Part shown: one piece after another, positions 1 through 37,872 of the stretch | How positions within the stretch are numbered: the first letter of the stretch is position 1 | Layout of the letters: each line of letters opens with the position of its first letter | DNA from: a virus | Length of the DNA: 37,872 bases | Strand: one strand, 5' to 3' | IMG/VR virus record: IMGVR_UViG_3300045612_000195 | Location: 1 to 37,872 of that record | Translations under genes and position numbers: made by a program | The notes under the pieces: model-generated | The model's database searches: none | What the model was told of the DNA's origin: nothing | The model's input: the letters and a program-made list of their open reading frames with translations, nothing else

Positions 1-43
1 CAAAGAAGAAGTTAAACGTAAATGTCCAATGGGTTTTAATTGA
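1..43 (+). CDS. 3' end of an upstream gene (partial)
   Basis: An open frame enters from the left edge and ends with TGA at 41-43; the visible tail is KEEVKRKCPMGFN. The next gene starts one base after the stop, which fits a tight + strand operon. Too little is present to name the product. From the neighbourhood it belongs to the late or host-interaction block before the glycosyltransferases. Confidence 0.5.
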   Translation, partial: KEEVKRKCPMGFN

Positions 44-44
44 T

Positions 45-296
45 ATGGATGACGAAATAATATTAACGGATCAACATATAAAAGAATATAGAATTATAGA
101 TGGTAAAGAGGTGCCAGTTATAAAATGTCCTACAAAAATTACATACAGAAACAAAATAACGGGTGAGGTTTATGGATCGGCCGCGGAAGCAAATGCTGAT
201 GTTGCAAACCCTAATACACCAACTAAACAAGAGGATATCGCACAAGACGTTACAGTAACTGTTGCACATTTGTCATTATTTGGTAAGACTAGGTAA
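45..296 (+). CDS. Small hypothetical protein, 83 aa
   Basis: I do not recognise a named family. The N-terminal part is acidic and carries the phrase CPTKITYRNKITGEVYGS, which could be a small beta-rich domain. The last residues, VAHLSLFGKTR, look like the first beta-strand of a GT-B glycosyltransferase. The stop TAA (294-296) overlaps the ATG of the next gene, which begins abruptly at a glycine-loop-like segment. Either the pair is translationally coupled, or the two frames were once one protein split by a frameshift. The start at 45 directly follows the upstream stop. Confidence 0.6.
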   Translation: MDDEIILTDQHIKEYRIIDGKEVPVIKCPTKITYRNKITGEVYGSAAEANADVANPNTPTKQEDIAQDVTVTVAHLSLFGKTR

Positions 297-1231
297 TGGA
301 TCCTAGAGGTGGCACCGAACTTCAATTTGAGTTTTTAAGAAAATATGTAAGTCCAGATTTACTTGATCAAGTACAGATATGTACATCAATACCAGGTAAG
401 GTGCCTTTACATCCTACAAAATTAAATATTCTTTGGCAAAAAAATTCTTATGATCAACCTAATATAGCACCTTGGTTTAAAGATAAATCAAATCATAAAG
501 CTTATGATTGGTATGTGTTTAATTCTCATTGGAATTATGAAAAATTTAGAATGGCTTTTGATTTACCCACTGAACGTTGCACAGTAATAAAAAATGGAGT
601 TGTTAATATAAAACCTGTAGATTTTAGTTTTAAAAAAGGAGATCCAATAAAATTAATATTTCATCCAACTCCTTGGCGAGGTTTGAATGTAATACTTGCT
701 GCAATGCAGTTTATTAACAATCCATTAATTACATTAGATGTGTATTCCTCAACACAAGTTTATGGAGATAATTTTAAACAAGCAAACGATACTATTTATC
801 AAGGGCTTTACGATCAAGCACGACGTTTATCTAATGTAAATTATATTGGTTATAAACCACACGAATTTATATTAGAAAATTTACATAAATATCATGTATT
901 TGCTTATCCAAGCATTTGGGAAGAAACATCTTGTATATCAGCTTTAGAATCAATGTCTGCTGGATTATATTTAATAACAACAAATTTTGGTGCTTTGTTT
1001 GAAACTTGTGCAGAATTTCCAATTTATGTTAATTATGAAAAAGATTTTATTAGATTAGCAAAAAAATTTGCCATGGCAATAGATATTGCTGCAAATCATT
1101 TGCACGAAAATTACATTGTCAATCATTTAAAATTTCAAATAAAATACACAAATGATTTTTACAACTGGAAAAAACAAGGTAATCAGTGGACACAGTTTAT
1201 AAAAGGTGCTTTAAATGCAAGACTCAAGTAA
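296..1231 (+). CDS. Glycosyltransferase, GT-B fold (GT4-like)
   Basis: Predicted to transfer a sugar from a nucleotide-sugar donor; the acceptor is unknown. The C-terminal half has the group 1 donor-binding signature EETSCISALESMSAG, with glutamates at about 210 and 218 in the E-x7-E arrangement, followed by a segment like those that close the donor site. The N-terminus starts at PRGGTEL, which resembles the glycine loop after the first strand, so that first strand seems to be missing or encoded by the preceding ORF. At 311 aa it is short for GT4. It overlaps the next gene by 17 bp. Targets could be virion proteins, phage DNA or host surface glycans; nothing in the sequence decides this. Confidence 0.8.
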   Translation: MDPRGGTELQFEFLRKYVSPDLLDQVQICTSIPGKVPLHPTKLNILWQKNSYDQPNIAPWFKDKSNHKAYDWYVFNSHWNYEKFRMAFDLPTERCTVIKNGVVNIKPVDFSFKKGDPIKLIFHPTPWRGLNVILAAMQFINNPLITLDVYSSTQVYGDNFKQANDTIYQGLYDQARRLSNVNYIGYKPHEFILENLHKYHVFAYPSIWEETSCISALESMSAGLYLITTNFGALFETCAEFPIYVNYEKDFIRLAKKFAMAIDIAANHLHENYIVNHLKFQIKYTNDFYNWKKQGNQWTQFIKGALNARLK

Positions 1232-2030
1232 ACCAATTTGGATTAAGCCTTTACCAGCTGATAAACCTAAAGATAATGAAATAGGGTTTTCAATATTTAT
1301 AGCAACTCCAGTGCACTCAGAGGTATCTATTCATTACACACAATCGTTATTAGAATTTCAAAAAGAATGTTACGCTAAAAAAGTAAAGATCACAATTCAA
1401 TTGTTTAAATCATCATTAGTAACACAAGGTAGAAATTTATGCGTAGGAGGGTTTATGGAAACTGGACACACGCACCTATTGTTTATAGATGCTGACATAG
1501 ATTTTCAAGCAAAATCTATATTTACAATGATTGAAAAAGACAAAGACGTAATTTCAATTCCATATCCAATGAAAACAATAAATTGGGAAAAAATATTTGA
1601 AAATTTTAAATCTGGTAAAATTAAAAATGCAGTGGATTTATCACTAAGTGGCAATACTTATCCTATGCGGATCGATGATCAAGAGCGTTTAAAAGTAGAA
1701 AATGGTGTTATAGAGGTTTCTCATTCACCAGCAGGATGTATGTTAATTAAAAGATCTGTAATAGAAAAAATGATTGATAAATATCCACATTTAAAAATTA
1801 TACAACCTACAATTATAAATGGCAAACCAATTGATAAACCTTTTTTGTATAATTTTTTTGATACTTTGTTTGATCAAGAAAAACATACTTATATGGGCGA
1901 GGATTTTGCATTTTGTAAAAAATGGAAAGATATAGGTGGTAAATGTCATGCGTATGTTAATGACATCATAACTCATGTAGGCGAACATCAATTCTGCGGT
2001 AAATTTGTTGACGAATTAATAATAGAATGA
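1215..2030 (+). CDS. Glycosyltransferase-like protein, GT-A fold, copy 1
   Basis: 271 aa. A GT-A type metal-binding motif is visible: FIDADIDF, with aspartates at 92 and 94. A GEDFAFC segment near 228-234 and a late histidine segment (ITHVGEH) fit the acid and metal positions of such folds. The core resembles the next gene along its length: SLVTxGRN, FIDxDI, SPAGCM/GPAGCM and GEDFAFC all align. This copy has about 25 extra residues at the N-terminus. Its 3' end overlaps the next ORF by 4 bp (ATGA). The pair most likely arose by tandem duplication. Donor and acceptor are unknown. Confidence 0.75.
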   Translation: MQDSSKPIWIKPLPADKPKDNEIGFSIFIATPVHSEVSIHYTQSLLEFQKECYAKKVKITIQLFKSSLVTQGRNLCVGGFMETGHTHLLFIDADIDFQAKSIFTMIEKDKDVISIPYPMKTINWEKIFENFKSGKIKNAVDLSLSGNTYPMRIDDQERLKVENGVIEVSHSPAGCMLIKRSVIEKMIDKYPHLKIIQPTIINGKPIDKPFLYNFFDTLFDQEKHTYMGEDFAFCKKWKDIGGKCHAYVNDIITHVGEHQFCGKFVDELIIE

Positions 2031-2731
2031 AACTTTTTGTTAGCTCACCAACCATGGGTCAAGTGGATATGCATTATTTACAATCAATATTTTTATTACA
2101 ATCAGAATGTTGCAAAAGAAAAAAACATATAAGTTTACATTTGCATAAAGCATCTCTAGTAACTGTAGGGCGTAATAATTGCACCAATGCTTTTCTTCAA
2201 AGTGATTGCACTCATATGATATTTATAGACACTGACATTCAATTCAATGCCAAAGATATATTTAGAATGATTGATGCTGAAAAAGAAATAATTTTAATTC
2301 CTTATCCTCTTAAATATTTTGATTGGAAAAAAGCAGACGAAATGTGGACTAAATATAAAATTCCAATTGACAAAGGTGGTTTCGTTTGGCCATTAAAAGT
2401 TTTAAATCCTAATGACATGATTTGTGAAAATGGTATTGTTGAAATAGAAAAAGGACCTGCTGGATGTATGGTTATTAAAAGAGAAGCCTTTGTAAGGTTA
2501 ATTAATTATTATTCAAATTTAAAACTTAAAAAAGATAAATTTGCATACAATTTTTGGGATACAATGTATGATGAATCTGAAGGTAAAATTATTGGAGAAG
2601 ATTTTGCTTTTTGTAGTAGGTTTAAAGCAGCTGGTGGTAGTATATTTGCTTTGATTGACGCAGAGATCACCCATCACGGATCGGCACCATTTAAAGCTAG
2701 GTTCATTGACGAATTTGCTAAAATTGAATAA
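2027..2731 (+). CDS. Glycosyltransferase-like protein, GT-A fold, copy 2
   Basis: 234 aa paralogue of the preceding gene. It keeps FIDTDIQF (aspartates 68 and 70), GPAGCMVIKRE, GEDFAFC and a terminal ITHHGS segment, so the presumed catalytic and metal-binding positions are intact. It starts directly at the first beta-strand (MKLFVSSPTMGQ), which supports ATG 2027, coupled by ATGA to the upstream stop. Two diverged copies next to a GT-B enzyme suggest stepwise assembly of a short glycan, which is inference. Confidence 0.75.
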   Translation: MKLFVSSPTMGQVDMHYLQSIFLLQSECCKRKKHISLHLHKASLVTVGRNNCTNAFLQSDCTHMIFIDTDIQFNAKDIFRMIDAEKEIILIPYPLKYFDWKKADEMWTKYKIPIDKGGFVWPLKVLNPNDMICENGIVEIEKGPAGCMVIKREAFVRLINYYSNLKLKKDKFAYNFWDTMYDESEGKIIGEDFAFCSRFKAAGGSIFALIDAEITHHGSAPFKARFIDEFAKIE

Positions 2732-2739
2732 AGTGTTCT

Positions 2740-2761
2740 AAATACGTATTTAAAACAGGAG
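2740..2761 (+). promoter_or_regulatory. 12-bp palindrome and ribosome binding site
   Basis: The 40-bp gap after the glycosyltransferases holds a perfect palindrome, AAATACGTATTT (2740-2751), then AGGAG about 10 bases before ATG 2772. The palindrome could be a protein-binding site; no clear -35/-10 pair is seen with it. Confidence 0.35.
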
Positions 2762-2771
2762 CAAGCCATAT

Positions 2772-4202
2772 ATGGATCCGATTACAGCGTCGATTTTGAT
2801 ATCTGGAGGTATCAACGCATTACAAGGTAAAAGAGGTTCAGATTTACTTAAAAGCACTATTAGCGATGCAGCTTTAGCTTATGCAACTCAAGGAGCTTCT
2901 GCTGGAGCACAAGAAGGTATATCTACAATTCCTGGTATAGATGATCTAAGTCAAGTAGGAAGTAATGTTGGACGAGAAGTATTAGCACAAGAAGCGGGAT
3001 TAGCTGCAACTAGAAAAGAATTACCAATGCAGTATGACGCAGGTGACTACATGCAGTTTCAACAAAGTGTTCAAGGTTCTCCTTCTTTTTCTTTTGGAAA
3101 AGGATTAAGTGATGCATTTGAGCAAGGAAGTAAAGCAATAAATAAAGGATTAGACTTTTTTAGAAAAACAGATGAAGCTGGTAAAATTTTACCAAGTAAA
3201 GAATATGATAAGGGAAAAGTTTTATTAGGAGCTGGGGCATTAGGAGCAGGATTATATGCTGCTGGAGCTTTCAAGCCAACACCTGCACCTCAACCAAAGT
3301 ACCCTGGATTTAATAGATTCTATGCAGCAGATCCTGGAATGTTTCAACCATTCTCTGGCAGATACGGACCAGATCCATCTAAATATCCAGAAGGATCTCC
3401 TTACAGCGGAATGCAAGAAGGTGGTCTAGCATCACCAGATGATTTAATGAACCAATCAGCAATGGCCATAAATACACCCTCATCGCCAATAAGTAGTTTG
3501 TACGCGATGGCTAAAAATAGATTTTTACCGCAACCATCAAAAGGTGAATCTTTGCAAACTGAAACTGAACCAATGTCATTGGGAATTGACACTATTGCTG
3601 AAAATTTGCCAGAGGCCCTAAAAAGAAAATATATTTTGGAATATAAATCAGACCCAAATAATACTGCTATAAAATTTGCGCAAGAAATGAAAGACACAGA
3701 TAGATTATCTATTGCTGACATTAATCAGGCTAAAAAAATATTAAATAATTTATCAAATGATGTTAAAATGCCAATAAATGATTTAAAAGGCATACTAGGA
3801 CTTGTTGGTGAAAGCGATGTAAGTGTACCAAAGGCTCCTAATACACCAGAATATATACAAAGATTAATAGAATTAATACAAGCAAGGTCAGTAAATGAAC
3901 CACCAAAAGCATTTATGAGCGGTGACGTGGTTGATGTATTACCCTCAAAATTAATTAGAAATGAAAATGATGAAATGAATTACAAAAGAACTTCCGGTAA
4001 ATTAGTCAGAGATGAAACTGGTAAAGGAAGCGGAAATAAAGACACCATGTTAGCTCAACTAGCAGATGGTGAGTTTGTTACAAAATCTAAATCAGTCCTT
4101 GGTGCTGGTAAATTAATGGGGGGTAAATCTAAAGAAGAACAAAGAAATTTAGGTGCTCAATTTTTTTACAAACAAATGGCTGAATTAGAAAAATTTGCAT
4201 AA
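2772..4202 (+). CDS. Putative virion structural protein, 476 aa
   Basis: No enzymatic motif. The N-terminus is small-residue-rich and helical. A hydrophobic stretch near residues 150-165 (LLGAGALGAGLYAAGAF) could insert in a membrane, and a Pro/Gly-rich segment (PGFNRFYAADPGMF) follows. The C-terminus has GEFVTKSKSVLGAGK, a phrase recurring in marine phage structural proteins close to the tail or ejection genes. The stop overlaps the ATG of the next gene by one base. I infer a minor virion or ejection protein from context and composition. An RBS (AGGAG) lies upstream. Confidence 0.6.
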   Translation: MDPITASILISGGINALQGKRGSDLLKSTISDAALAYATQGASAGAQEGISTIPGIDDLSQVGSNVGREVLAQEAGLAATRKELPMQYDAGDYMQFQQSVQGSPSFSFGKGLSDAFEQGSKAINKGLDFFRKTDEAGKILPSKEYDKGKVLLGAGALGAGLYAAGAFKPTPAPQPKYPGFNRFYAADPGMFQPFSGRYGPDPSKYPEGSPYSGMQEGGLASPDDLMNQSAMAINTPSSPISSLYAMAKNRFLPQPSKGESLQTETEPMSLGIDTIAENLPEALKRKYILEYKSDPNNTAIKFAQEMKDTDRLSIADINQAKKILNNLSNDVKMPINDLKGILGLVGESDVSVPKAPNTPEYIQRLIELIQARSVNEPPKAFMSGDVVDVLPSKLIRNENDEMNYKRTSGKLVRDETGKGSGNKDTMLAQLADGEFVTKSKSVLGAGKLMGGKSKEEQRNLGAQFFYKQMAELEKFA

Positions 4203-4615
4203 TGTATTGTGTAAAATTTAAGTCTGAAAACGTTAAAGATGTTTGGATTTTAGTTAAAGATAAGATTCAAGCAGCTTGTGAATACAACGGAGGTTTCGCA
4301 GACGCTGAAGACTTTAAAAAATGGTTAGAAAAAGATCTCATGCAGTTATGGATTGCTTGGGACAATGTAGAAAAAAAAGTTTTATGTGTTTGTATTACTG
4401 AAATAAGACAGTATCCCAAATACAAAGTTTGTAGTTGTAAAATAACTACAGGCAATAACATGAAAAGATGGGTGAATTTTATGAATTATATACTTGAATT
4501 TGCAAAAGACGAAGGGTGCAAGAAAATGGAAATGATTACAAGACCTGGTTGGGAAAAAATTTTAAAACCAAAAGGATTTTTAAAAACGCAAGTTCAATTA
4601 GAAAAAGTATTATGA
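4202..4615 (+). CDS. GNAT-like acetyltransferase fold protein
   Basis: 137 aa. The pattern fits a small GNAT domain: N-terminal helices, a strand with LWIAWD, a beta hairpin around VLCVCITEIRQYPKYK, then a helix starting at the GNNMKRW segment and a late LKPKGFLKTQ strand-turn typical of GNAT ends. Such genes occur among structural genes of marine podoviruses and their substrates are not known. The classical Q/R-x-x-G-x-G/A acetyl-CoA loop is not clear, so activity is uncertain. Overlaps both neighbours (1 bp and 4 bp). Confidence 0.55.
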   Translation: MYCVKFKSENVKDVWILVKDKIQAACEYNGGFADAEDFKKWLEKDLMQLWIAWDNVEKKVLCVCITEIRQYPKYKVCSCKITTGNNMKRWVNFMNYILEFAKDEGCKKMEMITRPGWEKILKPKGFLKTQVQLEKVL

Positions 4616-5568
4616 AAATTTATACAAAACTAGTTATTGATATGGCTACAGATAAGATTCTTATAGAAGAGTCTTTTGAGTATAATGGATCTGTTGCACA
4701 TTGCGGATCATCTGGAGGAGGTGGTGGTGGAAGCCAACCAGCAAATACTACAAACGTTCAAACGATAAGAGAAGCACCAGAAATAGAAGCTAGAAGATTA
4801 GGTTTAATGGATCAAGCTGCAATAACTGCAAGTCAACCATTAGGATTACCAGCGTTTCAAGTGGCTCCTTTGTCTACAGCAGAAAGAGCTGCACAAACAT
4901 TAGCTGGACAAACTGGTCAGGGTATTAGTGCTTTAACAGGTGCTCAACAAAGAGCTGGAGCAGCTGTTTCTGCTTCACAATTAGATCCTTCTTCTGCACA
5001 ATTTCAGAGATTTTTAAATCCCTATAATCAATTTGTGCTTGATGAAATTAATAGACAATCTCAAATGGCACAGAATCAATTACAAGCAAAAGCAATTGCT
5101 GAAGGAGCTTTTGGTGGTGGTAGGCAAGCAATCGCTGCTGGTGAATTTGAAAGAGCACGACTTGGTAAAATAGGTGAAGCTCAGTTTGCTGGATTTGGGC
5201 AAGCGTTACAAGGTTTTCAAGCTAACCAAGCATTGCAAGCACAAACAGGACTAGGAGCAGCACAAGTTGGTTTAAGTGTTAGTGATGCTTTATCTAGACA
5301 ACAAACTCAAGATATACAAAATTTAATGGCAACTGGTGGAACTGGAAGAGCAATAGAACAAGCTACACTAGAAGCAGCCAGACAAACTGCTGTTCAACAG
5401 GCAACAGATCCATATCAAAGGTTATCTTTTCTATCAGATATTCAAAGAGGAGTGCCTTCTTCTCAACAAACTGTTACGCAAGGTTTTGCACCACAAACAT
5501 CTCCTCTTGCTCAAGCTGTTGGAACAGGCATTGCAGCTTATTCAGTTTTTAACCGTCAACCATCATAG
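4612..5568 (+). CDS. Putative virion structural protein with Gly-rich N-terminus, 318 aa
   Basis: ATG 4612 overlaps the upstream stop as ATGA, so this start is preferred over an in-frame ATG at 4516 that lies inside the previous gene. Residues 1-30 form a small domain, followed by a Ser/Gly linker (SSGGGGGGS). The rest is Ala/Gln-rich and helical with FLNPYNQFVLDEI and AFGGGRQAI, both recurrent in structural proteins of marine phages. Probably a tail or ejection component; the exact role is unknown. Confidence 0.6.
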   Translation: MKIYTKLVIDMATDKILIEESFEYNGSVAHCGSSGGGGGGSQPANTTNVQTIREAPEIEARRLGLMDQAAITASQPLGLPAFQVAPLSTAERAAQTLAGQTGQGISALTGAQQRAGAAVSASQLDPSSAQFQRFLNPYNQFVLDEINRQSQMAQNQLQAKAIAEGAFGGGRQAIAAGEFERARLGKIGEAQFAGFGQALQGFQANQALQAQTGLGAAQVGLSVSDALSRQQTQDIQNLMATGGTGRAIEQATLEAARQTAVQQATDPYQRLSFLSDIQRGVPSSQQTVTQGFAPQTSPLAQAVGTGIAAYSVFNRQPS

Positions 5569-5579
5569 GAGCACGGACC

Positions 5580-7412
5580 ATGGTTCCTATTCATAAAAGA
5601 AAATTAGTAGTTCAAAAAGCACAGTTAGGAAAATTTTTTGAATATCCTGAACAAGGAGGAAAAATACCACAAACTCCTAAACCTTTAATACAATTTCAAA
5701 GATCTAAATATTTTCCTTTTTTTGAAACTAGTTTTTCTGGTTCAGGTCAGTCATTAGCAAATCTAGGAAAAGGAACACTTAAAACTTTAAGAAGTCCTTT
5801 AGGTATAGCAGGTTTAATTGCTGGTGCAGGCGGATTAGATTATTTAACAACCGACAGAGATCAATTAAAACAAAAAAGAGATGATTTAATTTATCAATTA
5901 GGGAGAGGTGCAAGAGAAAAAAAAGCAGAATCATTTATTGCATCAGAAACAGGACCTGCAATACCAGGTTCTGAATTAGAAGAACGTCGTAAAGCAGATT
6001 TAGAAAGAGAGGCCATGGGTGATATAGGTCAGTACGATAGAAATGTGCAAAACTTACAACCGCCAACGGTTACTGGACAACCTTTTGGAACAAATCAAGT
6101 TCAAGCTGGCATAGATGCTCAAAAAAATATTTTACAAAATGCTGATTCTACTGCTTTAAAATTAGATTTACTTGCAGCTAAACAAGGACGACTAGTGCAA
6201 CTTCAAGCAGTAAAAGATTTGGTTAAAGATATAATGGGTGAAGAAGGATACGATAAAGCTGGAAATTTAATGCTTTTACAAATTGCATCAAATTTACTAT
6301 CTGGAAGAACTGACAAACCTGGTTTAGGGGGTTTTTTAGATGTATTAGGACAAGCAGGTCAAAAAGTAATTCCAATAGCTATAGCTTTAGAGAGAGAAAG
6401 ACAAAAAGATGAGTTAGACTTAACAAAAAGTATACTTTCTCAATTAGGAAAAGATACAAAAAAAATTGAAAAAATAGAGCCACCTAAACAAAGAGTATTA
6501 CTTTTAGATAAAATCACTGGAGAAAAAAAAATAAGATACGCCACTCCCACAGATGATGGTAAATTTACTATTTTTGAAAATGTTAAAGGAACACCTACGC
6601 CTTATAAAGTGGATCCATCAGAAATATTAAATTTTTTTAAATTAGAGGAAAATCCCATAGAACGTAGAAAATTTGTTTCTGATTATCGAGCAAAAGCCGC
6701 TGGAGATAAAGTAACTGAATCTGTGTTAGAAATAGTAAGAAGAAATCCAAGTGCCTCTGGTGCATTCGGTGGATATAATTTAATTATTGGAAGAAGTCTT
6801 GCACAAATAAACCAATTGATGGGCGGTAAAGATTATGCTGAATCAATTAATAGGTTGGTTGATGAATTATCAGCAGATTTACCAAATGCAATTGATTCTA
6901 ACAAACCTCCTGCAAATGCTAAAGACACAGCTAGTGGGATTAAAGCAGCTAATGAAATTTTTTTTGAATTAAAAAAAATTTCACCAAATTTAAATAGTAC
7001 TGATGAAACATTACGAGATCAAGCTCAATTACGAACCTTTGAATTAATTGCTGTATATTCTTTAGCACAAGTTAATAAAAGACAAGATAGAATAGCTGTA
7101 TCTGACGTAGATAATGCAAGAGATGTTGCTGGTGGTTTGATTACATATATTCCTTTCTTAAATCCATCAAATGAAGAGATTATAGCAAGATATAGCGTAT
7201 TACGTAATCAATTTAAATCTGGCAGGGAAGCTACAATAAATGACGCTTTTGCAGCTGGTATTGATTTATCAGATATAGACGAAAAATATAACAAAGCATT
7301 CAACTTACCAAGTTCAACAAAAAATATAATTGAAAATACAACTAAAAATAATCAAAGTATCTTTAATAAAATATTTTCTAGAGATGCAATAGGTGGAGCA
7401 TTATTAAAATGA
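5580..7412 (+). CDS. Putative internal virion or ejection protein, 610 aa
   Basis: Starts at ATG 5580 after a clear AGGAG site. One hydrophobic Gly/Ala segment near residues 75-90 (SPLGIAGLIAGAGGLDYL) could be membrane-active; the remainder is highly charged and helical. There is no catalytic motif. The position between the AFGGGRQ protein and a 965-aa protein, increasing size along the cluster and the presence of a P22-type portal in this genome suggest DNA-ejection proteins. This is inference from order and composition. It overlaps the next gene by 4 bp (ATGA). Confidence 0.55.
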   Translation: MVPIHKRKLVVQKAQLGKFFEYPEQGGKIPQTPKPLIQFQRSKYFPFFETSFSGSGQSLANLGKGTLKTLRSPLGIAGLIAGAGGLDYLTTDRDQLKQKRDDLIYQLGRGAREKKAESFIASETGPAIPGSELEERRKADLEREAMGDIGQYDRNVQNLQPPTVTGQPFGTNQVQAGIDAQKNILQNADSTALKLDLLAAKQGRLVQLQAVKDLVKDIMGEEGYDKAGNLMLLQIASNLLSGRTDKPGLGGFLDVLGQAGQKVIPIAIALERERQKDELDLTKSILSQLGKDTKKIEKIEPPKQRVLLLDKITGEKKIRYATPTDDGKFTIFENVKGTPTPYKVDPSEILNFFKLEENPIERRKFVSDYRAKAAGDKVTESVLEIVRRNPSASGAFGGYNLIIGRSLAQINQLMGGKDYAESINRLVDELSADLPNAIDSNKPPANAKDTASGIKAANEIFFELKKISPNLNSTDETLRDQAQLRTFELIAVYSLAQVNKRQDRIAVSDVDNARDVAGGLITYIPFLNPSNEEIIARYSVLRNQFKSGREATINDAFAAGIDLSDIDEKYNKAFNLPSSTKNIIENTTKNNQSIFNKIFSRDAIGGALLK

Positions 7413-10306
7413 CATTAGAAGAAATACAAGAATTGTTAAATACAAATCAAATCGATTTGCGTAAATTAGATTTACAAAGATTAAATATTTTAGATGGCCT
7501 ACAAAAAAAAGGTGAACTTCAGACAAGACCTATAAAAGACATTCTAGAAGATCAAAAAAGAGTAGCAGATCAATTAGCTCAACAAAAAACTGCTGAATAT
7601 GACCCAATACGAGCTGCAACTGGCGATATTTTAAATAGAGATACTGTTCAATCTGTATTTGATATCGGAGCTTTTGGAGCTCAATTATTAATGGATAGAA
7701 CAAGACTTGCTAAAATTGTGGCTAATCCAACTAAGTATGCTTCTTTAATATCAAAATTAAAACCAGAAGCATTTACAAAACCAGCTAATACTCAATTTTC
7801 AAATGCATTAATGAACCTTGATAGAATTGGAGGATTGGATCCTAGTAAACCAATAGGAGCTATTTTAAGACCTGTAGTTGCTGGAACATTAGGATACACT
7901 GCCGGAGGTCAAGCGTATGACATAGCAGATGAAATTATAAGAGCAAAAGAAGGAATTGAGGCAAAAGGTTATAAAGGTAAAGACATCAATGCTAATCCAT
8001 TTATTCAGGCAGCTGATGATTTAGCAGTTGGTTTAGCTTGGAGTGCTGGAGCAGAATTATTAGCTCCTATTGCTTTTGGAGCAGGAAAATTAACAAGACA
8101 ATTTTTAGGACTTGAAGGTGATTATGCAAAAAAAATTAAACAATTAGCTGAGACTAATGGACTTGAGGCATCTGCTTTTGAAGCAGCAGATCCTAATACA
8201 ATAGGAGGTAGAATTTTAAGTGGTTTTAATAAAGTATTTGGACAAGTTCCTTTTGTTGGAAGACCAGCTGAACAAGCAAAAGCAAAAAGAATAGCTGCAT
8301 TTGCAGAAAAAGTTGAAAGTGTATTTAATTTACAACCTAATATGCACTTAGCTCAATTAGCCTCAGTATCAGATAATGTTGCTCGTCAAATGGAAAAAAA
8401 TTATTTGAATTTTAGAAATATGAACGATGTAAATTACGATTTATTTAGACAGATGTCTAATCAATTTGGAGATCCAATGATAATACCAATGAATCATCAA
8501 AGAAAATATTATAATTTTATAAAGCAAAGCGATACCTCACCTGTAGAATTCAAATTAAGTCTAACTAATGAAGTATTGCAGACTCCTATTGGTAGATTTA
8601 TGTTTGATTATGAAAATTTACTTAGATCAAATAGATTGATTTCTCCTAATGAATATTTAAGAATGAGGCAACTATTAAATAATGCAGTGGCGAGATCTCC
8701 GAATAACTTAGAATTAATAAATACTTACAAAGAGTTAGTGCAATCCATGGAAAAAGATTTTGCAAGCATTAACTTAGATCCTTCTGCTGAAATTTTTTTA
8801 AGATATAATCCAACAAATAAGGCTATAGCTGATCAAATTTTAGACGTATCACAACCAATTAAAACAACTATTGGTCAAGTTACTGGTGCTCAAGGAGCTA
8901 AATTAAACGCTGATGCTATAAGCAGACTTGAAAAACAATTAGTTGAAGCTAATAAACAATATGCTCAAAATATTATTTCATTTGAAACACCTTTAGCAGA
9001 TAAAATAAGAAATAATTTTGGTAAAAATTTATTCTCAGATAAACAAGTAGCTGGTTTTTTTGAATCAGGAAATAAAAATGCAGACCAACTTGCAAAAACA
9101 GTGGCCGACAATATTTTTACATCTGCACCAAGCAGACAAAGTTTTGATGCTGTGACTGATTTACAAAAATTATTACAAGCGGATCAATATAAAATAAATC
9201 CAGAAACTGGACAATATCAATTTTTAAAAGCAGGTTCAAAGGAAGGTAATGAAACTTTAAAAAGACTTCATTCAGCATATTTATCAGATGCTTATCAAAA
9301 ATCATTTGTAAGAGCGGCTGGTGAAGATAATTTTATTTTAGATTTGATTGGCAGAGAACGAACTTTTCAAGAGGCAGGTTTACCAGCAACTAGAATTGCA
9401 GATATGAAATTACCAAATGGAAATAGTGTTTCACAATATGCTAGAGGAAATATCCAATTTGATCCAGATACTTTTAGAAAATTAGTTTTACCAACAGCCG
9501 AACATGCTAAAAAATTTGAAATGATTTTAGGACCTGAACAAGGTAAAAAAATGGTTAAGGAACTTGAAGATTTAATTGGTTATGTAACAGCTTTAAATAA
9601 AATGATAGTTCCTGATGCATCTACTTTCTTAGCGAGAAGGTTAATATTATCAGGTAACGTAGCAGGTTTAGCACTTGGAATGTATGGTTTTGGTCCTTTG
9701 GGTATGGTGCCTTTGTTAGCTTTAGGTTATTTTACTAATAGATTTTTTGCAAGTCCTCAAAGATTAAAAGCAATTAATAGTTCTTTTAAAACTTATTTAG
9801 AAGCCGCTGAAACAGGCGACACAACATTAGTCGCAGCAGCAATGCGTAGATCAATTATAAAAATATTAAATGTTTTGTCTAATGATTATCCAAATGATCC
9901 AAGAAAATTTGAAGGTAGAAACATATCTACTCAGGAACTATTGCAAAGATTATCGAATGAAAAATATGTTCCAGATGATTTAAAAGGTTTACATATAGAT
10001 CCAAAACAAAAAGAAAGATTGTTTGCTTCGGTTCCTGATAACATGTTAGGAAAAGTTTTACCTCCACCAGAAATTGATGATTTATTTAGACCAATTGGCG
10101 GAGCACCAAGAAATGATAGTGAAGAACAATTAATGAGAGAAGCAGTAAGACAAGCTCCTCCAGGGCCTTTACAAGCAGCATTACCAAGATTGCCAGGTAT
10201 TGTGCCTTTGTCTGCACAACAACCGATTAATGCACAAAGATTTGCCGCAGCTTTTCCAACTGATACTTTAGGAATATTAGCAGCACAAGGTAGGGAAAAT
10301 GTATAA
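7409..10306 (+). CDS. Large putative internal virion or ejection protein, 965 aa
   Basis: The longest protein in the window. Mostly helical with long charged stretches. A strongly hydrophobic pair of segments lies near residues 745-780 (GNVAGLALGMYGFGPLGM, VPLLALGYF), enough for one or two membrane passes. The tail is Pro/Gln-rich (PPGPLQAALPRLPG). I see no lytic transglycosylase or peptidase motif, so if it is an ejection protein it lacks an obvious cell-wall enzyme. The 3' end overlaps the next gene by 8 bp. Confidence 0.55.
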   Translation: MTLEEIQELLNTNQIDLRKLDLQRLNILDGLQKKGELQTRPIKDILEDQKRVADQLAQQKTAEYDPIRAATGDILNRDTVQSVFDIGAFGAQLLMDRTRLAKIVANPTKYASLISKLKPEAFTKPANTQFSNALMNLDRIGGLDPSKPIGAILRPVVAGTLGYTAGGQAYDIADEIIRAKEGIEAKGYKGKDINANPFIQAADDLAVGLAWSAGAELLAPIAFGAGKLTRQFLGLEGDYAKKIKQLAETNGLEASAFEAADPNTIGGRILSGFNKVFGQVPFVGRPAEQAKAKRIAAFAEKVESVFNLQPNMHLAQLASVSDNVARQMEKNYLNFRNMNDVNYDLFRQMSNQFGDPMIIPMNHQRKYYNFIKQSDTSPVEFKLSLTNEVLQTPIGRFMFDYENLLRSNRLISPNEYLRMRQLLNNAVARSPNNLELINTYKELVQSMEKDFASINLDPSAEIFLRYNPTNKAIADQILDVSQPIKTTIGQVTGAQGAKLNADAISRLEKQLVEANKQYAQNIISFETPLADKIRNNFGKNLFSDKQVAGFFESGNKNADQLAKTVADNIFTSAPSRQSFDAVTDLQKLLQADQYKINPETGQYQFLKAGSKEGNETLKRLHSAYLSDAYQKSFVRAAGEDNFILDLIGRERTFQEAGLPATRIADMKLPNGNSVSQYARGNIQFDPDTFRKLVLPTAEHAKKFEMILGPEQGKKMVKELEDLIGYVTALNKMIVPDASTFLARRLILSGNVAGLALGMYGFGPLGMVPLLALGYFTNRFFASPQRLKAINSSFKTYLEAAETGDTTLVAAAMRRSIIKILNVLSNDYPNDPRKFEGRNISTQELLQRLSNEKYVPDDLKGLHIDPKQKERLFASVPDNMLGKVLPPPEIDDLFRPIGGAPRNDSEEQLMREAVRQAPPGPLQAALPRLPGIVPLSAQQPINAQRFAAAFPTDTLGILAAQGRENV

Positions 10307-10505
10307 AAACGGTAAAACAGCCTTAACTAGAATTAATGAACACGAAAAACTTTGCAGAATGATGCAAAGAGAAACGTTTAAAAAAATTGATCAATTACAT
10401 GAAAGAATCGTTAGACTTGAAAAAGTAATTATGGTGTCAGCGGGTGTAATTATCGCAGCTATGGGCAGTATAATTGTTACTTTACTTACGGCTGTATTAA
10501 AGTAA
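10299..10505 (+). CDS. Small coiled-coil membrane protein (XhlA-like topology)
   Basis: 68 aa. Residues 15-45 form a charged amphipathic helix (FKKIDQLHERIVRLEK) and residues 46-66 a single hydrophobic segment (VSAGVIIAAMGSIIVTLL). This is the topology of XhlA-type phage membrane proteins that assist lysis. The family assignment is by topology, not by conserved residues. It lies at the end of the ejection-protein block, just before the replication genes. Confidence 0.5.
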   Translation: MYKNGKTALTRINEHEKLCRMMQRETFKKIDQLHERIVRLEKVIMVSAGVIIAAMGSIIVTLLTAVLK

Positions 10506-10514
10506 TAAGTTAGT

Positions 10515-11213
10515 GTGTTAATTAAAAAATACAATTATTTAAAATACGACAAAGACACTCAAGAGAGTGGAAGAACATATGTTGTTAATGGAATGAAGAT
10601 TCCGTCAGTTACAACTATACTATCTAAAACAAAAGATAGATTAAATCTTGATAAATGGATAAAAAAAGTTGGTAACGAAGAAGCAGAACGAATTAAACAA
10701 GAAGCATCTAAAATTGGAATTGAGATGCATAAATATTTAGAGAAATATATTGAAGGCACCAATTATATGTCCATGACAGATGAAGGACAGAAAGCTAAGG
10801 ACATGGCTAATATGATTATTAAGGAAGGATTGAAGAATGTGAAAGAAGCTTGGGGATCTGAAACTAGTTTAAGATATGAAGACCTGTATGCTGGAACTAC
10901 AGATTTAATAGGTATTTATAAGGATAAACCAACAATCATTGATTTTAAACAAACTAATAAACCTAAACGAGCTGAGTGGATCGAAGATTATTTTTTACAG
11001 TTAGCAGCATATGCTGAAGCACATAGTAAACATTATGGAGAAATAGAGGGCGGTGTAGTGTTAATGTGTTCAAGAGATTTACAATTTCAATCGTTTGAAA
11101 TATTCGGAGATCAAATGAAAATGTGGAAAGACAAATGGTGGAAAAAATTTGAAGAATATAAAATTATAACCAAGTCCGAACAACCTCTCCCAAGGTTGCA
11201 GCCGATAGTTTAA
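10515..11213 (+). CDS. PD-(D/E)XK exonuclease
   Basis: 232 aa with a GTG start. The core motif is visible: GTTDLIGIYKDKPTIIDFKQ, giving Asp130 and the D-x-K pair Asp143/Lys145. A helix upstream (GIEMHKYLEKYI) and a QLAAYAEAH helix after the core match RecB/Cas4-like exonucleases common in phages. Likely role: processing DNA ends in replication or recombination, with the SSB-like protein and polymerase downstream. The 3' end overlaps the convergent SNF2-type helicase gene by 50 bp. Confidence 0.8.
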   Translation: MLIKKYNYLKYDKDTQESGRTYVVNGMKIPSVTTILSKTKDRLNLDKWIKKVGNEEAERIKQEASKIGIEMHKYLEKYIEGTNYMSMTDEGQKAKDMANMIIKEGLKNVKEAWGSETSLRYEDLYAGTTDLIGIYKDKPTIIDFKQTNKPKRAEWIEDYFLQLAAYAEAHSKHYGEIEGGVVLMCSRDLQFQSFEIFGDQMKMWKDKWWKKFEEYKIITKSEQPLPRLQPIV

Positions 11214-12588
11214 ATTTATTTTTTAAAGAAAGCACAATTTTTTCATCTACACTATCTTCAGTTATTAAATCAATATAAGTTACTTTTTTAGTTTGGCCTA
11301 TTCGATGAGCTCTTTCTTCAGATTGAATTCTATGCTCAGCATTAAAACTATTTGAATAATAAATAACTAATGTGGCCGATGTCAGTGTTAAACCAAATCC
11401 TCCAGTTGATGGGTTAGCGACAAAAAATCTACAATTGCGATCATTCATAAATAAATCAATAGCTTTACTTCTTTTTTCAGAATTTACTGCGCCGTAAAAA
11501 TTAACAACGGACGACGGACCATAAATGTCTATAAGTTTATTAGTTATCTCTTCAATATTATAAACCCAGTTTGCCCATATAATAATTTTTTCGTCAGTGT
11601 CTTCTATAATTTCTAATAGTGCATCTAATTTATTATTATTTAATTTTTGTATCTTACCAGATTCTCCAGAAAAAAAACCCGCAGTAATTTGATGAAGTCT
11701 AATAATTTCAGTGAGCACATTATTGACAGTCATTCTATCTCCGTCTAAGTTTGCAATAGCTTGTTCTTTTATTTCATTGTAAACTTTTTTCTGTTCTTCA
11801 GTTAATTGCACCACTCTTTTTGTATATACTTTATCTGGTAAATCTAAACAATCTTCTTTTTTAATTCTAAAAGAAAACGTTTTTAATTTTTGTTCTAGCT
11901 CTTCAAGATTCTTAAATCCTACTGGTACAGCAATTTGTCTGTCCCCTGTAATATGAACAATATCAAATACACAGTATCTATTTTTAAAAGCTACAAATGA
12001 ATTAAAACCTAAATGTTTAGGGTCTAAAAATTCGCACTGAGTATATAAATCTACCGGACTTTTAGTCACCGGTGATCCTGTCAAAATTCTACGATACTTA
12101 GAAATTTTTCTTAATTTTAAAAGATTTTTAGTTCTTTTAGCTCTATAGTTTTTAACAGTAGATGATTCGTCTACTGCAATTAATGCATTATGTTTTATTA
12201 AAAATTGTACTGCAAATTGGTAACCCTTAATCGTAGACAAAGCTTCTATGTTCATGACAAACAATTTAAGTTTATCACTTTGTTTTAAAATAAATTCTTG
12301 ACAAGTTTTTTCTTTTGTTGGTTTCCATAAATAAGTTTCATAAGGAACGTTTAGATGTTTAGGTATTTCATCATTAAACCATACTGTGTATACAGATTTT
12401 GTTGCTATTATTAATGAAGCATTTATATTATTTAATGTGTATAATACTCCAACATTATCCAATAAAACTTTAGTTTTTCCTGTGCCCATCTCCATAAAAA
12501 GAGCGTAACTCTCTTTATTCCAAGAAAGCTCCAATGCTTTGCGTTGATGTGCAAAAGGTTCAGTTTTAAAAATATATTTTGCTACCAC
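11164..12588 (-). CDS. SNF2-family DNA helicase/ATPase
   Basis: 474 aa on the minus strand. Motifs in order: PFAHQ near residue 11, Walker A EMGTGKT (33-39), Walker B variant VDESS (139-143, DESS rather than DEAH/DESH), LTGSP (169-173), then STGGFGLTLTSA and RAHRIGQ (426-432). This is a complete SF2 core without extra domains. It presumably remodels or translocates on DNA during replication. No ATG is available in frame; GTG at 12588 is the first start after an in-frame stop. It is transcribed against the replication operon and reads away from the promoter at 12599. Confidence 0.9.
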   Translation of the reverse strand: MVAKYIFKTEPFAHQRKALELSWNKESYALFMEMGTGKTKVLLDNVGVLYTLNNINASLIIATKSVYTVWFNDEIPKHLNVPYETYLWKPTKEKTCQEFILKQSDKLKLFVMNIEALSTIKGYQFAVQFLIKHNALIAVDESSTVKNYRAKRTKNLLKLRKISKYRRILTGSPVTKSPVDLYTQCEFLDPKHLGFNSFVAFKNRYCVFDIVHITGDRQIAVPVGFKNLEELEQKLKTFSFRIKKEDCLDLPDKVYTKRVVQLTEEQKKVYNEIKEQAIANLDGDRMTVNNVLTEIIRLHQITAGFFSGESGKIQKLNNNKLDALLEIIEDTDEKIIIWANWVYNIEEITNKLIDIYGPSSVVNFYGAVNSEKRSKAIDLFMNDRNCRFFVANPSTGGFGLTLTSATLVIYYSNSFNAEHRIQSEERAHRIGQTKKVTYIDLITEDSVDEKIVLSLKNKFKLSAATLGEVVRTWL

Positions 12589-12598
12589 AAAATTATGT

Positions 12599-12626
12599 TT
12601 GACATGTGTTTATAGTAGTTTAATAA
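12599..12626 (+). promoter_or_regulatory. Sigma-70 type promoter for the replication operon
   Basis: TTGACA at 12599-12604, 16-bp spacer, TAATAA at 12621-12626. It is followed at 12633-12638 by AAGGAG and then ATG 12644. It sits in the divergent gap between the helicase gene and the SSB-side operon. Confidence 0.65.
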
Positions 12627-12643
12627 GACGTCAAGGAGAAAAA

Positions 12644-13192
12644 ATGGTGGCAACAAACAGTCTTGATGCACTGCAAAGTGTTGATCAAGATAAAATGCAC
12701 TCAATATCAAAATTATGTCAAGATTTAAAAAAAACACAAACTGATATTGAAGAAAAACAAGCAGAAGTAAAAAAGCTTGTTGAAAAAGAAGCCCTAATAT
12801 CCTCTGAGCTAATTCCTAATTTAATGGCTGAGATGGATATATCAATGATTAAACTCTCTGATGGAACTATGGTTGAGGCTGTTCCAACATACAAAGCTTA
12901 TATTACTAAAGCGAATCAATCTAAGGCATTTGATTGGCTAAGGAAAAATGGCTACGGAGATATTATTAAACACGATATTTCTGTTGAGTTTAGTATGGGT
13001 GAAGATAGTAAAGCAAGAGAAGTGCTAGAACTTCTAAGATCTAAAGGCACAACTCCAATTCAAAAAGAACATGTTCATCATATGACTTTGTCTACGTTTG
13101 TTAAGGAACAAACTGAAAGAGGAATGGACATACCTGATGATTTGTTTGGAGTGCACATTTCTAGTAAGACTAAACTAACCACTAAGGACTAA
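12644..13192 (+). CDS. Hypothetical protein with N-terminal coiled coil, 182 aa
   Basis: ATG 12644 follows AAGGAG at good distance. An in-frame ATG at 12599 would sit on the promoter -35 and is rejected. Residues 20-60 are a charged coiled coil (LKKTQTDIEEKQAEVKKL), then a compact domain with a beta segment (MIKLSDGTMVEAVPTYKAYI) and conserved-looking WLRKNGYGDIIK. Proteins of this shape occur next to SSB-like genes in marine phages and are unnamed. It heads the replication operon with one base to the next gene. Confidence 0.65.
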   Translation: MVATNSLDALQSVDQDKMHSISKLCQDLKKTQTDIEEKQAEVKKLVEKEALISSELIPNLMAEMDISMIKLSDGTMVEAVPTYKAYITKANQSKAFDWLRKNGYGDIIKHDISVEFSMGEDSKAREVLELLRSKGTTPIQKEHVHHMTLSTFVKEQTERGMDIPDDLFGVHISSKTKLTTKD

Positions 13193-13193
13193 A

Positions 13194-14018
13194 ATGCAAA
13201 CACAAGTCAAGAAAGAAAAAACTGCAATCGTAGAAAAACCTACATTTAATGTAGCTTCTATAATTGATCAGTACGGTGATGCAGGGCTAGAAAACGTAAC
13301 AGCCAATCAAATGGCTATGCCGTTTATTAAATTAATTAGCGATGCATCTTACGAAAAAAGACTTGGACACGAAAAATATATTGAAGGTGCTCAAACAGGA
13401 ATGATTTGTAACTCTGTTACAAAAAAACTGTATGACGGAGCCAAAGGTATATTAGTTGTTCCTTGTTATTATAAGTTTGAATATATTGAATGGAAAGAAA
13501 GAGGAACTGGAGGTGTAAATGCACCTGTTAAAATTTACTCTGCTGATTCAGATATTGTATCTCAAACAAAAAGGGATGCTCAAAATAGAGACAGGCTTTT
13601 AAACGGAAACTATTTAGAGGGAACAGCATCTCACTTTGTTCTTTTATTAAATGAGGATCAAAGTCCAAACACTACAGGGTTAATTTCCATGAGTAGAACT
13701 CAAGCTAAAAAATCTCGAAAGTGGAACTCAATGATGAGAGCCTTACCAAAAGTTAAAAACAGTAAGGGTGATTTGGTATCACAACCATCATTTAGCCAAG
13801 TTTATAAACTAACTACTGTTCAAGAATCAAACGGTAAGGGTCAATGGACTGGTTGGGCTATAAATCATATAGGGCAGGTATCAAATCAAAATGCATTTAA
13901 ATCTGCAGTTGATTTGTACGAAACTTGTCGCAAAGGTGTGTCTGTAAATTATGAAGATGATACGCCAGTTGCAACTGAAACTCAACAAAGCTCAAAATCT
14001 GAACAAACTCCTTTTTAA
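13194..14018 (+). CDS. Probable ssDNA-binding protein
   Basis: 274 aa. The C-terminal tail is polar with acidic residues and ends SEQTPF, similar to the terminal Pro-Phe of bacterial and phage SSB tails. The central region is beta-rich (GILVVPCYYKFEYIEW, SHFVLLLNED) with many aromatics and basic residues, as expected of an OB-like ssDNA-binding fold. It lies immediately before a primase and shares one base with it. No sequence motif proves SSB function, so this is inference from tail, composition and context. Confidence 0.55.
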   Translation: MQTQVKKEKTAIVEKPTFNVASIIDQYGDAGLENVTANQMAMPFIKLISDASYEKRLGHEKYIEGAQTGMICNSVTKKLYDGAKGILVVPCYYKFEYIEWKERGTGGVNAPVKIYSADSDIVSQTKRDAQNRDRLLNGNYLEGTASHFVLLLNEDQSPNTTGLISMSRTQAKKSRKWNSMMRALPKVKNSKGDLVSQPSFSQVYKLTTVQESNGKGQWTGWAINHIGQVSNQNAFKSAVDLYETCRKGVSVNYEDDTPVATETQQSSKSEQTPF

Positions 14019-15547
14019 TGGTCGAGAAATTTATCGAAATATTTCAAGGCTTAGATATTGCCTACGGGGAATATTATCTTGAAGGCGATAAAGACCAAAA
14101 GACTGGAAAAGAGAGAGGGCGCGCTGTAACTAAGCGTGCTCCTCTCACTCAAGAATTATTTCAAAAACATTTAAATGGTGAAATTAATTTAGGTGTTATA
14201 CCCATTCGACAAGACAATACGTGTATTTGGGGATGCATAGACGTAGATAAATACGATTTAAACGTAAAAAATTTAATAGGAAATATTAGAAAAAAAAAGT
14301 ATCCACTTGTGCCTTATAGGTCAAAGTCAGGTGGAGTGCATTTATTTTTACATACAAAAGAACCAATACAGGCCTCTGATATGATTGATAAACTTAGTTT
14401 GTTATCGACTGATTTAGGACTATCTAGTTGTGAAATATTCCCAAAACAAAGACAAATCATGGTTCACAGAAATGATTTAGGTAATTGGTTAAATATTCCT
14501 TATCAAAAAGCGGCTAGGACAACACGTTATGCACTTTATGATAATGGAGCAGGAATACCTTTAATTGATTGGTATAGTTTTATTGATAAGTTTAGATTAA
14601 CAAAAGAACAATTTTTTTCAATAAAAGTAGATGATAGTTTAATTGAAGAAAAAGAATTTAATCAATTTCCTCCCTGCTTACAAGCTATAATAAGAAATGG
14701 ATGTGAAGGTGGATATAGAAATAATGCTCTTACTGCTTTTGCGACTCTTGCAAAAAAGAAAAATCCAGATGGATGGCAAAAAGAAGTTTGGGATCGTAAT
14801 GATCAGTTCTATGAACAATTACCTGCACATGAAGTTCAAGCTGTAATTAAAAGTTATGAAAAAAAAGATTATGGATATAAGTGTAGTGACAAACCAATGA
14901 AAGATCACTGTAACGCTGGCTTATGTAGAACATTATTATATGGCATTGACAGTTCAGCTTACATGCCAAAAGTAGATTCGTTTCAAAGATTAAAAACTAA
15001 TCCGCCAATTTATTTTTTAACAATAGACAAAAAAACTATAGAATTAAATGGCAAACAATGTAATCAACAACAATTATTTGCAGAAGCATTATTTGATCAA
15101 GCTGATATGGTTTGGCAAAAATTGAAAGACAAGGAGTTCAGAGTATTTTTAAATCAATTAAAAACAATGCAACAAGACATTGAGGGTTACGATGAAGATA
15201 AAGAAGCACAAGAAGAATTTGCAGATTTAATGATTCAATTCACACAAGAAACTCAACAAGCAGACAATGCTTCGCAAGTAGAGGCAGACATGTGGTATTT
15301 ACACAATAATAATGTAGTTTTTAAATATAAAACTTTTGAAAGATTTATTAGAAAAAATAATAAGGCAATAAAAAAATTTGAAATTATCAATACACTAAAA
15401 AAGAATGGTTCAATTAAAAAAGAATATTATGATAAATTAAAAATTAAAAATATTTGGTATTGTAGGAAACCAGAAGAACCAATAATCGAAAGGTCAAATG
15501 TCTTATTCAAAAGAGAAAAAGCACCGTTTGAAGAACCGAACCATTAA
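14018..15547 (+). CDS. Archaeo-eukaryotic primase (TOTE-like AEP)
   Basis: 509 aa. AEP catalytic motifs are visible: CIDVD (Asp75, Asp77), SGGVHLFLH (His108), then EIFPKQ (139-144) and GNWLNIPYQ (155-163). The last two are hallmarks of the primase found in TOTE conflict elements and related phage primases. A C-terminal helical region and a probable metal site follow (Cys289, Cys298, Cys303 with His297). It should synthesise primers on the phage template, or act as a primase-polymerase. It overlaps the downstream UvrD-type helicase by 50 bp, supporting joint function. No DnaG or gp4-type primase is present. Confidence 0.8.
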   Translation: MVEKFIEIFQGLDIAYGEYYLEGDKDQKTGKERGRAVTKRAPLTQELFQKHLNGEINLGVIPIRQDNTCIWGCIDVDKYDLNVKNLIGNIRKKKYPLVPYRSKSGGVHLFLHTKEPIQASDMIDKLSLLSTDLGLSSCEIFPKQRQIMVHRNDLGNWLNIPYQKAARTTRYALYDNGAGIPLIDWYSFIDKFRLTKEQFFSIKVDDSLIEEKEFNQFPPCLQAIIRNGCEGGYRNNALTAFATLAKKKNPDGWQKEVWDRNDQFYEQLPAHEVQAVIKSYEKKDYGYKCSDKPMKDHCNAGLCRTLLYGIDSSAYMPKVDSFQRLKTNPPIYFLTIDKKTIELNGKQCNQQQLFAEALFDQADMVWQKLKDKEFRVFLNQLKTMQQDIEGYDEDKEAQEEFADLMIQFTQETQQADNASQVEADMWYLHNNNVVFKYKTFERFIRKNNKAIKKFEIINTLKKNGSIKKEYYDKLKIKNIWYCRKPEEPIIERSNVLFKREKAPFEEPNH

Positions 15548-17078
15548 AATATATGGTCCTCCAGGCACAGGAAAAACAACAACTCTACTAGAAAGAGTTG
15601 ATAAATTTATAACAAGAGGCATCAAACCTAGGGACATGGCCTACTTATCATTTACAAATAAAGCAGTTAATGAGGCAAGATATAGAGCATTTAAAAAATT
15701 TGTAGGCTGCACAGATGATGATTTAAGAAATTTTAGAACAATACATAGTTTTTGCAGACAAAATTATAAGCAAGTTCCAGTAGTTGATCCTGATATAGAT
15801 ATGGTAGAGTTTGCTCAAACATTAGGTTTGCCTAGAGTTAGATTTGAAAATTACAATGGACATCTTGTTTGGAATGATTGGTCTTTACGAGTGTACGACA
15901 AAGCAAGAAATAGATTAATTCATCCAGATGATCAATACAAAGAAGAAAAAATTAAAAGAGTTGTTTACGAAAAATTTAGATTAATTATTGAAGCTTATGA
16001 TGAATATAAGCAAGATCATAGAGTAGATTTTACTGATATGATCGAGCATTATATTAAAAATGCTCCAGCACCAAAATTAAAAGTTTTAATTATAGATGAA
16101 GCTCAAGATTTAACTCCTTTGCAATGGAAATTAATTTATAAGTTAGCTAACAACTCTAATAGAATTTATATAGCGGGAGATGATGATCAGGCGATTTATG
16201 AGTGGAACGGAGCTGAAGTAGAGTACTTTAATGAGTTTCCTGGTAAAGATTTTATTTTAAAAACTTCTTATAGAATACCTAAAACAATACACGATTTTTC
16301 TCAATACATTGCAACTTATATTAAAGGTAGAAAGAAAAAAGATTTTGTGCCTAAAATAAATATAGGAAATATTACTATATATCAAAGACTTAAAGATATA
16401 AATTTTGGTGCATCAGACAGTTGGATGATACTTGGCCGAACAAATGAAATTGTAGATGAATTAAAACAAGAAGCAAAAACTTTGGGTTTATTTTTTCAAA
16501 GTGCAAAAGGTTCAAAGTCTTTTGACATACATAAATGGAGAGCGATTAAACTTTGGAACCAATTAATGCGTGGTAATAAAATTAATAAAGAACAATGTCA
16601 AATTCTTTACACTTATATTAATGAAATAACATATGGTTGGAGAAGCTTAGACAGTAAAAAATGGATGGCTATAAATAACAATTTATTATTTGACTATAAT
16701 TTTTTAGTTACAGAAGCTGGTCTTAGAGTTCCTAAAGATGATTGGACTAACATATTTAATAGAAATTTTTCTGAGCATGACAAATATTATTTTAATAAAT
16801 TAATTGAAGCTGATATCAATCCTGATTTAGATTCTGAAATTATTATAGACACAATTCATTCAATTAAAGGTGGTGAAGCTAATGATGTAGTAATTTATGA
16901 AAAATCTAATTGGCCTGCTCATTTAGAAAATAAAATAGGAAAAGATCGTTGCTCTGAATATAGAGTATGGTATGTAGGAGTAACAAGAGCTAAACAAAAC
17001 TTACATATATTGAGAAGTAATCATCAATATACGTTTCCACTTTGTAGAATGTTAAATGAAATTAAAAGAAATATTTAA
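15498..17078 (+). CDS. UvrD/Rep-type superfamily 1 DNA helicase
   Basis: 526 aa with all SF1A motifs: GPPGTGKT (20-27), LSFTNKAVNEA, FRTIHSF, IDEAQD (Asp200-Glu201), GDDDQAIYEWNGA, TSYRIP, DTIHSIKGGEANDV and YVGVTRAKQ (to residue 500). It is shorter than bacterial UvrD, with reduced 1B/2B regions, as in phage enzymes. It probably unwinds DNA ahead of the primase and PolA. ATG 15498 follows AAAGG at good spacing inside the primase gene; a TTG at 15528 is an alternative start just before the P-loop. Confidence 0.9.
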   Translation: MSYSKEKKHRLKNRTIKIYGPPGTGKTTTLLERVDKFITRGIKPRDMAYLSFTNKAVNEARYRAFKKFVGCTDDDLRNFRTIHSFCRQNYKQVPVVDPDIDMVEFAQTLGLPRVRFENYNGHLVWNDWSLRVYDKARNRLIHPDDQYKEEKIKRVVYEKFRLIIEAYDEYKQDHRVDFTDMIEHYIKNAPAPKLKVLIIDEAQDLTPLQWKLIYKLANNSNRIYIAGDDDQAIYEWNGAEVEYFNEFPGKDFILKTSYRIPKTIHDFSQYIATYIKGRKKKDFVPKINIGNITIYQRLKDINFGASDSWMILGRTNEIVDELKQEAKTLGLFFQSAKGSKSFDIHKWRAIKLWNQLMRGNKINKEQCQILYTYINEITYGWRSLDSKKWMAINNNLLFDYNFLVTEAGLRVPKDDWTNIFNRNFSEHDKYYFNKLIEADINPDLDSEIIIDTIHSIKGGEANDVVIYEKSNWPAHLENKIGKDRCSEYRVWYVGVTRAKQNLHILRSNHQYTFPLCRMLNEIKRNI

Positions 17079-17155
17079 TGTTTAAATTGTAAAAACTCAG
17101 TTGTGCTACAGTTGGTTGAAAAATAGAGTTATGCAATTTTAACAGCATAAAAAAC

Positions 17156-17287
17156 ATGAAAAAAGAATTAATACTAATAAGAAAACGTTTAAAAATATTA
17201 CAGTTAATGTGTAAAAGATTAAGAATAATTAGAGACGAATATCATAAAAAATTTAAGCCAAAAATAAGATATATTTATGACAAATAA
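17156..17287 (+). CDS. Possible 43-aa basic peptide
   Basis: Fills most of the gap between the helicase gene and DUF3310. It encodes a Lys/Arg-rich helical peptide (MKKELILIRKRLKILQ...) and overlaps the DUF3310 start by 11 bp. No recognisable domain and no strong RBS. It may be a real small gene or a chance ORF in AT-rich sequence. Confidence 0.3.
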   Translation: MKKELILIRKRLKILQLMCKRLRIIRDEYHKKFKPKIRYIYDK

Positions 17288-17492
17288 AAATTTTTTTAAA
17301 CAAGTTGGTGGAAAACATTATAAAAAGTATGCCATTCAACCATCGCAATATATAAATAAAAATAAATTATTTTTTGCAGAGGGTAATGTAGTAAAATATA
17401 TAACACGACATCAAGACAAAGGTAAGTTGGCTGATATTAAAAAAGCAATACATTATTGTGAAATGATTATTAAAAGAGATTACACAAAATGA
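17277..17492 (+). CDS. DUF3310 family protein
   Basis: 71 aa matching the DUF3310 pattern: GGKHYKK at the start, IQPSQYI, FAEGNVVKYITRH, and KKAIHYCEMII at the end. This small helical family is widespread in phages and often lies near nucleotide-metabolism or replication genes; its biochemical role is not settled. It overlaps the PolA start by 4 bp (ATGA). Confidence 0.85.
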   Translation: MTNKNFFKQVGGKHYKKYAIQPSQYINKNKLFFAEGNVVKYITRHQDKGKLADIKKAIHYCEMIIKRDYTK

Positions 17493-19351
17493 GTCATCAA
17501 ATAAATTTTGTATTTAAAGAATCCGATTGGACTCCCCCGACACACTTTCCTGATTTAAAAAATGCAAAAGAAATAGCAATAGACTTAGAAACAAAAGATC
17601 CAAACATAAAAGAAAAGGGATCTGGTTGGCCTACCATGGACGGAAACATTGTAGGCATAGGTGTGGCCACGGAAGGCTTTGTTGGTTATTACCCTATCAG
17701 TCATGAAGTTGGTTCCAACATGGATTACAAAATGGTAATGGATTGGGTTCAAGACATAGTAAGTGGTTCAGGTGATAAAATATTTCACAATTCATCATAC
17801 GATGTGGGTTGGTTAAGAGCGCACGGGATCAATATTAAAAATGGAAGAATAATTGATACTATGATAGCTGCAGCTATTGTAGACGAAAATAGATTTTCCT
17901 ATTCACTAAATTCTCTCGGCTTCGATTGGTTAGGCGAAACAAAATCTGAACAAGAGCTTAAAGAAGCAGCGGCCGATTGGGGTCTAGACGCTAAACAGGA
18001 GCTTTATAAACTACCAGCACAGTATGTAGGATTTTATGCCGAACAAGATGCATCATTAACTTTAAAACTTTGGCAATATTTAAAATTCAAAATTTACGAC
18101 AACTCTTTACAAACTATATTTGATTTAGAGACTAGACTTACGCCGATTCTAATTTCAATGAGAGCAAAAGGAATACGTGTAAATGTCATGCAGGCTGAAA
18201 AATTAAAGAAAGAATTTTTAGAAAAAGAAAAAACTTTATTACATCAAATTAACAAAGAATGCGGTTTGAATGTAGAAATTTGGGAGGCAAGAAGTATAGC
18301 AAAAGCTTTCGATAAATTAAAGATAGACTATCCAAGAACAGAGAAGACAAAAGAACCAAGCTTTACAGCAAATTGGCTATTAAATTGTTCTGCACCGATT
18401 GCAAAATACCTGCGAGAAGCAAGAGAAATAAACAAATTTACATCTACATTTATTGATTCAATTATAAAGTATCAACATAAAGGCAGAATTCACGCGGAAA
18501 TAAATCAATTAAAATCAGATTCAGGGGGCACAGTTTCTGGCAGATTATCCATGTCAAATCCAAACTTACAGCAAGTTCCAGCAAAAAATAAAGAGTTTGG
18601 ATCTAAAATTAGATCTATATTTAAACCTGATTTTAATTTACTATGGGGTTCATTCGACTATTCGCAACAGGAGCCAAGACTTGTGGCACACTATGCTTAC
18701 ACAGTTGGATTTAAGGGATCAGATCAATTAATAAAAGCTTATGAGAAAGACGACGCAGACTTCCATCAAACAGTCGCAGATATGGCGGGCATACCTAGAG
18801 GACAAGCGAAAACTATTAACTTGGGACTTTTTTATGGAATGGGTGCCAAAAAATTATCCGCTCAACTTGGAATCGGAGAAGAAGAAGCAAAAAAACTTTT
18901 GGAGAATTACAACAAGAAAGTTCCTTTCGTAAAACAATTAGCGTCAAAGTGTCAAGAATCAGCAGAAGCAAATGGGTCTATAAGAACAATTAGAGGAAGA
19001 CGTTGCAGATTTGATAAATGGGAAGTTGCAAGTTGGGGATTAAATAAATCAACAACTTATGATGATGCAGTTCAAAAGTATGGAATTAATAACATTAGAA
19101 GATCCGGTACATTTAAAGCTTTAAATAGACTCATTCAAGGTTCAGCTGCAGATCAAGTTAAACAAGCTATGATTGACTGTTATAATGCTGGATTTTTACC
19201 TATGTTGCAAATACATGACGAATTATGCTTTAGTGTAAGGGAAAGCAAAGATTCAGAAGAAATAAAAAAAATAATGGAAAGTTCTATTCCAGAATTAGTT
19301 GTGCCGTCTAAAGTCGATGTTACAATTGGAAAGGACTGGGGAGATGCATAA
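17489..19351 (+). CDS. polA: Family A DNA polymerase with 3'-5' exonuclease
   Basis: 620 aa, the replicative polymerase. Exonuclease domain: AIDLE (Asp32, Glu34), HNSSYDVGWL (Asp105), YAEQD (Tyr183, Asp187). Polymerase domain: GGTVSGRLSMSNPNLQQVP, motif A FDYSQQEPR (Asp390), motif B RGQAKTINLGLFYG and motif C HDE (576-578). No 5' nuclease domain is present. In motif B the residue equivalent to E. coli Phe762 is Leu445 (TTG at 18821-18823). In marine viral PolA surveys leucine at this position was associated with slower, more accurate enzymes and proposed temperate lifestyle. All catalytic residues are intact. Confidence 0.95.
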   Translation: MSHQINFVFKESDWTPPTHFPDLKNAKEIAIDLETKDPNIKEKGSGWPTMDGNIVGIGVATEGFVGYYPISHEVGSNMDYKMVMDWVQDIVSGSGDKIFHNSSYDVGWLRAHGINIKNGRIIDTMIAAAIVDENRFSYSLNSLGFDWLGETKSEQELKEAAADWGLDAKQELYKLPAQYVGFYAEQDASLTLKLWQYLKFKIYDNSLQTIFDLETRLTPILISMRAKGIRVNVMQAEKLKKEFLEKEKTLLHQINKECGLNVEIWEARSIAKAFDKLKIDYPRTEKTKEPSFTANWLLNCSAPIAKYLREAREINKFTSTFIDSIIKYQHKGRIHAEINQLKSDSGGTVSGRLSMSNPNLQQVPAKNKEFGSKIRSIFKPDFNLLWGSFDYSQQEPRLVAHYAYTVGFKGSDQLIKAYEKDDADFHQTVADMAGIPRGQAKTINLGLFYGMGAKKLSAQLGIGEEEAKKLLENYNKKVPFVKQLASKCQESAEANGSIRTIRGRRCRFDKWEVASWGLNKSTTYDDAVQKYGINNIRRSGTFKALNRLIQGSAADQVKQAMIDCYNAGFLPMLQIHDELCFSVRESKDSEEIKKIMESSIPELVVPSKVDVTIGKDWGDA

Positions 19352-19542
19352 TGGATTTAGAGGAAGTATATGTCAATTTAGGAATTTGTCCTCATTGTGG
19401 AACCCCGGTGCATTTTAGAAAAACAAAAGAAGAAAGTATTTTTGCTTGTCCGATTTGTTTAGAAAAATCTAGACAATATAAAAACGGTAAAGTTTTATTT
19501 ACAAAAATGAATTTAAATATTAAAGACGAAAGTATCCTTTAG
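19351..19542 (+). CDS. Zinc-ribbon protein, 63 aa
   Basis: Two knuckles, CPHC near residues 13-16 and CPIC near 33-36, separated by about 17 residues: a minimal zinc ribbon. Starts one base inside the PolA stop, so it is the last gene of the replication operon. It may bind DNA or a replication protein. Its stop codon forms part of a terminator stem. Confidence 0.65.
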   Translation: MDLEEVYVNLGICPHCGTPVHFRKTKEESIFACPICLEKSRQYKNGKVLFTKMNLNIKDESIL

Positions 19543-19566
19543 AATTTTAACTATTCTATTTTTTTT
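19540..19566 (+). terminator. Rho-independent terminator of the replication operon
   Basis: Stem TAGAAT/ATTCTA (6 bp) with a 7-base loop, followed by eight T (19559-19566). Short AT-rich stem but a good T-run. It lies exactly where the + strand operon meets the oppositely oriented small genes. Confidence 0.6.
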
Positions 19567-19572
19567 GTTGCC

Positions 19573-19782
19573 TTAACTAGAAATATCTGAGTATTCTCTT
19601 AATAATTCTTGTCTTGCAACAACATTGGCTAGATCTCTCATTGCTAGTCTTGTTTTTTTAAGTTCAAGATCTATCCACTTCATATCTGGTGTCTCGCAAC
19701 CATTATCAAGATAAGATTGGTTCCACTTGGATTCCAAGCTGATCTTTTTTAGTAACAGAGACTGTAACGTTTCTATCATCAT
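19573..19782 (-). CDS. Small helical protein, 69 aa
   Basis: Charged alpha-helical protein (IDLELKKTRLAMRDLANVVARQELLREY). The longest form overlaps the upstream minus gene by 77 bp; a TTG at 19737 would give 54 aa and a smaller overlap. No known family. Second gene of the short leftward unit from the promoter at 19998. Confidence 0.45.
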   Translation of the reverse strand: MMIETLQSLLLKKISLESKWNQSYLDNGCETPDMKWIDLELKKTRLAMRDLANVVARQELLREYSDISS

Positions 19783-19963
19783 TTATTTCTTCATAAGTTA
19801 TGAAAACTTTGGAAGGAGAATACATATTTTCATCTCTCCACGTTCCTCCGCCTTGCTTTAACCCATTTATGAAATTAACCTTAGCTTCATCATCGTTATG
19901 TGCTTTAACGTCTATTATTATACGTTGCCCTGCATAACGTGCAATGAAACGATATAATTTCAT
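19706..19963 (-). CDS. Small hypothetical protein, 85 aa
   Basis: Begins MKLYRFIARYAGQRIIIDVKA, a beta-hairpin-like start followed by a DDEAKVNFINGL helix, suggesting a small alpha/beta domain; no family recognised. There is no Shine-Dalgarno sequence before ATG 19963. The predicted -10 ends only seven bases upstream, so the message may be leaderless. Confidence 0.55.
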   Translation of the reverse strand: MKLYRFIARYAGQRIIIDVKAHNDDEAKVNFINGLKQGGGTWRDENMYSPSKVFITYEEINDDRNVTVSVTKKDQLGIQVEPILS

Positions 19964-19969
19964 GAGGTA

Positions 19970-19998
19970 TTAGTAGATATTATGGGATAGTTTGTCAA
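19970..19998 (-). promoter_or_regulatory. Leftward promoter with ATCCCAT motif
   Basis: On the minus strand: TTGACA (19998-19993), 17-bp spacer, TACTAA (19975-19970). The spacer contains TATCCCAT, the reverse of ATGGGATA at 19982-19989. The same motif occurs at four other promoters in the window, so it is a candidate operator. Confidence 0.5.
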
Positions 19999-20026
19999 TA
20001 TCCTTAATATTTAGTTGTTTTTTTAC

Positions 20027-20063
20027 TTGACATTATCTTCTTAATTTATATATTCATGGGATA
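20027..20063 (+). promoter_or_regulatory. Rightward promoter with ATGGGATA motif
   Basis: TTGACA (20027-20032), 16-bp spacer, TATATT (20049-20054). ATGGGATA (20056-20063) overlaps the probable start point and the gene's ATG. An inverted repeat ATTCAT-GGGAT-ATGAAT spans the start codon. A bound protein here would block both transcription and translation starts. Confidence 0.55.
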
Positions 20064-20284
20064 TGAATGTAACTACTGAATTTAAGTTAGATACAAGGGA
20101 ATTAATTAAACTTAATCCATTGAGTATTGAGTCTTTTTCTGTAGAATTTAATAATAAAGAAAAAACAATTTCAATGTTTGTGAACCACAGAAAAGTTTCA
20201 ATGACTTTTGATACGACAATTGAAAAATTTAATGAATTATTAGATCAAACAAATAAAATAATTAATTTATGGAAAATGCAATGA
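20063..20284 (+). CDS. Small hypothetical protein, 73 aa
   Basis: Beta-rich N-terminal half (SIESFSVEFNNKEKTISMFV) and a C-terminal helix. No family recognised. First gene of the long rightward unit of tiny genes; there is no clear RBS and the message is probably leaderless. The stop overlaps the next ATG as ATGA. Confidence 0.55.
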   Translation: MNVTTEFKLDTRELIKLNPLSIESFSVEFNNKEKTISMFVNHRKVSMTFDTTIEKFNELLDQTNKIINLWKMQ

Positions 20285-20553
20285 AAAGAATTCCTAGAAA
20301 ACCTGGACAACCAGCTAAATCAAAAAAACACTCAGATTTGTACACAGATGAAAATCCCAAAGGGACAATTAGGGGATTAAAATTTGCAACTTTAGCGGAC
20401 GCTAAAAAAAGCGTATCTAAAATAAAAAATAGTGGTAAAACACATGCACATAAAATACAAGCGGCTATCGCCATGGAACAAAGAGCAAGAGTTATGGGTA
20501 AAACTTCAGCAGCAAGTGTTTATAGAAAATTTATTAATTCAATAAAAAAATAA
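20281..20553 (+). CDS. Small basic DNA-binding-like protein, 90 aa
   Basis: Contains KKHSDLYTDENPKGTIRGL, ADAKKSVSKI and HKIQAAIAMEQRARVMGK. I recall this conserved small family from marine phages and from large DNA viruses of algae (possibly DUF5872; name not verified). Highly basic, so nucleic acid binding is plausible. ATG 20281, coupled as ATGA, is preferred over an in-frame ATG at 20269. Confidence 0.6.
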   Translation: MKRIPRKPGQPAKSKKHSDLYTDENPKGTIRGLKFATLADAKKSVSKIKNSGKTHAHKIQAAIAMEQRARVMGKTSAASVYRKFINSIKK

Positions 20554-20759
20554 TGGCTAAAGATTGGTTTGAGTATTTAAAAGAAGTACAAGACATAGCT
20601 AAAGCTGTGCCTAAAAATGATTTGTCAGATAGCGTGTTTTATAAAGCATGTAAAGAAAAACTTTGTAATTTAAAATTACAGTTAAACGACACAGGATATG
20701 TTTTAATAGACAGTGATATTGCAGATCATATAATTAAACAATACCAAGGTGTTAAATGA
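20553..20759 (+). CDS. Small hypothetical protein, 68 aa
   Basis: Helical, mixed charge, two cysteines (ACKEKLCNL). No known domain. It shares a base with the previous stop and overlaps the next ORF by ATGA, so it is embedded in a coupled operon. Confidence 0.5.
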   Translation: MAKDWFEYLKEVQDIAKAVPKNDLSDSVFYKACKEKLCNLKLQLNDTGYVLIDSDIADHIIKQYQGVK

Positions 20760-20854
20760 TTTTATTTTTATTTGTTACATTAATTTTGTTTTACACATTG
20801 TTACCAAGATTTAGTTTACTGGTAACGTGTTTTGTATTGTGGAGTTTCTTATGA
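20756..20854 (+). CDS. Tiny membrane peptide, 32 aa
   Basis: One hydrophobic span covers most of the peptide (MILFLFVTLILFYTLLPRF, then SLLVTCFVLWSFL). ATGA overlaps at both ends couple it to its neighbours. No family name. Perfect overlap on both sides is the main evidence that it is a gene. Confidence 0.5.
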   Translation: MILFLFVTLILFYTLLPRFSLLVTCFVLWSFL

Positions 20855-21084
20855 AAAAAATAGTAGTTGATAAAAACCATCCTTTATATAAATGGATTGA
20901 AATGTTAACGAAAAAATATGACTGCAATAGTTTAATTGCAGAACATGTTTATTGTAATGGGAAAAAACCTAAAAATGAAAAAGAAGCTCAAAAAAGAGTT
21001 TTAAACTTTTTTGTAGCATTAGGACAAAAATATAATTATACTCCAGAACAAGCAATTTTAGATATTAGGGGGTTTAGACATTGA
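20851..21084 (+). CDS. Small hypothetical protein, 77 aa
   Basis: Starts at ATG 20851 inside the stop of the preceding peptide. The frame extends 24 bases upstream to another ATG, but the ATGA overlap favours 20851. Helical, with DKNHPLYKWIEMLTKKYDC and QKRVLNFFVALGQKY. No family recognised. Confidence 0.5.
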   Translation: MKKIVVDKNHPLYKWIEMLTKKYDCNSLIAEHVYCNGKKPKNEKEAQKRVLNFFVALGQKYNYTPEQAILDIRGFRH

Positions 21085-21085
21085 T

Positions 21086-21193
21086 ATGAAGAAAAGTAAA
21101 CAACCTGCATGGTTAAAAAAAGGAATAGCAATGTATAAAAAAAAATATGATGTATTTGGTAATCTAAGAAAGAAAAAAAATGGTATTAACTGA
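21086..21193 (+). CDS. Tiny basic peptide, 35 aa
   Basis: Lys-rich (MKKSKQPAWLKKGIAMYKKK...). Follows the previous stop by one base and overlaps the next ORF by 14 bp. No domain. Kept because it continues the unbroken chain of coupled ORFs. Confidence 0.35.
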   Translation: MKKSKQPAWLKKGIAMYKKKYDVFGNLRKKKNGIN

Positions 21194-21257
21194 TTTTGTT
21201 ATTTTATCAACTTTAGTAGTTACTATAATTATAGCCATAAAAATTTATAGGGATTAA
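21180..21257 (+). CDS. Tiny membrane peptide, 25 aa
   Basis: MVLTDFVILSTLVVTIIIAI followed by KIYRD: one transmembrane helix with a basic C-terminal end, as in membrane-anchored phage peptides. Overlaps the basic peptide gene; the next ORF begins one base after its stop. Confidence 0.4.
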   Translation: MVLTDFVILSTLVVTIIIAIKIYRD

Positions 21258-21258
21258 T

Positions 21259-21351
21259 ATGAAATTAAATAATTTTGAGCCTTACCCTTGGTTATTGTTC
21301 ATCATAATTTGTTGGTTATTAATGATCTTAACAATTGTTCTATACACATGA
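21259..21351 (+). CDS. Tiny membrane peptide, 30 aa
   Basis: A polar N-terminus (MKLNNFEPYP) precedes one hydrophobic span (WLLFIIICWLLMILTIVLY). ATGA overlap with the next gene. Third single-helix peptide within 600 bp. Confidence 0.45.
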   Translation: MKLNNFEPYPWLLFIIICWLLMILTIVLYT

Positions 21352-21533
21352 AATATATTAAAAGAATAATTAATAATTTTTTATTATACACGTCTAGAAA
21401 ATATTATATGGACAATCACCCAGATGGCAAAAGTTACCCGCCATTAAAAAATCGATTAAGAATTTTTTGGAAACTGCGTAACGAACCCACAATCGAGGAA
21501 CGTTGGGCAATGATACGAGATTTTAAAATATGA
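21348..21533 (+). CDS. Small hypothetical protein, 61 aa
   Basis: ATG 21348 overlaps the previous stop and is preferred over an in-frame ATG at 21288. Contains YYMDNHPDGKSYPPLKNRL and a C-terminal EERWAMIRDF helix. Not recognised. The stop overlaps the lipoprotein ATG (ATGA). Confidence 0.5.
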   Translation: MKYIKRIINNFLLYTSRKYYMDNHPDGKSYPPLKNRLRIFWKLRNEPTIEERWAMIRDFKI

Positions 21534-21679
21534 AAATAATTTTAATATCTATACTATTATTATTAATTGGATGTATGGGTCCCACTTTATTTACAGTAAA
21601 TGGATTTAAAATAACTGCAAGTGATGTAATAACAATGCCTCATAAAATTGAAACATTAATAAATAAAAGAGAAAAATAA
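21530..21679 (+). CDS. Short lipoprotein, 49 aa
   Basis: Classical lipoprotein signal: MKIILISILLLLIGC, with lipobox LIGC and acylated Cys15, then a 34-residue mature part. Predicted to be lipid-anchored after signal peptidase II processing. Size and neighbours (membrane peptides) would suit an Rz1-like outer-membrane spanin subunit or a superinfection-exclusion lipoprotein. The mature part is not proline-rich, which argues somewhat against Rz1. The next gene starts immediately after the stop. Confidence 0.65.
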   Translation: MKIILISILLLLIGCMGPTLFTVNGFKITASDVITMPHKIETLINKREK

Positions 21680-21895
21680 ATGGACATAAAAAACTGGAAG
21701 TCAGTTGCGGTTAGAAAATCAAGCTATGATAAATTATTAGCGCTTTGCGATAAAGAGTATCGTAACCCTGCAGCTTTTATAGCTTTATTAGTTGATAAAG
21801 AAATAGAAAGACGTGCAAATTTAAAAAAAATGAGTCCAGAGGCCTACCTTGAAAAAATCTTTAAGGAACATAAAAATGGCCAAAAATCAAAATAA
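21680..21895 (+). CDS. Ribbon-helix-helix-like protein, 71 aa
   Basis: The order strand (WKSVAVRKSSY), helix (DKLLALCDKEY), turn (RNPAA), helix (FIALLVDKEIERRA) matches RHH/CopG-like DNA-binding domains, with a basic C-terminal extension. RHH proteins bind short palindromes as dimers, so it is a candidate for the operators found at 26.0-28.6 kb or for the ATGGGAT motif. The fold is assigned by pattern only. Confidence 0.55.
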   Translation: MDIKNWKSVAVRKSSYDKLLALCDKEYRNPAAFIALLVDKEIERRANLKKMSPEAYLEKIFKEHKNGQKSK

Positions 21896-22061
21896 TTGCA
21901 CAGTTTGTAAGGGTAATAATTATATTAAAAAACAAGGTTTTTATCCTTCAATTTTTTTCTTGTACAAGGACTTAAATAACTTTATAAATTGCCCCAAGTG
22001 TACATCACACCTAGACTCACGGAAAACGACTCAAGAAACACGAATCACGGACAATGCTTGA
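21876..22061 (+). CDS. Zinc-ribbon protein, 61 aa
   Basis: CTVC near residue 8 and CPKC near residue 39 make a probable zinc-binding pair. ATG 21876 follows AAGGAA at suitable spacing; an upstream in-frame ATG at 21849 would enlarge the overlap. The stop overlaps the next peptide's start region. Confidence 0.55.
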   Translation: MAKNQNNCTVCKGNNYIKKQGFYPSIFFLYKDLNNFINCPKCTSHLDSRKTTQETRITDNA

Positions 22062-22143
22062 ACTGCTAGTTGGTTTACATTGGATTGAGATAATATTTGT
22101 TTTTGTGTCTTTAATTCTAATAATCTGCTGGCACAACAAATGA
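22054..22143 (+). CDS. Tiny membrane peptide, 29 aa
   Basis: MLELLVGLHWIEIIFVFVSL then ILIICWHNK: a single transmembrane span with a polar end. It overlaps the zinc ribbon by 8 bp. Fourth such peptide in the 20.7-22.2 kb cluster. Confidence 0.4.
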   Translation: MLELLVGLHWIEIIFVFVSLILIICWHNK

Positions 22144-22149
22144 AAACTT

Positions 22150-22368
22150 GTGAACAAGACAGAATTTGGAAAAACATTAGCGATTATCGCATCTCGCACA
22201 ACGAGAGAAGAGTATAGAAAAATATCGTCTGTACTATTCGGTCTCTATTGTGGCACCACTTTTGGCTTTAGTGATAGTACATTAGGATTTAAATCCTATC
22301 TTGATGAAGTTTATAAACGAACCAATAAGGATCGTTTGGCTATGCGTGGCCTACGTGTAGTAAAGTGA
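22150..22368 (+). CDS. Small hypothetical protein, 72 aa
   Basis: GTG start. Sequence such as FGKTLAIIASRTTREEYRKI and DRLAMRGLRVV is helical and basic. No family recognised. Its stop lies directly against a 16-bp RNA stem. Confidence 0.5.
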   Translation: MNKTEFGKTLAIIASRTTREEYRKISSVLFGLYCGTTFGFSDSTLGFKSYLDEVYKRTNKDRLAMRGLRVVK

Positions 22369-22431
22369 TTTGGATGAAGGTCGGTTTGATCTCGTTAAAG
22401 AGCTACCATACCTAGCCGGCCTTCGTCTAAA
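22369..22431 (+). ncRNA. Long intergenic RNA hairpin (16-bp stem)
   Basis: 5' arm TTTGGATGAAGGTCGG (22369-22384) pairs with CCGGCCTTCGTCTAAA (22416-22431) over 16 uninterrupted pairs, three of them G-U. The 31-base loop contains CTC-GTTAAA-GAG, a possible inner stem. There is no T-run after it, so it is not a standard terminator. The next gene starts 10 bases downstream, so it may control translation or mRNA processing. G-U pairs retained in a long stem suggest selection at RNA level. Confidence 0.55.
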
Positions 22432-22440
22432 TGAACTACA

Positions 22441-22788
22441 ATGCAGGAGCTAAAAACAGAAATTTACGAAGACGAAGTCTTACCAGAAACAAAACTTTGG
22501 AGAGCAGTAATTCAACGAGCATTCGAGGATGTTATTTATCCCGGAATGGAACGATCGTTAATTATGTTTAAATATCAAGCTCACTTGTGGTTTATAAATA
22601 ATAGTGAAAACTTTAAGATCATTTGTAACTTAGCAGATTTAAACGATAAAACAGTTAGAGAAAAATATCTTAAAATGGTCGACAACGAACAAATTTATTT
22701 CACTAAAGAACAAATTAATTACATTAACTGGCGAAAAAAATACAATGAACGAAGAAACATTGACAACGGCACAGGAAACTTCTTATAA
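22441..22788 (+). CDS. Conserved phage hypothetical protein, 115 aa
   Basis: Helical protein with LWRAVIQRAFEDV, AHLWFINNSENFKIICNLA and DKTVREKYLKM. This WRAVI...W...F..IC..A...VR arrangement recurs in small proteins of marine phages; I know no functional name. The start is only 10 bases from the upstream hairpin. The last 44 bp overlap the HNH endonuclease gene in another frame. Confidence 0.6.
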   Translation: MQELKTEIYEDEVLPETKLWRAVIQRAFEDVIYPGMERSLIMFKYQAHLWFINNSENFKIICNLADLNDKTVREKYLKMVDNEQIYFTKEQINYINWRKKYNERRNIDNGTGNFL

Positions 22789-23275
22789 AAATTGTCCAAA
22801 ATGCAAACAAAAAAAATTATCAACACTTTTTTATAAAAGAGGTGATCGAGAAACCCTTGATTCTTGGTGTAAGGATTGTAAAAATAAGGAACAAAAACAA
22901 AGATGGTCTTTGAATTCAATTGCTTTTGTAAGACGAACTTATCAAGGATTAAATAGACAACGTAAAAATTCAAAAAGAGCCGAATGTTTAATTTCATTAA
23001 GTGAGTTTTTAGATGTTTGGCAAGAACAATATCAAAAATTTGGAATGCGGTGTCCGTACTCTGGAATTGAAATGACGCACACGTTAGGTGTTGGTAAAAC
23101 TTTATATAATATTTCTATTGATCGGATTGATAGTACAAAACCCTACATAGATGGTAACCTTGTATTTTGCTGTGCTATTATTAATAGCATGAAAAATAAT
23201 TTGAATTTGAAAGATTTTATAATGATTTGTAAGCTCATTGCTAAAAATAATATGATTGAGCATTTAACCACTTGA
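22745..23275 (+). CDS. HNH endonuclease
   Basis: 176 aa. N-terminal zinc site CPKC...CKDC (residues 17-45), then a DNA-binding helical segment, then an HNH-type core: CPYSGIEM, ISIDRIDSTKPYIDGNLVFC and NSMKNNL. The DRID...Y..GNLV.C pattern is typical of phage-encoded free-standing (homing-type) HNH nucleases. Could be selfish or part of phage DNA processing. The gene overlaps its upstream neighbour by 44 bp, as if added to an existing operon. Confidence 0.8.
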   Translation: MNEETLTTAQETSYKNCPKCKQKKLSTLFYKRGDRETLDSWCKDCKNKEQKQRWSLNSIAFVRRTYQGLNRQRKNSKRAECLISLSEFLDVWQEQYQKFGMRCPYSGIEMTHTLGVGKTLYNISIDRIDSTKPYIDGNLVFCCAIINSMKNNLNLKDFIMICKLIAKNNMIEHLTT

Positions 23276-23300
23276 ATTTTGTTGCACTGCAACATATATA
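23272..23300 (+). promoter_or_regulatory. Promoter with TGTTGCA-C-TGCAACA operator
   Basis: TTGAAT (23272-23277), 17-bp spacer, TATATA (23295-23300). The spacer is filled by a perfect 7-bp inverted repeat, TGTTGCACTGCAACA (23280-23294). It contains TGC-N3-GCA, the core recognised by PhaR-type repressors of phasin genes in alphaproteobacteria. Confidence 0.55.
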
Positions 23301-23322
23301 TTTAGAAAACAGGAGAAATAAC

Positions 23323-23448
23323 ATGGAAAAACTATTTATAATACCTTCTTATAGTGATGTTAAAGCATTTTGGAGCAATTATTTTAATAATATTCAAAAG
23401 TTTTACACAGATGCTGCAGAAGATTTATTTAAAACATTTAAAAAATAA
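23323..23448 (+). CDS. Small helical protein, 41 aa, possibly phasin-like
   Basis: A strong AGGAG precedes ATG 23323. The peptide is a single amphipathic helix rich in Phe/Tyr (YSDVKAFWSNYFNNIQKFY). Its composition resembles a minimal phasin helix, and its promoter carries a PhaR-like box, but the family call is inference. It is a single-gene unit with its own promoter. Confidence 0.55.
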   Translation: MEKLFIIPSYSDVKAFWSNYFNNIQKFYTDAAEDLFKTFKK

Positions 23449-23466
23449 ATATTTTTAATTTTCATA

Positions 23467-23502
23467 GTCTATTGAGCATTTATCGTCTACTGAGCATACA
23501 TC
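23467..23502 (+). repeat. 18-bp tandem repeat, two copies
   Basis: Two adjacent 18-base units sharing GTCTAYTGAGCAT (23467-23484 and 23485-23502), 15 of 18 positions identical. They lie between the 41-aa gene and the promoter of the acidic pair and may be regulator-binding sites. Confidence 0.5.
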
Positions 23503-23529
23503 GCGAAAATTAAGGCTTTTACGGGGCTT

Positions 23530-23568
23530 TATCCCATATAATTTTTTGTATATTTGGCCTCGTGGAGG
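23530..23568 (+). promoter_or_regulatory. Promoter region of the acidic gene pair
   Basis: A consensus -10 TATAAT lies at 23537-23542 and overlaps TATCCCATA (23530-23538), the motif also seen at four other promoters. No good -35 is visible at 17 bp. GGAGG at 23564-23568 supports the TTG start at 23575. Confidence 0.4.
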
Positions 23569-23574
23569 TAGATT

Positions 23575-23730
23575 TTGGGAAAGAAAAAAAAAGAAACAAT
23601 CCAAGACATTATCGACAGAATTGAAGATGATTTAATTGCTTTACGAGATAAGGTAATAGAGCTCGAAAATGATGTTGAAAATGACGAGGATGAAGATAAG
23701 AACCAAGACGAAGACGAAGACGAAGAGTAA
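23575..23730 (+). CDS. Acidic coiled-coil protein, 51 aa (copy 1)
   Basis: TTG start with GGAGG six bases upstream. A basic head (GKKKK) is followed by a heptad-like helix (IIDRIEDDLIALRDKVIELE) and a C-terminal tail almost entirely Asp/Glu. Same length and layout as the next gene, so the two are probably paralogues. Such tails mimic DNA or bind basic proteins; no function is assigned. Confidence 0.6.
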   Translation: MGKKKKETIQDIIDRIEDDLIALRDKVIELENDVENDEDEDKNQDEDEDEE

Positions 23731-23753
23731 AATAAAAAAAATAGGAGAATACA

Positions 23754-23909
23754 ATGAGTGAAGACAACAAAAACGTTATAGAACAACTACAAGAAAAAAT
23801 CGAAAAACTAGAATCTGACGTAGAAAATATTAAGTCAGTTCTTGAAATACAAGATGAAGATGAAGATGAAGATCTGAAAGATCAAGACGAGGACGATAAG
23901 GACAATTAA
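23754..23909 (+). CDS. Acidic coiled-coil protein, 51 aa (copy 2)
   Basis: ATG with AGGAG upstream. A helix (VIEQLQEKIEKLESDVENI) is followed by an acidic tail (DEDEDEDLKDQDEDDKDN). Equal length and matching domain order to the preceding ORF suggest tandem duplication. The coiled coil predicts homo- or hetero-oligomers of the two. Confidence 0.65.
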   Translation: MSEDNKNVIEQLQEKIEKLESDVENIKSVLEIQDEDEDEDLKDQDEDDKDN

Positions 23910-23912
23910 CCT

Positions 23913-23936
23913 ATTGCCTGCATTAATTTAGGCAAT
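23913..23936 (+). terminator. Hairpin after the acidic pair
   Basis: ATTGCCT/AGGCAAT, 7 bp, with a 10-base loop, four bases after the stop of copy 2. The following TATTG is only weakly T-rich, so it is a weak terminator candidate. Confidence 0.4.
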
Positions 23937-24007
23937 TATTGAACGCAGGGGTGTGGACAACGGATCACGGACTGTGATATAAATAACACACCTACCTTTC
24001 ATTAGTT

Positions 24008-24036
24008 ATGGTGGGCTGATTCATTCAGTCCACCAT
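24008..24036 (+). other. Strong hairpin, 12-bp stem
   Basis: ATGGTGGGCTGA pairs with TCAGTCCACCAT around a TTCAT loop, with one G-U pair. It is followed by CAAAAAAAT rather than T, so it is not a standard terminator on the + strand. Could be a processing or binding site. Confidence 0.45.
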
Positions 24037-24120
24037 CAAAAAAATCAATTAAATCACAAATTTCAGCCACATATATAGATACATTAGACCTTTTCATGTC
24101 TCTACATAAAAATAAACTTA

Positions 24121-24206
24121 AAAGTACACTGACAAGCTGAAAACATCAAATAAGATAGATATACCAATAGTTATTCTTTCAGCATACTACCCTGAAAGTA
24201 CACTGA
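24121..24206 (+). repeat. Direct repeat AAAGTACACTGA, two copies
   Basis: Exact 12-base copies at 24121-24132 and 24195-24206, 74 bases apart, in AT-rich noncoding DNA before the small terminase gene. Possible iteron-like or packaging-protein sites. Confidence 0.45.
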
Positions 24207-24316
24207 ACACTAAATTCAATAAATACAAATAAAATAACAATAATAATCAATATAGTTAACATATATGTACTATTATTCTACTGGACAAGAAAACTTTTCT
24301 TACCTTTACAGTGTTA

Positions 24317-24343
24317 TTTACATAGAAATATCTATATTATAAT
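24317..24343 (+). promoter_or_regulatory. Probable promoter of small terminase
   Basis: TTTACA (24317-24322), 15-bp spacer, TATAAT (24338-24343), nine bases before ATG 24353. The short spacer and the lack of room for an RBS suggest a leaderless or near-leaderless message. Confidence 0.4.
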
Positions 24344-24352
24344 TAAAAATTC

Positions 24353-24859
24353 ATGGAAACTTTAGTTCAAGAAGTTAAAGCAAATTTGAAAGGGGCTGAG
24401 CTTTTAACTGGTAAACAACGTGCATTTGCAGAATTTTATGTTGCTAATTACCCTGATTGTACAAAACAAGAAGCTGCCCGTCACGCAGGTTATGCCGAAA
24501 CAACCACTGGTAAATGGGGAAGTCTATTAACAAACCCAGATAAGTTTCCTCATGTTGTTGCGTATATTGAAAGATTGCGTGAGACAAAAACAAATACCTA
24601 TAAGGATTATTTAAGACATTTAAAAAGATTAGACTCACTTTCAAAAAAAGCCGAAGATAAAAACCAACTTGCTGCGGCTATTAATGCAGAATTTAGGCTT
24701 GGGCAAGCAGCAGGCTTTTACATTGATCGAAAAGAGATTAAAGTGCAAGACTTGTCAGCGATGACAAAAGATGAATTAATCAAAACAATCAATGAGCTTA
24801 AAGATGAGATATCGTTTGAAAAAGTCCTTGAAATCGAAGAAAACAAAAAATCTTCTTAA
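24353..24859 (+). CDS. terS: Terminase small subunit
   Basis: 168 aa matching the Terminase_2 pattern: LTGKQRAFAEFYVANY, then a helix-turn-helix CTKQEAARHAGYAE, LLTNPDKFPHVVAYI, and a long C-terminal coiled helix. It recognises phage DNA for packaging and hands it to the large subunit. The large subunit gene is about 4.5 kb downstream, unusually far. A terminator overlaps its stop, so it forms its own unit. Confidence 0.85.
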   Translation: METLVQEVKANLKGAELLTGKQRAFAEFYVANYPDCTKQEAARHAGYAETTTGKWGSLLTNPDKFPHVVAYIERLRETKTNTYKDYLRHLKRLDSLSKKAEDKNQLAAAINAEFRLGQAAGFYIDRKEIKVQDLSAMTKDELIKTINELKDEISFEKVLEIEENKKSS

Positions 24860-24870
24860 AGAAGATTTTT
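24846..24870 (+). terminator. Terminator of the small terminase gene
   Basis: AAAAATCTTC/GAAGATTTTT, 10-bp stem around TTAAA, ending in five T. The gene's stop codon is in the loop. The symmetry means it could work in both directions. Confidence 0.65.
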
Positions 24871-24939
24871 GGGTGCAGTTTAATAGAGTACATAACAAGC
24901 ACTTAAACATGTCTTTAGGTGCGGTGGAGATTAAAACTA

Positions 24940-25368
24940 ATGAAAAAAAAGATTAAAATTGGATTTGAAGATATTGCAATTAATTTAATTAATTTTGAGA
25001 CAAAAGACAAGAAGGATGATAATGTTTTAGGAGAATATGACAGTAGCAACGCTAAAATCGATATCCAAAAAGAACAGAATGCTAGATCAGAGGCCAATAC
25101 CCTCTTACACGAAATTATTCACGCTTGTGTCTATCAAGCGGGACTTAGCTCACAAGGAAATTTACTTTTTAAAGAAAAAAACGAGGAATTAATTGTTAAC
25201 GCTATTTCAAACAGTCTTTCACAAGTTTTTAGAGATAACAAATGGTTTTTACCCTATCTACAAACGCATTTAGTTTGCGGAAAATTTGATGCAAAAAGAA
25301 GAATCGAAGCTATACCAAAAAATAAAAAAAGCGTTGCCAAACGTACACTTTCAAAGAATCGAAACTAA
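24940..25368 (+). CDS. HEXXH metallopeptidase (ImmA/IrrE-like)
   Basis: 142 aa from ATG 24940. A GTG at 24919 would add seven residues, but GGAGA at about 24926 suits 24940 better. Zinc motif TLLHEIIHA (His57, Glu58, His61), with NEELIVNAIS placing a third acidic ligand near 82-83, as in ImmA/IrrE-type and similar small phage metallopeptidases. Such proteins can cleave repressors or modify host proteins; the substrate is unknown. The basic C-terminus runs 80 bp into the next gene. Confidence 0.7.
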   Translation: MKKKIKIGFEDIAINLINFETKDKKDDNVLGEYDSSNAKIDIQKEQNARSEANTLLHEIIHACVYQAGLSSQGNLLFKEKNEELIVNAISNSLSQVFRDNKWFLPYLQTHLVCGKFDAKRRIEAIPKNKKSVAKRTLSKNRN

Positions 25369-25720
25369 TGTTGGACTTGGCATTCCCGATGTCAATGGAT
25401 GTTATCGAGGAACTGAATTTTGGCTCGAGTTGAAGGTAAAAAAGAGAAAACAAACTTCATTAACTAAATATCAAAAAGCGTGGATTTTAAAACGCGGTAG
25501 TGCTGGTGGCAGAGTTTTTATCTTAAATTTCGACCTCAGGCTGAGGGCCGTAAAACTTTATGACTACAATTCTTGCTTGCACCCTGATCCGTTATTCACG
25601 CTTCCCGTTTCCCATTTCCCGCACCCCGTTTCATGGACCGCGGTTTTAAATAAGATAATCACCCATCAGGCATCTACTTCAGGGCACCAGGATGCAAGTT
25701 CAAAAACAAATAAAAAATAA
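25289..25720 (+). CDS. VRR-NUC-like PD-(D/E)XK nuclease
   Basis: 143 aa. Core GLGIPDVNGCYRGTEFWLELK gives Asp34, Glu47 and Lys49, with a preceding N-terminal helix (ESKLYQKIKKAL): the VRR-NUC or phage Holliday-junction-nuclease pattern. The last 40 residues look unlike a folded domain and are encoded by DNA carrying CCCGTTTCCC repeats, suggesting the repeat region extended the reading frame. It overlaps the metallopeptidase gene by 80 bp in a different frame. Confidence 0.7.
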   Translation: MQKEESKLYQKIKKALPNVHFQRIETNVGLGIPDVNGCYRGTEFWLELKVKKRKQTSLTKYQKAWILKRGSAGGRVFILNFDLRLRAVKLYDYNSCLHPDPLFTLPVSHFPHPVSWTAVLNKIITHQASTSGHQDASSKTNKK

Positions 25721-25723
25721 TTG

Positions 25724-25752
25724 TTGACATCACATCCCATGATGATTATATT
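25724..25752 (+). promoter_or_regulatory. Near-consensus promoter with ATCCCAT motif
   Basis: TTGACA (25724-25729), 17-bp spacer, TATATT (25747-25752). ATCCCAT at 25734-25740 is in the spacer, the same arrangement as in the leftward promoter at 19998. No gene follows; the expected transcript is the structured RNA at 25760. Confidence 0.65.
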
Positions 25753-25759
25753 TGTGGTC

Positions 25760-25820
25760 GGTAGCTCGACATCCTCTAAATAATTAGCTCCTGTTTAGTG
25801 TCCGTTGGGCTACCATTTTT
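25760..25820 (+). ncRNA. Candidate small RNA with 11-bp stem and T-run
   Basis: GGTAGCTCGAC (25760-25770) pairs with GTTGGGCTACC (25804-25814), 11 continuous pairs with two G-U. An inner stem CTAAA/TTTAG (25776-25780, 25794-25798) has a 13-base loop. ATTTTT follows the outer stem. With the promoter just upstream it forms a complete promoter-RNA-terminator unit of about 60 bases. It is not a tRNA. Layout resembles the 22369 hairpin (long stem, 31-33 base loop). Confidence 0.55.
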
Positions 25821-25829
25821 AAGCTCCCA

Positions 25830-25855
25830 TTCCCGTTTCTAGTTCCCGTCCCGTA
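25830..25855 (+). repeat. TCCCG repeat cluster 1
   Basis: ATTCCCGTTTCTAGTTCCCG followed by TCCCGTAG. Same pyrimidine-rich unit as the clusters at 26891, 26999, 27836 and 28320; always in the same orientation. Confidence 0.6.
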
Positions 25856-25983
25856 GCCAAGATCCACAAACATCGAATCACGGATCAGGATTCTACTTCA
25901 CCAGGGTAGCATGCTGCTCACCAAGGTCTGTGGTCGGTGCGTCACAATCTGTGGCGTAGTAGAAAAATATTTTAAAATTATAC

Positions 25984-26021
25984 TTGACATTAGGAATTAC
26001 TTATCTTATATGTATGGGACA
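25984..26021 (+). promoter_or_regulatory. Promoter with operator half-site and ATGGGACA
   Basis: TTGACA (25984-25989), 17-bp spacer, TATATG (26007-26012). TATCTTAT (26002-26009) is the left half of the palindrome found at three later promoters; the right half is replaced by ATGGGACA (26014-26021). Drives the unit starting at 26054. Confidence 0.6.
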
Positions 26022-26053
26022 GTTTGCTTTAACAATTAACAAAAGGAGCCACG

Positions 26054-26356
26054 ATGCAGAAGCCGAAAGAAAATATGATTTATACGTGCAAAGAGCACGG
26101 TAAAGAAACTTACTTCAAAATAAAAAAACAAGAACTATTAAAGGACTTTAAAAATTTTGTTTACGTATGGTTTACTGAAGGTAATGTAAACGAAAAGATG
26201 TGGGTGCAGATAAGATCAGGAACTCAGCGCCGTGGTTTTGGGACTGTGGCCAACGAAGCTCGTCATCTTAAAAAATGGAAACTTCATGATACTTTGTTTT
26301 ATGAAACTGGTAGAGATAGAGTTACAAGGCCTAATCAAATTAAATTAAAATATTAA
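26054..26356 (+). CDS. Hypothetical protein, DUF2314-like, 100 aa
   Basis: RBS AAGGAG at 26043-26048. The central part, EKMWVQIRSGTQRRGFGTVA followed by NEARHLKKWKLHDTLFY, fits the DUF2314 pattern (E..WV.......G.....NE...L..L..GD...F). Function unknown. The C-terminal RDRVTRPN tail is shared, at DNA level, with the small membrane ORF at 26781. Confidence 0.55.
   Translation: MQKPKENMIYTCKEHGKETYFKIKKQELLKDFKNFVYVWFTEGNVNEKMWVQIRSGTQRRGFGTVANEARHLKKWKLHDTLFYETGRDRVTRPNQIKLKY
26311..26335 (+). repeat. 25-bp direct repeat, copy A
   Basis: Exact 25-base match to 26846-26870 (begins TAGAGATAGAGTTACAAGGC). It encodes RDRVTRPN at the end of the 100-aa protein. Similarity continues weakly on both sides. 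Confidence 0.85.
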
Positions 26357-26357
26357 A

Positions 26358-26537
26358 ATGAAAAATAAAAATAAACTTTTTGTATACGATATACCTGCAA
26401 CTATGCAATATAAGATCTATGCAAAAAATGAAAGAATGGCTAAAAAAATTTTAATAGAACAAGCGGGCTATGAAATATCAGGAGAGCCAATTTTTCTTGA
26501 AGACGATTTTAGAAAAGCTGAACCAATTAGGTTTTAA
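26358..26537 (+). CDS. Small hypothetical protein, 59 aa
   Basis: Starts one base after the previous stop. YKIYAKNERMAKKILIEQAG is a strand-helix pattern and GEPIFLEDDFRKAEPIRF a closing strand-helix; small phage proteins of this type are common and unnamed. Same frame register and spacing as an operon gene. Confidence 0.55.
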   Translation: MKNKNKLFVYDIPATMQYKIYAKNERMAKKILIEQAGYEISGEPIFLEDDFRKAEPIRF

Positions 26538-26539
26538 TT

Positions 26540-26779
26540 ATGAGAAAGAAAAAATTACCGAAGTGGGGTTGGGTTGATGATGATCACATCTCCATTTTGT
26601 GGAATGTCGAAGACGTTAAGGAACAAGCCCAAAACATAAATATCAGACTAAACAAGGAGGAATGCCGTCAAGTTCTTGATTTGTGTTTGAAGTATCATGA
26701 TGCAAATGTTGGCATCTCGTGGGAAATTCTGGATACACACATCTTAGATTTGTTTGGTCATCGGAAAAAGGTAGCGTAA
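26540..26779 (+). CDS. Conserved phage hypothetical protein, 79 aa
   Basis: Helical, with LNKEECRQVLDLCLKYHDAN and VGISWEILDTHI. The pattern 'ec..vl.l....hDanvGIsWd.i' recurs in many phage small proteins without a known role. Two bases separate it from the upstream stop. A 14-base piece of its 3' end recurs at 27076. Confidence 0.6.
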   Translation: MRKKKLPKWGWVDDDHISILWNVEDVKEQAQNINIRLNKEECRQVLDLCLKYHDANVGISWEILDTHILDLFGHRKKVA

Positions 26780-26780
26780 C

Positions 26781-26879
26781 ATGTGGACATTAATAATAGT
26801 TCCTGCACTCATTGCGATTCTTTATCCTGAGTTTGCAGGAACTATTAGAGATAGAGTTACAAGGCCTAATTTAAAATAG
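26781..26879 (+). CDS. Tiny membrane peptide with internal hairpin, 32 aa
   Basis: MWTLIIVPALIAILYPEFAG forms one membrane span, followed by the RDRVTRPN tail copied from the 100-aa gene. The coding DNA holds a perfect 14-bp inverted repeat, TAATAGTTCCTGCA / TGCAGGAACTATTA (26794-26807, 26834-26847). Either the peptide or the hairpin may be the functional unit. No RBS is obvious; coupling to the upstream stop (one base away) is likely. Confidence 0.45.
   Translation: MWTLIIVPALIAILYPEFAGTIRDRVTRPNLK
26846..26870 (+). repeat. 25-bp direct repeat, copy B
   Basis: Second exact copy of 26311-26335, in the membrane-peptide ORF, read in the same frame to give RDRVTRPN. Indicates a segmental duplication of a gene end. 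Confidence 0.85.
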
Positions 26880-26890
26880 ACAAAAGCTGA

Positions 26891-27029
26891 TCCCGTTCCC
26901 GCATCATGTTTTGGTTGTTACTATTATTACTTGCCCTGCTGCTGTTCACAGTACCAGGGCAGGTAGCTCTGCTGCTTCTGTTGATTTTGTTGATGTAGTC
27001 CCGTTCCCGCATCCCACGTCCCGTTCCCG
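26891..27029 (+). repeat. TCCCGTTCCCG repeat cluster 2, three copies flanking an ORF
   Basis: TCCCGTTCCCGCATC is exact at 26891-26905 and 26999-27013, directly flanking the 26906-26998 ORF. TCCCGTTCCCG recurs at 27019-27029. The flanking arrangement resembles an inserted cassette. Confidence 0.75.
26906..26998 (+). CDS. Tiny hydrophobic peptide MFW-1, 30 aa
   Basis: Almost wholly hydrophobic (MFWLLLLLLALLLFTVPGQV, then Leu-rich). Aligns with the ORF at 28224 (MFW, LLFT, GQ, LILL), so the two are paralogues. The coding DNA contains a 12-bp stem, TTACTTGCCCTG / CAGGGCAGGTAG (26927-26938, 26955-26966), with two G-U pairs. Flanked by exact 15-bp repeats. No good RBS. Confidence 0.45.
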   Translation: MFWLLLLLLALLLFTVPGQVALLLLLILLM

Positions 27030-27209
27030 TAGTCTTGATTAATCAAAGAGAAGTTCACCATCCTGAAGGTAGCTGCATCGGAAAAAGGTGCGGAAATTCC
27101 TGCATTGAGAGGACTAATATGATTTATTTTAAATACAACTAAAAAGTTAATTGACTTTAAAAGTATCTCATATATATAAGATAATAAATAAACAACATAA
27201 GGAGCAACC
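27000..27209 (+). other. Noncoding stretch with gene-end relics
   Basis: No ORF supported. Contains the palindrome TTGATTAATCAA (27035-27046) and CATCGGAAAAAGGT (27076-27089), an exact copy of the 3' end of the 79-aa gene (26759-26772). The following TTCCTGCATTGAG resembles the start of the adjacent membrane ORF. This looks like a decayed duplicate of that junction. Confidence 0.5.
27151..27183 (+). promoter_or_regulatory. Promoter with palindromic operator
   Basis: TTGACT (27151-27156), 16-bp spacer, TATATA (27173-27178). The palindrome TATCTCAT-ATAT-ATAAGATA (27164-27183) covers the -10; one base of the left arm differs from the two perfect copies downstream. Confidence 0.6.
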
Positions 27210-27803
27210 ATGGGTATGGACGTGTACGGATTAAATCCGAAAATTAAAGAAGGTTCTGTGAAACCTAAAATAGACTGGAACACAGCAACCGAAAAAGAAA
27301 AAGACGATTACTTCAAGCAGATGGACAAGTTTGAAGAAGAGAACAAAGGTTATTACTTTCGCAATAATGTTTGGTGGTGGAGACCTCTTGCGAATTATAT
27401 AATCGAGTTCACTGGTTGTGTGGAAGAAGAACATGTAGACTACTGGCACGAGAATAGTGGTTTTAAGGTAAATGAAACTGTTGCAAGAGAAATTGCTAAA
27501 CAGTTAAAACATTTAATTAAGGTCGGACATACAAAAATGTATGCCGAACAACACATGGCAGATTATAAGAAAGCAGAGGCACACAACAAAAAAGTTGAAG
27601 AAGAGGCGCAAAAGTTCCATCAAGAAATGGTAAAAAAGCATGGAATGGGTATTGCTCCGCGTGATTATCCTAAAGAAGATTACGAAAAATGGAACGTAAT
27701 ACAAAATAAAAAAGACTGGACTGGCGATTATCCGTTTAATATAAAAAACGTTCAAGAGTTCGCAGAGTTTGCCGAAGAGTCAGGCGGTTTTAAAATTTGC
27801 TAA
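27210..27803 (+). CDS. Conserved phage hypothetical protein, 197 aa
   Basis: RBS AAGGAG at 27199-27204. Starts MGMDVYGLNP and continues with YYFRNNVWWWRPLANYI, a widespread signature of an uncharacterised phage and bacterial family. A long charged helix follows (KKAEAHNKKVEEEAQKFHQE), then a C-terminal segment (NVQEFAEFAEESGGF). The family has no known activity. Single-gene unit with its own promoter, operator and downstream hairpin. Confidence 0.7.
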   Translation: MGMDVYGLNPKIKEGSVKPKIDWNTATEKEKDDYFKQMDKFEEENKGYYFRNNVWWWRPLANYIIEFTGCVEEEHVDYWHENSGFKVNETVAREIAKQLKHLIKVGHTKMYAEQHMADYKKAEAHNKKVEEEAQKFHQEMVKKHGMGIAPRDYPKEDYEKWNVIQNKKDWTGDYPFNIKNVQEFAEFAEESGGFKIC

Positions 27804-27814
27804 ATTAAAAGTTC

Positions 27815-27836
27815 ACGGGCGACCACGGTCGCCCGT
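27815..27836 (+). terminator. GC-rich hairpin, 9-bp perfect stem
   Basis: ACGGGCGAC / GTCGCCCGT with a CACG loop, 11 bases after the stop of the 197-aa gene. Very GC-rich for this genome. No T-run follows; instead the TCCCG repeats begin at once. Terminator or RNA-stability element. Confidence 0.55.
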
Positions 27837-27855
27837 CCCGTTCCCGTTCCGTGAT
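27836..27855 (+). repeat. TCCCG repeat cluster 3
   Basis: TCCCGTTCCCGTTCCGTGAT; the last 16 bases are identical to 28341-28356 in cluster 4. Confidence 0.75.
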
Positions 27856-27866
27856 GCGTGACTTGT

Positions 27867-27923
27867 TTGCAGATGTTAATAATAATACCATCCAGCGCAT
27901 CCTGGATCTCCCTGCAATTTTTT
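27867..27923 (+). terminator. Two-tier hairpin with T-run
   Basis: Outer stem TTGCAG / CTGCAA (27867-27872, 27912-27917), inner stem ATCCAG / CTGGAT (27890-27895, 27902-27907), then six T. A composite terminator just before the next promoter. Confidence 0.5.
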
Positions 27924-27929
27924 CTATTT

Positions 27930-27972
27930 TTGACTTGACTTCAGTAATAAGCTATCTTATGTATATAAGATA
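27930..27972 (+). promoter_or_regulatory. Promoter with perfect palindromic operator
   Basis: Two overlapping TTGACT boxes (27930-27935 and 27935-27940). The second lies 17 bp from TATGTA (27958-27963). The perfect palindrome TATCTTATGTATATAAGATA occupies 27953-27972. RBS AAGGAG at 27981-27986 serves the gene at 27991. Confidence 0.65.
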
Positions 27973-27990
27973 ACAAACAAAAGGAGCACT

Positions 27991-28224
27991 ATGATAAAAG
28001 CAATAGAGTTAAAAAAAGGTGATAAAGTAAAAACAAATCAGTTAGGTCTTGAAACTTCCGGCGTTCTTTTGGAGTCACCGAAACAAGGTCGCGGTCTTAA
28101 ACAGACAATCTTAGTTGACTGTAAAGGGTCAGAGGTTGGTTTGTTCGATGAGGCCGGATCAGTTTACATCAATCAAGTTAAAAAAGTTTTAAGGAATGAT
28201 ACTTGGATTGAAGTAGTGGTTTAA
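27991..28224 (+). CDS. Small beta-rich phage protein, 77 aa
   Basis: ELKKGDKVKTNQLG, then GVLLESPKQGRG, and GSEVGLFDEAGSVYINQVKKV suggest an SH3-like barrel; the GSEVGLFDE phrase is shared by uncharacterised proteins of many phages. No known activity. Strong RBS. Its stop TAA overlaps the ATG of the MFW-2 peptide (TAATG), implying coupled translation. Confidence 0.6.
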   Translation: MIKAIELKKGDKVKTNQLGLETSGVLLESPKQGRGLKQTILVDCKGSEVGLFDEAGSVYINQVKKVLRNDTWIEVVV

Positions 28225-28319
28225 TGTTTTGGATTTCAATCCTTGCAGTGATTGGCCTGTTGTTTACCACAGCAGGCCAATTGCTTTTACTTTTATTTTT
28301 AATTTTACTTCTTCTCTAA
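28224..28319 (+). CDS. Tiny hydrophobic peptide MFW-2, 31 aa
   Basis: MFWISILAVIGLLFTTAGQL then Leu/Phe-rich to the end. Paralogue of the ORF at 26906. Coupled to the 77-aa gene by TAATG overlap. The coding DNA holds a 13-bp stem, AGTGATTGGCCTG / CAGGCCAATTGCT (28247-28259, 28273-28285), with two G-U pairs. The stem base pairs differ from MFW-1 but the position in the ORF is similar. Confidence 0.5.
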   Translation: MFWISILAVIGLLFTTAGQLLLLLFLILLLL

Positions 28320-28356
28320 TCCCGTCCCGTTTCCCATCCTGTTCCCGTTCCGTGAT
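28320..28356 (+). repeat. TCCCG repeat cluster 4
   Basis: TCCCGTCCCGTTTCCCATCC, then GTTCCCGTTCCGTGAT (28341-28356). It starts directly after the MFW-2 stop, as cluster 2 does after MFW-1. Confidence 0.75.
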
Positions 28357-28526
28357 TAATTTATTAAAGCAGCGGATGGGATGCAGCTGACAACGGTGGA
28401 ACTGGTGGAGTTGGTTGCAGGGTAGTGTTTTGGTTTTAAACATTAGATTTTTAAATTTGATATGAATGTTGCAAAGAAGCAACAGTAAAAAAATAATTGT
28501 ACATAATTAAAAATATTTCTTGTTTT

Positions 28527-28552
28527 AATTATCTTATGTATATAAGATAATT
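28527..28552 (+). promoter_or_regulatory. Extended perfect palindromic operator
   Basis: Arms AATTATCTTAT and ATAAGATAATT are perfect over 11 bp around GTAT; the inner 20 bases equal those at 27953-27972. No good -35 is visible upstream. Precedes the gene pair at 28584. Confidence 0.65.
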
Positions 28553-28583
28553 ATTGTCATTAATAACTAATGAAAGGGAAACA

Positions 28584-28913
28584 ATGACAAAACAAAAAAC
28601 AAAAATAGAATTATCAACTAAAAATAAACAGTTGATAGTTCGCGCGTGTGATTTGTTAGAAAAAAAAGCGGAGTTAAATTCTGACTGGAATAGAATTATC
28701 AAGCCAGAATTAGTTCAACTTTTTGATTTGTTAAAAACAAATAATCTAACGATACAAAAAGATAAATTTATTTATTCGATTAACAAAGATGTTAAAGAGA
28801 TAAATATTTTTTCTCAAGAGGACTTTAAAAAAGACAATATGGAATTGTTTAAAAAGTTCTCGACAAAGTCTATTCGAACCTCATATACTCATGACATTAA
28901 GGAGTTAATATGA
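28584..28913 (+). CDS. Hypothetical protein, 109 aa
   Basis: ATG 28584 follows AAAGGGAA; an in-frame TTG at 28554 is less likely. Helical, Lys/Asn-rich (IVRACDLLEKKAELNSDWNR). Not recognised. The stop overlaps the next start by ATGA. Confidence 0.55.
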   Translation: MTKQKTKIELSTKNKQLIVRACDLLEKKAELNSDWNRIIKPELVQLFDLLKTNNLTIQKDKFIYSINKDVKEINIFSQEDFKKDNMELFKKFSTKSIRTSYTHDIKELI

Positions 28914-29197
28914 AAAAATTCGAATTAGAAAAACTTAACCAGATTGTGTCTCAAAATAAAAGTAGTGATGAGATAATTATTGAGTTAAAAAAACAAATCG
29001 ATACTTTTAAAAACAAAATACAATTTATCGATTGGCAACTATTAGCTAGTTATCTTGATTCGAAGATATTTGAATTTATTATCGCGAATCAGAGTGACTT
29101 GAAAATAGCTAACTTCGGACGTGAATTATCTCAAGACTTGGCGGACAAGTTTAACGTACAAAGGGACATGGCTAATCGGCAAACAACACAACACTAA
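28910..29197 (+). CDS. Hypothetical protein, 95 aa
   Basis: Helical and charged (LNQIVSQNKSSDEIIIELKK), with a C-terminal FGRELSQDLADKFNVQRDMA segment. No family recognised. Forms a two-gene unit with the preceding ORF, under the extended operator, and ends just before a strong hairpin. Confidence 0.55.
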   Translation: MKKFELEKLNQIVSQNKSSDEIIIELKKQIDTFKNKIQFIDWQLLASYLDSKIFEFIIANQSDLKIANFGRELSQDLADKFNVQRDMANRQTTQH

Positions 29198-29206
29198 CTA
29201 TCTTAC

Positions 29207-29233
29207 AACTAGGGCGTGTTTCACGCCCTAGTT
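29207..29233 (+). terminator. 12-bp perfect hairpin before large terminase
   Basis: AACTAGGGCGTG / CACGCCCTAGTT around TTT, 9 bases after the upstream stop. Perfect 12-bp stem; the T-run is lacking (TTAAATTAG follows). Most likely closes the accessory island's transcription. Confidence 0.6.
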
Positions 29234-29326
29234 AAATTAGTATCTCTATTTCTTGCAACCTATTAAAACATACTTCTAGCACCCTACACCCCCTTAAAAC
29301 TGCAGATGTATCTTACAGTCGTTGAC

Positions 29327-29355
29327 TTGTGCAAACATTGACACAAATATATACT
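29327..29355 (+). promoter_or_regulatory. Possible promoter of the packaging/structural operon
   Basis: TTGTGC (29327-29332), 17-bp spacer, TATACT (29350-29355), before ATG 29367. The -35 is weak. TTGACT and TTGACA occur nearby but at unsuitable spacing. Confidence 0.3.
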
Positions 29356-29366
29356 GCATTTTACTT

Positions 29367-30845
29367 ATGAATTTGGAGCTAGTCCCTCGTGAAAAATTAG
29401 AAAAAACTGCAAAACTTTTAAAGGCACAAAAGATACTATTAGCCAGAGAAAATTTTATTTATTTTGTTAAACAAGTCTGGCCAGATTTTATTTGCAGAGA
29501 GGGTAAGGAACCTTCTACATGGGGGCACCATCAAATTATTGCGGATAAGTTGACTCAAGTTGCTCAAGGCAAAATTAAAAGATTAATAGTCAACATGCCA
29601 CCTAGACATACAAAATCAGAGTTTGCCTCTTATCTTTTTCCGGCATGGATCATGGGACTCCTGCCCAAGTCTAAAATTATGCAAGTCTCTCACAACGCAG
29701 AATTATCTTTTCGATTTGGTAGAAAAGTAAGAAACTTGATACAGGGGGAGGAGTATAAAAAAGTTTTTAATAATTTGGATTTATCAGAAGATTCAAAAGC
29801 TGCTGGTCGTTGGGAAACAAATCATGGTGGTGAATATTTTGCAGCCGGCGTCGGTGGTGCAATAACCGGTAGAGGTGCTGATTTTTTAATTATTGATGAC
29901 CCTCATACTGAACAAAATATCATGTCAGAGAATGCTATGGAAAAAACTTATGACTGGTATGTGTCTGGACCTCGTCAGCGTTTACAACCAGGTGGAGCGA
30001 TTGTGATTGTTATGACACGCTGGGCAACAAATGATTTAACAGGACAACTTTTGAAAGCACAAGTAAATGAAAGAGCAGATAATTGGGAGGTAATACAATT
30101 TCCAGCAATCTTGGACAGCGGACAACCTGTATGGCCAGAGTATTGGCGTATTGAAGAATTAGAATCTGTTAAAGCATCTATACCTCCTAAAAGATGGAAT
30201 GCACAATATATGCAAAATCCAACAGCAGAAGAAGGTGCATTAATTAAACGTGAATGGTGGATTCCTTGGCAAGGACAAATACCTGCTCTGCAATATGTTA
30301 TACAAAGCTATGATACTGCATTTACAAAAAAAGAAACTTCAGATTATTCTGCGATTACAACTTGGGGAATATTTAAACCATACGATGATTCTCCAACATG
30401 TTTAATTTTATTAGACTCAATAAGAGGTAGATATGAATTTCCAGAATTAAAATCTATCGCGTTAGAACAATATAATTATTGGAAACCAGAGTCCGTGGTC
30501 ATTGAAGCAAAAGCATCAGGTATGCCTCTGATACAAGAATTACGTAGAATGGGAATACCTGTTTTAGATTTTGTGCCTGGAAGAGGAAGGGATAAACATT
30601 CTAGAGTAAACGCTTGTGCACCAATCTTTGCATCAGGTATGGTTTATTATCCAGAGGGTAAACAATTTGCCTTAGAAGTAATTGAAGAATGTGCTTCCTT
30701 TCCAAATGGAGATCATGATGACCTAGTCGACAGCACCACTCAAGCTGTGTTAAGATATCGAGAAGGTAATTTTATCAGTGCTCAACATGATTTTGTTGAA
30801 GAGAAACAATCAAGATTACCAGCGGAGTATCAATACTATGGCTAG
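29367..30845 (+). CDS. terL: Terminase large subunit
   Basis: 492 aa from ATG 29367; the longer TTG form would cover the promoter. ATPase: Walker A variant MPPRHTKSE (77-85), Walker B LIIDDPH (Asp177-Asp178). Nuclease: SYDTAF (Asp316), VIEAKASG (Glu380), GDHDDLVD (449-455), giving the three acidic positions of the RNase H-like fold. It pumps DNA through the portal and cuts it. It begins the right-hand structural operon, and its stop overlaps the next gene. Confidence 0.95.
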   Translation: MNLELVPREKLEKTAKLLKAQKILLARENFIYFVKQVWPDFICREGKEPSTWGHHQIIADKLTQVAQGKIKRLIVNMPPRHTKSEFASYLFPAWIMGLLPKSKIMQVSHNAELSFRFGRKVRNLIQGEEYKKVFNNLDLSEDSKAAGRWETNHGGEYFAAGVGGAITGRGADFLIIDDPHTEQNIMSENAMEKTYDWYVSGPRQRLQPGGAIVIVMTRWATNDLTGQLLKAQVNERADNWEVIQFPAILDSGQPVWPEYWRIEELESVKASIPPKRWNAQYMQNPTAEEGALIKREWWIPWQGQIPALQYVIQSYDTAFTKKETSDYSAITTWGIFKPYDDSPTCLILLDSIRGRYEFPELKSIALEQYNYWKPESVVIEAKASGMPLIQELRRMGIPVLDFVPGRGRDKHSRVNACAPIFASGMVYYPEGKQFALEVIEECASFPNGDHDDLVDSTTQAVLRYREGNFISAQHDFVEEKQSRLPAEYQYYG

Positions 30846-31737
30846 AGGGACTTGTTGGCATGGATACGAACAAAAAGGAATGAAGAAAAAAGGAAATAAA
30901 TTAGTTCCTAATTGTGTAAGGTTGGGTAAAGTAAAAGGTGGTTTAGCAAGACAAGCAGCTATTGCTATATCGATGAAAAAAGCTGGTAAAAAACCAAAAA
31001 AAAAAATGAGCGGAAAAAAAATTAAAGAGGAATTAAAAAAAATACCTAAAACAATACCATTAACCACAATAGGTTCAGCTGGAGGAGTTGATTTTGATTT
31101 TGGCGTAGGCATTAATCCAAAGGACAGACCAGAAGCAATCATAGGAGCAAAACGAAGCGATACTAATGACACAAGCTACCTGTATGGTGCAATTGGTCCA
31201 AAAGGAATTAATCAAATTGGTATTGGAAAAAATTTTAATGAGAGCCAAGGAAACATTAGCTTAAGTGGTTCTAAAGAGGGATTTGGTGTAAAAGGAAAAA
31301 TAAATTTTCAATTAGGAGGAAAAGTGGATAAAAAAACAAAACCAAAAAAAATAGTGAAAGATAATTATTTAGACCGTAACGAATTCAAAGAAGGGTTTTA
31401 TGATCAAAAAGATAAACCTCCAATTACACCAAGCACCTATTATGGAACAGCAAGTGGTAAAACTTCGTTTGAATCTCCTATTGTAGATCCAGATACATCA
31501 ATGATGCAAAGTGCTAATTTTAAAGAAGGTGGAATGACTAATCCTAAATCTTTTGAAAGACAAACTTTAGAAAAAAAAGGCTACACTGACATGATGAAAA
31601 ATATGAAAGAAAAGGAAGTAAATGAATTGTATGATAGTGTAATGGGAACTTTTACAAAAAGATTTTCTGAGGGTGGTGTAGTTAAAGGTAATGGTAAAGT
31701 TTTAAAGGATAGAATAAAAAAAACCAAGTATTACTAA
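30838..31737 (+). CDS. Basic structural-region protein, 299 aa
   Basis: ATG 30838 lies in the last codons of the terminase gene; a longer in-frame start at 30778 is less likely. The N-terminus CWHGYEQKGMKKKGNKLVPN is a recurrent marine phage signature, then AAIAISMKKAGKKPKKK, a Gly-rich repetitive middle and KEGG/SEGG turns near the end. Likely associated with the virion or with packaging; no enzymatic motif. Confidence 0.6.
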   Translation: MARGTCWHGYEQKGMKKKGNKLVPNCVRLGKVKGGLARQAAIAISMKKAGKKPKKKMSGKKIKEELKKIPKTIPLTTIGSAGGVDFDFGVGINPKDRPEAIIGAKRSDTNDTSYLYGAIGPKGINQIGIGKNFNESQGNISLSGSKEGFGVKGKINFQLGGKVDKKTKPKKIVKDNYLDRNEFKEGFYDQKDKPPITPSTYYGTASGKTSFESPIVDPDTSMMQSANFKEGGMTNPKSFERQTLEKKGYTDMMKNMKEKEVNELYDSVMGTFTKRFSEGGVVKGNGKVLKDRIKKTKYY

Positions 31738-31738
31738 A

Positions 31739-34432
31739 ATGGCCGTACAAGATTTCAAGGATCCTGATACGTCGCTAATGGAATTTGCAAATGTTTTAAG
31801 CGCTGAAGAAGTTGCTAAAAACAAACAGCAATTTTTATCTGGCATAGCGTCCTTGGGTTATGATCTAGCACCAGTGACTGGTGAGTTTAGGTCTCTGCAA
31901 TACGCACAAGATGAAGCAAGAAATTTAGTTCAAAATATTTTATCTAAAGATCCTGATAAAATTAATATGGTTGCACAAGGTTTAGGAATAGGTCTTGGTG
32001 TGCTAGGTGCTATTCCAATCGTGGGCTATGGAACACGGATCGCGAACCGTGGTCTACAAAAACTGTATGAAGCTATAGGCCCAGGATCCAAGACTGATGA
32101 AGTCGTAAAATCTTCACAACCAACTGAAAGCGCTGTCACAACAAGTAGATCACCAAGTTCCTTAGATCAAGCTAACTCAGAGATACATTCGCAAATGATT
32201 CAAAGAGATCCTGTTTTTGAAATTTTTGTAAGAGGATTGCCTGAGTATAGAAGAAATACCTTTGCAGAAAATTTAAGAGAATATCAAAATTTGTCCACAG
32301 CTCAACGACAAGAACTTATTGGAACTAGAGCAATAGATGTAAATGAACCAAGATTAATTAGTGAAAAAAAAGCTTTTAATGAGTATGCACAAGTAGAAAA
32401 AGAAAAAGAAAAATTAATTCAAAAGTACGAACTAGCCGTTACTAAACCAAGTAAAGGCAGAGAGATGACCACGGTCAACGATCCACTTACATTTGGCCAA
32501 GGTTCATTAAAAAATATAGGTGAAAAACAAAAACATGTTAGAGAATTTATTGGTTCTGAGTCTTATGATGTGATTGCAAAATCAGGAGTTGAGCGTGGAA
32601 CAGCCGATCAATGGATTGGGTTTTTAAGAAATGCGAGAGCAAAAGGAGTTAAATCTGAAGAGCTTGCAGATTCTGGATTATTAACATTCAATTCAAAAGG
32701 GGAACCTATTAGTGGAGAATTGTTTAGTATATCCAGAACAAGTCCAAAAGCAATAATTACTAAACAAGAAATATTAGCTTCTCTTGAAACAAATCCTGCA
32801 TTTAATTTGAAAATAAGAGATTATGAATATCCAATCAAATTAGAAAAATTAATTGATATAAGACAAAGTCAACAACCATTAATCGAGGATGTTACAAAAA
32901 TATTGCTTGAAAAATCATTTGCAACAAATCCATTAAACAGAGAAGTTTTTGGAAAAATTATAGATGATATTGATGGTGCAGAAACTTTACTTGACACAAT
33001 GTCCAGTGATTTAAGAGGAATCAAATCTGATACTTTTACAAAATTAATAAATCAGTTGGATCAATTATTAATTGATCTGCCACAAAATAAAGCTTTAACT
33101 GTGAGAGCTTTAAAAGAATATTATCAAAAAATTAATGCAATAAATTCAGAGGCACTTAAGATAGAAAAACTTTTTCCAACTCCAAGACATTCTAAAGCTA
33201 AACCATTAGGGGGCATTGATTATAGAGAAAAAGTTATTTTTTATGACAATCCAATACCTAATAATTCAAGTTCAAAAAACGCTTTTACATCACACTTTCC
33301 TGAACCAAATCCAGTAGCGTTTACACGATACGATGTTCGTGGTGTAGATTCGTATGGAGATACTTTTTTTTTATTTGAATTACAATCAGATCCTCATCAA
33401 AATATTAGTAAAGGTTTTAAAAGTATTAATGACAAAGCTAGAGATTTAATAGAAAAAAATCAACCTGTAAGTATAACTTCCGACATGATGGTAAGAAATA
33501 ATCCTTTTGCAAATAAAATATCCACTCAAATTGCAAAAAGAGAAAAACAAGAAATAATTGATGAGATGAAAAAATATACCGATATTGCTTCGACCAGACC
33601 ATTGAATGATGTCGAGATGAAAGAATTAACAGACTTAAGACAAAAATTAATAACCATGGATTTTAAGGCACCTGAGCCCACATTGCAACAAAAAGTAAAT
33701 ATGTATTACAGTGGTAATGAAATATTTAGGCAAAATAAAAAATCTTATGATTATTTTCCAATGGGCAGAGAAGAAACTTGGGTTAAATTAAGTTTAAAAA
33801 GTTTAATAAATTCTGCTCAAAGAGAGAACAAACGTTATGTAGCCCTTGCCCCAGCAGAATTTTTTCAGTTGGATCAAAATAATAAATTCAAAATAGAACA
33901 ATTTTATGGTCTAGGGGCTGGAGATTTAATGCCGTATTTCAAAAAAAATCCTAAAATTAAAAATGAAAATATTGTTTTTAAAGGAGGGCCTGAAGGCATC
34001 GGTAAGTACAGAGAAAATACTGCTATTAAAACTGGTCCTGATAAACAAGGAGAGGAATTTTATCCAGGTAAATTATCAGGCACAGCAGTTCTACCAAAAG
34101 CTGCTCAGGATATAGTAAAAGAAATGGGAGGCAATTTATCCGTTAAAAAAGTGTATTTAACTGATCCAACAAAACCTTACAAGGTATTAAGCACAAAACG
34201 TGAAGGAGTAGAGATGAGACCTGTTAGAGCATTTAAAAGCGAGATATACAGAAATAATTATTCTAGAAAATATGGTGGTAGAAACTATGATGTGGTAGAC
34301 AATAACGATCCTATAAATTATGTCGAAAGTATAGTAATAGATACACAAGGCATGAAAAAAACGCCAAGCAAAGGGTATAAACTAGGAGGATTGGTAGAAG
34401 TCAAAAGAGAGTTCTTCGTACCATTAATTTAA
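31739..34432 (+). CDS. Large virion-associated protein with ELQSDPHQ motif, 897 aa
   Basis: Residues 75-100 contain a hydrophobic Gly-rich segment (GLGIGLGVLGAIPIVGYG). The C-terminal third has FTRYDVRGVDSYGDTFFLFE with LQSDPHQN next to it, then ETWVKLSLKSLINSA and NKRYVALAPAEFF. This matches an 'E-x-QSD-x-HQ' domain in large polyvalent phage proteins, whose activity is unknown. A protein this size between terminase and portal is probably a virion component ejected with DNA. That role is inference. Confidence 0.55.
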   Translation: MAVQDFKDPDTSLMEFANVLSAEEVAKNKQQFLSGIASLGYDLAPVTGEFRSLQYAQDEARNLVQNILSKDPDKINMVAQGLGIGLGVLGAIPIVGYGTRIANRGLQKLYEAIGPGSKTDEVVKSSQPTESAVTTSRSPSSLDQANSEIHSQMIQRDPVFEIFVRGLPEYRRNTFAENLREYQNLSTAQRQELIGTRAIDVNEPRLISEKKAFNEYAQVEKEKEKLIQKYELAVTKPSKGREMTTVNDPLTFGQGSLKNIGEKQKHVREFIGSESYDVIAKSGVERGTADQWIGFLRNARAKGVKSEELADSGLLTFNSKGEPISGELFSISRTSPKAIITKQEILASLETNPAFNLKIRDYEYPIKLEKLIDIRQSQQPLIEDVTKILLEKSFATNPLNREVFGKIIDDIDGAETLLDTMSSDLRGIKSDTFTKLINQLDQLLIDLPQNKALTVRALKEYYQKINAINSEALKIEKLFPTPRHSKAKPLGGIDYREKVIFYDNPIPNNSSSKNAFTSHFPEPNPVAFTRYDVRGVDSYGDTFFLFELQSDPHQNISKGFKSINDKARDLIEKNQPVSITSDMMVRNNPFANKISTQIAKREKQEIIDEMKKYTDIASTRPLNDVEMKELTDLRQKLITMDFKAPEPTLQQKVNMYYSGNEIFRQNKKSYDYFPMGREETWVKLSLKSLINSAQRENKRYVALAPAEFFQLDQNNKFKIEQFYGLGAGDLMPYFKKNPKIKNENIVFKGGPEGIGKYRENTAIKTGPDKQGEEFYPGKLSGTAVLPKAAQDIVKEMGGNLSVKKVYLTDPTKPYKVLSTKREGVEMRPVRAFKSEIYRNNYSRKYGGRNYDVVDNNDPINYVESIVIDTQGMKKTPSKGYKLGGLVEVKREFFVPLI

Positions 34433-34632
34433 TGTTTGATAAATTTATAGCTGATTATATTAAAAAAGGTACAAGTGCAGAGGCAACAATCAAAGATCAA
34501 TTAAGCCAAGTTCAAGAAACAGGACTAGGTTTAGAGGGTCAAAAGAAAAAATACGGCGTAAAATTAAAATCAGGTGGTATAGTTTCTAGAGGTCAAAAAT
34601 TAGCTAGATTAAAATTAACAAAAATTTTTTAA
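34432..34632 (+). CDS. Small basic protein, 66 aa
   Basis: C-terminal GVKLKSGGIVSRGQKLARLK resembles short 'SGG.vsRGQ' tails seen on small proteins beside marine phage portals. Shares one base with the upstream stop; one base separates it from the portal gene. Role unknown. Confidence 0.55.
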   Translation: MFDKFIADYIKKGTSAEATIKDQLSQVQETGLGLEGQKKKYGVKLKSGGIVSRGQKLARLKLTKIF

Positions 34633-34633
34633 A

Positions 34634-36979
34634 ATGGCAGAAGAAGATATTCAAATTGAAGAAACTGTTGGTACTATTCCAGAACCGGTGACTACAGTTA
34701 TTGATGAAGAAAATAATCTCATAGCTGGTGAGCCCTTACCCGAAGAGGGAGAGCAGGAAAATTTTTTTGCAAATCTTGCAGAAAAATTAGATGAACAAGA
34801 ATTGAAAAAAATAGGATATCAATTAGTTACTGAAGTAAATTATGACAGAACTTCACGAGATGATTGGGTTCAAGGTTATGTTAAAGGATTAGATCTTTTG
34901 GGATTCAAGTATCAATCTTTAACGAGACCATTTATTGGAGCATCAGGAGTAACACACCCTCTTCTTGCAGAATCAGTAACACAATTTCAAGCACAAGCAA
35001 TTAAAGAATTACTACCAAGCTCTGGCCCAGTAAGAACAGAGGTTATTGGAGCAGAGACAGAAGAAAAAATACAACAAGCTCAAAGAGTAAAAGATTTCAT
35101 GAATTATATGCTCATGGACAAAATGGAAGAATATACTCCTGACTTTGATCAAATGTTATTTTATCTTCCACTTGCAGGTTCAGCATTTAAAAAAGTTTAC
35201 TACGATGAATTAATGCAGAGGGCAGTTTCAAAATTTATACCAGCAGAAGATTTAATAGTTCCTTATAATGCAACAGATCTGCAAGATGCTCAACGAATTA
35301 CACAAGTTGTAAAAATGAATTCAAACGAATTAAAAAAAATGCAAATTTCAGGAATGTATTTAGACATTAATTTGCCAAAACCCTACTATTCTCAAAATGA
35401 TGCAAAAGATAAAGTGAATGAACTAGAAGGTATATCACCAACTCCTGAAACAGCTGAGGATACTTATAATTTAATTGAAGTACATACATTTTTAGATTTA
35501 CCTAACTTTGAAGAAGAGGGAAATATTAAAGTCCCATATATCGTAACGATCGATGAAGATTCTCAAAAAGTATTATCTATTTACAGAAATTATAATCCTG
35601 ATGATTTAATGAAAAAAAGAAAAAATTATTTCGTTCATTTTAAATTTTTACCTGGTTTAGGATTTTATGGCTTTGGTTTAATTCATATGATTGGTGGTTT
35701 ATCCAGAACTGCAACTTCAGCTTTAAGACAATTACTTGATGCGGGAACATTATCTAATTTACCTGCTGGATTTAAATCTAGAGGAATGAGAATAAGAGAT
35801 GATTCTGAGCCACTGCAACCAGGTGAATTTAGAGATGTAGATGCTCCGGGCGGTAATATAAAAGATCAATTTCAATTACTTCCTTTCAAAGAACCCAGTG
35901 GAACATTATTTAGTTTGTTAAATTATTGTGTTGAGTCAGGAAAAAGATTTGCTTCGATTGCTGATATGCAAATTGGTGACATGAATCAACAAGCACCTGT
36001 TGGAACAACAATGGCATTATTAGAACGTGGTTCAAAAGTTATGTCCGCAATCCACAAACGATGTTATTACGCAATGAAACAAGAATTTAAAATTCTTGCA
36101 CAAGTGTTTGCAGATTATTTACCACCAGAGTATCCATACGATGTTTATGGCGGTGAGAGAAAAATTAAAGCTCAAGATTTTGATAGAAGAGTAGACATTA
36201 TTCCAGTGGCAGATCCTGACATATTTTCTATGACACAACGAATACAAGTTGCACAAGCTGAATTGCAATTAGCTCAAACTAATCCACAGATGCACAATAT
36301 CCATGAAGCTTACAGACGCATGTATGAAGCACTTGGAGTTAAAAATATTAATGGAATTTTAAAACCACCTCCTGAACCACCTCGACCATTAGATCCAGCT
36401 ATTGAAAATACAGGTGCATTACAAATGGTTTTACCGAAAGCGTTTCCACAACAAGATCATGATGCACACATTGCAGCCCATATGGCATTTATGATGAGTA
36501 GAATGGTGCAGATTAATCCTCAAGTTTATGCATTACTACAAGGTCATTTAATGGAACATGTAAGTTTAAAAATAAAACAACAAGTTTTAGCTGACTTTCA
36601 AAGTAATTCAGCTATGATACAGCTTCAACAAAGCGATGAAGATGCATTTGCCATTGAATTTGATAGTGAAGTGGCAAAAAGACAAGCAAAAATGACACAA
36701 GAATTGGCTCAAATGGAGACACAATTTGATGCTCAGAAGGGGCAAGACCCATTAATTGGTTTAAAACAACGTGAATTAGACCTCAAAGCCATGGATATTC
36801 AAAGAAAAGCTGTTGAAGAAGCTAAAAAAATGAATTTTGAACGTAATAAGTTCAGTGCTCAGCAGACTTTACAAGAGGACAAACTTAATTTAAATGAAGA
36901 ATTAGGAAAAAAGAGAATAAACATAGCAGAAGCTAAATTAAAACAAGATTTAAAAAAACCTACGCAAAAAAAGGAGTAA
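34634..36979 (+). CDS. Portal protein (P22-like)
   Basis: 781 aa. The portal core is recognisable: RPFIGASGVTHPLLAESVTQ, PAEDLIVPYNAT, GLGFYGFGLIHMIGG, LRQLLDAGTLSNLP, then APVGTTMALLERGSKVMSAI. This arrangement matches the large P22-type portals. The C-terminus is a long charged coiled coil (about 690-781) rich in Lys/Gln, consistent with a barrel region. It forms the dodecameric vertex ring through which DNA is packaged by the terminase. Confidence 0.85.
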   Translation: MAEEDIQIEETVGTIPEPVTTVIDEENNLIAGEPLPEEGEQENFFANLAEKLDEQELKKIGYQLVTEVNYDRTSRDDWVQGYVKGLDLLGFKYQSLTRPFIGASGVTHPLLAESVTQFQAQAIKELLPSSGPVRTEVIGAETEEKIQQAQRVKDFMNYMLMDKMEEYTPDFDQMLFYLPLAGSAFKKVYYDELMQRAVSKFIPAEDLIVPYNATDLQDAQRITQVVKMNSNELKKMQISGMYLDINLPKPYYSQNDAKDKVNELEGISPTPETAEDTYNLIEVHTFLDLPNFEEEGNIKVPYIVTIDEDSQKVLSIYRNYNPDDLMKKRKNYFVHFKFLPGLGFYGFGLIHMIGGLSRTATSALRQLLDAGTLSNLPAGFKSRGMRIRDDSEPLQPGEFRDVDAPGGNIKDQFQLLPFKEPSGTLFSLLNYCVESGKRFASIADMQIGDMNQQAPVGTTMALLERGSKVMSAIHKRCYYAMKQEFKILAQVFADYLPPEYPYDVYGGERKIKAQDFDRRVDIIPVADPDIFSMTQRIQVAQAELQLAQTNPQMHNIHEAYRRMYEALGVKNINGILKPPPEPPRPLDPAIENTGALQMVLPKAFPQQDHDAHIAAHMAFMMSRMVQINPQVYALLQGHLMEHVSLKIKQQVLADFQSNSAMIQLQQSDEDAFAIEFDSEVAKRQAKMTQELAQMETQFDAQKGQDPLIGLKQRELDLKAMDIQRKAVEEAKKMNFERNKFSAQQTLQEDKLNLNEELGKKRINIAEAKLKQDLKKPTQKKE

Positions 36980-36982
36980 AAA

Positions 36983-37261
36983 ATGCCATATGATTCTACA
37001 AAAGAGAGAAGTCCTAAAGATAAAATGATGAAAGAAATTAAAAAAACTCCTTCTACTGCCAAAAAAGTTGGAAAAAAAGAAGGTGGACGAATAAAGAAAA
37101 AAAGTTTTCCAGATTTAACAGGTGATGGCAAGGTGACTATGAAAGATATTTTAAAAGGTAGAGGTGTCATTAAGAAAAAAGGTGGCATTATGAAAAAAGC
37201 AGACGGTGGTTTAATTCGAATGCATAAACAAATGGCAATGAGCAATAAAAAATTCACATGA
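36983..37261 (+). CDS. Small basic protein with DxTGDGKVTxxD loop, 92 aa
   Basis: Very Lys-rich. The segment PDLTGDGKVTMKDILKGRG matches a dockerin/EF-hand-like calcium loop (D-x-T-x-D-G-x-V-x-x-x-D). Small proteins with such a loop beside the portal are common in marine phages and unnamed. RBS AAGGAG precedes ATG 36983. Overlaps the next gene by 4 bp. Confidence 0.6.
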   Translation: MPYDSTKERSPKDKMMKEIKKTPSTAKKVGKKEGGRIKKKSFPDLTGDGKVTMKDILKGRGVIKKKGGIMKKADGGLIRMHKQMAMSNKKFT

Positions 37262-37677
37262 TGAGCGGAGCTAAAAAAGGCCAAAAGCCTAAAAAACAAA
37301 TAAAACAAAAACCGATAAAAGCAATGACTGGTTTAGAAATTGCAGCTATTGGAGCACTTGCAGGAATGGCTGGTTCAGCATTGTTGGGTGGAAAAAAATC
37401 TACTGCGCCAACACCCTTAAATAATCCAGCTGCTATGATTGCGCCATTAAGTGGATTTGTAGGAAAAAAAGAAGAGGAAGAAAAAAAACCTGGAATGAAA
37501 ATGGGTGGATTATCCGGAGGCAAAAAATATGGAGTTCCTCCTAAAAAAGGTCCTATGTCACGAGGCTTGAAAGATGGCGGAATGATTCACAATGATAAAA
37601 TGGGAATAGAAGGTGGTTCTTCAATGGGTCAGAAAGAAATCCAAGTTAAAAAAAAGGTTTTTAAAGGCATATTTTAA
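37258..37677 (+). CDS. Gly/Lys-rich protein with one membrane segment, 139 aa
   Basis: Basic N-terminus (KKGQKPKKQIKQK), one hydrophobic segment near residues 25-45 (GLEIAAIGALAGMAGSALLG), then Pro/Gly/Lys-rich low-complexity sequence. Two adjacent ATG codons (37258, 37261) are possible. May be a membrane-associated accessory to the downstream holin or a minor virion protein. The stop overlaps the next ATG. Confidence 0.5.
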   Translation: MMSGAKKGQKPKKQIKQKPIKAMTGLEIAAIGALAGMAGSALLGGKKSTAPTPLNNPAAMIAPLSGFVGKKEEEEKKPGMKMGGLSGGKKYGVPPKKGPMSRGLKDGGMIHNDKMGIEGGSSMGQKEIQVKKKVFKGIF

Positions 37678-37872
37678 TGATTCAAATGTTAGGTGCTGTC
37701 GCACCATTAGCTAAAATATTATTCAATACAATTGATAAAGCTGTTACCGATAAAGATTTACAAGAAAAATTAAAAGCACAATTACAAATTCAATTATTAC
37801 AATCTAACACAGCGGAACTTCAAGCAGCTGCTAAAGTAGTTGAAGCTGAAGCAAAAGCAGGTTGGTTTGCAG
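37677..37872 (+). CDS. GTA-type holin domain protein (5' part)
   Basis: Runs off the right edge; 65 codons visible. Starts MIQMLGAVAPLAKILFNTID, followed by a DKDLQEKLKAQLQIQLL helix and an EAEAKAGWFA segment. This matches the N-terminus of the 'holin of 3TMs, for gene-transfer release' family, where membrane spans follow the conserved G-W. It would form lysis pores in the inner membrane. Only the pre-membrane part is seen. Confidence 0.65.
   Translation, partial: MIQMLGAVAPLAKILFNTIDKAVTDKDLQEKLKAQLQIQLLQSNTAELQAAAKVVEAEAKAGWFA

Follow-up and report, generated by a model that had tools for sequence, protein, structure and literature searches.

The window analyzed here is the whole 37,872-nucleotide (nt) stretch of the IMG/VR virus record IMGVR_UViG_3300045612_000195. 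Its phage encodes a large terminase with 68% identity to the terminase of HTVC023P, a phage of the marine bacterium Pelagibacter. Several short gene units are present between 25.6 and 29.3 kb of the window, and an operator-like palindrome, TATCTYATRTATATAAGATA, precedes three of them (27164, 27953, and 28530). The features listed next and the hairpins of the three tiny ORFs lie on the plus strand. The first gene of the unit ending with ORF B is orf100 (26054 to 26356); orf80 (26540 to 26779) encodes a 79-amino-acid (aa) protein assigned to PHROG 10258, of unknown function (PHROGs E value, 5e-10). The tiny ORF A (26781 to 26879) comes next, followed by a C-rich repeat (26892 to 26901), ORF B (26906 to 26998), and further C-rich repeats that adjoin the stop codon of B on its 3' side (26999 to 27030). 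The palindrome at 27164 to 27183 lies upstream of g197, and a hairpin 3' of the g197 stop codon (27815 to 27836) is followed by a C-rich repeat. The gene upstream of ORF C, g73 (27991 to 28224; 77 aa), ends with a TAA that overlaps the ATG of C by one base. ORF C (28224 to 28319) is adjoined on the 3' side of its stop codon by C-rich repeats (28320 to 28350), and the last unit end carries a hairpin 3' of the g95 stop codon (29208 to 29232). Relatives of this region were collected from IMG/VR via the terminase and neighboring genes and are designated here by L numbers; homologs of orf80 were found in L001, L173, L176, and L184 to L186.

A sequence-only reading of the window had described three tiny ORFs with internal inverted repeats, and all three were confirmed (A, 32 aa; B, 30 aa; C, 31 aa). 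With G-U not scored as pairs, the arms are 14 nt long and 100% identical in A (26794 to 26807/26834 to 26847, a perfect 14-bp repeat), 18 nt and 83% in B (26928 to 26945/26948 to 26965, spanning codons 8 to 20), and 13 nt and 92% in C (28251 to 28263/28269 to 28281). When G-U is counted, the stem of C comprises 17 pairs (28247 to 28263/28269 to 28285) and is followed by TTTACTTTTA, an arrangement that is terminator-like. Compared with 200 dinucleotide shuffles each, the folds had z scores of -3.6 (A), -2.7 (B), and -6.3 (C), with 1, 2, and 0 shuffles, respectively, being as stable. A 64-nt scan of the region from 25.4 to 29.4 kb ranked these folds as the three most stable, in the order C, B, and A. 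The proposed paralogy of B and C was borne out by 56.7% identity across 30 aa (E value, ~2e-6, in a small database). Their stems correspond in part: the position of the 3' arm is common to both (the x-x-Gly-Gln codons), whereas the 5' arms are offset by one codon.

ORF A is not a paralog of B or C, and the three ORFs do not share a common origin. Downstream of the orf80 homolog of L185 lies a membrane ORF of 34 aa, MWTLIIILALIAILYPETAATIWIVLAIGVEKLV, to which A is 79% identical across 71 nt of DNA. The 3' part of A matches the tail of orf100 (26283 to 26335; 53 nt, 79%), with its last 25 nt identical to positions 26311 to 26335. The 14-bp repeat of A crosses this joint, and no repeat of at least 10 nt occurs in the matching stretch of L185 (positions 215 to 370). 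B directly follows orf100 in L190 to L193 and orf80 in L001, L093, L094, L173, and L176; the window carries both genes, plus the joint. Judged by these matches, A is a recombination scar, a chimera in which half of another tiny membrane ORF was joined to a duplicated orf100 tail. It would be the joint remaining from the insertion of a cassette between orf100 and B, and it may no longer do anything. The fold of A is no stronger than expected from its own codon content (282 of 1,000 codon permutations were as stable). Two further records have the same joint, but their sequence at this place matches the window at 100%, so they stand for a single phage population and not for independent cases. Because only identical copies of A were found, the rejection of incidental ORFs described below is limited to B and C. 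ORF A exemplifies the spurious third family member that cassette exchange can leave behind.

An iterated profile search for relatives of B and C gave 102 matches, of which 35 were distinct at the DNA level. The matches came from 71 of the 223 sequences searched, a count that includes the window and overlapping records. These 35 members comprise 5 C sequences, 9 B sequences, 2 sequences of type D (L002 and L196), 17 sequences of a sister group (group I), and 2 single members (a C-like ORF shared by L173 and L176, and one member in L003). A starting Met-x-Trp and a Gly-[Gln/Arg] around position 18 recur in most members, and group I has the signature M[HQ]W..LF..L[MIL]RS[DE]WGR. Group I is preceded by a DUF7222 gene (Pfam E value, 9e-16, for that of L008), and 24 of 26 loci fetched via this gene contain a family member. 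As the profile was seeded with the members found first, profile-based counts favor intact ORFs; counts based on the neighboring gene g119 are free of this bias. Among 12 loci found via g119 (two of which belong to the window's own phage), C or a homolog is present in all 12 and B in 11; the sole locus lacking B, L177, includes just 926 nt upstream of C. In none of these 12 loci was a stem kept with a broken ORF. Of 11 loci with a g73 of ≥80% identity, 10 also have C (the exception is L097), and no family member lies behind the more distant g73 homologs (0 of 69 loci). A family member was detected in 10 of 80 terminase loci, many of which carry little sequence upstream of the terminase.

The reading frame of these ORFs is under purifying selection. 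Frame 0 pN/pS values were 0.39 for group I, 0.16 for C, 0.42 for B, and 0.13 for D. We tested for an excess of synonymous changes using hand-picked sequence pairs without a tree, each sequence being used at most once (28 of the 33 grouped sequences), and a null in which the substitutions were re-placed in 1,000 sets. Synonymous-to-nonsynonymous counts were 14:4 for C, 42.2:42.8 for B, and 32:34 for group I, ratios that 0 of 1,000 null sets reached in each group, and 6.5:2.5 for D, which 23 of 1,000 null sets reached. The synonymous excess in all four groups, together with the retention of C and B at the g119 loci, upholds the proposal that B and C encode peptides. Other coding frames were considered and rejected: the offset-2 frame stays open across the tiny ORF in all 31 group I, B, and C sequences, with pN/pS values of 2.4 to 3.7, and the offset-1 frame contains stops in every sequence, with pN/pS values of 0.47 to 1.4. 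The offset-1 value for B (0.47) is near that of the true frame (0.42).

Database searches did not assign the peptides to any described family. No family was found for A, B, or C in Pfam (E value of ≤1) or NCBIfam (E value of ≤5), and in PHROGs there was none for A or B and only a weak match of C to phrog_26748 (E value, 0.55). A tblastn search of 50,697 phage records with one group I peptide and C as the only queries (low-complexity filter on) gave no match, nor did a profile search of stretches from four phage records (L083 to L086). PADLOC, run on the tiny ORFs other than A, and PDB sequences, searched with the B and C alignment, yielded no family; Rfam, at the gathering score, gave no match across the whole window. 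In the literature that we searched, we found no description of a B/C peptide family, which is not proof of absence. By conservation and selection, B and C belong to a conserved, undescribed family of ~30-aa single-span membrane peptides in relatives of pelagiphage HTVC023P. If translated and inserted as their sequences predict, they may have a membrane-borne role in host interaction or regulation, although this role is a guess. Such a ~30-aa membrane peptide, which remains in place at the end of a gene set when the genes before it are exchanged, makes a good candidate for a component involved in host interaction or regulation.

The hairpins within B and C were evaluated against codon permutations. 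Of 1,000 permutations, 28 folded as well as native B and 7 as well as native C. A codon-usage null was set aside because it mixed G+C content and structure. For individual family members, 300 permutations that kept both the protein and the codon content were used, and the mean z scores were -2.46 for C (n = 5), -1.41 for B (n = 9), and -0.56 for D (n = 2), with -2.61 for the C-like ORF of L173 and -1.24 for L003. Group I (n = 17) showed no excess structure (mean z score, +0.26), and two of the nine B sequences (L090 and L095) had no excess fold. The C-like ORF of L173 has a strong stem, but it is located elsewhere in the ORF. In C, the hairpin lies at the same codons in all five sequences and 96.5% of cells are paired; no two-sided changes occur in this stem, and letter shuffles pair equally well (500 of 500). 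In B, 70.1% of cells are paired, and two-sided changes were found in three pairs (5 cells), a count reached in 0 of 500 shuffles. Since group I peptides show no excess, L090 and L095 show none, and the stem of L173 lies elsewhere, the particular stem is not required by the family, and the 17 sister sequences that keep the ORF without excess structure speak against a general hairpin requirement. From the same distribution, the hairpin is younger than the peptide. A stem within the ORF seems to be favored in the lineage of the window.

Neighboring units have comparable structures at their ends. We ranked unit-end hairpins against 291 tiles of the window and placed L001 on the same scale. The ranks for four consecutive ends, at B, g197, C, and g95, were 1, 5, 0, and 3 in the window and 3, 5, 2, and 2 in L001. 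In both sequences, B and C have the hairpin within the tiny ORF, and g197 and g95 have it after the stop codon; structure behind B and C is weaker (ranks 288 and 23 in the window and 46 and 76 in L001). Ranks inside further B ORFs were 5, 7, 13, and 17, and those inside further C or C-like ORFs were 0, 1, 3, 3, and 3. A strong hairpin behind g95 also occurs in L003, L005, and L008 (ranks 3, 3, and 5), and in L097 a g73 homolog without a tiny ORF is followed by a bare hairpin after its stop codon, which recurs after a later gene. Hairpins at every unit end are not general, since the gene ending at 25720 in the window has no strong end hairpin (ranks 234 and 182), and the best ranks at the six group I ends that were examined were 5 to 63 inside the ORF and 63 to 228 behind it. 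We read the hairpins as 3'-end structures of the units, which would be transcribed separately; those inside the tiny ORFs are a lineage-specific extra that probably marks the end of the message.

The C-rich repeats are also tied to the ends of the tiny ORFs. The motif CCC[AG]Y(1-3)CCC begins within 21 nt after the stop codon in 28 of the 35 family members and within 3 nt in 25; the other 7, all from group I, have the variant TTCCCACATCCC at that place. In the window, 11 repeats are on the plus strand and none on the minus strand, and the totals for all loci, overlaps included, are 797 and 58. Of 286 distinct repeat clusters, 23 have a tiny membrane ORF ending no more than 12 nt upstream, compared with 66 of 13,380 random positions. 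Among these 23 are A and two probable chance matches (L048 and window position 12485), and the hydropathy limit used excludes group I. Composition alone decides nothing here, because 40-mers with an excess of C also occur away from unit ends; a packaging site or G-quadruplexes on the template strand would be conceivable alternatives. The position and strand of the C-rich tract fit a candidate Rho entry site, a suggestion based on composition. Rho-made 3' ends are reported to be trimmed back to stable structures (PMC12350095).

We propose that B and C are paralogous membrane peptides and that their coding sequence also serves as the stem-loop at the 3' end of a message, a reading to which we give a probability of about 55%. 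B and C each stand last in a short gene unit, and in the lineage of the window, their coding sequence also carries the stem-loop that neighboring units have behind the last stop codon, which is the pattern displayed by the ranks above. Most likely, this stem-loop determines or protects the message's 3' end, possibly in different ways in the two genes. In C, it may act as an intrinsic terminator, with a hairpin and a T-rich tail. C is the sole long terminator-like match on the plus strand between 25.6 and 29.4 kb, where the remaining plus-strand matches are two weak ones of 6 to 7 bp in B (5 matches on both strands, compared with 2.6 [standard deviation, 1.8] in shuffles). A G+C-rich stem with a T tract is found in C of both the window and L001, with only the weak 6- to 7-bp matches in B; a T tract is missing from the hairpins of B, g197, and g95. 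In B, the C-rich tract may instead act as a Rho entry site in which transcription terminates, and the stem-loop would then block 3'-to-5' trimming. If the stem-loop is a 3'-end element, full-length peptide message would come only from transcripts that pass the hairpin, and translation coupled to that of the preceding gene would favor such passage. The superposition of a stem-loop on a conserved peptide gene would be a case of dual coding.

Both mechanisms resemble known systems. As in intrinsic (Rho-independent) terminators, the long stem of C is followed by a T-rich stretch; here, however, the structure is inside a conserved ORF, and the hairpins of B and of the noncoding unit ends lack a T tract. 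As with the Rho-dependent ends trimmed to a stem-loop that are outlined in PMC12350095, a C-rich tract lies downstream of a stable hairpin, but here the hairpin is in coding sequence.

The sequence-only reading had suggested, as one possibility, a peptide whose translation is gated by its own mRNA fold, as in small toxin genes. Hydrophobic peptides of about 30 aa are typical of the type I toxins Fst, Ldr, TisB, and Ibs, a size and character shared by B and C, and a strong internal structure, placed at the same codons in all five C sequences, would suit such gating. B and C nevertheless differ from these toxins in lacking a family match (neither Pfam nor NCBIfam offers a toxin family for any of the three tiny ORFs), in having an unstructured start codon, and in being the last ORF of a multigene unit. 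Predicted folds computed from the B and C ORFs by themselves leave the start codon mostly unpaired, with the stem beginning ~22 nt into the ORF. The start codon lies at or within the upstream stop region in 23 of the 35 members (with the start codon as reference, the stop of the upstream gene begins at +10, +1, or -2); it begins at -8 in 4 members and at -19 to -26 in 6, all of them B sequences with a C-rich repeat between and no ribosome site recognizable by eye, and no upstream ORF is in range for the remaining 2 (window B and L215). Moreover, no excess structure was seen in the 17 sister sequences. A role of the fold in gating translation is possible but unsupported, and we consider a fold-gated toxin unlikely.

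The adjacency of stop codon and C-rich tract would also allow control resembling that by the TnaC leader peptide, in that a short ORF has a stop codon adjoining a candidate Rho site. While positioned on the stop codon that ends the tiny ORF, a ribosome would shield the tract from Rho, and translation of the peptide would decide read-through to the next unit. The short distances given above (3 nt or less in 25 of 35 members and 21 nt or less in 28) and the restriction of the tract to the sense strand of the genes in the window agree with this scheme. The tiny ORF, however, encodes a membrane-spanning peptide and stands at the end of a unit instead of leading one, and we regard control of this type as quite improbable. 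A bolder version, in which B and C are cis-acting membrane mini-peptides, is a long shot: translation of the last ORF, through the terminator hairpin to the Rho entry tract, would decide between stopping and read-through, and membrane insertion or ribosome arrest would set the gene program. There is similarly little chance that C and B are intrinsic terminators only, with a T-rich tail that makes the frame look hydrophobic; the 17-bp stem and T-rich tail of C are what such a terminator would have, but B has no T tract, the frame is under purifying selection, and group I peptides occur without an excess stem. Finally, a structured RNA with incidental ORFs, the other proposal of the earlier reading, is very improbable for B and C, because the synonymous excess in all four groups and the retention of the ORF at g119 loci reject it despite the strong folds and some pair-preserving changes in B, and group I keeps the peptide without an excess hairpin.

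B also lies at a junction where genes are exchanged. A similar situation is outlined for the promoter early stem-loops (PeSL) of T4-like phages, in which stem-loops and promoters lie at the junctions of shuffled genes (PMC4503421). Here, orf100 and orf80 alternate before B, and the upstream gene changes while B and the C-rich repeats stay, so that the exchange is bounded by the junction in the orf100-B and orf80-B loci listed above, with scar A in the window. The systems differ in that the present phages belong to another group and carry the stem within a conserved peptide gene, with a C-rich repeat downstream. The window has unit-end hairpins as well as operator or candidate promoter-like sites; the promoter-like matches do not exceed those in shuffles (16, compared with 12.8 [standard deviation, 4.0]).

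A candidate small RNA lies on the plus strand at window positions 25760-25814, upstream of orf100, the first gene of the unit that ends with the tiny membrane ORF at 26906. Its 11-bp stem (GGTAGCTCRAY/GTTGGGCTACC) is followed on the 3' side by ATTTTT, and the promoter-like site that precedes it at 25724-25752 was the best such site in the region. Across 12 aligned sequences, the loop (TTAGCTCCT) was unchanged, and 2 of the 11 stem pairs varied, each on one side only. The loop is complementary to AGGAGC, which occurs upstream of three genes (window 26044, 27200, and 27982). An exact core pattern was detected in 51 of 222 loci, with overlapping loci and pieces of the window itself counted, and was absent from the bacterial genome contigs searched; searches of Rfam and of phage records gave no match.

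Three units in the window are preceded by an operator-like palindrome, TATCTYATRTATATAAGATA (27164, 27953, and 28530; 3 sites versus 0.05 matches expected by chance). By eye, a degenerate version is also visible upstream of orf100.

A short GTTGC-loop-GCAAC hairpin upstream of the following gene is common to the window (28468-28483) and the relatives L001 (9087-9102) and L019 (8827-8842), although the surrounding sequence differs. In L097, two copies of one hairpin, TATAACCCTGAAATTATTCAGGGTTATA (3045-3072 and 3671-3698) each lie 3' of a gene stretch; a promoter-like stretch, identified by eye, adjoins the former.

Long frames of 148 and 142 amino acids (L005, 705-1151; L008, 1341-1769) each span a tiny ORF of the family and its C-rich repeats, and within the tiny-ORF stretch pN/pS was low in the tiny frame only. 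Five further tiny membrane ORFs were not matched by the family profile (L019, 6915; L022, 1405; L184, 2211; L185, 246; L186, 3243); these carry CTCG-type repeats directly 3' of the stop codon.
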